Part shown: positions 1-64,000 of the stretch, one piece after another
Numbering within the stretch: position 1 is the first letter of the stretch
Layout of the letters: each line of letters starts with the position of its first letter
Assembly: GCA_002104895.1 (NCBI GenBank)
Contig: MCFG01000063.1
Span: 43,501-107,500, forward strand
Source: Anaeromyces robustus
Taxonomy: Eukaryota; Neocallimastigomycota; Neocallimastigomycetes; Neocallimastigales; Neocallimastigaceae
Length of the DNA: 64,000 nucleotides
Direction of reading: 5' to 3'
Notes under the pieces: model-generated
What the model saw: only the letters and a program-made list of their open reading frames with translations
The model's database searches: none
What the model was told of the DNA's origin: nothing
Translations under genes and position numbers: made by a program

Positions 1-771
1 ATCTTCAGTGTGTCCTAGGCGTTTACAATAAGCACATCTAGTTGGCGGGTTATTGCTATTATTATTCTTGTTGCGTGTATTGTTACGAAATTTATTATTA
101 TTAGAACTCGTATTAGATGTGGCTTGATTGGAAAATGTACGGGAATTTCGGCTAGTACGTGCAGCTAAATGTCTGTCCAAACGAATGGCTAAACGGGCAA
201 GATCATCTAAGTTATCTGGTAGCGGAAAGATACTATCCAAACGGTCTTGCACTCTTGAGTCTAAACCATGGTAGAAAGTGTCCATAAGTAAAGATTCATC
301 TGATTCGACGAAAACAGCTAGGCGGCGGAATTCGTTTACGTAATCGATCGCGTTTCCAATACCATGTTGACGGAGTCTTCTGAATTGACTTTGATGGTGG
401 TAATCTAAGTCAGGGTCTCCAAAAGTGTTACGAAGTCTTTTAATAAATTCTGTCGAGTTGCTTAGAAAGGCAGGATAACGTTCACATAGTTTAGCAGCCC
501 ATTCATAGGCAGGTCCACCCATATTGTTTATCATATATCGTACTTCTTTCTTCATGTCTGGGAAGAACGTAGGGTAGCTACTGAAATTACACTTGCAATG
601 AGCAATGAAGGATTCTACCATATTTCTGTCTCCACAAAATCTAGGAGGGCGGCGAATAATTTCATCCTTGATTTCCATAGCGGCATCATCTTGTTGGTCG
701 GTCTCATTATTTAGTTCTGGTTGAGGCTGAACAGCAGGAATAAAAAGTTGTTTGATGGATGAACGTTCCAT
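1..771 (-). CDS. Ty3/Gypsy-type Gag polyprotein, 5' part (cut by window edge)
   Basis: The frame is open from an ATG at 771 to base 1 (257 codons) and runs off the window. The middle reads like a retrotransposon Gag domain (Retrotrans_gag family): a Trp/Tyr-rich helical block with AYEWAAKL, then LRNTFGDPD, then YVNEFRRLA and FYHGLDSRVQDRL. An Arg/Ser/Asn-rich stretch follows, then the start of a CCHC zinc knuckle (CAYCKRLGHTED) whose last Cys lies outside the window. Gag would bind element RNA and form the particle. GC content is clearly higher than in any neighbouring sequence and rare codons such as CGG and AGG are common, so the element has its own composition. The protease-RT part would lie upstream of base 1. 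I could not identify an LTR or primer site in 772-1100. Confidence 0.85.
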   Translation of the reverse strand, partial: MERSSIKQLFIPAVQPQPELNNETDQQDDAAMEIKDEIIRRPPRFCGDRNMVESFIAHCKCNFSSYPTFFPDMKKEVRYMINNMGGPAYEWAAKLCERYPAFLSNSTEFIKRLRNTFGDPDLDYHHQSQFRRLRQHGIGNAIDYVNEFRRLAVFVESDESLLMDTFYHGLDSRVQDRLDSIFPLPDNLDDLARLAIRLDRHLAARTSRNSRTFSNQATSNTSSNNNKFRNNTRNKNNNSNNPPTRCAYCKRLGHTED

Positions 772-1124
772 GTTTTGTAAACGATTAATTATAGCTAAAG
801 AGAGTAGGTGAGTAATTAAAACTTCCAGGGTATTTCTTGGTTATATGCGATAAAAGAGATTATTATCAAAAGGTTAAACAAACGAAATAGGCTGAAAGTT
901 ATTAAATGTGGCTTGTAATAAATTTTGTCTTTTTTTTTTATTTAAAATTTAGTTTAAGAATATTATTATTTATTAAAGTTAAATAGTAATTAAATTTATA
1001 ATTGTTTCTAACTATCGATATAAAAAATTAATTAATAAAGATTATGGTTAAATCTTCAATTTGGATTATTCAGACGATAATCTCTTTTATGAAGAAAAAA
1101 TATAAGAGTGATTTTTCTTCATAT

Positions 1125-1160
<36 letters not shown>

Positions 1161-2050
1161 CTAAATTTAAACTATATAAATAAACTAACTAATATTACTA
1201 ATAGAAAATGAGTTATTAGTAATAAAAATGATTAATTACTAAAAGCATAAAAATATTATTAATACATTAATAATTATTATTTTTACAGAAATAAAATAAT
1301 TTCTAAAATATTCTAATTATTAATAATAAAATTGATAAAATATTTAAATTATTCCTAAACTATTTTTGAGGCTTGAATTAAATTTTAATTATTAATTATT
1401 ATTAGTAAAAAATAATTTTATTATATTTATTAATATATTATTGACACTTAATTTTTAATTTTTATTTTAAATTTTATATATTAAAAAAAAAAAAAACTTT
1501 AATATTATTATTTTTTATATATAATTTTATTATTATTATTTTTTAAATAGAATTTATATATATATATATAATATCATAAAGTATTTAATTAATAATAATA
1601 ATAATTGTGAAACATTATTTAAAAAAAAAAAAAAAAAAACAACTTTATATATTATTTTTATTTTTTTAAATATATATTTGTACTATAAAATAAATTCATT
1701 TTTCTTCTCATTTTTATGTTATAATTATTATTATTTTATTATTTTTTACTTTTTTTTCCCTTAATTTATATTAAATAATATGATGATACATTTTATTTTA
1801 ACATATTTTTTATAATATGATTAACATTATGATAATATTTATTTTGTATTATATATGAAATATTAATAATTATTTCCTTTTTTTTTTTTTTTTTTTACTA
1901 TTTTAATATTTCTTATACTCTAAAATATATTTCTTTTTTTTATTTTTTTTATTCTTTTATTTTTTAGAATATTACTTTATATATATGTATATATTTATAT
2001 ATTTTTTTTCTCATTAATTATTTTTTTATTTTACATTTAGTTATAATTGG
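772..2050. other. AT-rich intergenic region
   Basis: No gene seen. Contains a poly(T) tract at about 1130-1160, short A and T runs and (AT)n at about 1556-1570. A 14-base inverted repeat, ATAAAAGAGATTAT, has one arm near 851-864 and the complement near 1077-1090. It may mark untranslated or LTR sequence of the Gag-bearing element, but no second LTR is visible to test this. Confidence 0.5.
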
Positions 2051-3601
2051 TTAATTATTTTTTATTCTACATTTAGTTATAATTTTGGTTTTTCTAATTT
2101 TTGTAAAAGTTTGATATTCAACTTTAGTCGTTGATTGATTTTGATTTTCAGTTTCATTTTTTTTGAATAACATTTGAATAAAATCATTAAAACCATTATA
2201 CCAAACTGGGAAATCATGAGTACCTCCTGGATATGTATATTCTTTAAAGATTTCAATTCTATCCCAATTTTTCATAGAATTAACATGAGATGGGTATCTT
2301 CCATAAACTGATAAATCTTTATCCCCACAAGTTAAATAAAGATTGTGAATTTTAAGACCATTAAAATCTGGATTACTATCAACTTCTGCAATAATATCAT
2401 CAGGTTGCATTTGTAAACCTGGAGAAAATCCAGCAAAATTACTAATAAGATCAAGACATTGTCTAATACCAATAGTGAATGTTTGTCCACCTCCTAATGA
2501 AAGACCAGCAAGAGCAACATGATCACGACCTTCTTTTACATTAAAGTTTTCTCTAAGGTATGGAAGAATATCATTTCTAAGTTCATTTTGGAATACATTA
2601 TAACCATCAAGATCATAACCAGCTCCATTTGGTCCCCAATTTTTACTTGCAACACCAGTAACTACAACAAGAATAAATTTTTCAACATTACCACTAGCCA
2701 TTCCTCTATCCATATAACCTTTAATTTTTCCACCACGACCTTTATTAGAAAGTCCCCAAGTGTTTTCATTTTGACCACGTCCATGAAGTAATACAAATAC
2801 AGGATATTCTATAGTTTTATCATTAGCATCATATCCAGATGGAAGATAAACCCAAGCATGTTTTTTATATCTATCAGCATCTGTTAAGGCTGATTCTTCA
2901 ACAGTATAATCTCTTGTTGGATAATAAATTTCAATAACTGAACCACGTTGTGATTCTATTAAGCCATCATCAAAAGCTTTATCTTCAACAGCATCTTTTT
3001 TTGCATTGAATTTTACATTCTTTAATTTAACTTTAAGTTGATCACCATCATTATTTCCTCTTTGATAATCATTGAATTTAATTGCAAAACCTAAAATAAA
3101 ATCAAAATCAGAACTTGCTTTGATTTTTTCTGAAAAATCAGAAGGAATTTTAATATTATATTTAAGAGTTCCAGAAATTTCTTCGGCATCAACATATTCA
3201 AGGTCTTCAAATCCACCAAACATACCAGTTGAATCCCAAGGAAGAATTCTAATACAAAAACTTGGATTTTTAGCTTCAGTATTCCATTTTCCTTCAATAG
3301 GATTATAATCTAATTCTATATCAATAGATTCATAATTTGAAATATTAATTTCGTCTTTGTTTTCTTTGGCATAAAAAGAAAGACCGCCACCAGCACCACG
3401 ATTGGCTGTAGCAATCCAAGAAACAGAACCATCATCTGCTTCTATAATATCAGTAGCAACAGAACCATCTGTGAATATAGAAAATTTTTCTTTAGTATCA
3501 CGTAAAGTAATACCATAAGTAATTTCACAAGAAATTGCTGATAAATATAACACTAAAAGTGTAAGTGTCCAGAAAATATGGTTTTGAAATTTTTTGAACA
3601 T
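2051..3601 (-). CDS. secreted CE1-like (esterase D/feruloyl-esterase-type) carbohydrate esterase with N-terminal beta-sandwich domain
   Basis: A 516-residue single-exon protein starting with a clear signal peptide (basic start, then a hydrophobic run to about residue 25). Residues about 28-200 look like a beta-sandwich, carbohydrate-binding-type domain (AGGGLSFYAKE, FCIRILPW). Residues about 220-480 are an alpha/beta-hydrolase of the esterase D/CE1 type: LLHGRGQNENTWG (oxyanion region, H273), nucleophile elbow GLSLGG with Ser368, an acid in CGDKD (Asp427 or Asp429), and catalytic His462 in GGTHDF. The family removes feruloyl or acetyl groups from xylan. Unlike many secreted plant-wall enzymes of gut fungi it has no dockerin; it ends in a basic, Asn/Gln/Thr-rich tail (481-516). 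Third positions are less AT-biased than in neighbouring genes. The two-domain plan resembles rumen-bacterial esterases, so transfer is plausible but unproven. The ester substrate cannot be fixed from sequence. Confidence 0.88.
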   Translation of the reverse strand: MFKKFQNHIFWTLTLLVLYLSAISCEITYGITLRDTKEKFSIFTDGSVATDIIEADDGSVSWIATANRGAGGGLSFYAKENKDEINISNYESIDIELDYNPIEGKWNTEAKNPSFCIRILPWDSTGMFGGFEDLEYVDAEEISGTLKYNIKIPSDFSEKIKASSDFDFILGFAIKFNDYQRGNNDGDQLKVKLKNVKFNAKKDAVEDKAFDDGLIESQRGSVIEIYYPTRDYTVEESALTDADRYKKHAWVYLPSGYDANDKTIEYPVFVLLHGRGQNENTWGLSNKGRGGKIKGYMDRGMASGNVEKFILVVVTGVASKNWGPNGAGYDLDGYNVFQNELRNDILPYLRENFNVKEGRDHVALAGLSLGGGQTFTIGIRQCLDLISNFAGFSPGLQMQPDDIIAEVDSNPDFNGLKIHNLYLTCGDKDLSVYGRYPSHVNSMKNWDRIEIFKEYTYPGGTHDFPVWYNGFNDFIQMLFKKNETENQNQSTTKVEYQTFTKIRKTKIITKCRIKNN

Positions 3602-4700
3602 TTTTTTTTTTTTTTTTTCTAAATCTTTGTTTTAATTTATTATATTTAATTTAAAAAATAAAAGTTTGAACATGTATAATAATTAATATATATATAAAAT
3701 TATTTATCATTGTTTTACTTTTTTTTTTTTAAAAAAAATTTATTCCTTATTTTTTTATTATTTTTTTAGTATTTACCTCTTTTTTTTTTTTTATTATTAT
3801 TAATTTTTATTTTTTTTTTCCCTTCTTTTATATATAATAATTATAATAATAATAATAATAATAATAAAAAATAGATATAGAAATGTTAAAGAATGTATTT
3901 TTTCATTTTAATAATATAAAATTTTTTTACTTATCTTTTTTTTTATTCTTTTTATTATTTTATTAATTAATAATGTTGATGTTAATAATATTAATATTAA
4001 TCATAATATTATTAAAATGAATGTCAATTAGTTATTTTTTTTTTTATTATTTAAAATTTAAATTTATTTATTAATTTATTTTTTTATTTATTTATTTTTT
4101 AATTTAATTATTTATTTATTTATTTATATATTAATTTGTTAATTAATAAATAATTATTTTTTTTATTTATTTTACTTACATTTAATAACGATTTATTCAA
4201 TTCAATCAAATAAATCAATTATTTGTTTTCTTATGTTTTCTTATAATAATGAATTACTTAAAGAAAGAAAAACACAACATAAATTATACATAGATTCTAC
4301 ATAAAATATATATCAAATAAGTTTATAATTAATACTATTAACTTTACCAGAATTAATTGATAAACATTTTAATTTAACTTTTTTTTGTCTGACTAATTTG
4401 ATGTTCAAGATGAGTAACAAATTAATTTTTTAAAAAAAAAAAAAAAAATAATGTTGGTGGATCAATAAAATAATAACTTTAATCATATTGCCACTACATT
4501 ATTATCAATATTTAGCAATTATGAATATTATTGAATATTAAAATTAATTTTTTAATTTTAACGCCATATATTAATACATTCTAATACGTAAATATGATTA
4601 ATGTTACAATTAATATATAATAATTACTCCCTTCTAGTTAATCATGCATATAATTTTTAAAAAAAAATTTTTCCCACTTTTATTTAATTAAAATATATAA
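3602..4700. other. AT-rich intergenic region between esterase and Copia element
   Basis: Upstream flank of the minus-strand esterase and target region of the Copia insertion. Contains T tracts, an (ATA)n run at about 3842-3866 and short TTTA/TTAT repeats at about 4065-4130. No ORF or RNA gene recognised. Confidence 0.5.
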
Positions 4701-4705
4701 AAAAT

Positions 4706-4996
4706 TGTTAGAAATAAAGTTTAATATATATTAATATATAATAAATATTATAATAAATATTATGTTTATTCTTATATAGTTATAAATATTTAAGTATCAT
4801 AAAAATATTGTTAATGTATAAATTTATTTTATTAAAATGTACAAAGTGGCGTATTATTACATCACCTGATATATATGATTAATATATGTAAAATTATTAT
4901 AGATAGTTAATATAAAATGTTTACTAATAATGTAATTATTAATATGTGGGTTCTTAATAAATAAAATATAAAATATTAATTAATCAAATTCTAAGA
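4706..4996 (+). repeat. 5' LTR of the Copia element
   Basis: 291 bp, matching 10770-11060 with one mismatch. Starts TGTTAGAA and ends TTCTAAGA, an imperfect 8-bp terminal inverted repeat. Should carry the promoter and the transcript start for the element. The exact ends are fixed by the AAAAT target duplication outside both LTRs. Confidence 0.95.
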
Positions 4997-5017
4997 GATT
5001 AAGAGTCTCATGGACTC
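4997..5017 (+). promoter_or_regulatory. primer-binding site complementary to an internal (anticodon-arm) part of tRNA-Lys(CUU)
   Basis: Begins directly at the LTR end. Its reverse complement contains CATGAGACTCTTAATC, the anticodon stem and CTCTTAA loop of a eukaryotic tRNA-Lys(CUU). There is no adjacent TGG that would pair with a tRNA 3' CCA end at the LTR boundary. This suggests priming by a 5' tRNA half cut in the anticodon arm, as known for Drosophila copia with initiator tRNA-Met. The same site occurs in the LTR remnant at 55483-55503. The tRNA match is from knowledge of tRNA sequences, not from a search. Confidence 0.7.
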
Positions 5018-5074
5018 AAATTATTTTTAAATAATAAAAGGAATATTATATAATAATAAATTAAAAATTAAAAA

Positions 5075-6055
5075 ATGAGTAATAAAGAAGGAAACGGTAC
5101 AAAGGACCTATTAGATGGTTCTAATTTCAAAACCTGGAAACAACAATTATATCTGTTATTAAAGGAAGAAGATTTAACTCAATTTATTTATGATAAAAAA
5201 TTAAAGAAAATTTCAAAAGACAATATAGCTGAAGATGACTTAAAAAAACATATTCCAGTGGATGGAATTAATAATTTATTTTATGAAAAATCTGTCACTA
5301 AAGATATGGTTAAAAAAGATGCTAAAACTAAAAAAATTTTAATGAATAGCATCAAAAATGATTTAGCAGTAAATATTGATTTCATATCATCAACAGCATA
5401 TGAAATCTATAATTTAATAAAAGGAATTAATTTAAGTGATGACAATGATAGAATAGAGGAAATAAAAAATTATTTAAATTCAATGAGATTCAATGAGAAT
5501 CAAGATATTCCTCTATCAATATTTATTTCAAATATGAATATGAAATTCAATGAATTAGAACAATTAAAATCCCCTTTAAAAGATTCAGAAAAATTTGATT
5601 ATTTATATAATTCTATCCCAGAAGAATTAGCAATCAAAACTAATATAATAGACCATCAAGAAAACTGGGAAGAAACAACAAATTATTTAATAAAAACACA
5701 TCAACAATTAAAAAGATTAAAAGAGAAAAAATTAAAGCAGTTAGATGTAGAATCAAATAGTGTAAATGTGTCATCTAATAAAAAATATAGTAATTATAAT
5801 AGTAATTATAATAATAATTATAATAATTATAATAATAATTATAAAAATACAAAATTTAATAAATTTAATAATAATAATAATAAATATAAAAATAAAAATA
5901 ATTATAATAAAAATAATCATGATAATAATAATAAAATAATTAAATGTAAAAATTGTGGTAAATTAGGACACACAATATATACTTGTAGATTTAAAAACTA
6001 TAAGAAAAATAATAAAAATTTTAAACAAAATAACGGGAGGCAAGAAAATAAATAA
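5075..6055 (+). CDS. gag: Copia Gag (UBN2-type) with CCHC zinc knuckle
   Basis: A 326-residue nucleocapsid precursor. The N-terminus has the LDGSNFKTWKQQLYLLLKEED block typical of Copia Gag (DUF4219/UBN2), then a helical capsid region with YNSIPEEL (the usual SLP motif) near residues 185-192. An Asn/Tyr/Lys-rich basic stretch (about 230-288) precedes a CCHC knuckle, CKNCGKLGHTIYTC, near residues 292-305. Gag assembles the particle and packages element RNA. The stop at 6053-6055 lies inside the pol frame, which is open from 5967, so pol is probably reached by frameshifting. Confidence 0.93.
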   Translation: MSNKEGNGTKDLLDGSNFKTWKQQLYLLLKEEDLTQFIYDKKLKKISKDNIAEDDLKKHIPVDGINNLFYEKSVTKDMVKKDAKTKKILMNSIKNDLAVNIDFISSTAYEIYNLIKGINLSDDNDRIEEIKNYLNSMRFNENQDIPLSIFISNMNMKFNELEQLKSPLKDSEKFDYLYNSIPEELAIKTNIIDHQENWEETTNYLIKTHQQLKRLKEKKLKQLDVESNSVNVSSNKKYSNYNSNYNNNYNNYNNNYKNTKFNKFNNNNNKYKNKNNYNKNNHDNNNKIIKCKNCGKLGHTIYTCRFKNYKKNNKNFKQNNGRQENK

Positions 6056-7379
6056 CTCCTATTATAGTACTAGTAATAGTCAATATAATAAGAATATTAT
6101 TATTGATAAAAATAATAATATTATTAAAAATAATAATATTGAAAATAATAATAAAATTAATAAAAATAATAATTTAGAAAATAAAAATAATAATCTTAAA
6201 AATAATTGTAAAAATAATAATAATAGTATAGATAAATATGAAGAACAATTTTTTGAAGATTATAATGATGCAATTAATGCTGAATCAAGCAATGTTTCAT
6301 TAAAAAAATCTTCATATAAAAAATTAAAATATTTTTCTTATTATAATAATTTTTCTAATAATAATAATAAATATCATGAAAATAAAAATGATTATAAAAA
6401 TAATTTATATAATAAATATAATTATTATAATAAAAATAAATATAATTATTATAATAAAAATAAAAGTAATTACTATATTAAAAATAATAATACCAATTCT
6501 TATAAAATTAAAAATAATAATACACAAGTTAAAAATAATATAAATAAAAGAAATGACACATTAATTCCTTGGACTTTAGATTCAGGTGCCACTTTTCATA
6601 TGACTGGCAATCCTGATATTTTAATTGATAAAATAAAATATAGCCAAGATATTTACTTTGCAGATGGAAACAATGTTCGTTCCATTTATAAAGGTACATA
6701 CAAGAGATATATTGGAGATAATAAAATATGTTTAAAAAATGTTTTGTATATCCCTGAATTTAAAAGAAATTTAATATCAATTGATTGTCTTTGTCTACAA
6801 AATTTTAAAACTATTTTTCAACAAGAAAATAATAAAAACAAAGTATCAATATATAATAAAAATAAAAATAAAATTTATAGTACTTTTTCAAATGACTCAA
6901 ATACTTATATTATTTGGACGTCAAAAAACAAATTTAATTTTAATAATATTAGTAATAATTTAAAAGATAATAATATAAATAGTTTAACAAATACAACAAA
7001 TAATGACGACGAAAATTTAGAATTATGGCACCGTCGTCTTGGGCATTTTAATATTAATAATCTTAAAAATACATTAAAGAAAATAAAAATTAATAATAAA
7101 TGTAAAATTTGTTCATGCTCGAAATTAAAAAATTTTCCATTTTACAGTACAGAAAATAAATCAAAGGAACCCTTTGAATTAATACACATGGATACAGTTA
7201 CAGTTAATGAAAATTCTTTATATGGAAATAAATATTTTTTAACAATTTTAGATGATTTTACGCGTTATGGTTGGGTATTCTTCTTAAAATCTAAAACTGA
7301 AGTTTTTGATATTTTTCTTAATTGGTATAACAAAATTACAAATATTTTTAACAAAAATATTAAAATATTAAATATATAA
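5967..7379 (+). CDS. pol: Copia Pol, N-terminal part: protease and first half of integrase (interrupted)
   Basis: This frame has no stop from 5967 and overlaps the end of gag. After an Asn/Lys/Tyr-rich spacer (about 6060-6540) comes the aspartic protease active site in WTLDSGATFHMTG (DSG at 6579-6587). Next is the integrase zinc-binding region with LWHRRLGHFN and CKICSC (about 7024-7130), then the first catalytic Asp in HMDTVTV and the core motif LDDFTRYGWVFFLK. The frame stops at 7377-7379, directly before the KTDNGKEF motif that holds the second integrase Asp. That motif lies in another frame, so this copy is frameshifted within integrase (somewhere in 7364-7379). The disrupted point is an AT-only run, so an assembly indel is also possible. 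Confidence 0.9.
   Translation, partial: DTQYILVDLKTIRKIIKILNKITGGKKINNSYYSTSNSQYNKNIIIDKNNNIIKNNNIENNNKINKNNNLENKNNNLKNNCKNNNNSIDKYEEQFFEDYNDAINAESSNVSLKKSSYKKLKYFSYYNNFSNNNNKYHENKNDYKNNLYNKYNYYNKNKYNYYNKNKSNYYIKNNNTNSYKIKNNNTQVKNNINKRNDTLIPWTLDSGATFHMTGNPDILIDKIKYSQDIYFADGNNVRSIYKGTYKRYIGDNKICLKNVLYIPEFKRNLISIDCLCLQNFKTIFQQENNKNKVSIYNKNKNKIYSTFSNDSNTYIIWTSKNKFNFNNISNNLKDNNINSLTNTTNNDDENLELWHRRLGHFNINNLKNTLKKIKINNKCKICSCSKLKNFPFYSTENKSKEPFELIHMDTVTVNENSLYGNKYFLTILDDFTRYGWVFFLKSKTEVFDIFLNWYNKITNIFNKNIKILNI
6035..6041 (+). promoter_or_regulatory. candidate programmed +1 ribosomal frameshift site (GGG AGG C)
   Basis: Gag is read in one frame to 6055; pol continues +1 relative to gag and is open from 5967. 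In the 89-nt overlap the Gag codons GGG AGG followed by C resemble the Ty1 slippery site CUU AGG C, where a slow AGG codon promotes a +1 slip. AGG is rare in the AT-biased genes of this window. Alternative slip sites within the overlap are not excluded. Confidence 0.45.
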
Positions 7380-10300
7380 AAACCGATAACGGTAAAGAAT
7401 TTTTTAATAATAATTTTAATAACTTCTGTAACTTACATGGGATTATTCACCAACATACAGTCCCATATAACCCATCACAAAATGGACGCGTTGAACGTCT
7501 TCATGGAACTTTGCTTTCTACCGCCAGAGCCATGCTACATGATGCCAAGCTTAGCCATGTTTTTTGGGAAGATGCTGTATCTACAGCAAATTATATTCAT
7601 AATAGAATTCCTCATAAAGGTATTAATTTTAAAATTCCTTATGAATTATTATATAACGAAAAAGTTGATTATAATAAATTTAAAGTGTTTGGTTGCCAAG
7701 TATTTTTCTTTGTTCCCAAACAATTTCGTTCAAAATTATCTAATTCTACTCTTCCAGGTATATTTATTGGTTATGATTCCAATCCTTCTGCTTTTAAAAT
7801 TTATGATACTACCAATAATAAAATTATTATTTCGCGTGCCTTAGAATTTTTTGAAGATACTCCAGGTAATTTTTCATCTCCTTCCTCCATTCCAGAAACT
7901 ATTAATTTTATTCCGTATTATGAAATCGGGGGAGATGATGATGATATCGTTTCTATTTCTTCTATAAATACAAATAATAACAATTTAAATAATATAAATA
8001 ATGACAATTTAAATAATATAAATAATAACAATTTAAATAATATAAATAATAACAATTTAAATAATACAAATAACAACAATTCAAATAATACAAATAATAA
8101 CTCAAAAAACAATTTAAATAATATAGACACAAATAATAATATAAATAGTACAGATAATAAACTAAACTATGTTAACAATAATTTAAATAATATTAATAAT
8201 ATTCCAAATAATAATAATAATTTATATAATAATAATTATTCAAATAATAATAATTTATATAACAATAATTATCTAAATAATAATAATTTATATAACAATG
8301 TCAATTACCCAAATAATAATTTATATAATTATACAAATAATAATTTATATGATTTATATAACAAAAATTATAATAATAATAATAATATTAATTATTTATT
8401 AAACAACAAAAATTTATTATATAATTATCTTTCATATCCTCCTAATAATAATAATTATTTTATTCCAAATTATGCTTATTATCCATATTATCCAAATTAT
8501 TTTAATCCAACAATTTATGAAAATAATTTACAAAATAAAAATAATTCATTTGATGAATATTTTGATTACAATAAATACTATAATGTAAATTCAAAAAATC
8601 AACTTGATAAAAATAAAAGTGATAATATTAATAACTTAGAAAATAATTCCATTAACAATTTAAATAATTTAAATCAAAACATTCAACAACAAAATTTAAA
8701 GAAAAACAATACTGAAAATATATTAAATAAAGAAAATAATATTGAATTAAATAAAAATAAAAACAACAACGAAAATTTAAATAATAATATTGAATTAAAT
8801 AAAAATAAAAACAATAATGAAAATTCAAATAATAATATTAATAGAATAAATATGGAAAACAATAGTAAAGTTTTAAATAATAAAATTTTAAATAACAATG
8901 AAAACAATAATAATTTAAACAAAAATTTAAATAATAATAATTTAAATAATAATTATTTAACAAATAATAACAATAATTTAAATAATAAAAGTATTAATTT
9001 AAATAATAATTATGAATCAAATAAAAATAATACAAATAAAATAAACAACTCAAATAATAATTATTTAAATAACAACAACAATAAACTAAATGATAATATC
9101 ACTAGAAATGATAACAAAGAAAAAATATATAATGTAAAAAAGAGAAAGAATATAGACGAAATAACAAATGACATTAAAAAATCAAGATATGTAAGTAATT
9201 TAGTGGTAGTTTTTGATAGTGAAATATCACCTCCTAACAATTTTAAAGAAATATTTAAGAGAAAAGATAAAAACAAATGGTTGGAAGCAATAGATGTGGA
9301 ATTAAATAACTTAAAAGAAAAAGAAGTTTACGAAATCATAGACAACATTCCAGAAGGTAAAAATATAATTTCTACTAGGTGGGTTTTCACTTACAAGAAA
9401 AATGACAAGGGGGAGATTATAAAGTACAAAGCAAGACTGGTTGCAAGAGGATTTTCACAAATTTATCTTATAGATTATATTGAAACTTTTTCACCTACTT
9501 TACAACAAGATTCATTAAGAATTATAATTTGTATTTCATTATATTATAATTTTGATATTTATCAACTAGATATAAAAGCAGCATATTTGAATGCTGAACT
9601 TGAAGATGACATATACTTAGAAATTCCTGAAGGTGTAGAGAATAATAAGAATAAATTTTGGAAATTAAAAAAGGCATTGTATGGTTTAAAACAAGCTGGA
9701 AGAATGTGGAATAATAAATTAGATAGTATATTAACAAAATTGGAATTTATAAGATTAAAAAATGAACCATGTATATATATAAAATTAAATAATGAAAACA
9801 AAATAATTTGCATTATTGCAGTTTATGTGGATGATATTTTAATTTGTGGTAATATAAATAATATTAATAAAATTAAATTACAATTAAAAAATGAATTAGA
9901 TTTAACTGATATTGGTTTAGTAGATTTCATAATTGGAATAAAATTTATAAAATGTGAAAATGGTTATATTTTGCATCAATTATTATATTTAGAAAAAATC
10001 TTAGAAAAATTTAATATTAAAGAAAATAATAAATCATCAAATATGATTTATATAGAAGACGAAAATAAAAGAAATGAAAAATTTGATTCAAAATTATATA
10101 TGCAAGCCGTGGGCAGCTTATTATACTTAGCCATGGGTACCAGGCCAGATATTTTATTTGCTGTTAGTAAAGCTTCCAGAAAGAATAAAAATCCTACCTA
10201 TGAAGACTGGTATAATGTATTAAAAATTTTTAAATATTTAAATGCAAATAAATATTATGGAATAAAATATAATAAAAATATAAATATTAAAGCATTTGTT

Positions 10301-10756
10301 GATGCTGATTTTGCAGGTGACAAAGAAACATATAGGTCCACAAGTGGATTTATAATTACAATGGGTGGAACACCAATAACTTGGTATTCAAAACTACAAC
10401 ACTGTGTTTCAATATCAACAGCAGAAAGTGAATATTATAGCCTAAGTGAATGCGCGTTAAAATGTGTTTGGCTAATTAATTTATTAAATGAATTAAAAAT
10501 TAACATTAAAAATATTACAATAAATATAGATAATAAAGCAGCAATTTATATAAGCAAAAATGAAACAATAAATATAAAATCAAGACACATAAATATCAGA
10601 TATCATAAAATTCGCGAACTTATTAAAAACGATATAATAAATTTAAAATATATTAAATCACAATATAATTTGGCGGATACTTTAACCAAATATCAAAACG
10701 GAAATTTATTATTTAATTTTAGAAAACAAATTTTATATGAATTAAAGAAATATTAA
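7364..10756 (+). CDS. pol: Copia Pol, C-terminal part: integrase remainder, reverse transcriptase and RNase H
   Basis: The frame is open from 7364; its first ATG is at 7511, but integrase sequence (KTDNGKEF, then NGRVERLHG with the catalytic Glu) lies upstream of it, so it is a continuation, not a separate gene. A very long Asn-rich linker (about residues 155-580 counted from 7511) separates integrase from the reverse transcriptase. RT has WVFTYKKNDKGEI, KARLVARGFSQ, LDIKAAYLNA, LYGLKQAGRMW and the catalytic YVDDIL near residue 772. RNase H follows with DADFAGD, STSGFI and STAESEYYSLSE, and DNKAAI near the end. It stops at 10754-10756, six bases before the polypurine tract. RT and RNase H appear intact. 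Confidence 0.95.
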   Translation, partial: NIKYIKTDNGKEFFNNNFNNFCNLHGIIHQHTVPYNPSQNGRVERLHGTLLSTARAMLHDAKLSHVFWEDAVSTANYIHNRIPHKGINFKIPYELLYNEKVDYNKFKVFGCQVFFFVPKQFRSKLSNSTLPGIFIGYDSNPSAFKIYDTTNNKIIISRALEFFEDTPGNFSSPSSIPETINFIPYYEIGGDDDDIVSISSINTNNNNLNNINNDNLNNINNNNLNNINNNNLNNTNNNNSNNTNNNSKNNLNNIDTNNNINSTDNKLNYVNNNLNNINNIPNNNNNLYNNNYSNNNNLYNNNYLNNNNLYNNVNYPNNNLYNYTNNNLYDLYNKNYNNNNNINYLLNNKNLLYNYLSYPPNNNNYFIPNYAYYPYYPNYFNPTIYENNLQNKNNSFDEYFDYNKYYNVNSKNQLDKNKSDNINNLENNSINNLNNLNQNIQQQNLKKNNTENILNKENNIELNKNKNNNENLNNNIELNKNKNNNENSNNNINRINMENNSKVLNNKILNNNENNNNLNKNLNNNNLNNNYLTNNNNNLNNKSINLNNNYESNKNNTNKINNSNNNYLNNNNNKLNDNITRNDNKEKIYNVKKRKNIDEITNDIKKSRYVSNLVVVFDSEISPPNNFKEIFKRKDKNKWLEAIDVELNNLKEKEVYEIIDNIPEGKNIISTRWVFTYKKNDKGEIIKYKARLVARGFSQIYLIDYIETFSPTLQQDSLRIIICISLYYNFDIYQLDIKAAYLNAELEDDIYLEIPEGVENNKNKFWKLKKALYGLKQAGRMWNNKLDSILTKLEFIRLKNEPCIYIKLNNENKIICIIAVYVDDILICGNINNINKIKLQLKNELDLTDIGLVDFIIGIKFIKCENGYILHQLLYLEKILEKFNIKENNKSSNMIYIEDENKRNEKFDSKLYMQAVGSLLYLAMGTRPDILFAVSKASRKNKNPTYEDWYNVLKIFKYLNANKYYGIKYNKNINIKAFVDADFAGDKETYRSTSGFIITMGGTPITWYSKLQHCVSISTAESEYYSLSECALKCVWLINLLNELKINIKNITINIDNKAAIYISKNETINIKSRHINIRYHKIRELIKNDIINLKYIKSQYNLADTLTKYQNGNLLFNFRKQILYELKKY

Positions 10757-10761
10757 ACTTT

Positions 10762-10769
10762 AGGGGGAG
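10762..10769 (+). promoter_or_regulatory. polypurine tract for plus-strand priming
   Basis: AGGGGGAG immediately precedes the TGTTAG start of the 3' LTR. A G-run here stands out in an A+T sequence and sits exactly where plus-strand DNA synthesis starts in LTR elements. Confidence 0.9.
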
Positions 10770-11060
10770 TGTTAGAAATAAAGTTTAATATATATTAATA
10801 TATAATAAATATTATAATAAATATTATGTTTATTCTTATATAGTTATAAATATTTAAGTATCATAAAAATATTGTTAATGTATAAATTTATTTTATTAAA
10901 ATGTACAGAGTGGCGTATTATTACATCACCTGATATATATGATTAATATATGTAAAATTATTATAGATAGTTAATATAAAATGTTTACTAATAATGTAAT
11001 TATTAATATGTGGGTTCTTAATAAATAAAATATAAAATATTAATTAATCAAATTCTAAGA
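10770..11060 (+). repeat. 3' LTR of the Copia element
   Basis: 291 bp, same length and sequence as 4706-4996 apart from G10908. Followed by the AAAAT target duplication. Supplies the polyadenylation region of the element. Confidence 0.95.
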
Positions 11061-11065
11061 AAAAT

Positions 11066-11468
11066 TAATTTAAAGAAGAATATTTTTAATAAATAAATTA
11101 TATTAAATAAATAATATAATATAAATAAATTTTATTTTTATAGAAATGCATAAATATATTTTCTTTACATTTTTTCTTTTTCTTTTTATTTTTTATTTTT
11201 TTTTATTTGTTAAAATCTATTTTATAATTAATAACAATATAAATTATTTATAAAATAATAATTAATAAACTAACAACAAATATTAAATTATATATAATTT
11301 ATATTATTTATATTATATTATAATTATAATTATAATTATAATTATAATTATAATTATAATTATATTAAATTATATATATATATATTTTATATTTTAGAAA
11401 TAAAAGAGTTTTAAAGTATTATTTCTAAAATTTATTTATGTAATTTTTTTTTATTTATTTTTTTCAGA
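11066..11468. other. AT-rich intergenic DNA with (AATTAT)n tract
   Basis: Flank right of the Copia insertion. Holds a hexanucleotide AATTAT run at about 11318-11362 and an (AT)n run. No gene seen. Confidence 0.5.
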
Positions 11469-11716
11469 CGTCTTAGCTATGGATTTATTGTGTGATATTC
11501 TTAATTCTTTGAATATTGTTCAAAATTATAATCTTATTAATCATAATATTAATAAAAGTAATAAAGTATTTTGATTATACTTGAATTGTGGAACACTTCT
11601 TTCAACATTAAATAATAGAGCATTGTTGTTTATATATTCGGAACCACCTTTAGTAAATAACAGTAGTAAATTCGTTGATAATTGTACTAAAAGTAATTTT
11701 GGTTTTCACATTTGAC
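11469..11716 (+). pseudogene. possible exon remnant of an unknown gene
   Basis: A T-rich run ending TTTTTTTCAG is followed by a frame that is open for about 35 codons (starts DVLAMDLLCDILNSL), then one TGA, then a further run of about 45 codons with normal-looking composition (LYLNCGTLL, YSEPPLVNNS). Surrounding DNA has stops every few codons, so this reads as a decayed exon after a splice acceptor. No family recognised; start, end and function are unknown. Confidence 0.3.
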
Positions 11717-12156
11717 CATTTTAGTAAGTTTATATGAAGTGATTTGAATATCAGAAGTAAATTTATTACTAGTTATAATTAAATTTATTTTTAAATAAAT
11801 TCTGTAAAATTATTTAATATTATAATAAATAAATAATTAAATAGTATTTTAAATTATATATATTTATTGTAATATTTTTATAACAATATTTGTAATAATA
11901 TTTATAATAACGTACAACTAGTATTAATATTTTATTTAATTTTTTTCGTATATTGTTATTTAGAATATTTTTTGATTTCATTTTGTCTTGTTTATGTTAT
12001 TTAATTATAAATAATTTTTTATATTTAAAAATTAATTTGGAATAAAAAAATACTTATAATTTTACAAATAATTAATTCCATAGCATGAATATAAAGAATT
12101 ATTATTTTTACTCTTATTTGGAAAATAAGGATATTATTTTTAGTATATTTATTTTT

Positions 12157-12873
12157 TTAAAACTTTGTAAAATTACTTCTTTTGTTACAATAATAACGAA
12201 TAGAATACATAATCAATATGAATATAATAAATAATACAATAATTAATATAATTAAAGTAGTAACTTGTTGATTTATTCTAATATCATGTATATCATATTT
12301 TTGAAGAGTCTCACATATATTTTTTTCACATTTTTTAGAAGAGCATTCATTATTATTATTACATGTATCACCTGGAGCTTTACCACAATGAATATACGAA
12401 TATTCAAAATAAGAAAAATATTTATATATATTATTACAATATTCTATAGATGATTTATCATTAAAAGTACAAAAATTATTGACACATTTATCATATAAAC
12501 AATCCGAATTATTTGTACATTTATAAGAAATATAATGAGTTTCATTATAGTCAACTTTAGAAATACAAGATTGTTCACAATTATAGATAATATATGTTTT
12601 TATATTTCCATTATCATCTGGAAGCATAACATAGTGATCTCTATATCCTTCATTATATACACTAGTACAATTATCATTTTTACAAAAATATGCCTTATTA
12701 ATATCTGGTTGATTGACATGACCATTTGAACTTTGTAATTCACTTTTATGTATAATAGGATTATTATAGAGATGATCAATTGGTATATTTAAAGAATTGT
12801 TATTTATTTCATACTTACTTTCTCTAGAATTGTATATAAAGTAAAAATATAATATAATATATAAATAAAACAT
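12157..12873 (-). CDS. Cys-rich single-pass (type I) membrane protein, unknown function
   Basis: 238 residues. The N-terminus is a hydrophobic signal-like segment (residues 1-15). The ectodomain has many Cys, including two copies of the pattern C-x5-C-x4-C-x4-C: CTNNSDCLYDKCVNNFC and CNNNNECSSKKCEKNIC. A strongly hydrophobic helix at about residues 203-226 is followed by a short basic tail (YYCNKRSNFTKF), giving type I topology with disulphide-bonded repeats outside. Nothing identifies a ligand or partner. It stands alone between decayed genes. I do not recognise the family; cell-surface binding is only an inference. Intact reading frame and regular Cys spacing support a real gene. Confidence 0.65.
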   Translation of the reverse strand: MFYLYIILYFYFIYNSRESKYEINNNSLNIPIDHLYNNPIIHKSELQSSNGHVNQPDINKAYFCKNDNCTSVYNEGYRDHYVMLPDDNGNIKTYIIYNCEQSCISKVDYNETHYISYKCTNNSDCLYDKCVNNFCTFNDKSSIEYCNNIYKYFSYFEYSYIHCGKAPGDTCNNNNECSSKKCEKNICETLQKYDIHDIRINQQVTTLIILIIVLFIIFILIMYSIRYYCNKRSNFTKF

Positions 12874-12959
12874 ATTAATAATATAAAATATGGATTTTAA
12901 ATTTTAAAATGTATTTAAAAAATAATTTTATATATTTAAAATGCAATTAATAAATATAA

Positions 12960-13022
12960 AAAAATAAATAAATAAATAATAAATAAATAAATAAATAAAT
13001 AAATAAATATATATATATATAT
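12960..13022. repeat. (AAAT)n and (AT)n microsatellite
   Basis: AAAT repeats with one interruption pass into an AT dinucleotide run. Upstream flank of the minus-strand membrane protein gene. Confidence 0.8.
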
Positions 13023-13282
13023 AATATTAATAAAACTTCTTCCTTATTTATTAATTTAAGAAGATTCCATATGTAAATAAAATAATATTAAATAAAATAT
13101 AGAAAATCATTATTGTATGTTGTACAATACTAGTATTAGACTATCCAATTATATAAAATATTAATTGTTTCATCATTACCGATTTTCTTGAGTTTGTTGT
13201 TGAGAAATATTAATTTCTTTAAAATGATTTTTACGTAATTTATTTTATAAACAAAAAAATAAATAAATAAATAAAATTAGAA

Positions 13283-13838
13283 ATGAAATTAATATTTATA
13301 ATTACTGTAATTCCATTAATAAATAGTATTGCTTGCTCAAAAGATCGAGGTAAATATCTCGAAATAAATAATGTTAAAACAAACTGCTTATATAACTGCT
13401 TCTGAATGTAAAGATATGTATGTTTGTTTAGGTATTAGCGAAGCAGGGTTTTTTTCTATATAAAATATTTTATCACGATGTTATTTAAGAGGATAATCTG
13501 TAGCTGATCTATATTTAGATAGTGACAGTTATGATAATCTTGATAATTGTCAAGATAAAAGATGAGTTAACATAAATTCCAGTCATTGCTATCTTTCAAG
13601 TAATGATTTAACTGAGTTAGCTGATGATATTGTCTGAAATAACGCTTGTTATTATGATATTGATACCACTAACAGGCGTATTTTAATTGAGTGGGGTTGG
13701 TGTAGTTATACAAATTATTTTAATGATGATGCTAATTGGATGAGTTAAATTGATCCTAAATTACGTATTAATGAAATTAATATCCCCGGTACTCACGATT
13801 CTGGAACATTTAATTATTTCAATTTATGGAATAATTAA
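13283..13838 (+). pseudogene. decayed secreted protein with PI-PLC X-domain-like C-terminus
   Basis: Starts with an ATG and a signal peptide (MKLIFIITVIPLINSIAC), then loses frame near 13385. The displaced frame continues with Cys-rich sequence (ASECKDMYVCLGISEAGFF) and several in-frame TAA and TGA stops. The 3' part reads DPKLRINEINIPGTHDSGTF, the signature of phosphatidylinositol-specific phospholipase C X domains, with the catalytic-type His in GTHDS. The frame ends at 13838 and the rest of the X domain is missing. Both TAA and TGA interrupt it, so stop-codon reassignment is not the explanation. An intact homologue would be a secreted PI-PLC-like enzyme. Confidence 0.7.
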
Positions 13839-13849
13839 CCTTTTAAATC

Positions 13850-14439
13850 AAACACTAAAATATTACTTATTGATAATAATTACACAATAAAATAAAATAT
13901 TAATATAAAAATAATAATAATAAATAATAGAATATAATAATAATATTAAATTTTCTACTTTTATTATAAAAATCTATAAAACTAAATTTTCTTTTTCTAT
14001 AATTAAAATATTCTTCATTATTATTAATATTATAATAATAGTTATTTTATATTTTTATTATAATATATATATATATATACAAATTATTTTATTATATTTT
14101 ATTTTTTAATTATTTTTAATATTTTAAATATAAACATAAAATAAATTTTAAATAAAAGAAATAGTAAATTTATAATAAAAAAAAATTTTTTTTTTTCATT
14201 TTTGAATTTTATAATATTTTTCTTAATTTTTTATTGTGTTACTTATAATTCAAAGAATATTCTTTTTTTTTTATTTTTATTTTTATTTTTATTTATATAT
14301 ATAAATATTTAATTTAAGGAAATGTTTAATATAATTTTTTACCGAAAAAAAAATAAAAAAAAAAAAAAAAAAGAATAAACATTTTTAATTAATTAATTAG
14401 ATAAAAGTTATTATAATGAATTTTTAATATTAACATAAA
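13850..14439. other. AT-rich DNA without recognised features
   Basis: Short A/T runs, TTTTTA repeats at about 14262-14295 and an A tract near 14345-14372. No coding signal seen on either strand. Confidence 0.4.
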
Positions 14440-15136
14440 TACTTTATTTTTGTTTCTGAATTCATTTAAAGTGAAACTTTTTCCCAAACAATTATTTAAT
14501 ATATATTCAAAATTTGCTTTTTTATTATTATAGTCAGCCATTACTGTTAAAATTATTTCGGTCCAAATAATTTATTTAAAATATCTAATTGATAATTTGT
14601 ATTTTTTTGGTCGTCTGATATTACATTAGTTAAGTAATCTAATATATATAAAGACAATCATTTAACTTATCGTCTTGACCTAATACATATTTACTAACAT
14701 CTTTTTTTATTAACTTTATCAATTTTAGCTTAATTATTACTAGAATCTTTATATTGATATCTTTTTAATTTATAATTAGTAATATATAAATACATAATCC
14801 CAAATTACCATTTTCAGATTAAGGAATGTATATTTTACCACTAAAATAAGAATCTCTGAATACAACACCAGTTTATATTTAATGTTAAAGATAAATCTTT
14901 AAATTAACCTTCATTAAAAAGATGATAATTTTCTCTGCCAAAAAATTATCAATAACTTCCTTGTTTCTTCTTGTTTCATCATTTGAACAAAAAAATAAGT
15001 CATTTATATTATTAAAAATATTATTTAAATTCTTTTGATTTAATATATCTTCTAAAATATTCTTAATGTTAACATCAGATTCATTAAATATAAATTTGGT
15101 ATTTGAATTAAAGCTTAAATGTAGACTTAAAATCAT
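14440..15136 (-). pseudogene. decayed gene of unknown family
   Basis: On the minus strand, coding-like pieces follow one another with frame changes and stops. The best is 15136-14885 (83 codons, with NILEDILNQKNLNNIFN and CSNDETRRNKEVIDNF). Further pieces near 14720-14570 (LNDCLYILDYLTNVISDDQ) and 14545-14440 (MADYNNKKANFEYILNNCLG) lie in shifted frames. Helical, Asn-rich, no catalytic motif seen. I cannot name a family. Confidence 0.4.
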
Positions 15137-15323
15137 TTTCAGTATTATCTATATCAATTGTACTTAATATATATAATTAATATTATTAAATGAATATATA
15201 TTATTAATAGAATTATTAATGATAATAAGTACTATAATGTTACTTATGTTATAATAATTGAAGAATATACAAAAGTATTAGTAACTTGCTTGGTATGGAG
15301 TTTCTTTATGTGATGATAGTATT

Positions 15324-15737
15324 ATGGTTAATAGTATTGAAGTAGCTTCAACATTAACACATAATAGTATTACCAAATCAGAAACTGATTCTGATAATAA
15401 TTCTTTAGAAGTAGCAGTTTCATTGATTCATTCAGAATATTCTACTTCTACAGATGATAAAAGGTGTGTTAATGTTGAAGCTAATATTCATGGAATTACG
15501 GAAGACGATACACATACTATTACTAACACCACAATTAAAAATGAAGAATTTAATCGGAATGAATATAAGGAAAGTTCTGTAACAAATGAATATAGTTTTT
15601 TAACTAAAAATGATTATAATCGTTATAATGATTTTATAAGTCAAAAGGATTATTATGAAAACTATAATAAAAAAAGTAATAGTAAAAATGGCAAAGATAA
15701 AATTAAAAGTAATAATAATGATAATATAAATTTTTGG

Positions 15738-15776
<39 letters not shown>

Positions 15777-16645
15777 GAAAACATATAGAACCCCTAGTGT
15801 ATGCCATTTTATTATGTAATGAAGAATTAAGATTTCCATATATATATATAATTTACTTAAATATGAACAACCAAAACATGATAATTTTATGGTTGATCCA
15901 TATTATGATAATTTACTATCATGTGAAACATTAGTTTTTGAATATAATGAAAGCGTCAATTTACAATAAAATGAAACTACATTATTATGGAGTGTTTTTT
16001 TGATGAAAAAATTGTAATTTATAAATGTAAGAAAACAAAAGAATTAAAACTTTTAAGTAATGGTTTATATTTATTTTGTGAAGATGGAACGAGAAAAGAA
16101 ATAGCTTCGTTACCAGATAAAAGAAAATAAACTTTAAAAATTAAAACCAATTTAAGAAATTTTGATTATAGGTTAGTTATTATGGATATAGATATTCATT
16201 TATTATTACGGATATGGATACTCATACATTTGAATGGGGTTATGAACCTATTAATTTAATAATAATTTTACTATGTATGATAATTTATATTCTAAAAGAA
16301 GCAATAATGAATTTATATTTTTAACAATCTTGATTTACAATTTATGAGTAAAGGTTTCTCTGGTAATATATATAAGGTGTTGATAAATGAAGTTAATTTT
16401 ACTATTAATGAAACTATCATTACATATAATGACAGTTTCATTAATAGTAAAATTAACTTTGTATTAGAATATGGTAGTGGACCTAATTCTTTAATTTTTT
16501 TTAATGCACTAAATAAATAATTGTATATAGAAATATCCTAGATCCATGAAATGTAATAATTTACTATCTACTAATTCATTCGTAAACAATAATCTACTAA
16601 TGAAGAAATGTCATGCTTTTTATTCTCTTTCAACAATATATAAAG

Positions 16646-16684
<39 letters not shown>

Positions 16685-16860
16685 CTAGGATATAAAGATG
16701 TAAAAAAAAAAGAAATATGGTTAGAATTAAGACCTGATTGAAAAATATATAGAACATTTCAATTAGAATTTTGGTTAGATATTATGCACTATTTAAATAT
16801 TAATGATTCAGTTTATTCATTAAAATTGGATAAGAAATGTAATATTCTATAACTAATAAT
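15324..16860 (+). pseudogene. large decayed gene, unknown family, with internal microsatellite and poly(T) tract
   Basis: The first 138 codons are intact: a Ser/Thr/Asp/Glu-rich, probably disordered region. An ATA tract (15737-15777) then runs into shifted coding-like sequence (LVYAILLCNEELRFP; YYDNLLSCETLVFEYNES; CFFDEKIVIYKCKKTKELKLL; HTFEWGYEPINL; FVLEYGSGPNSLIFFNALNK), each piece separated by stops or frameshifts. A poly(T) run sits at about 16650-16681, then another piece (EIWLELRPD, FQLEFWLDIMHYLNI). The same orientation and spacing suggest one ancestral gene of about 1.5 kb. It includes the large hairpin at 16390-16459. No domain recognised. Confidence 0.45.
16390..16459. repeat. near-perfect 33-bp-arm inverted repeat with 4-nt loop
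   Basis: Arms 16390-16422 and 16427-16459 are complementary except at one position (27th base of the left arm against its partner); loop CATA. It starts AAGTTAATTTTACTATTAAT and ends with the complement. It lies in an otherwise coding-like stretch of the decayed gene and reads through in one frame (EVNFTINETI...). Confidence 0.85.
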
Positions 16861-17448
16861 AAATATTTACATAGAAAATATCATAAAATAGAAGAATCAT
16901 AACACTTTAAAATTAATTATCTTTAAACATATAAAAATAAAAAGTAATCACACATAAAAATGATATATTATATTAATGTCAACTATAAATATTTTAATAT
17001 TTTTTATAATATAAAAAATTTTTTTTTATTTATTTTTTATGTATTTTTTTTTTTTTTTTTGATTTTAATAAAAATTCTTTATAAATGTTAAAATATATAA
17101 ATAAAAATATATTACATTATTTTAATAAATATTATAAAATTAAATATTTTTTTTTATATTAATAGTCTATCATTGTTTATTTATAATATAATCAATATAT
17201 TATAATATTATACAAGGTAACATTTAAATATTTAAAAAAGGTTAGAGTTTATATATATAATTAAATTCTTTTTTCACTTAATATAAAAATAATTCTAAAA
17301 GTTTTTTTTTTATAACTTTTTTTTGTGTCTTGTCAAAAAAAAATATGTAATAATAAATATTTTTTTTATAAAATTTATATATTTATTTTATATTAATACT
17401 TGTTATTAAAGATAGAAATATTATTTTCTAAAGAATGATTTCTATCAT
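16861..17448. other. AT-rich intergenic DNA, 3' flank of the CotH gene
   Basis: T runs near 17050 and 17305 and A/T mix. Probably contains the 3' untranslated region of the minus-strand CotH-dockerin gene. No other gene seen. Confidence 0.4.
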
Positions 17449-20225
17449 TTAAGCTTTACAGAAGGATTGAATACCACACCAGTGGTTCTTTTCATAACCC
17501 CATTTACCAAATTCATCTTCTTCATAAACGGTACAACCCTTACAACATGAATATCCGATAATTTCTGACCAACATTCTTCATCATTTTGTGGTTCTTCGT
17601 ATGGAGTAAGACCACACCATTCATTATTATCGAAATCATAACTCCAATCACCATAACTATCTGTATCGTAAACATATGTATCCTTTTCTGAACAACATGG
17701 ATATCCAATAAATTCAGCCCAACATTTGATGGCTTGTTCATCTTCTTTATCTGTTGGTTTATCTGTTGGTTTATCACCATTTTCTTTTGGTTCATCTTCT
17801 TTTGGTGGGTTTGTTGGTGGATTATTTGTTTTATCATCATTATTCTTAGGCATAAACCATGAATCATTAACATTTCCTTCAACTTCTTTATTAATTGAAT
17901 ATTCATAATTTTCATCCATATAAACTGGATCACATTCCATATCATAAGCCTTACAAATATATCTATATTTAGCAAGAATCCAATATTTAAGACCATAACT
18001 ACCAGAAAGATTGGTGAATTCACTATTGGCATCCCATTCCTCAATACTATAATCAGAACCCTTTTCATTAAGCATACCTGGGCATTTTCCATTTTCATCA
18101 GGAGTTTTATCCTTAATAATATGTGGTTTAATGAATTTCTTTAATTCATCAATATGTGGGAAAAGAGTAGCTGGATTGAAAACTTCAGTTACGAAATTCT
18201 TAAGAATATTTTCAAAACGAGTTGGATCATTGAAAATTAAAATATCAAAGATATGCTTCTTTCTGTTAGCATATTCTTCGAAAGTATAAGATGGATAATC
18301 TTGATTTCCTTGACCAAACATATTAATACTATTAACATCTTGACCAAGTTCACCATCAAAATCGTAATAAATAATAGTCCATTTACCAGTTTTTGGGTTT
18401 TTATACATATCGAAATTATGACCAGTATTAACAAAATGATCCCATGAACCAGATAAATATTCAAAAGCAATTTCATATAAGAATTGATCAACATCAAAAA
18501 TATCTTCAATATCTTCAGCAGATTGTGCATTATCCATAGCAGTTAAAAATTCAACCCATTCAGTAGTATCAGTAATTTCATCATTTTCATTTGTACAACC
18601 AGTAGCACATGATTTAACAGTTAAAGCATTACCTCCAGATTTACATTTATATAAATTACCAGTATTTTCATCACCAAATTCTAATTCAGCCCATGATACC
18701 TTTGGAGCATCCATTAAAATATACATACCAATGTATTCGTCATTAACATATAATGAAATGTAATTAGCAGAAATGGAAGTAAGTCCTAAACGATTATGCA
18801 TATCACAAACTAATTTAGATCTTAAATATGTAGCTTCACGAGCATCGGAACGAATTCTAAATTGTTTACGACCGAATAAATCTTTTTTACCACGAATTTT
18901 AAGGTTGAATGCTTGTCTACCAAATATACGTGATGAACTACCACCTAAAGTAAATGTAACTTTATCAAATGATTTTTCTTCTCTATTTTTATATATATAT
19001 AAAAAATAAAATTATAATAAAAAAATAAATATATATAAAATATTAATTTATAAAAAATAAAATTATAATAAAAAAATAAATATATATAAAATATTAATTT
19101 ATAAAAAATAAAATTATAATAAAAAAATAAATATATATAAAATATTAATTTATAAAAAATAATTATTTTTAATATTATAATTTAAATAACATAAAATTAA
19201 ATAATATGTAATTATATTTAAAAAAAAAAAAGTTAAAATCAATTATTTACCCATTAATTTCAACAACCATTGTAGCATTTTTAATTTTGTATGGATCACC
19301 AAAAACATTGAATGTACCATTTTGAGCACCTCCAAAACTGAAATCACCCCAACTGAAGTCACCCCAGTCACCCCAGTTACCAAAACCTCCTTCAGTATTG
19401 TTACCAAAACCACCCCAGCCGCCGAAACCGCCTTCAGTATTGTTACCAAAGCCACCCCAGCCGCCGAAGCCACCTTCAGTATTGTTACCGAAACCACCGA
19501 AACCACCGAAACCACCAAAACCGCCTTCAGTATTGTTACCAAAACCACCCCAGCCGCCGAAGCCACCTTCAGTATTATTACCGAAGCCACCCCAGCCGCC
19601 GAAGCCACCTTCAGTGTTATTACCAAAACCTCCCCAGTTACCCCAGTCAGTATTATTGAAATCACCCCAGTTACCCCAGCTCATACCACTTTGGGCATTT
19701 TCTTTTAATTCTTTAAAATTTTCTGGAGGTACTGAGATTCTAAAGACTGGAATTTCATTATCCATTAATTCAAAAAGTTTTGCACGTTTACCTTCTCCAA
19801 TAAATGGAGTTATGGCAGAAACATAATAAGCTAAATTTATATATTATTATATTTTATTTTTTATATTTTGTATATTTATATTTTATATATTTTATATTTC
19901 ATATTTGGGTATTGTATATTGTATATTTTGTATATTTTATATTTCATATTTGGGTATTGTATATTGTATATTTTGTATATTTTATATTTCATATTTGGGT
20001 ATTATATATTGTATATTGTATATTTTTGCATTTTATTTATATTATTTTTTTTATGAAAAAATTATTTAAATATATAAAATAATATAAATAAAATATAAAT
20101 TAGAAAATAAACAAAAAAAATAATATATTATGTTTAAATAATATTTATTGATATATAAGAAATAAAAGAAATAAAAAGTATGCTTTACCAAAAAATAGTA
20201 CTGTTATTATTAATTTCTTTAACAT
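17449..20225 (-). CDS. secreted CotH-kinase-like protein with two C-terminal fungal dockerins (three exons)
   Basis: Exons 20225-20189, 19830-19251 and 18982-17449 join in phase to 717 codons; introns of 358 and 268 bp use GTAAAG/GTAAAT donors and TTTAG/AATAG acceptors. Exon 1 gives the signal peptide core MLKKLIITVLFFA. Residues about 20-60 hold the CotH start (PVFRISVPPENF), interrupted by a Gly/Trp/Asn repeat region (about 62-172), then CotH continues with HNRLGLTS, NDEYIGMYILM and the acidic DFDG at 413-416 (YYDFDGELGQD). A Pro/Lys/Asp-rich linker leads to two dockerins at about 626-664 and 676-712, each with CW..IGY.CC and W.Y...WCG. CotH proteins are atypical kinases; the dockerins should anchor the protein to the fungal cellulosome. 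A shorter start at Met267 is rejected because it would drop the signal peptide and N-lobe. Confidence 0.93.
19001..19160. repeat. 51-bp tandem repeat, three copies, in CotH intron 2
   Basis: The unit begins ATAAAAAATAAAATTATAAT and recurs at 51-bp spacing. It fills most of the intron between exons 2 and 3. Confidence 0.85.
19370..19650 (-). repeat. in-frame minisatellite inside the CotH gene (GGFGNNTEGGFGGW repeats)
   Basis: About six tandem coding units, mostly 42 bp, each giving GGFGNNTEGGFGGW or a close variant. Each unit contains an N-N-T sequon, so the repeat would be heavily N-glycosylated if exposed. Flanked by shorter WGNWGDF-type units. Confidence 0.9.
19870..20020. repeat. 45-bp tandem repeat, about three copies, in CotH intron 1
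   Basis: CATATTTGGGTATTGTATAT starts at 19900, 19945 and 19990, giving an exact 45-bp period. Lies in the intron after the signal-peptide exon. Confidence 0.88.
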
Positions 20226-22351
20226 TTTTATAATTATTTTAATTTACAAATTTACAACTATATAATACAATACTTCAATAAAAATTGAATAAAAAAAAAA
20301 AAATTTATAATTTAATGAAAAATGGTTTTTTATATATAAATCAATTTTTAAATAATAAATAAAAAAATTTTTTCCTTTACACAAAAAAAAAGTTATTTAT
20401 TAATATTTAGAAAAGAAAATATAATAAGTCAAACGGAGGGAAATACTTCCTTATATAGTATAACGGCAGTTTTTTATAAATAAATAAAAAAATATTAATT
20501 TATATTAAAAATAATATTAAAAATTATTAAGTCTATATTAAATAACAATAACAATATAAATAAAATTTATAGTATTAATTTAATTTAATTAAATTTTTTT
20601 AATTTAAATTATATATATTATAATTAATTAGGTATAAAAAAAAAAAAAAAAAAAAAAAAAAACAGAAAAAAAAAAATAAATTAAAAATTTTTTGTTTCTT
20701 TTTTTATTTTATTTCTATGTTTTAAAAAATTGTATACAATATTGTCTTAATTAAAATGTGATAATTATAATATTAAGTATTTATGACATTATTGGTAATA
20801 TATTATTATATAATTTTATGTTATATATTAATATGAAAACATACCCATAAATGAAGTATTATCACATAATGTATTATCTTTTTAATAATACCATTATACA
20901 TTTTATATTAAATATAAATTAAAAATTAATTAAATATCATCTTTAATATATTAATTTCATGACAATTTATTATTTCTTGGTTATTATGTTATAGATTATA
21001 TAATAAACCAAGAAATAATATAACTATATATGTTGACAGTTATGATGAGTTTTATGTTTTAACAAATAACATCTTAGAGTATTGAATGATAAAAAAATGG
21101 TTAATCGTACTTAATGGTGATACACCTTTTTTTTTTCAATGATTTCATGATAAAAATTTATTTTTTTAATACCTAAAATAATTATAATTTTTTTTAAAAA
21201 ATATAAAAAATTATAATTTTATATTTTTTAATACATATTATAATATATATTTAGTATAGTATATAATATTTAATATATCAAACAATATATTTAATATAAT
21301 ATATATTATATATTTTACAATATATTTAAATATATATTATTTATTTAATTTTAATTATTATTAAAATTAAACATTAAATATAAATAGCAAACAATGCAAA
21401 ATTATATATTCATGTTACATTTTTGTTACATTTATTATGTAATTAAATGTATATTTAAATTTATATTAATTTAAGTTTATATTTTTTAATTCTAAATCAT
21501 TTTTTTTTTAATAATTTATGATTCATTTTTTTATAAAAAATTTTTTTATATTAATATTTATATTTATTTCTGTTTTTAGATGCTATATTTTCTTTATTTA
21601 TTTTTATATATATATATATTTTATATATTGATACCTACATTGTATATCACACTAATTTTTATATAGAGAATGATTAAAAATATTATAAAATTCATTTTTT
21701 AAAAAAACTGTAAAACTGTTAAAATTGTTTCATGAAAATATGATAGTACATTAAAAGTGTTATAAATAATATAAATATATTAATTATTATAAACCATTAA
21801 TTTTATAAATTTTACTTACTGTTATTTTGTAATAATGTCTAGAATTACATAATGTATAAATTTTTATTATATCAACTTTATTAAATATAATTAATACGCC
21901 ACATTATTAATATTAAAACTAATAAATATTTTATGGCGTATTAAACCATGTTATATAACATGTAGTAACACATATAATGTAATCAATATGTAATCATATT
22001 AATCATTATAATTTTTATATATTTATGAATAAATAAAATGTATACTGAAATGTCCCATAATTAATTAACACATAAATATTAAATAAAGTTTGGAAACGAT
22101 AATACTTTTCGATTAAAGAGAAAAACCAACAAAAACTTAATTGATTATAAAATGATATAAACTATATTAAAATTATAAAAAGATATAAACTATATTAAAA
22201 TTAAATGTAATTTATATTGGAAAAACCCATGAATTATTTCGATTCATGGGTTTTATTTTTGTTTCGTTTAACTTTTTGGTTATTATCATTTAATTGTAAA
22301 AAATTAAAATAATTTACAATATTTTCAATATAGATATTTCAATTTAGGATA
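20226..22351. other. AT-rich intergenic region with several inverted repeats
   Basis: 5' flank of the CotH gene, with no coding signal. Contains a poly(A) tract at about 20637-20662. Inverted repeats: ATGTGATAAT near 20756 with its complement near 20858; TATTATTTCTTGG near 20970-20980 with its complement to 21020; TAATACGCCA near 21892 with TGGCGTATTA near 21935. The TGGCGTATTA word also occurs in the Copia LTR, so part of 21.84-22.09 kb may be an old related LTR; similarity is too weak to assert. A 28-bp direct duplication lies at about 22145-22200. Confidence 0.4.
22222..22254. repeat. perfect 13-bp inverted repeat with 7-nt loop
   Basis: AAAACCCATGAAT, loop TATTTCG, then the exact complement, followed by a T-rich run. 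The CCCATG/CATGGG core makes it a strong hairpin in this AT-rich DNA. Lies about 100 bp left of the duplicated block. Confidence 0.8.
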
Positions 22352-22720
22352 ATTTTTTTAATTAATGTGAAAATATTGGATATCAAAATTACTCTATTAA
22401 TACTATATCAACTCCCATCTGACAATTATACATTTAAAATTTCACTTTATTTTGTTAAGATGTTAAAAACTCATTACAGGAAAACTACTATGCTTTGGGT
22501 AGTCGATCTAAAAGACCAATGTGTTAAGAAAACACTTTAATAACCAGGATAGAAACTAGCCAACAAATAAGAAATTTTTTACATTAATAATAATAAAAAC
22601 CATTATATAAATTTTTTTTTTATAAAAACATAAAACTAATATATTTATATAATAAATTATATATTGTATTATATATTAACAATTATATTTTATATTTTAT
22701 GTAATATATTATTTTATATA
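22352..22720 (+). pseudogene. flank segment copy 1, possible gag-like relic
   Basis: About 360 bp similar to 33755-34110. The copy at 33743-33925 has an open frame of 60 codons (LDIKITLLI, LPSDDHTFNNFI, NHYALGSRSKRPMC) that resembles the capsid end of a Copia Gag. In this copy the frame is broken. Non-coding similarity continues past the frame, so it duplicated as DNA with the rest of the unit. Assignment to Gag is tentative. Confidence 0.35.
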
Positions 22721-25541
22721 TTATTTATAATTATATTATTTTATATATTATAAATCAAAAATAATTTTATGACATATTGAAAGATATAAATATATTAATA
22801 TACTGTAATATATTATAAATTTTTAATATATTATTTTATCTTTCTATAATATAATAACAATTTTAATGTAGTACAAATTAATTATTTGTTGTTATTGACG
22901 TATTCTATTGTATTAAAATTATTAAAGTGAAGTAATTAAAAAAAAAAATTATTAAAATAACCGTTAATTAAATTGAATAATTTTGAAAGTAATAAAGATA
23001 AATATAAGGTATAAATTTTTAAACTTTTCCAATATTTAATAGAATAAATATTTAATAAAATAGATTAACAATAATTAAATTCTATTTTAATTAATGTATT
23101 TATTGTTAAAAATGTTAATTAATTACTCTCACCATATAAGTTTATACATTTTTTTAAAGAAAAAAAAGTCAGAATTATTAATATATTATTTTATTCACCC
23201 TGATTATATAATATATAATAAATAATAAATAAATTATAATATATAATAAATAATAAATAAATAATAATTTATGACTAAGTTGCACAAATATAATAAATTT
23301 TTTTATTATCCAATTATGATCTAAACTAATTTTGATTGGAAGATAATTTATATTTAATATTTGTTTTTTGTATATTAACTATAAATATTATTATATATAA
23401 AAATAATAACTATTGAAATAATATATTGTAATATATATCATTAATATATTACTTTATATTCATTTATATATATATTTTAATTTATTTTTTATTTCGTAAT
23501 TGTTATTTGTTATTTGTTATTTGTTATTTATTTAATAATTATAATAACAATATAAATAAATAAGATTATTTATTTATAATTTTTTTATAATTTCATAGAT
23601 GTAATTTTAATAAAATTTTTTTAGATATAAAATAAAAAAACAATAATTTATAATTATTATAATAAAAAACAATAATTAATAATGATTAATGATTAATGAT
23701 TATTAATTATTTAGTATTAAAATATAATTAAAATTAATATGAAATCTTTTTATTAAGTTATTTATAATAATGTTTTTTTTTTTTTTTTTTTTTTTTTTTT
23801 GAACTAATGATTTCCTTTTATCATTTTTTAAGTAGTATTATAGAATGTATTTGATATTTATAATAATAATATTGTTATTTAATAATTTTTTGTTTATATT
23901 TAATATTTTTTTGTTTTTAATGAACACTATATTTTATTGGAATTATTGATTATCTGTTATGTTTTTTCATTAGTTTTTGTCATATACATCATTTTTTTCT
24001 TTTTTTTTCATTTTTTATTACATATTTTTATGATGATTATGATATGCTTTCTAATATCTTTTATTGATGGATCCATAAGATTATTTTTCAGAAAATAATT
24101 TTTTAAAAATCTTTACTTTTTTTAAATTTCGTTCCATTTCTATTATAAATAAAATTTATATATTATTTATAAATATATAATTAATTTAAATAAATAAATA
24201 AAAAAGAAAAAATATATTTTAATGAAAAAAGTGTTTATAATTATTTATATATCAAACTAATAATTTTTTAATGTTTAATGTTTATTTACCTGAATCTGAT
24301 GGATACATATTATATAATGTATTGTAATCAGCATAAGCTTCATCATAATATTTACCATCCATGTAATTTTTAGCTCTGGTTTTTAATAATACAGTAAAAA
24401 GATCACAAAAATCAGATTTTTTATATGAATCAGCTGAACAATTATCATTTTCAAGAACCAAATCACATAATTTGTTGATTGAAGTAGATATATGAAAAAT
24501 ACAATCATCAATCTTTTTTAACTAAATATGAAATATATAAATCCAATATATTGTTAATTATTAATTTTACTTTTTTTTTTTTATAGAAGTAATAAAAGAT
24601 AATTATATATATTTTTTATAATATTATTCTATAATATTTTAAAATATTTACTGATTGATATAGTTCCCCAATTTTTTTATATAATAAAACTTCAATAAAT
24701 CCTAATATATTATATTCTTTGTATTTCTCAAGTAATAATTTATACTGTTTAATGATATTTTCAGTACTATTATTTGAATCGTCAATATCTTATTTGATTT
24801 TATTTAAATCTTCAACTATTTTTAACTAAATATATATTGTAAAATTATTAATTATATATAAATAGGAAATTAATAAAGTATATTAATACAAAGTTATGAA
24901 ATTATAATTATTGGAAAATAATATGATAAAAAAAATTTTTTTAATTCATTATAATAATTAATATTTAATTAATTATTTACTTTTTCTATTAATTCACTAT
25001 TTTCAGGACATGAATTTAGTCCACTTTTTAGAATTTCTTCAGCAGAATTAAGCTTATTTAATTGAAGATAACAAGTTGCTGTTCTTTTGTATGCAGAAAT
25101 ATAATTTCTATCATTTTTAATAGCTTCTGTGGCATCATTAATTGCTTTTTCATATTTGGTAATCATCATATAAGCTGCTGCTCTATTATTATAATAGATA
25201 GAGTTTTTAAATGGAGAATTATCTAATAATTATATGTATATAATATTAAAATAAATATATATATATATTAATAAAATACTAATTAACATATATTCATAAT
25301 TATAAAAAAAGAATTAAATATTGATTATAAAGAATTTAAATATTAACTTATAGCTTTTGTATATAAATCAATAGCTTTTTTATATTCTTTATTTTTGTAA
25401 GCTTTTGTTCCATCACTTTTATATTTTTCTGACTTATTCATTCTTTCGCTTTTTGTTAATTAATAATATATTTTTAAAAATATTTAAATTGTATTAATAA
25501 TATGAAAGATTTGATTTTATAAGTAGTTTTTTTTTATTTAC

Positions 25542-26526
25542 CTTTCATTATTATGTTTTCCTGACTTTTCCATTATTTCGCTTTTTTGTTAATTAATAAT
25601 ATATTTTTTGAAATATTTAAATTGTACTATTAATAATATGAAAGATTTGATTTTATAAGTAGTTTTTCTTTTATATTTACCCTTCATTATTATTTTTTTT
25701 TTTCTGACTTTTCCATTTCGCTTTTTGTTAATTAATAATATATTTTTAAAAATATTTAAATTGTATTAACAATATGAAAGATTTGACTTTTAAAATCAAA
25801 TTATATGATAAAAAACTACTTATAAAGTAGTTTTTTTTATATTTACCTTTCATTATTATATTTTTCTGACTTTTCCATTTCGCTTTTTGTTAATTAATAA
25901 TATTTTTTTAAAAATATTTAAATAGTACTATTAATAATATGAAAGATTGGACTTTATTAGTAGTTTTTTTTTTTTAATTTTTACCTTTCATTATTATATT
26001 TTTCTGACTTTTCCATTCTTTCGCTTTTTGTTAATTAATAATATATTTTTAAAAATATTTAAATTGTACTATTAATAAAAGATTTGACTTTATTAGTAGT
26101 TTTTTTTTTAATTTTTACCTTTCATTATTATATTTTTCTGATTTTTCCATTTCGCTTTTTGTTAATTAATAATATATTTTTAAAAATATTTAAATTGTAT
26201 TAACAATATGAAAAATTTAACTTTATAAGTAGTTTTTTTTTAATTTTTACCTTTCATTATTATTTTTTTTTCCTGACTTTTCCATTCTTTCGCTTCTTGT
26301 TAATTAATAATATATTTTTAAAAATATTTAAATTGTACTATTAATAATATGAAAGATTTGGTTTTATAAGTATTTTTTTTTAATTTTTACCTTTCATTAT
26401 TATATTTTTCTGACTTTTCCATTCTTTCGCTTTTTGTTAATTAATAATATATTTTTAAAAATATTTAAATTATATTGATAATATGAAAGATTTGATTTTA
26501 TAAGTAGTTTTTTTTTAATATTTACC
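25542..26526 (-). repeat. tandem array of seven in-phase micro-exons with their introns (unit about 132-140 bp)
   Basis: Micro-exons at 26429-26391 (39 nt), 26292-26251 (42), 26154-26119 (36), 26023-25985 (39), 25882-25847 (36), 25720-25681 (40) and 25580-25542 (39). Each is preceded by an acceptor of the type ACAAAAAG and followed by a GTAAAA/GTAAAT donor. Six of seven keep frame, starting at codon position 3 and ending after position 2. The consensus peptide is SERMEKSEKYNNE. The exon before the array ends NNE and the exon after it begins SERMNKSEKY, so the unit arose from the boundary between these exons. The 40-nt unit would shift frame. Confidence 0.88.
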
Positions 26527-28860
26527 TTTCATTATTACTCTTTGCATTTGATAATTTATTTTTATAAATGTTATTATTAGATGTGCCATAATTATTGAAA
26601 TTTTTATCTAATTTTATTAATATTTCATAATCATCTGCTGCTTCATGATATTTTTTAGAATTCATATAACATTCTGATCTTTTTCTAAAAAGTTCAACAA
26701 ATAATGAATCTTGTTTACAATTTTGGTATTCATTAATGGATTCTGGTTCACCATTTGTGAATACAATATTTTTTAATATTCTAATAGCTTTATTGGTACA
26801 TTCAATACATTCTTCATATTTATTTAATTATATAGTTTTTTTTTATTTTAAATTAATATAATAAAAATATATGATTTTATATATTATTTTATTAATATAA
26901 ATTAATATAATTTTATTTAAATATAAAAACAATGAAATAAAAATTATTTTTTTTCAAAAAAATACCTTCATTAAGCATGATGATTTATTTCTTAATAATA
27001 TAACAAGTATAATACCTGTTAAATTAATTTCCATATATTCCTCAATTAATTCATCATATTTCTGAATTGTTTCTTCATATAATTCTTTTTTAAAGAAGTT
27101 TTCATTAATATATTTTCTTTTTTCGTCTAATTCTGGAATTTTTTCGATTAATAATTTAGCATTTTCATTTTTTTCATAATATTTTAAAGCTTCACGTAAA
27201 TGACCAATAGTATTTTTTATATTACTTTTACCAGTAATATAAAGTAATTTAGTTTTTAAAGAATTAGCTTCAGAATTTTTTGAATTTCTTATTAACATAA
27301 GGTCAGCAACATTCATAGCTTCATTATAATCATCATTCATGATTAATAATTCAGCACGTAATAATCTCCATTGAATTGGTATTCCATTTAAATTTTCACT
27401 TTTTAATATACTTTTTTTTCCATTTGATAAAGGAATTGATTCAAGATCCTTATCACATTTTAACAAAGTATTTTCTAATATAGTAAGTGCTTTTCTATAT
27501 TCTCTTTCTTTCATTAAATTTTTTACATATTCAATGGAATTTTCCATTTCAGTAACTTTTTTTAGTTATAAAAAAAATAAAAATAAAAAAAAAATTAATT
27601 ATTAAATTAAAAAATAAAAATTAATTTATATTAATAGTTTTAAATATATATAAATATATATTATTTAAAAGTTACTTCATTTTCTAAATTTTGAATGTTA
27701 TAAGATAAATTATTATTTTCTTTTGATAATTCCAAACCCTTTTTAAGATTTTCTTTTACTTTATCTAAATTGCCACGATGAATATTACATTGAGCGTTAA
27801 TTAAATAAGCTTTAACACATTTACTGTCCTTTTTAAAAGCATTTATACAATCATTTATAGCATCTTTATATTTACGTATATTTAAGTAAATATTTGCTCG
27901 ACAACAATAATTATCAGCTGTTGGATTTTTATCTAATTATTAATTATAATTTAAATAACAAAAAAAATATAATTAAATATTAAAAAAAGATCAAAATTTT
28001 TAAAAATATATTTAAATATTTATATAAATTTATTTATTTATCTATTTATTTAATCATACGAATTAATTCATTAATTTTATTTAAAGTATTATCATAATTC
28101 TTATTTTCCGTTAAAAATACACCATCATCTAAACTTTCGCTTTTTACTATAGTGCTATAATATATTATATATAATAATATGATAATATATTATATTTATT
28201 ATATAATTATTATAAATATATTAATAACTATTAAAAATTATTTTAAAAATAATATTACTTATGAGAAGGATATTCTTTCATTTCACCGAAGGAATTTCTT
28301 AATAATTCTTCTTCAGTAAGATTTTTATTTAATTCTTTTTTTATTAAAAAGTTGATATTTTATTTTTATTAAAATATATTATAATTAGTACATTTTTATA
28401 ATTTAATAGAAAGGTAATATTTAAAATTAGGGTTAGTAATTAATAAGTATACCTTGTAATAAATCTTTATATTTATTCGAATCAAATAAAGGAAGAGATG
28501 AACACATTTTAAACATTAAATTTTTACTAGAAAAACTACTGATTTTTTGGATATAATTCTTTTATTTCATTCATATTTAATAACTTAATTATTTAATAAA
28601 AAAATTATAATAAAATTATTTAATTATAATTTTAAACACATTTTTATTTATAATCATTATATCTTTATTAATTTTTATTTTATACCTTTTTATAGGAATT
28701 TGGTAATAAATTAAAACTTTCTGGTGGTAAAATAGTTAATAATTGAGTAATAGGCTTAAGTGGTTCACCTTGATCAAATTCAAAATTTTCATTTTCTTCA
28801 AAATTGCAAAGGTCTTATTGGAAATTTAATTATTTGTTTAATTAATTAATTAATTATTTA

Positions 28861-28905
28861 TTTATTTATTATTACTATTTCTATTATTATAACTATTACT
28901 ATTAC

Positions 28906-28975
<70 letters not shown>
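28861..28975. repeat. TTA/ATT microsatellite in intron 5 of gene copy A
   Basis: TTAT and ACT variants followed by a long ATT run, between the exons at 29000 and 28813. The matching intron of copy B (about 38760-38880) has a shorter, more interrupted version. Confidence 0.85.
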
Positions 28976-29846
28976 TTAAATACTTTCTATTTATATTACC
29001 TGATATTAAAGGACCATAACTTTTGCATTTATTTTTCCAATAACGATACTTAAAAGACCATGTCCAAGAGGGTACTTTATCATAATAAGTATTAAGTAAC
29101 CACTTGATACCTTCAATATAATGATTAATAAATTCTCTTCTATTACAATTTGGAATATTATTCTTTATATAGATAAAAGTATAAATGAAAAAAAAACAGT
29201 TTTTAATTTATGTATATATATTAAAGAGAAACAGACATTTTATAATAATAAGTAATAGAAATATATGTATAATTAAAAAAAATAAAAAATATTAATATAA
29301 TTATTACATTATAATAATCATCTTTCATTTCTTCATAAACACCATTTCTGTCATCTTCATCAATTTTTAATTTAATCTTTTCTAATATATTTTTACCATC
29401 ATTTTCGCAATTCTCTTTTTTGGAAATAACTGAATATTCAATTGTATATTTAATATTAAGTTCTTTACAACGACGTAGAAGAAGATATTCTCTTCTATCA
29501 TCTAAATTTTTAAGATTATTAATATCATAATTATAACGATTACAATAATCCTTAAAATTCCAATAATTATCATTATCATATGTATTGTTTTTATTATCAG
29601 CATCAGTAATAGTAATTTGTTTTTTTTCAGTATAACTTAAATTAAATTTGAAACATAAAAATTTTAAAAATTCATTAGCTTTTGAATTTTTATAATCTAT
29701 AACTATATATTTTAATTTTGGATCTTTACATAAATTTAAAATATTCTGAAAAATTATTCTTTTAAACATATAAATATTAATATTCCCTATATATATATAT
29801 ATATATATATATATTTTTTAAATTTATTAAAATAAATATTAATTAA

Positions 29847-29980
<134 letters not shown>

Positions 29981-32161
29981 TTATGATTATTTTATATATT
30001 TTTATTATCATGATTATAATAATAAATATGTATATAAAATTTTTTTATTAAAATGTTTACCAAATTTAATAGAATCATCATATTCTTCGCTAAATTTACT
30101 TGAAATTTCTTTATCACTATTAAAACAACTATCTTTCATTTCATTATCTAAGTAATAAATCATTTTATTTACAATACATATTTCATCTCTTAGTAAAATT
30201 AAAAATTTTTTTAAATTTTTTTCATTTAGTTTTCCATTATTATTAATGAATTCATTAGTTTTATAAAATTTCATATAGACTTTAATGATATCATCATATT
30301 CAATATCATAAACACCTGGTAAATAATTATTTTCTGTAAGAAAACTTAAACAAATAATATCATCAATTATTTTGTTATGATCTTCTTTAATAGCATTTGG
30401 GAAATTACTTAAAATAACATGACGTAATTTATCAATAGAAAAAAAATTCTTTTTTTTTGAAAAGTTATTGCTATATTCATTATAGATTAAAATATTTCTT
30501 TGATGAAGAGCTAATGAAAGTAAATAAAAATCACTATCAGCAGTACAAATACATCTTTTTTCATATGAAAAATCATTAGAAGATAGAATTTTGTTACTTC
30601 TGATATATTCAAAAATTTTATATTCACCTTCATTAGGAACTTCAGGTCCTGAAAATATAACATTAATATTTCTCCAAGTTGAATCATTATCTTTTTTTTC
30701 TTGAATTTTTTTTTTGAATCCTATCTGAGATTTTTTTCATAAATTCAGTACCAATAGAAATACAATTAAATTTAAAGTTACATTTATCTTTATATACATA
30801 ATATTCACGAAAACGTCTTTGCCTTTGTAAACTAATTTTGGCAAAAGGAGAAACACCATCAAAGAAAATTCCTAAGACTTTTTTAGGATTTAAAATATGA
30901 AGATTAATATCAATTTTATCAAAAACATTTTCGGCAATTTTTTTTTCATTTAAACTATCGATACTATTATCTCTTTCAAAATCATGTAATTTATCACTAA
31001 TTAAACCGTTCATATCGATAAATAAATAATCTAAAAATAATATTTAAATAATAGTATTATTATAATACTATTGATTATTAATAGATGAATAAAAATAAAA
31101 AAAAATTTTTTTAATACAAAATTTTTTTTAATTATATATTATTATTATTTTTAAGTTTGTTATATATATAATATTGTATTATTTTTTATTATATGTATTA
31201 TATCTATAAAATAAATTAAATATATATATATATATACTTACAATTAATGTTTTTAATTTAAAATATTAGAAATAATGAAAAAGAAATTTGAAATTATGAA
31301 AAAAAGTAAAATGATTACTATTATTATTATTATTATTAATGTTATTATAATTAATTTTTATCAGTATTAATATTTTTATTACCAATATCCGGTTTATCGG
31401 TGACATATTCACATTTTTCTTTGATACTGATATAAAAATAAATAAACGGTTAAAAGAAGTTTAAATAATGTAAAATAAAAAAAAAAAATTTTTTTATTAA
31501 ATATATTTAATATATTACTTGTTCCATTTATTTAATTTACGAAAAACCATTTTATTCTAATAAGTCTCAGCTAAATAATATAATATTTATAATTGAAATA
31601 TCATAAATATATATATATATTCATTAAATAGAAAATTATTATTGATTTTAGTATTTATATTATTTTTATATGATGTATATAATTAAAGAAAAAAATTATA
31701 ATAATAACTTTAAAATAATTTTAATAATTTATTAAAATAGCTATAAACAATAACTTTAAAATTTTTATTTTTTTCTTCTTTTTTCATTTAACATTAAATT
31801 ACTATTTAATTACATTAATCAATAATATGTAGGGTTAATAATATAATACTTTTTTAATACTCTTTAATTTAAAAAGTATTTACTAAAAATTTGCCTTATT
31901 TTAAAAAAAAAAAAAAGAAAAAAAAAAAGAAAAAGAAAACAAAAATATATATATATATACATGGATAGGTTTTAACAAATTATTTTAATTAAGAATTAAA
32001 GTTTTAAAAAATAATTAAATTTAAATTAAAGAAGTATTTTAATAGGTGGATGATAAATGTAACATCCAAATTTTAGAAAATAAAAATAATTAAAAAATTG
32101 GACATAAAAATTAATATTACTATAAATAATTATCACATAAATTTTCAATTTCATGTTAAAA

Positions 32162-32167
32162 ACGTAA

Positions 32168-32218
<51 letters not shown>

Positions 32219-32223
32219 ATGAA

Positions 32224-32270
<47 letters not shown>

Positions 32271-32272
32271 AA
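32162..32272. repeat. (AAAT)n microsatellite
   Basis: About 28 AAAT units, one GAAT interruption at about 32220. Unit B has the same site broken up by AAAAGA insertions (about 42356-42485). Confidence 0.92.
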
Positions 32273-32639
32273 GAGAACAAAATAATAAATACATATAATG
32301 ATTATATAATATTAAATAACTAATGAAAATTATTTCCTTAATATAATAACTTTATATAATAAATAAAATATATAATAAATAAAATTCTGTTTTAAAAAAA
32401 GTAAAATTATTAAAATTTAAAAATTTAATATTTTTTTTTTCATTTCTTCATTTTTATTATTTGAAAGAATATTTTATTTTAAAGAGGTCATTTATATGAC
32501 ATAATTAAATATTATTATATGATAGTTTATTAATTATAACTAACCGAAAAATGATTTAAAATAAACCTTTTTTTTATTTTAAAATTAAAATTGAAAATAT
32601 TTCATTATAATTTAAAGTTATAAAAAAAGCAAAAAAGTT

Positions 32640-32855
32640 TAAGAGTTGTCCATGATGGAAGTATTTGGTTTTTGTTTGATAATCATAGGTGAAATGTTAC
32701 AGGTACTTTAACAATATTAAAGTATATTCATGTTAATACTATTCCATTGATTTATGAATTGACATTAATCTAATTTAATAAACTTATAATTTTTCCATTA
32801 ATTTACGTTAATTCACATGATATTTCAACAACATATCAGGTGAACTTTCATTTTT
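32640..32855 (+). pseudogene. possible N-terminal relic of an unrecognised protein
   Basis: One frame reads RVVHDGSIWFLFDNHR, stop, NVTGTLTILKYIHVNTIPL, and further on YVNSHDISTTYQVNF, with two stops overall. Unit B keeps shorter, more decayed parts (about 42888-43050). Composition is protein-like, but no family is recognised; it could also be conserved regulatory DNA. Confidence 0.3.
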
Positions 32856-33030
32856 AACATAACTAATAAAAAAGAAATTGGTCTTAAAAATGGTCATAAA
32901 AATGTCTTTAAATTAATCTATAAATATTATAATATAAAATAACAAATTATTGTATTATTACTATTTGTTTAAAATAATTATAATAATTATTGATATAAAT
33001 CTGTTAGCATAATTTTCAATTATAAGGAAA

Positions 33031-33057
33031 ATGGCAAAACCAAATAATAATAATAAC

Positions 33058-33088
<31 letters not shown>

Positions 33089-33114
33089 GTAATAATAACA
33101 ATAATAATAATAAC

Positions 33115-33163
<49 letters not shown>

Positions 33164-33204
33164 GTAATAATAACAATAATAATAATAATAATAGTAATAA
33201 TAAC

Positions 33205-33240
<36 letters not shown>

Positions 33241-33525
33241 TAAATAATAAATAATAATTACAATAATGTTAATTATAATGATAAAGAAATTAATAAATTG
33301 AAAGTAAACTTGGAAAAATAAAAGAATTTACTATTTTTAAAGACAATGGAAAAACATTTTTAATTTTTTGTTTATAAAATTTTTAAAAGAAATAATTATT
33401 AGAATAGATCAATAATTCAACAATCATATGATTATACTGGAAAAGTTTACCTTGTTTATTTCTGTGGGAATGAGAACTATAGAATTAATGATATTGAAGT
33501 TTATTAATGTAATTTTTCATCTTAA
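33031..33525 (+). pseudogene. truncated TLDc gene copy A (poly-Asn N-terminus, internal deletion)
   Basis: Starts MAKPNNNN like the intact gene at 43879 (MAKSNNNN). The AAT tract is expanded to about 62 codons and then hits a stop. Downstream homology resumes in patches (LGKIKEFTI, NGKTFLI) and then jumps, within about 30 bp, to the gene's last 50 codons (SYDYTGK, NYRINDIEVY, NFSS-like end). About 0.77 kb covering the middle and most of the TLD domain is missing relative to 43879-45000. Not functional. Confidence 0.88.
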
Positions 33526-33742
33526 AAATCTGTATAAATAAAATCTTTGATTTTTTTATTAACTTTTAAAAATAATTATAATAAGGAAATTTTTAATAAT
33601 TTTTAATAACACATAATTTAATATATAAATTGATATGGAAATTTTACTATTTAATATATCTTTATATATGTGTATAATATATATATATAAAATATAATAA
33701 TAATATTATAAATTAAATATATAATAGTATGAAATAATTATT

Positions 33743-33925
33743 ATGATGATTATTTTAATTAATGCGAAGACATTGGATATCAAAATTACTCTATTAATAC
33801 GATGTAAACTCCCTTCTGACGATCATACATTTAACAATTTCATTTTATTTTGCAAAGATGTTAAAAACTCATTACAGGAAAACCACTATGCTTTGGGTAG
33901 TCGATCTAAAAGACCAATGTGTTAA
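33743..33925 (+). pseudogene. flank segment copy 2 with 60-codon open frame (gag-like relic)
   Basis: Open frame with LDIKITLLI, KLPSDDHTFNNFILF, CKDVKNSLQENHYALG and RSKRPMC, followed by stop. Similar DNA at 22352-22560 is frame-broken. The spacing of a LP motif then Tyr/Phe-rich helix resembles Copia Gag, but the match is short. May be a fragment captured before the duplication. Confidence 0.35.
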
Positions 33926-34404
33926 GAAAACACTTTAAGAATCAGGATAGAAACTAGCCAACAAATAATAATTTTTTTAAATTAATAATAATAAAAACTA
34001 TTATATAAATTTTTTTTATGGAAACATTAATATATTTATATAATAATTATATAATGTATTATATATTAACAATTATATTTTATATTTACATCATATTATT
34101 TTATTTATTATAATAATTAATAGTAATAATTATTAATTAATGTTAATATATAATTAAAATTATTATGAAATATATTATAAGCTCAAAAAATACATTCGAT
34201 AAATAACTTTAAAAATATAAAAAGGTAATAAATTTATATTATTAATTTAATAATGAACATGAATACTATAAATAATAGAAATCATTATTAGGTCTTTTTA
34301 TAGAATGTATTTAAATTGATATTTATAATAATAATAATAATAATAACATTATTTAATAATTATTTGTTTATAGCATAATGAAAACTATATATTTTAATAA
34401 ATGA

Positions 34405-41571
<7,167 letters not shown>

Positions 41572-43878
41572 TTTATTTTAATAAGTCTCAGCTAAAGAAT
41601 ATAATTTTTATAATTGAAATAACATAAATATATATATATATTTATTTATTAAATAGAAAATTATTATTAATTTTAGTATTTATATTATTTTTATTTGATA
41701 TATATAATTAGGGAAAAATTATAATAATGACTTATTGTTTATATCTATTTTAATAAATTATTAAAATGACTTTAAAATAATTTTTATAATTTATTAAAAT
41801 AGCTATAAATAATAACTAAAATTTCTATTTTTTTCTTCTTTTTTTATTAAACATTAAATTACTATGCTTTTCATTTACATTAATCAATAATATGTAGGCT
41901 TAATAATATATAATGTTTTTTTTAATACTTTTTAATTTTAATAGTATTTACTAAAAAATTGCCTTATTTAAAAAAAAAAAGAAAAGAAAAAGAAAATAAA
42001 AAAAAAAAAACAAAAAAGAATATATATATAATAAAATTTAATTAACACGGTCGACAAATTATTTTAATTAAAAATTAAAGTTTTAAAAAATAATTAAAAA
42101 TTTAAATTAAAGAAGTATTTTAATTAAAAATTAAAGTTTTAAAAAATAATTAAAAATTTAAATTAAAGAAGTATTTTAATTAAAAATTAAAGTTTTAAAA
42201 AATAATTAAAAATTTAAATTAAAGAAGTATTTTAATAGGTGGATGTAAATGTAACATCCAAATTTTAGAAAGTAAAAATAATTAAAAAATTGGACATAAA
42301 AATTAATATTACTATAAATAATTATCACATAAATTTTCAATTTCATGTTAAAAATGTAATAAATAAATAAATAAAAGAAAATAAATAAATAAATAAATAA
42401 ATAATAAAATAAATAAATAAATGAAAAATAAATAAATAAATAAATAAATAAAAGAAAATAAATAAATAAATAATAAAATAAATAATAATGTTTATATAAT
42501 GTTAAATAACTAATAAAAACTATTTTCTTAATAATTTTACTTTATATAATAAATAATATTTTTAAAACAGAATTTTGTTATAAAAATATTATTTATTATT
42601 AAAATTTTAATACAGAATTCAGTATTAAAATTTTATTTATTGTATAAAGTAAAATTATTAAAATTTAAAAATTTAATAATTTTTTCATCATTTTTTCATT
42701 TTTATTATTTGAAAGAATATTTTATTGTAAAGAGATCATTTATATGACATAATTTGATAATTAAATATTATTATATCGACTAACCTAGAAATATTTTAAA
42801 ATAAACTTTTTTTTTATTTTAAAATTAAGATTGAAAATATTTCATTATAATTTAAAGTTATAACAAAAGCAAAAAAGTTTAAGAGTTGTCCATGATGGAA
42901 GTATTTGGTTTTTATTTGATAATCATAGGTGAAATGTTATAGATACTTTAACAATTAATACTATTCCATTAATTTAATAAATTTATAATTTTTCCATAAA
43001 TTTACGTTAATTCACATGATATTTCAACAACATATCAGGTGAACTTTCTTTTGATATACAGGTTCTTTTATGTGCGCTGGTTGCTTTTAATAGTATAATT
43101 ATATTTTATTAATTATTTAATTTTTATTAACCAGAAATACCTCCGACCTAATAATTCCAATATAAAGGATTATAAAATTGAAAAATTTTAAAAATAATAC
43201 AAAAATTAAATAATTTTAAATAGTTATTTAATATCTAATATATAATAATATAAACTAATATATTATATAATATATATAAGAAATATAATAATAATATAAG
43301 AATTATTAAAAATAATGATATATTTAACTATATAATAATAATAAATTATTACTATATTTTGATTATACTTTAATAATATACTATAATATTAATAATACAT
43401 GAGAATATTAAAATTACATATAATAAAATATATTATAAAATATATAAAAATAAAAGAACGATTTAATTTAATATAATAAAGAATAAATATTTAATATATA
43501 ATAAAAATTTAAACATAAATTATTTTAATAATTATTATTATTAAAAAAAAATATAAATTTAATATTTAAAAAAATTATTATTAAATATACTACACATATT
43601 ACTATACATATTGGTTTTATATCACTTTCATCATTTATCATTATTTATAACATAATTAATAAAAAAAGAAAATTGGTCTTAAAAATAGTCTTAAAAATGG
43701 TCTTAAAAATGGTCTTAAAATTAGTCATTAAATTTTATAATATAAAATAACAAATTATTATAATTATTTTAAACAAATAGTAATAGTATAATAATAATTC
43801 ATATAAATTTTTTAGCATGATTTTAAATTAAAAAAATTTTTTTCCATTTTTATTCATTAAATTTCATTTTTTAAAAAA
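41572..43878. promoter_or_regulatory. divergent intergenic region between XRN-TPR-J copy B and TLDc gene
   Basis: 2.3-kb head-to-head spacer. Holds purine-rich runs near 41965-42020, a 56-bp triplication at 42066-42233, AAAT repeats at about 42356-42485, a palindromic TTAAAA/AATTTT-rich stretch near 42555-42665, and decayed remains of the block seen at 32640-32855. Short duplicated phrases (GGTCTTAAAAATGGTCTTAA) occur near 43676-43725. No core promoter can be defined. Confidence 0.4.
42066..42233. repeat. 56-bp tandem triplication specific to unit B
   Basis: The unit starts AATTAAAAATTAAAGTTTTA and recurs at 42066, 42122 and 42178. Unit A has a single copy at about 31985-32042, so it expanded after duplication. 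Confidence 0.9.
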
Positions 43879-45000
43879 ATGGCAAAATCAAATAACAATA
43901 ATAATAATAATAATAATAATAGTAATAAAAATAATAATAATAATAATAATAATAAAAATAACAACAATAATGTTAATTATAATGATAATGAAATTAATGA
44001 AATTGAAAGTAAACTTGGAAAAATAAAAGAATTTACTATTTCTAATAAAGACAATGGAAAAACATTTTTAATTGAATTTCATGTCAATACTGAATATTTA
44101 ATGGTAGTTGCAATAGATAAAAAAACAAATTATGTTTATAAAAACTTATTTACTTTAAATGATTTATATAAAATGAACAAATATTATAAATTTTTTGATT
44201 CACCAGAAGATATTGCACTTAATATATATGAACTTTATAAAAAAAAACTAATTACTTTAGAATGTGATAAATTATCTTTTATTTACCTTATTATTAAATG
44301 GCAATTTAATTCTCAAAAATTGGAAACAAAAATAAAAATAATTGGTAAAGAAACAAACAAAGAACTTCAAATAATTCAACTAACTAATATTGTTTCTCAA
44401 CTTCAAATTGAATTAAAAGAAAAAGATAATAAATTAAATAATCTAATTACTTATTTAGAATTTGAATCGACAATTTTCTGTAAATTTTCTAGATATGAAT
44501 TCATTTTAAATCAAATTAAATCTTCAACTAATAGAAATCCACTTTCTTTAAGTCTTTTATATAGAGCATCAAGGGATGGTGATGATTTCGATACTATTAA
44601 AAATCGTGTTTACAACAGAAAAAATATTGTTGTTTTAATTGAAAATGAAGAAGGTTATCTTTTTGGAGGTTATACTTCATACCAGTTTGAAGAATGTGAA
44701 GATTATGATGAATACACTGTAACTGACTCTACAGCATTTTTATTTAATATAGTTAATTCAACTGTGTATCCAATTAAAGATGTAAAAAACGCACTCCAAT
44801 TTACAAGAGATAAAGTTTTCATGTTTGGTGAAGGCGATATTTGTGTTTATAAAAATTTTAAAAGAAATTATTATAATAGTGGATCATCAGTTCAACAATC
44901 ATATGATTATACTGGAAAAGATTACCCTGATTGTTTCTGTGGGGATGAGAATTATAGAATTAATGATATCGAAGTTTATCAATGTAATTTTTCATCTTAA
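43879..45000 (+). CDS. TLDc-domain protein with poly-Asn N-terminus
   Basis: 373 residues, one exon. Residues 5-36 are almost all Asn from AAT repeats. Residues about 38-155 form a conserved-looking alpha/beta region of unknown type (EFHVNTEYLMVVAID, FFDSPEDIALNIYELYKKK). A predicted coiled coil spans about 160-192. Residues about 222-370 match a TLD/TLDc domain: LSLLYRASRDGDDF, IENEEGYLFGGYTS, DSTAFLFNIVN and, at the end, GDENYRINDIEVYQC. TLDc proteins are linked to oxidative-stress resistance and V-ATPase regulation in other eukaryotes; the role here is unknown. No signal peptide, so cytoplasmic. Transcribed away from the XRN-TPR-J gene. A deleted paralogue lies at 33031-33525. Confidence 0.9.
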   Translation: MAKSNNNNNNNNNNSNKNNNNNNNNKNNNNNVNYNDNEINEIESKLGKIKEFTISNKDNGKTFLIEFHVNTEYLMVVAIDKKTNYVYKNLFTLNDLYKMNKYYKFFDSPEDIALNIYELYKKKLITLECDKLSFIYLIIKWQFNSQKLETKIKIIGKETNKELQIIQLTNIVSQLQIELKEKDNKLNNLITYLEFESTIFCKFSRYEFILNQIKSSTNRNPLSLSLLYRASRDGDDFDTIKNRVYNRKNIVVLIENEEGYLFGGYTSYQFEECEDYDEYTVTDSTAFLFNIVNSTVYPIKDVKNALQFTRDKVFMFGEGDICVYKNFKRNYYNSGSSVQQSYDYTGKDYPDCFCGDENYRINDIEVYQCNFSS

Positions 45001-45330
45001 AAATTTATATAAATAAATTCTTAACTTTTTTTATTATAATTAATTTTAAAAATTGATAAAAAAATCTTTTTTATTAATTTTTAAAAATAATTATAATAAA
45101 GAAATTTTTAATAATTTTTAATAAGAAATTTTTAATAATTTTTAATAATTTTTAATATCATTTATTTTAATAAATAAATTGATATATAATTTTACTCTAT
45201 CTTTATATATGTATATATATATATATAAAATATAATAATATTATTATATATTAAATATATTATAATGTAATACTAGTCAACAAAGCAATGTGATAATTCA
45301 GTAAATTCTATATTATTATCTTCAAGTCCA

Positions 45331-45518
<188 letters not shown>

Positions 45519-45570
45519 TATTTAATATTATTATTTATTATAACATTTATAAAATTAGCAATAATAATGA

Positions 45571-45624
45571 TAATATAACCTTTTTAATAAAAAAAAATAT
45601 ATTATTTAATAAAAAGGTTATATT
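45571..45624. repeat. inverted repeat, about 16-bp arms
   Basis: AATATAACCTTTTTA near 45572-45586 and TAAAAAGGTTATATT near 45609-45623, separated by an A-rich loop. Could form a hairpin; no gene is associated. Confidence 0.7.
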
Positions 45625-45789
45625 ATTTATATGTATTAAATAAGTGTAGTAAAAAAAAATTATTTGTAATATTATCTATAAACAATTTTTGAAGAAATTT
45701 TCGATACTTTTTTTTATTTATTAAAGTTAATAGAAAAATATAATTCTAAAGTAAAATTACATTAAATCCAAAAGAATTATATAAAATAT

Positions 45790-46092
45790 AAAAGTTCAAT
45801 CATTTCCTCCATTTCTAATAGTTTTTTAATTGTAATCTTTTTTTGTTTCTTCTTCAAGCTATTCTATTTTTGGAATTCTCTTTATCATAGATTCTTTAAT
45901 ATTTTTAATTATTTGTTTTATATCATTTTTATTACTTTCAAGATTTTCTGAATATACCTTATCATTAAGATTTTTTGTTATAGCATCTAGCATAAGTCAA
46001 TTAATTAAAAATTTATAAATACCATAATTGCTAAAGATAATCATTTTCAGGATAATCAAAATTTATAATTAATTTATTGATAATATCCATAT
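45790..46092 (-). pseudogene. decayed coiled-coil-type gene remnant
   Basis: The minus strand starts MDIINKLIINFDYPENDYL, stops, then continues as MLDAITKNLNDKVYSENLES and IKNIKESMIKRIPKIE, a further stop, LEEETKKDYN, and a shifted KLLEMEEMIELL. Charged helical content suggests a former coiled coil. No family recognised. Confidence 0.4.
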
Positions 46093-46869
46093 TTAAATTA
46101 TTTTATTATATTATTTATCATAAATACTCTATAAAAGTTATTTGAGTTTTTTTTTTTTTTTTTTTTACAATTTCATTCCATATAAACTATTAAAGTTTTA
46201 AAAAATAGTATTGTTCAATTATTTCTTATGGTTTTAAATGTTTTAAATTATATATCATAAAACTATTTAAATTGCTATATTTTATAAATAGAAAAAAAAT
46301 TGAATAATTTGTTGAAATATAATTTCTAATTAATAAATTAATTTATATTCAATCTTTTAAACTTCATATATGATAATTTGAGTACTTTTTTCACTCATAA
46401 TATTTATATTTATACTATTTATATATTCAGTTTTAATAAAAATATTTTAAAAAAAAAATAATATTAATATATAATTTAATAAGATAAATTAAAATATATA
46501 AAATTATTTTATTTTCTTTTTTTTTTAAACATAAATATACTTTTCTTTTAGTTAATTATTTTATGATTCTTTTTGATTCTGTTTTTCTTTTTTTAAAATA
46601 TTTTCTTTTGTATATTTACTTTTTTAAAAAAAAAAAAAACCGGGAATTTCTATCATCATATACTTTTTAGCATTTTAAAAAATTTATGTTATTTTTTTTT
46701 GTTTTTTAATAAATAAATAAAAAAAAAATAAAAAAATAAAGAAATGATTAAATACAATTAGTTTTACCTTTCAATAATATATATTTTATAGAAATTCTAT
46801 ATCAACGTTAAACTAATATTAGAAAAATTATATTAAATTAAAAAAGAATCTAATTTTTATCAACAAATA

Positions 46870-47061
46870 AAAAACAAATTCATAAAGGATTAGTTAGTTT
46901 TATGTAGGAATTAGTCTCCTTTTTACCACTAGCATCAGAACAGAACTGTTTTCTTCTAATAATAGTCATTATTACTGGCATGGTAGAATGAAGACCTGCC
47001 TAACCTAGGTTAAGCATCAATATGTCATAAAGATCACCTTACAGGCTCACCTATAGTCTAA
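46870..47061. other. GC-richer island of unknown nature (possible structured RNA or relic)
   Basis: About 190 bp with clearly more G+C than the kilobases around it and no long frame on either strand. Contains the 12-bp palindrome TAACCTAGGTTA (about 47001-47012) and small hairpins such as AACAG-AA-CTGTT and AATAAT-AGTC-ATTATT. It ends at an ATT microsatellite (47068-47100). It does not match tRNA, 5S, U1-U6 or SRP signatures that I know. Identity unresolved. Confidence 0.4.
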
Positions 47062-47100
<39 letters not shown>

Positions 47101-47441
47101 TGTTCTAACAATTATATAGATTTTTACTTTTTACAATTATAAAAAATTTCATATTTCATATTTATAATATCTAAACTTTATATTTTAACAGTATTTATAT
47201 TGATATAGAACTTTTTATAATTTCTATAAATATTTAAAAAAAAAATTTTTTTTTAAATATAATATATTACTGTCGTCACAGTCACTAATACTAATTATGA
47301 AAATTTTTCGTAAAAAAAAAAATACAACACTAATAATAATAAAAAAAAATTCAAGTAAAATAATATTTAAAGGATGTAATATAATATAATAAAATAAATA
47401 GTAAAGTAGAATAAATTACAAGTAATTATAATAAATAAAAA

Positions 47442-47690
47442 AATAAAATAAAATAAAATAAAATAAAATTAAATAAGATAAAATAAAATAAAATAAAATA
47501 AAATAAAATAAAATAAAATAAAATAAAATAAAATAAAATAAAATAAGATAAAATAAAATAAAATAAAATAAAATAAAATAAAATAAAATAAGATAAAATA
47601 AAATAAAATAAAATAAAATAAAATAAAATAAAATAAAATAAAATAAGATAAAATAAAATAAAATAAAATTAAATAAAAAAAAATAAAAAT
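47442..47690. repeat. (AAAAT)n pentanucleotide satellite with spaced AAGAT variants
   Basis: About 50 AAAAT units. Variant units reading AAGAT occur at about 47474, 47546, 47591 and 47645, so blocks of roughly 50-70 bp appear to have been copied as higher-order units. Confidence 0.9.
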
Positions 47691-47699
47691 TAGTAAAAA

Positions 47700-48227
47700 A
47701 AAAAAAATATCTTAACTAAATAAGAAAACTTTTAAAATTTAATAATGTGTTTTTTGTAGATTCGATAAAATTTTTTTTTTATATTTATTAATTTAAAATT
47801 ATATTCATATGTATATAAAATAATAAATATAGTGATATAAAGAATATATAATATATGAAAATAGTTACAAATACAGTTAAATAAATATTATAAAATTTAA
47901 TTAATAAGTTAAGGAAATAAAATATAAAAAAAAAAGTAAATAAAAATATATATATTCTTCTAGTTTGTCATATTACATTAAGTATTTGGGTTAGAATAAA
48001 TTATTTGCCTCTTTACTTTGATGAATACACAAAAATATATAAAGCTAGTTCTTTCATATATTTCTTTTTATTTATATATAAATAATTTTTTTTTCATTAA
48101 AAAAATATAAAGTTTTCTATTTTACAAATATTTTACTATCTGTTTACAAAGTAAATTATAATATTAAATATTAATTATAAAATGATTTTGAAAAAAATAT
48201 ATCAAATAAATATTTATCATTTTTTAA
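47700..48227. other. AT-rich DNA, no gene recognised
   Basis: Mixed A/T sequence between the pentanucleotide satellite and the lectin-like pseudogene. A GC-neutral word run near 47960-48050 has no open frame. Confidence 0.35.
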
Positions 48228-48986
48228 ATGTTATTTGAAATATTTATCATTTTTAGTGTTTTAAATCAAATTATTGCTTTTTCTGAAAGTTTAAATAGTA
48301 ATAATAATCAAGCAACTATTTGGATATAAAATAAATACTTTGATAATTGTTTATCTGTTATAAATTATAATGTTTTCGATAATAGTAAAACTAGTAAATG
48401 GTATCTTGATGAAAATGGTAATGGTACTATTATAAGATATGCAATTAATACTGATAAATGTATATCAGTTATTTATTGATAAAGAAATAATATTAGGAAA
48501 TTGTGATGAGGATACCGTTATGTATTATGATGAAAAATTTAAACTTATTAAAAATGATGATGATATATGTTTAGGTGCTAGTGATGATAAGAATGAAGAT
48601 AGTAACTTAACATTAAATGATTGTAATAGAAATAATAAAATAATTAATATGAGAAACATCAAATCAAATTGTAAACCTACTAAAAAAGTTACTACTACAA
48701 TAAATCCTACTCCAACATTCAAATCAGTATGGATATATAATGAATCCACGGATAAATGTTTGTATGGTCTTGAATATGCTGATGAAATTCCAACTTATGA
48801 AAAGTGGGATAATAGTAGTAACCTTTAGTGGTATATTATAAATCTACTGAAGAAGGAAATTATTTTAAATCAAAAAGCAATTTATATTTATGCATAAATA
48901 TATCTGATAATGAAAACTCTGAATTATTGATGGATAAGTATGACGAACGTGTTATTTTGCGCTATCGTAAAATAAAAGAACTATAA
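48228..48986 (+). pseudogene. secreted lectin-like (ricin-B/beta-trefoil-type) pseudogene
   Basis: Begins with a signal peptide (MLFEIFIIFSVLNQIIAFSE). Repeated blocks suggest a beta-trefoil: FDNCLSVINYNVFDNSKTSK, then ICLGASDDKNEDSNLTLNDC, then VWIYNESTDKCLYGLEYADE with a following WDNSSNL-stop-W. The spacing of C-L at strand starts and a C or W at strand ends is typical of ricin-B-like repeats. Interruptions: TAA after ATIWI, frameshift near 48470, TAG after NSSNL and a further shift. A Lys/Thr/Pro linker (KPTKKVTTTINPTPT) lies between two trefoil-like parts. Once a secreted carbohydrate-binding protein, now broken. Confidence 0.5.
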
Positions 48987-49269
48987 TTATATATTACACA
49001 ATGAGTTAAAACATTAATAATATTAATATATTTTACATATTTTACATATATTTCATTAATTTATTTTATATATAAAAATACTGTTTTTTATACATTTTTA
49101 TATCAAAAAATACCATTTTTTGTGTATAAATACATATAAAATAAATTTAACATTTATTATTATTTATTACATATGTAAGTTTTATTTGTTTTATTTGTTT
49201 TTTATTATTTTATTATTATTAATGTTATTATTATTATTATTATTATTATTAAAGGTTTTAAGTTTAAGT

Positions 49270-50112
49270 TTTATATTTTTATATATGAAATTACGTAAAA
49301 TAAAAGTTTTTTTTTTTATTATATTGATTTTCAAAAATTTTAACTATTATTTATTATTTGGTAAAAGTTTTTTGTTTTTTTTTTTTTTTATTAATTGATT
49401 AATTTTAAAAGTTTATATGGTCAACAATATATTAATTAGTTTATATGGTCAACAATATATTTATTTTTTTGATGACATTTTTATATTTAATTTTTTTGAT
49501 GTCATTTTTATATTTAATTTTTTTGTATATTTAAACTATATATATTATATATTATTAAGAATAATTTATTTAATTTAATATATATTGAATTAATTTAGAA
49601 ATAATATAAATAATAATATATTTGTCAGAATAATATTTATTGTGTTTATCATAACATAATTAACTTATATTATTTATATAAATAAATAACCCCTTAATAT
49701 TATTGTATCAACCAATAGAAATAATATTTAATCTTTTATTAAATATAAATAGGAAATAAATTCTCTATTTATTCTTTTGATTAAGAAAAGATAATATGTA
49801 ATAAATTATTATAAAATATAATAAAGTATCTTAACATAAAATAATAAATATTTATATATTAATTTTAAAAATATTTAATATATTTTGAATTTGATATAAT
49901 AAGCAAAGGACATAAAGAATGTGATGAAAAAATTATTTATTTTTATAAATAAATAGTTATAATTTTTATTTATTTTATAATAATTATTTTTTTTAGATGA
50001 AAATGAATATTGTTTTATTTCTTTTAAAGGGAAAATCTATAGTGTAAGAAAGATAAAAAAAATTAATGAACTTGTAAATAATAGAATTAATGATATTTAT
50101 GATAATAATTAA
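49270..50112 (+). repeat. direct-repeat segment 1 flanking the subtilisin gene
   Basis: Shares 49270-49560 with 54130-54380 (GAAATTACGTAAAATAAAAG, a long T run, TATGGTCAAC) and continues, like the right copy, into a TTGAATTTGATATAATAAG motif and a broken subtilisin 5' end. Long indels separate the two copies. Confidence 0.75.
49924..50110 (+). pseudogene. truncated 5' fragment of the subtilisin gene (left copy)
   Basis: Aligns with the signal peptide and first 40-odd prodomain codons of 51022 (ENEYYLVSIKGKS and KEINELVNDRMNDIYD regions) with stops, small deletions and an inserted AT-rich piece, then ends. No protease domain present. Confidence 0.75.
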
Positions 50113-50932
50113 TAATTTGTTTGCTGTAAAAATGTTTAAATTACATTTTTATATTGTTCTAAATAATTATACTATACTATCTATAATTTATTTAAAACTA
50201 TCATTTTATAATTCAATAATTATTTGAGTAAATAAATAAATTTTATTGCTTTTAAATTAATCTTATATTTATTATTATTAGTGGATTATTTTATATATAT
50301 AAAAAAAGGTATTTTTAATATAAAAATAAATTAAATAATTATAAAATAATATGATGTTTTATAAATGTATATATATTATATTATATTTATATGTTATAGA
50401 ATAATAGAATATACTATAAATACATAAATATAAAATGTCTATAATTTATATTATTGTATAATTATTTTATAATTTATTTTATATTAATTAAAAAAAATAT
50501 ATATATAAATAATAATAATATATAAAGTTTATTATTCGTTTATTATGCCCACTAATGTATTTCGTGTAACATTTAATATTTTATATGTAAATCAAATATA
50601 AAAATTTAATTAAAAATCAAATATAAAAATTTTTTTAATTAAATTTTTATAGTTTTATTTTATTATTATAGTATAAATAGAAATAGTCTCTTCCAATTTT
50701 TTAATTTTTTAAAAAAAAAAAAAAAAAAAAAAAATAATAATAATATATAAAAATAAATAAATAAAAAAATTTAATAATAAAAATATATTAATTAAATAAT
50801 AAAATAAAAGAAAAAATATAATAAATAAAAAAAATAACAAAATAAATAATAATAATAATAATAAATAATCAATGAATAGACAAAAAAACAAACAAACAAA
50901 CAAACAAATAAATAAATAAAAATAATAAATAA

Positions 50933-50987
<55 letters not shown>

Positions 50988-51021
50988 ATCATTAATTAAT
51001 TAAAATTAAAAAAAAATTAAT
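50113..51021. other. AT-rich 5' flank of the subtilisin gene
   Basis: Contains a poly(A) run at about 50711-50733 and AAAT repeats at about 50930-50990 just before the start codon. Poly-Phe/Leu/Tyr minus-strand frames across it come from these repeats and are not genes. Confidence 0.5.
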
Positions 51022-53904
51022 ATGAAAAATTATTTCTTTTTATTATTAGTTGTAATATTCAACTATTTTATTATTAATGTTTTAGCTGAAAATGAATATT
51101 ATCTTGTTTCTATTAAAGGAAAATCTATAGAATATGATAAAGCAAGTAAGAAAGATAAAAAAGAAATTAATGAACTTGTAAATGATAGAATGAATGATAT
51201 TTATGATGTCATTATTGATAATCAAGATGCTTATGGAAAAAATGATGAAAAAATTGAAGAAATTAATGAAATTTCAAAATTAAGAAAACGTGGAGAAAAA
51301 ATAAAATTTAAATTTATTAATCATAATAGAAAAGAAAAAGAATTAGATAATGATATCACAGTTAATACTGATGATGATAATAATAAATTATTAAAGAGTA
51401 GAAGTATAGAAGAAAATTTAATTCCAATTGATTCTAAATTAGTTATTCATGTTTGTCCAGTTGCTGATTATTATGTTGTTATTGCTTACATTCCTGAATC
51501 TTTAGTTGAAGAAATCAAATCATTACCAAATGTTATTAGTTGTAGAAAATCTGGAAAATTAAAGAAGGCTATGAAAGAATATAATGAAAAAGAAATTTTA
51601 AACGAAACTAAATGGAAAGATGTCACTATTCAAGAAAATGAATTGGATTACTATTTTAGAAATATACATTTATCTATGATGTCTCAAGAAAAATTTTCAT
51701 TTAATTCTAGTCTTACCTATGATAACAATTATTATTATCCATCAACAGCTGGTAAAGGTATTGATATTTATGTTATTGATAATGGTCTTGATACTTCTTT
51801 AAGTGAAGAAAATTTTGATACATATGCTGGAACACCAGATGAAAGAATTATTAAATGTGATGGTATATTTTTCGATGGTCATATTCATACTGTTCCAAAT
51901 GAAAAAAGATGTATCATTGAATATGAAGGTGTTACTATTACTAGAGGTTCCTTTAATCATGGTACAACTGTTGCTATTTCAGCCATTGGTACTCTTAATG
52001 GTGTTGCTAAGAAAGCAAATCTTCATAGTTTAGCTATTGATTATTACACTTATGATGTTCTTTCTGCTTTTGATTATATTAAAAAACATGCTGTACCACA
52101 TAAATCCATTGTTAATATTTCTAGTACTACATATGAAGATGAAGTAAAATTCAGTTTAAAAGAAATTCAAGATAAGATTAATGAATTAAATGATTATGGT
52201 ATTATTATCATTGCCTCTGCTGGTAATAACAATAAAAATCATTGTAAAGGTCATACTGAAGTTGATAATATTTATAATGCTCTTGATGGTGTTATTATTA
52301 TTGGTGCACTCAACAATGAAAATCATGGTTATGATAATTTAGAAAGAATTTATGAAAAAGCTAGTTATTCAAATTATGGTGAATGTGTTGATTTATTCGC
52401 ACCAGGTACCATTAGAATTACCAATAAGAATAATGAAATCATTAGTAATGGTTCTGGTACTTCATTTGCTGCACCTTTTGTTTCAGGTTTAGCAGCTACT
52501 ATTATGGCAGAAAATTCAGATATTAAATATAATTTTGAATCTCTAGAAAATAAATTAATTGAATTATCTATTAAAGATGTTATAAAAGGATTAGATGATA
52601 AAACACCAAACCGTCTTGCTAATAACGGTAAACGTATTACCTATGGAGAATTAAGATGTGATGAACCTTCTGGTAAAAATAAATGTGGTGAAAAATGTTG
52701 TTCTTCATATGGTATTTGTGCTAATTCAGAAGATTATGAAAGTAGTTTATTATGTTTTGTTGAAAAAGGATGTCAATCTGAATTTGGTTACTGTTTTGAT
52801 TATAATTATACTGATGATCCTGAAAATACTTTTAATCCTGAAGATACTTTTAATCCTGAAGAAACATTTAATCCTGAAGAAACTTTTAATCCTGATGATA
52901 ATATTAGAATTTGTGATAAGGATAATAAATGTGAAGAAGATGAATGTTGTTCTATGGATGGTAATTGTGTCAAGAATTATGATGAATTATGTCTTATTGA
53001 AAATGGATGTCAATCTGAATTTGGTAATTGTTCTACAAAAAAATGTGGTGAACAAAATGGTAATAGAAAATGTCAAGAAGATGAATGTTGTTCCAAAGAT
53101 GGTGTTTGTATCAACATTTTCAGTTATAGTGGTGAATGTTTCATTGAAAATGGATGTATTGAAGAATATAGTGATCAATGTCTTTCCACCGATCCATCAA
53201 TTATAAAAGATTATGATAAAGAGTATCAAGAAATTGTCTATTCATATATATTTAATAAAATCGCACAATGTAACGTAATGAATTATATTGATGACCCCGA
53301 ATTAGTTGATTTTAACAATGAAAATATTAAAATTCTTTTTAAAAATGAAAGACGTGATAATATTTGTAAGCCATATAGAAACAATAATTGTATTGAAATA
53401 ATTAATAATTCAGAAGAATATTCTAAATATTTACCGGATGATGAAATGGGTTTATCAATCAAAGATTCACTTTCGTTATTAAAAAAATTTAACATATTCT
53501 GTGCTATGAAAAACCCATCTTCTAAAAATGATTATTGTATTACTAGTTATAGTAAAATTTTTACTGTGGTAAGTACATTATCTGAAATTATTATTGATGA
53601 TTTTTGTCCCTATGATGAATGTCGTGAAACTTATTTAAGTATTTTAAATGACGATTATGAAAGAATGAAAAGTATGGTTAAAGATAATAATAATATAGAT
53701 AATAGGACATTAAGAACTTTTAAAATTTATGAAAAAAGTATTAAATTATTATCAGAAAATAAATGTGATGAACTTGCTAAAATTGATTTTTATTTAGATG
53801 ATGATTTATATTTAGATGAGGAAATAAATAAGAATAAAGATAAAAAAATTAAAAAAATCGTTAAAAAAAAAAGTAAATGTTATAATAACAATAATAAAAA
53901 ATGA
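51022..53904 (+). CDS. secreted subtilisin-like serine protease (S8) with three hevein-like chitin-binding modules
   Basis: 960 residues, no intron. A signal peptide (about 1-22) precedes a charged prodomain (about 23-235). The S8 domain (about 236-545) has Asp253 in DIYVIDNGLD, His313 in FNHGTTVA, oxyanion Asn402 in ASAGNNN, and Ser481 in GSGTSFAAP. Three Cys-rich modules follow, near 560-600, 635-672 and 678-723, each with CC then CxxxGCQSEFG-like ends, as in CBM18/hevein domains. The first is joined to the second by four TFNPEE-type repeats (Asn/Pro/Glu). The last 230 residues are helical, contain Cys and end in a Lys-rich tail; no family recognised. Probably an extracellular or wall-bound protease that docks on chitin. 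The prodomain is longer than the usual I9 domain. Broken copies of its 5' end lie on both sides. Confidence 0.93.
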   Translation: MKNYFFLLLVVIFNYFIINVLAENEYYLVSIKGKSIEYDKASKKDKKEINELVNDRMNDIYDVIIDNQDAYGKNDEKIEEINEISKLRKRGEKIKFKFINHNRKEKELDNDITVNTDDDNNKLLKSRSIEENLIPIDSKLVIHVCPVADYYVVIAYIPESLVEEIKSLPNVISCRKSGKLKKAMKEYNEKEILNETKWKDVTIQENELDYYFRNIHLSMMSQEKFSFNSSLTYDNNYYYPSTAGKGIDIYVIDNGLDTSLSEENFDTYAGTPDERIIKCDGIFFDGHIHTVPNEKRCIIEYEGVTITRGSFNHGTTVAISAIGTLNGVAKKANLHSLAIDYYTYDVLSAFDYIKKHAVPHKSIVNISSTTYEDEVKFSLKEIQDKINELNDYGIIIIASAGNNNKNHCKGHTEVDNIYNALDGVIIIGALNNENHGYDNLERIYEKASYSNYGECVDLFAPGTIRITNKNNEIISNGSGTSFAAPFVSGLAATIMAENSDIKYNFESLENKLIELSIKDVIKGLDDKTPNRLANNGKRITYGELRCDEPSGKNKCGEKCCSSYGICANSEDYESSLLCFVEKGCQSEFGYCFDYNYTDDPENTFNPEDTFNPEETFNPEETFNPDDNIRICDKDNKCEEDECCSMDGNCVKNYDELCLIENGCQSEFGNCSTKKCGEQNGNRKCQEDECCSKDGVCINIFSYSGECFIENGCIEEYSDQCLSTDPSIIKDYDKEYQEIVYSYIFNKIAQCNVMNYIDDPELVDFNNENIKILFKNERRDNICKPYRNNNCIEIINNSEEYSKYLPDDEMGLSIKDSLSLLKKFNIFCAMKNPSSKNDYCITSYSKIFTVVSTLSEIIIDDFCPYDECRETYLSILNDDYERMKSMVKDNNNIDNRTLRTFKIYEKSIKLLSENKCDELAKIDFYLDDDLYLDEEINKNKDKKIKKIVKKKSKCYNNNNKK

Positions 53905-53907
53905 AAC

Positions 53908-54129
53908 CAAAATTAAATTAAAAGAAAAGAATAGAACAAACTAAAATTAAATTAAAAGAAAAGAATAAAACAAAAAATATAAGTTAAAAAATAATTAAAT
54001 AAAATTTAAATATAAAAAGTTATAATAATAAATAAAAGAATCATTTATAAAAAAAAAAAAGAATTCATAAATTTATATAATATAAAAATATTTATATTTA
54101 TTACTTAATTTTATAATTCAATGTTTTAT
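53908..54129. other. 3' flank of the subtilisin gene with 35-bp direct duplication
   Basis: AAATTAAATTAAAAGAAAAG occurs twice about 36 bp apart (from about 53912 and 53947). Otherwise A-rich; presumed 3' untranslated region. Confidence 0.5.
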
Positions 54130-54225
54130 TTATATTTTCATCTATGAAATTACGTAAAATAAAAGTTTTTTTTTGATATTATTGATTTTCAAAAATTTTA
54201 ACTATTGTTTATTATTTGGTAAAAG

Positions 54226-54256
<31 letters not shown>

Positions 54257-54628
54257 TTAATTTAAAAAGTTTGTATGGTCAACCATATATTTATTTTTTT
54301 TTTGATGAACTTTATATATATATATATATATTGTATATTTAAACTATATATAATTATATATTTTTAAGAATAATTTATTATATTTAATATATATTTAATT
54401 AATTTAGAAATAAAATAAAGAATCATAAGTTTAATACATTTTGAATTTGATATAATAAGTAAAGGACATAAAGAACAAGATGAAAAAATTATTTCTTTTT
54501 ATAAATTAATAGTTATAATATTCAACAATTTTATAATATATGATTTTTTTAGATGAAAATGAATATTATTTATTTTTATTAAAGGGAAAATATATGGAGT
54601 AAGAAAGATAAAAAAAAAAATTAATGAG
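54130..54628 (+). repeat. direct-repeat segment 2 flanking the subtilisin gene
   Basis: Right-hand counterpart of 49270-50112, shorter and with a long T run near 54227-54250. Ends in a broken subtilisin 5' fragment at about 54480-54628. Confidence 0.75.
54480..54628 (+). pseudogene. truncated 5' fragment of the subtilisin gene (right copy)
   Basis: Matches the signal-peptide region and ENEYYL...KGK of the gene at 51022, with frame breaks and a stop after GKYME-like sequence. No protease domain. Confidence 0.72.
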
Positions 54629-54730
54629 ACTTTAAACTCAAGAAAGTTTTTTACATTTAATATTATGTTAATCAACCTATGAAGCAAACATAGAAATAAG
54701 TTTAATTTGATTATTTCTATTATGATTAAT

Positions 54731-54811
54731 AAATTTTAATTTGATTTTTTTCTCCACATTTACTTAACTTTGAAGTTTCATTGATCACTTCAATTTTTTC
54801 ATCATTTTTTT
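54731..54811 (-). pseudogene. inverted prodomain fragment of the subtilisin gene
   Basis: The minus strand reads KNDEKIEVINETSKLSKCGE, against KNDEKIEEINEISKLRKRGE at residues 73-92 of the intact protease. About 80 bp, in opposite orientation to the fragments on its left, and flanked by an AAT microsatellite. Confidence 0.8.
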
Positions 54812-54839
54812 TTTCCTTTTTTAATTTATTTTTTTTATT

Positions 54840-54841
54840 AA

Positions 54842-54903
<62 letters not shown>

Positions 54904-55075
54904 TAATAATAATAATAATAAATAATAATAATAAATAAATAATAATAAATAATAATAAATAAAAATAATAAATAATAATAAATAATAATAAATAATAAAT
55001 AATAATAATAAATAATAATAATTAATAATAATAATAAATAATAATAATAATAATAAATAATAATAATAAATATAT
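54840..55075. repeat. interrupted (AAT)n/(AATA)n microsatellite
   Basis: About 235 bp of AAT repeats with frequent AAAT slips. Poly-Tyr/Leu minus-strand frame across it is not a gene. A separate ATT tract follows at about 55206-55360. Confidence 0.9.
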
Positions 55076-55209
55076 AAATAAATATATAAATAAGTATTTT
55101 TATAAAAAATAATACATAAATATACGAAAGTGCTATAGTCTTGTATAACAAGTTAACTTTTTAGCAACTTTATAATATAATATAAAATAAAAACTTTTTA
55201 TTAATTCAA

Positions 55210-55249
<40 letters not shown>

Positions 55250-55317
55250 ATTATTTCTATTATTATTTCTATTATTATTTATTATAATTATTATTATTAT
55301 TATTAGTTATAACTATT

Positions 55318-55349
<32 letters not shown>

Positions 55350-55482
55350 ATTATTATTAATAATAATTGATATTTAAATTACAAGTATTATAATATATTA
55401 TTTATATTACTTAATAATAAATATTATAATAAATGATGTGATATTTTATTATAATATTCATTTATACTTTGCTTTTATTTTA

Positions 55483-55668
55483 GAGTCAATGAGACTCTTA
55501 ATCTGTCAAAAATATATCTTATATTATATATTAATATTATTTATTTAGAATGTTAAGAATTATTTTTTAAAGAATATTTTACATATTCTTCTTTTATTCC
55601 TATTACAATACATTATTTAGATATTGTACATTATTTAATACATTATTTAATACATTATTTATTTGACA
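55483..55668 (-). mobile_element. LTR remnant with tRNA-Lys-type primer-binding site (second Copia-like family)
   Basis: 55504-55668 is bounded by TGTCAAA and TTTGACA, a perfect 7-bp terminal inverted repeat with canonical TG/CA ends (165 bp). Directly next to it, 55483-55503 on the minus strand is a primer-binding site whose reverse complement has ATGAGACTCTTAATC, as in the intact Copia element. Read on the minus strand this is a 5' LTR followed by its primer site; the internal region and 3' LTR are gone. The LTR sequence is unlike the 4706 element, so it is another family. Confidence 0.75.
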
Positions 55669-55712
55669 CTAAATAAGTAAAAAAAATTTTTTCTTAGAAA
55701 AATTCTTTCAAT

Positions 55713-55718
<6 letters not shown>

Positions 55719-55780
<62 letters not shown>
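55719..55780. repeat. (AAT)n microsatellite
   Basis: About 20 AAT units immediately before the ORF at 55781. Confidence 0.9.
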
Positions 55781-55781
<1 letters not shown>

Positions 55782-56295
55782 TGTCAAAAGTAAGAAATAA
55801 AGCAATACTTTATAATAACGATGAAGAAATACATAAAAATCAAATAGAGAATATACTTAATTTAAATTCTACTAATAAAACTACTACTATAAAGAAAACC
55901 ACTACTGAATCAAAATTTATAATGGTATTATTAATAAATGTTTGTATGTACAAGCCAAAAGAAATCAACTAGTTTTTCTTAAAGATTGTGAAGATAAAAG
56001 TAACTTTAAATGATTTATTTTATTCTATCCTAAAGGATATTTCATTACAGAATATAATACCAATAGATGCTTAAATCTTACTGATGGAAAAAATTATATA
56101 GTCGGTAATTGCAAAGAAAATAAAATATTTGAATATGACGCTCAAAAAGATTTTATCCTTCTATTCAACACTAAAAAATACTTGTATAGGTATTGAAGGT
56201 GGTAATTCTCATTATTCAGATGATATTTCAATAAGAACTTGTGAAAATAAAAAATATGATGGAATATTTGAATTTATTATTAATGATCAATAATG
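55781..56295 (+). pseudogene. lectin-like (ricin-B-type) pseudogene, 3' part
   Basis: Open for 63 codons (Thr/Lys-rich linker KTTTIKKTTTESKF, then INVCMYKPKEIN), then stop. It resumes as NTNRCLNLTDGKNYIVGNCKE and, in a shifted frame, NTCIGIEGGNSHYSDDISIR followed by TCENKKYDGIFEFIINDQ. The C-L...G-C repeats separated by about 40 residues resemble ricin-B trefoil strands, similar in style to the pseudogene at 48228-48986. No signal peptide is left. Confidence 0.45.
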
Positions 56296-56337
56296 GGAAA
56301 TATATGGTAATAATAATAATAATAATACTTTAATAAT

Positions 56338-56338
56338 T

Positions 56339-56411
<73 letters not shown>
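56338..56411. repeat. (AAT)n microsatellite
   Basis: About 23 units directly downstream of the lectin-like pseudogene. Confidence 0.9.
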
Positions 56412-56749
56412 TTTTGAAGCTGTTTTGAAAATAAAAAATATATAAAATATTAAATATATAAAATATATAAAATAAAAAACATTAAATAAAAGTATATTAT
56501 TTAAAGTTCAATTAATAAAATTAATTATAAACTATTAACAATATCATTTATTGCAAAACAATTTGATAAAAGAGTTTTATTTCTCATCTAAAACATAAAT
56601 ATAGTTATAAAAAAATTTTTAATTAATAAAAATTATATAATTTATATATAATATATTAGATAATGTTTATTAAGAAATTAAAATAATATTTGATTAAAAA
56701 ATGAAAACTTTTCTAATATTAAAGAGTTGATTTTTTATATTATTTTTGT

Positions 56750-56818
56750 TACTATTACTATTATTATTTATTATTTATTATTTATTATTTATTATTTATT
56801 ATTTATTATTATTATTTA

Positions 56819-56889
<71 letters not shown>

Positions 56890-56966
56890 TATTATTAACT
56901 ATTATTATTATTATTATTAACTATTATTATTATTATTTATTATTATTATTAGTATTATTATTATTA

Positions 56967-57001
<35 letters not shown>

Positions 57002-57118
57002 TATTATTAACTATTATTATTATTATTATTAACTATTATTATTATTATTTATTATTATTATTAGTATTATTATTATTAATTATTATTAGTATTGGTATTA
57101 GTATTAGTATTTATTAAT
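56750..57118. repeat. complex ATT/TATTTATT/GTATTA satellite
   Basis: About 370 bp made of TTTATTA, ATT and ACTATT blocks. A segment of about 120 bp (TATTAACTATTATTATTATT ... TTATTAGTATTATTATTAAT) is repeated, for example about 56892-56970 and 57004-57080. The plus-strand Leu/Ile/Tyr frame is a repeat artefact. Confidence 0.88.
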
Positions 57119-57129
57119 TATTTTATTCT

Positions 57130-59787
57130 ATTATATATATATAATATAATTTTTTTTAAAAATAATTTGAAACAATAATAAATATTAATACTTTTGAAAT
57201 GTAAAACTTTTATAATAGTTTAATACTATTTTATAATTATAATAATAATTATTAAAGATTATTTTTAAAAAATGTGTTTACTCAAAGTTAAAATAATAAT
57301 AAATAATAATAATAATAATAATATTTAATAATAATAAATAAAATATAATGAATAATAAATAATAATAAATGATTAATAATAGTTAATTATAATAAAAAAA
57401 GAAAAAAGATAAAAAAAAAAGATTAATTAAATAAATAAATTATTATATATAATTTTATATATATTAAATTATAATTAATTAAATATTAAATCAATACATA
57501 ATAATAGTATTAATATATAGTATTAATATATAAATTAATATATAATGAATACAAAATTTTATATAATAGATTATAATAAAAAAAATTTTTAAAAAAATTT
57601 AATATATTAAAATAAATAGAAAAAAAAAAATAGAAAAAAAAATAAATAAAAAAAAAAACAGATTTACAGTCTACAGTCGGTATTATAAAATTTTAAGAGA
57701 CAGACAATCTGTTATTATAATATTATTGAATATTAGAAAGATAATTATTATAGTTTTTTATCATAATAATTTTCTATTACAAATTATATTGTAATAATGT
57801 AATAAACATTTCTAGTCATTGTCATAATAATGATTTAATATTACTTTCTGTTAATATTACTAATATAAATAATAATTATTATTTATTAGTGTAAAAAACA
57901 ATAAAACAATATAACAATAAAACAATGAAAAAAAAAAAAAAAGAAAAAAAAGAAAAAACAAGAAATTAAATTAAAAATAAAACAATAAAACAACACAAAA
58001 AAAATAATTTTTTTTGAGATAAATTAAAAACTATAACTACAATTAAACAAATAAAAAAATTTCTTAATTAAAAATAAATTAAATATAAATTAATATGGTT
58101 TAAGAAACATCAAAAATAAAAAAGGAAATTTTAAATTAAAAAAATAATCTAAAAATTGGTAAAAACCATAAAAAAAAAAAAAAAATAAAAAAAACATAAA
58201 AAAAAACAATAAAAACATAATTAAATGATTAAATAATCAAACAATTAAATAATTAAATATTAAACTAATTAAATAATTAGATAATTAAATAATTAAATAA
58301 TTAAATAATTAGATAATTAATCCTAAACAACTAAATAACAAATAAAAAAATAACAAATAATTAAATTCATTGTTAGATTTATTTGTATACAAACTAATAT
58401 TCTATAGTTTTTTATATTTTTTATTTCTTTAATATCATCCATCCATTAATTAATAAAAAAAAAAATTAATTAATTTTTTTTAAAAAAATACAATTTTCAA
58501 AGCCAAAATTCAATCAATATTTAAATAAATGAATATAAATAAAAATAAATAAATATAAATATATATAAATATAAATAAATAAATAAATAAATAAATAAAG
58601 ATAAATAAATAATTTATATCTTCACTCTATATTATATCACAAATGTATATTATTGTTTGTACTATATTTGTTGTGTTCATTAAAACAATAAGTATAAAAT
58701 TTTAACTATATAGAAAAAAATATTGTAATTGTTAGAATTAAATAATATATATATTGTTTTTATAATAATCACGTCATTTAATTAAAATAAAAATTATAAA
58801 TAAATCAATTTTATAAAACGATATTAGAAGATTTTATATTATAATTATTTCAAGTTGTTTTTTTTTTTTTTTATGAAAATAAATTTTATTTTTATAGTTT
58901 TTTTTTTATTTTTTTATATTTTTTATTTTATGTTTTATATTTTATTTATTTTTCAAATTTTTTATTAAATGTTTTATTGTTAAATAAAAGTGACGATCAT
59001 TTTGAAATTATAAATTAAAAAAATTATTAAATAATTAAAATTTATATTAAACTTTAATTTATAATATTAAACCTTATTTAATATAAAAATTTGAAGATAA
59101 TTTTTTGATTTTTTTTTTTTTTTTTTTGATTTTTTTAATTTTTTTTTTTTTTGAAAATGTTTCTAGGCATTTGATTGAATATTCTATAAAAGATATAGTA
59201 AATAAATAAATATTTCATTTTAATTGAATTAATATAAAACAATATATTATTAATATATTGTTTTATGTTTAATATATGTTTTATGTTTTATTTAAAATAA
59301 AAAAGATATATAAAATAACAGTTATATCTTTCAAAAAAAAATTTTAGTTTTTTTTTTTTATTTGAATTAAAAAAGATAATAAAATGATTTAAAAGTGAAA
59401 CAAAATATTTTGTTTTGTATATATATATATAGATAGATAAATAATTATTATATTATATATTTAGATAATAAAAATTGTATATATATATTTTTTTATTGAA
59501 TGAATTATATAAAATAATAATCGTTATTTTTAAATTATATTTTACTATATTATATTGAATATAGAAATTACAATTACAATAATAAATTTAATAAAACTAA
59601 ATCAAATTTCTAATATTTAACAAAAAATAAAAATTTAAAATTAAAAAAAAAAATAAAAATAAAAATAAAAATATAATTAAAAATAAATTTAAACAAATAA
59701 TAAAAAACAATTTAAATAAAATAAATAATATAAAAATTTTTATAAAATAATCATTTCAATTTCTTATTATAAATAAAGAAGAAAAAA
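57130..59787. other. AT-rich intergenic region, 5' flank of the membrane-protein gene
   Basis: 2.6 kb with A tracts, AAAT repeats near 58560-58600, an (AATTAAAT)n patch near 58220-58325 and T tracts near 59108-59155. A tract near 57660-57720 (GATTTACAGTCTACAGTCGG) is slightly less AT-rich but not coding. No gene recognised. Confidence 0.45.
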
Positions 59788-60096
59788 ATGGTCTCATTAA
59801 AATATGAAGCTAGTGACTTTATCGATGGTATAGAAAATCCTAATATTATACAATGGCTTTTTAGTAAAGGAACAAGTTATGTTTGTTATAAAGAATTTAT
59901 TGAAAGTGCAAATGAAGCAAAAATAGTTAATATGAAAAGTGAAACATTTTATTCATTAATTACATCACTAGTAAGACCACTTGAATTTTATTGGTTTTAT
60001 TGGTCACTTCTTTTATTTATTATGAATAAATTTAATTTCAGAAAACTAGTAATGAAACTTCTTTTAATTCATTTATTAATAAGGTAAATATTTATT

Positions 60097-60158
<62 letters not shown>

Positions 60159-61308
60159 TGTTAATAATAGTAGTTATTATTGTTAAATATTTATATATTT
60201 ATTATTATTATAATTATATATATATAATATATATATATTTTTCAATTTTTATTTTCATTACAATTTTTTTTTTTATTTATTCAATATTAATTTTTTTTTT
60301 TTGTAATTATATAGATGTACAGGTGATGTTATAGATCAAATAGGTAATGTATTTAAATATTACTATTCCTATAAAGTAGTATTAAATGATAATGTAGAAA
60401 GTTTAAAATGTCAAAGTGATGGTATGCATCCATTAAAATGGTTATTATCTAATCAAATTGCATTATTTTGTACCTATGCCGGAGAAATAGTTGCTGATTG
60501 GTATCCATTAATTCGTATTAGAGAATTTGTAAAATCAAAAAGTATGAAAATCATCTATATTACTTGTGGTATATTTAATCTTTCTAAATTATTAATGGTT
60601 TTATTATATTGGAGTATGAGCCCATCATCATTATACAATAAAAAAACAGGAGCTTACAATCAAAAAGATATGGATAAATTTGATTTAAATTATTGGATAA
60701 TACAACTTGTTATCGTTTCTGCTACATTATTATATCATATGTCAATATTTTGGGTATTATGGAAATATGTTATTAGTGTTAATACCTATCATTATGGATT
60801 TATAAATAAAATTAAAAATGTATCAGAATATCGTATTTTCTTTACCTCCATTTTAACTTTGATTTTATTACCATTTATATTTACTACTTTTACTTTGAAA
60901 CTTTATTTCTATTATTCTAAGAATGTGAATTTAGAATTACATTTTGAAAACTTTAGAAAAAGTATTGTTAATTTCAGTTATTTCATGATTTTCATTGATC
61001 AAATATTTTTAATTATATCTAAATATGAAACTACTATTTTTAATTTCAATTTATATCGTAAAAATAAAAACATTAATCAAGCAAATAATATTTATACACC
61101 AAATACAAGTGGTAGTAGTACTTTGGAAAAAAATAGTTATTTTAATGATTATACACAAAAAGAGGATACCTATAATAATGATAATGTCACTGAAATTAAT
61201 TCATATAATAATAATATTAATAATATTAATAATATTAATAATAATGGTTCCAATAATTATTTATTAAATTATAAATCTAATAAATATAATACTAATACTA
61301 ATTTTTAA
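59788..61308 (+). CDS. multi-pass membrane protein of unknown function (two exons)
   Basis: Exons 59788-60083 and 60315-61308 join in phase (AG|A, Arg) to 430 codons. The intron (60084-60314) has a GTAAAT donor, a TATAG acceptor and an AAT microsatellite. The N-terminal 60 residues are soluble (SLKYEASDFIDGIENPNIIQ). Hydrophobic helices lie at about 67-98 (PLEFYWFYWSLLLF, LVMKLLLIHLL), then 140-158 (NQIALFCTYAGEIVADW), 178-200, 222-250, 275-300 and 315-335, giving six or seven spans. Short charged motifs between spans include DWYPLIRIREF. The tail after about 340 is Asn/Ser/Thr-rich and probably cytosolic. I know no named family for it; a receptor- or sensor-like role is only a guess. Confidence 0.85.
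60096..60155. repeat. (AAT)n microsatellite within the intron
   Basis: About 19 units inside the single intron of the membrane-protein gene. Confidence 0.9.
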
Positions 61309-61877
61309 ATTAAAATTAGAAAAAAAAAGTATTAATTATAAATCATATAGATAAATAAATCATAATAATATAGAAAAAAAATAAAAAAAAATTAATAAAA
61401 ATAAAATAATAATATAATAAAATAATAGAATAATAAAATAATAGAATAAAAAAAATAATAAAAAATAACTTTATAATAAAATTATTAAATATATATTATT
61501 ATAATAATATAAAATATAATAATCTTGTAAAATAAAAATAAAAATAAAATAAAAATAAAAAAAAATAAAAATAAAATAAAAAAAAATAAAATATTTAATA
61601 TAAAATAATAAAGTATAAAATAAAATAATAAAAATATAAAATATAAAATATATAAAATATAAATTTTAAATATAAATATTATATATATAAATTTTTATTA
61701 TTATTATTTATTTATTTATTATTATTTATTATTATTATTATTATTATACTTTGATAATATACTTTTGCAAAAATATTATTTTCTATCGATATATAATATT
61801 AAAGTATAATATCATCAAAGTATAATATTAAATATTAAATATTATCAATTTTATATATTACAAAAGAAAAAAAAAAT

Positions 61878-61928
<51 letters not shown>

Positions 61929-62141
61929 CATAACAATATAATTTTATATATATATAAAAAAAAAAAAATAAAAAAAACAATAAATCCTATTATAAAGTTA
62001 ACACAAAAATAAATAAAGTAGAATAATCCATGACAAACCGTTACAAATATAGTAAATTAATTTAATTTATTAAGTAATACTAAATAATAATACTAATAAA
62101 AAAATATGATAAATAAATAAATAAATATATATATATATATA

Positions 62142-62172
<31 letters not shown>

Positions 62173-62556
62173 AAATAAAATTAAATAAAAATAAAATTTA
62201 AAATGAAACAAAATGAAATAAAATGAAATATAATGAAATTTTATATAAAACAATAAAATTGTTTTAAATATTATTATACATTACCATATATAATATATTA
62301 TATCTATTATATATGATGAAATATATTTACATTTATTATTAAAATTAATATTAAAAAAATAATAATAATAATAAAAAAAAAATTTTTTTTATTTTTTTAT
62401 TATTTTTTAAATTTTATTTATTATTATATTTTTTTTCTTTTTTAAACCTTATTACTTATTATATTTAAAATATATAATATAATTAAATTAGATAAATATT
62501 AATCTATCAAAAAAAATATTATTATTTTTTTTGATAGGTTTATTCTTTTAATTATT

Positions 62557-62597
62557 TGTTTATTTAAATTATTGGATAATTCAACTTGTTAATGTTT
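62557..62597 (+). pseudogene. 40-bp echo of the membrane-protein gene
   Basis: TTAAATTATTGGATAATTCAACTTGTTA nearly matches 60685-60713 of the gene (DLNYWIIQLV). Only this short piece is present, just before a TAATGTT repeat. Confidence 0.6.
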
Positions 62598-62938
62598 AAT
62601 GTTAATGTTTAATGTTTAATGTTTAATGTGTTAATATAATATTATATAAACATTAACATTCATGTGATAACACATGATGTATTTATTATTTTTTATTAGA
62701 AAAAATTTTATAGTTTTTATGATATAATTAATAATTATTGAAACAAAAAATGTAAAAAAAAAAAATAAAACATAAAATGAGATAATGTTAAATAACAATA
62801 AGTTTTTAAACTTAATTATTAATAATTATACTTTATTTCTAATTAAAATTAAAACCAAGAATACTTTTTATTTTTTAATTATGAAGTTTCAAATAATAGA
62901 AAAAAAGAAAAAAAAAAAAAGAAATAGAAAATGTTTTA

Positions 62939-63051
<113 letters not shown>

Positions 63052-64000
63052 GATATTATTAGAAATTATTAAAATAAAAAATATTAATATAATATTATAA
63101 TAGTAATTTTTATATCCATTTATTTTCATTTAAAGAAAAAAAAAATTTTTTTTTATTATTATTATTTAAAAGAAAATTCCATTTATAGTATAATTTTTAA
63201 CTTTAATTCATTTATCATCATCAAATAATATTTAATATTATAATTTTATTTTATAATAATTTTATTTTATATTCAAAAAAATAAAAAAAAACACATTATT
63301 AATTTTTATCCACTCAAAACAACCAAAAATAGTAAAAACATTAAAGATAAACATAAACATGAACATGCATAAAAAAAATGTTTTAAATTTTTAAAAAATC
63401 CATAAAAAAAACAAAAATAAAAAAAAATAAAAAAACGTTTTATTATTAAATTACCAAATGGGGTATTTTTTAATATAGTTAAAATTAAATAATGAAAAAA
63501 ATGTTCAAATAAAAAAAAATATTTTTTTTTCCTTTTATTTCAGTACACTTTTATTTTTTATTTTATTTATGTATGGATTAAAAAAAAAAACAGAAACAGA
63601 AAAAAAAAACAGAAACAAAAACAAAACAAAATAAAAAAAAAAGTTAGATGATATATAATATTAAAAATGAATAAATAAATAGTTAATTGATTAAATTAAT
63701 TATAATTTTTTTTTGAAAAAAAAAAAAAAGAGATAACAATAATAATATCAAATTTAATTTATTTAAATATTAAATAGACTATTTTTTAAAAAAAAAAATC
63801 TTTTTTTTTTGTGCTATGTTCTTTTCTATTCAAAAAAAAAAATAAAAAAAAAAAAAAAAAGAGAAAAACAATGAAATAGTTAAATATGATGATTAGAAAC
63901 ATTTAAATTAATTAATTAATATTTGTAGAAACAAACCTTTAAATAATTAATATAAAATTAATTAATACTCAATAACCAATAAATAATCAAAAAAAAAATT

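Follow-up and report, generated by a model that had tools for sequence, protein, structure and literature searches.

The 64,000-nt stretch of Anaeromyces robustus DNA analysed here, hereinafter the window (C590:43501-107500 of an assembly of 70.17 Mb in 769 contigs; all positions below are those of the window), has a G+C content of 10 to 28.5% per 2 kb and carries two related genes, A and B, on its minus strand (Table 1). These form a tandem duplication and, aligned in three blocks totalling 5213 columns, are 90.6% identical. Searches with Pfam recover TPR repeats in gene A and DnaJ and XRN_N parts in the A/B pair, with the C-terminal DnaJ domain present in the second copy (B) only. The window additionally codes for a CotH protein with CBM_10 matches and a gene of the esterase family. 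Near the CotH gene (19369-19637, 18998-19162) lie a 42-bp repeat coding GGFGNNTEG-like units and, between two open frames, a 51-bp repeat with exact copies. A copia-type element on the plus strand (5072-10756) contains gag-pol-like reading frames that lie in different frames and overlap, the last of which contains the RVT_2 (reverse transcriptase) and SH3_retrovirus domains. Together, the CotH, esterase-family and reverse-transcriptase genes suggest that the DNA comes from an anaerobic gut fungus. Other tandem arrays include an exact 56-bp repeat in 3.2 copies at 42060-42236 and, downstream of the window on the same contig, a 44-bp repeat in 10.4 copies with 95% matches (L029, 7352-7805).

Between the two TPR blocks of gene A we observe eight near-identical introns (93-126 nt) interleaved with seven exon-like segments (36-42 nt), all on the minus strand (26525-25449). 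The repeat unit, an intron with the segment that follows it (n = 7), is typically about 135 bp long (132-140 bp, with one of 166 bp), and the units are 88-98% identical to each other, counting ungapped positions only. Every one of the eight introns has GT..AG termini. The exon and intron models used throughout are predictions from homology and splice signals. The array attains a Tandem Repeats Finder score of up to 1133, the highest among arrays with a period of at least 30 that passed the cut-offs in the window and in 212 kb of other loci, the latter including overlaps. Many other arrays, of 30-112 bp, occur in this sampled sequence; hence, tandem repetition per se is ordinary in this genome.

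Table 1. Positions of the gene copies, the array and its parts in the window. Donor (d) and acceptor (a) scores are from the splice model described in the text.
Feature	Position	Strand	Remark
Gene copies, XRN_N-like 5' part and two TPR blocks	24000-32100 (A), 34300-42300 (B)	-	
Part of gene B with TPR and DnaJ, no array	34405..38043	-	predicted acceptor 36031-36030, phase 2
Exon n3, gene A	26966..27565	-	acceptor 27567-27566 AA, gene B AG
Upstream exon n4, gene A, TPR block 1	26526..26827	-	last 11 nt = right end of segments
Tandem array, 8 introns and 7 segments	25449..26525	-	unit about 135 bp
Intron copy I1, 96 nt, GT..AG	26430..26525	-	d 9.6, a 8.5
Segment E1, 39 nt, SERMEKSEKYNNE	26391..26429	-	
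Intron copy I2, 98 nt	26293..26390	-	d 6.4, a 3.6 (weakest acceptor of the array)
Segment E2, 42 nt, SERMEKSGKKNNNE	26251..26292	-	
Intron copy I3, 96 nt	26155..26250	-	d 6.4, a 8.5
Segment E3, 36 nt, SEMEKSEKYNNE	26119..26154	-	
Intron copy I4, 95 nt	26024..26118	-	d 6.4, a 8.5
Segment E4, 39 nt, same sequence as E1	25985..26023	-	
Intron copy I5, 102 nt	25883..25984	-	d 6.4, a 8.5
Segment E5, 36 nt, SEMEKSEKYNNE	25847..25882	-	
Intron copy I6, 126 nt	25721..25846	-	d 9.6, a 8.5; insert near donor, apparently inverted
Segment E6, 40 nt	25681..25720	-	in-frame TAA at 25692-25690
Intron copy I7, 100 nt	25581..25680	-	d 9.0, a 9.9
Segment E7, 39 nt, SEIMEKSGKHNNE	25542..25580	-	
Intron copy I8, 93 nt	25449..25541	-	d 9.6, a 8.5; adjoins downstream exon n5
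Downstream exon n5, SERMNKSEKYKSDGTKAYKNKEYKKAIDLYTKAI, TPR block 2 start	25348..25448	-	
Exon n6, gene A, TPR block 2	24981..25222	-	Pfam TPR_2 in enclosing frame 24969-25229
Exon n7, gene A	24652..24825	-	in-frame TAA 24792-24790 where B has AAA

Splice sites were scored with a model trained on introns placed by frame continuity between adjacent exon matches of the CCT/TCP1 chaperonin genes. Among 35 such exon pairs, three lacked a candidate and three were dropped for poor fit, leaving 29 predicted introns of 90-440 nt with acceptor scores of 3.9-11.4 and donor scores of 0.3-12.5. The sites of the array mostly score like those of these 29 introns, with the donor value of 6.4 ranking third lowest in comparison to them and the acceptor of I2 falling just below their range; AAG-type acceptors, for their part, are ordinary, being found in 10 of the 29. 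By this measure, splicing looks feasible for most of the intron copies, with weaker donors in four and a weak acceptor in one. Thus, two proposals of an earlier sequence-only reading of this DNA are borne out, namely that an exon-intron unit of about 135 bp has been amplified in tandem and that each copy has its own acceptor and donor.

The segments are themselves composites of the flanking exons: a typical one corresponds, with few changes, to the first 28 nt of n5 (from 25448) followed by the last 11 nt of n4 (to 26526). The n5 stretch shows two differences from the left end of the segments (GAA versus AAT), and the two exon matches, as read from the sequences, have TAA (3 nt) in common where they meet. 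Such a fusion of 28 and 11 nt is what would be expected of a tandem duplication whose two ends lay in the two flanking exons. The duplicated intron has predicted counterparts elsewhere. In gene B, a phase-2 acceptor (AAAAAAAAG/T, the slash marking the end of the intron) is predicted before 36029, ahead of the homologous exon, and a distant TPR-DnaJ gene on C115 likewise has a predicted phase-2 acceptor (TATAG/T). By eye, the position of both introns agrees with that of the array intron to one or two residues, the phases being taken from the reading frames. As a phase-2 intron is predicted at this place in both genes, the array intron looks older than the array.

Based on these observations, we posit that the starting state was a single phase-2 intron, already present between two TPR blocks, and that a stretch of about 135 bp, which took in the entire intron together with the adjoining 11 nt of the exon upstream and 28 nt of the exon downstream, was repeatedly duplicated in tandem. 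The outcome would be eight introns, with each duplication leaving 39 nt of joined exon ends between introns; since 39 is a multiple of 3 and the intron has phase 2, this scrap would automatically be read in its native frame. Each unit holds the whole intron together with exon from both sides, and the donors and acceptors of the array are copies of the sites of the existing intron. These copies retain splice signals that would probably be usable by the spliceosome of this genome. The array would accordingly be a minisatellite of an intron and its exon edges, most likely neutral, rather than a selected protein module. We regard this explanation, an intron multiplied by tandem duplication into a neutral array within a degenerate XRN-TPR-DnaJ-like gene copy, as the best one and as probably correct. 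With regard to timing, the divergence within the array (about 5.7%) is lower than the synonymous divergence between genes A and B (about 12.5%), consistent with the array having arisen after the genes were duplicated; exchange among the copies would also lower the divergence.

The sequence-only reading had described the segments as seven in-phase micro-exons, six of which preserve the reading frame. The lengths agree with this: six of the seven segments are divisible by 3 and free of stops, E6 being the exception. However, with the intron in phase 2, a 28+11-nt fusion places every fresh copy in frame, so that the pattern amounts to one 1-in-3 coincidence and not six; moreover, the segments are exons by prediction only, and E6 runs into a stop. 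As the TAA in E6 follows an A run, a sequencing error in its length is possible. Later changes in the segments comprise a 3-nt loss common to three of them, changes in the length of A runs, and several substitutions. Comparing six segments (without E6) with seven introns (without I6), we found similar variation in the two: 5 of 39 columns vary in the segments as compared to 17 of 96 in the introns (Fisher p = 0.61), with mean pairwise differences of 5.4% and 5.75%, respectively. Only one of the six substitution steps in these segments is synonymous (AAG to AAA), while the others change the residue (AGA to ATA, GAA to GGA, TAT to CAT and, in two steps, TAT to AAA). In a count made by eye, indels that are multiples of 3 make up two of three in the segments and three or four of eight in the introns (Fisher p = 0.55 or 1.0), i.e., their lengths do not favor frame-keeping in the segments. 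In this small sample, the changes offer no pointer to constraint on a peptide.

The state of the gene that carries the array is also informative. The acceptor of n4 (26829-26828), like that of n3, reads AA in gene A as against AG in gene B. The only other AG found for n3 (27555, score 7.2) and for n4 (26811, score -0.7) each shift the frame into stops; n3 may still be spliced via the AG at 27555, though out of frame. Further downstream, exon n7 contains a stop and the last exon lacks the J domain, and upstream the XRN_N part has a frameshift. The XRN part of gene B has a frameshift of its own along with a TGA. The XRN frameshift and the changed length of E6 both come down to the number of As in a run and might be errors of sequencing, whereas substitutions account for the stop in n7 and for the changes at the two acceptors. 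The A-B dN/dS is 0.70 before the array (388 codons) and 0.90 after it (133 codons), values below 1 that allow weak constraint at most on A, B or both. Taken as a whole, gene A looks like a degenerate or decaying duplicate. Since the carrier looks broken, the array is probably a neutral side product of the copying of DNA rather than a working feature of the protein. We also considered repeat-induced point mutation as the source of both AG to AA changes and rejected it, there being no strong excess of the corresponding changes among the A-B differences (C>T 67 versus T>C 47; G>A 55 versus A>G 59).

Gene B lacks the array, as the sequence-only reading had stated, yet it has one predicted exon of 37 nt (36195-36159) just upstream of the array-homologous intron. 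The alignment of the two genes breaks at 26609-24936 in A (1.7 kb) versus 36379-35509 in B (0.9 kb), with well-conserved flanks. The non-aligning part of A contains both the array and TPR block 2, and the latter differs strongly between the copies, as if the block had been swapped with another, unseen paralogue. A third close paralogue with the middle part of gene A was not among the 19 matches obtained, of which the best outside C590 has an E-value of 1.9e-8.

Two smaller features of the array merit mention. The longest intron copy, I6, carries about 30 extra nt that by eye resemble an inverted copy of the adjacent ACTACTTATAAAATCAAAT stretch, a possible template-switch insertion. Separately, the acceptor 11-mer of the array, AAAAGCGAAAG, recurs in exon n1 of gene A (28134-28144, minus strand), where gene B differs; it occurs four times in the window versus a mean of 0.00 in shuffles, and its presence in n1 is possibly a small transfer from the array.

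Searches of the assembly for the same unit at other loci, a check that had been proposed for the array, recovered this locus only. The DNA search, which passes over very frequent words and assigns scores to the top candidates only, gave at least 47 matches (best 40 of 49 candidates scored): the array at 100%, the last intron with the downstream exon at 93%, and 45 others at 65-91%, among them one 43-bp match at 91%. Two of the weak matches are long, namely 65% over 559 query bases on C54 and 67% over 331 on C75. Neither locus has an array of period 30 or more at the cut-offs used, and the 20 nt that open the segment were not recovered at the C75 locus and were recovered only once, with up to 4 edits, at the C54 locus; in the 55 loci covered by this test, nine had a loose match, several of them overlapping loci of one gene. 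We took the two as AT-rich background. A pattern search with the acceptor region (up to 3 mismatches) gave five matches, as compared to four for the reversed control pattern; four of the five fall within the array, and the fifth, with 3 mismatches, lies on C489. With no other copy of the unit found in the assembly by the DNA and pattern searches, there is no sign of transposition. In the viral and prokaryote collections, no relatives were confirmed, as expected for a fungus.

Several other explanations of the array have to be weighed against intron multiplication. The one that survives best, possible in our estimate but well short of even odds, is that the array is only an intronic minisatellite: were the gene transcribed, the donor at 26525 would join the acceptor at 25449 and the segments would never be exons. 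This is compatible with the neutral reading, and it draws on the direct n4-n5 join, which is in frame, on the commonness of tandem arrays in this genome, and on the splice scores, in which the outer donor (9.6) exceeds four of the seven internal ones (6.4 each) and a weak value (3.6) is seen for one internal acceptor. Segments of 36-42 nt are also short for exon recognition. Against it, the internal acceptors equal or exceed the outer one in six of seven cases, three of the seven internal donors are about equal to the outer donor, and the resulting intron of 1077 nt would be longer than all 29 training introns.

A working micro-exon cassette, in which all or a variable number of the segments are spliced in and lengthen a charged TPR linker in a shortened, expressed protein, is unlikely. 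The intact GT and AG of all eight introns with their mostly intron-like scores would suit it, as would the six open, in-frame segments; selection could also explain both. Starting from MNSKK in n4, the residual frame would code for 249 aa if every segment except E6 is included and for 172 aa if none is, the n4-n5 join again keeping the frame; with all the segments, it would end after 120 aa. Against this reading stand the stop in E6, segments that are no more conserved than the introns and have a single synonymous step in six (E6 left out), indel lengths without a frame-keeping bias, and the lesions around the array, namely the two acceptors lost upstream and the stop and missing J domain downstream. 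A closely allied notion, to which we give marginally less credence, is that of an expandable micro-exon VNTR, wherein tandem duplication sets the copy number and nearly every copy would be spliceable and in frame; the linker between the TPR blocks would then grow in 13-residue steps and vary further by exon skipping. In either form, a shortened gene with a variable linker is possible but unlikely. The proposal in the sequence-only reading of a longer charged linker or combinatorial splicing thus loses ground, given the E6 stop, segments no more conserved than the introns, and the gene lesions.

It is improbable that the array is intergenic, with one gene ending in ...NNER-stop (TAA 26524-26522), another starting at the ATG at 25441-25439 (MNKSEKYK...), and the repeats, each with a short ATG..TAA frame, serving as promoter or leader. 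Unspliced n4 does reach this TAA directly after the donor, and n5 has an ATG before its first TPR helix; however, the phase-2 intron predicted at the same place in gene B and on C115 and the lack of an in-frame ATG in the matching exon of gene B argue against a spacer, as do the DnaJ end of B downstream of both blocks and the mostly intron-like scores of the donors and acceptors. Least credible of all is that the assembler made or miscounted the copies, since, for all that AT-rich tandem repeats are prone to misassembly and a single assembly was available, the units differ pairwise by 2-12%, which is not expected from false duplication; the exact copy number may nonetheless be wrong.

Multiplication of a pre-existing intron, the reading we prefer, has precedents. 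The term is used for the Arabidopsis TOUCH3 gene, in which a whole intron with exon from both sides underwent two tandem duplications, in PMC4974935, a source citing Knowles & McLysaght 2006 (TOUCH3) and Gao & Lynch 2009 for intron multiplication; the intron-gain table in PMC3443670 omits simple duplications of existing introns. As in TOUCH3, the duplicated stretch here would be an entire existing intron with exon on both sides (PMC4974935), and as the whole intron is duplicated, the splice sites are inherited and not new. The array differs from the two duplications of that case (PMC4974935) in its seven net duplications, eight introns, about 39 nt of exon per unit and degenerate-looking gene. 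We therefore suggest viewing it as an extreme variant of known intron multiplication, with eight copies and 13-codon scraps. Intron gain by tandem duplication of AGGT, for which potato RdRp is among the cases described in PMC4974935, is comparable in that an in-gene duplication raises the intron number; unlike that process (PMC4974935), no new splice site would be made here, as the intron existed before. Fungal introner-like elements also present many near-identical introns (PMC4457414), but those lie in many genes, as opposed to tandem copies in one (PMC4457414).

The sequence-only reading had likened the array to the micro-exon genes of schistosomes, which PMC10526429 describes as genes for secreted proteins with introns of 100 to almost 5000 bp and a few exons not divisible by three. 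The likeness holds for the many short predicted exons, mostly multiples of 3 with a few exceptions (PMC10526429), and is otherwise loose: in contrast to those secreted-protein genes (PMC10526429), we have a TPR protein with introns of 93-126 nt and near-identical tandem exons in an apparently broken gene. The Pfam domains of the A/B pair would argue against a secreted protein. Multiplication of the TOUCH3 type appears to be the nearer precedent. Among the matches listed from the open-access literature, titles and the opening parts of abstracts mention no eightfold intron or in-frame micro-exon tandem array in fungi.

The array offers a clear snapshot of one intron becoming eight. Where the ends of a duplication lie in both neighboring exons, short in-frame scraps result, and micro-exons can thus arise without selection for them. 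If the copies are spliced, the instability of a minisatellite would be linked to exon number. More generally, arrays of in-phase micro-exons need not mean function.
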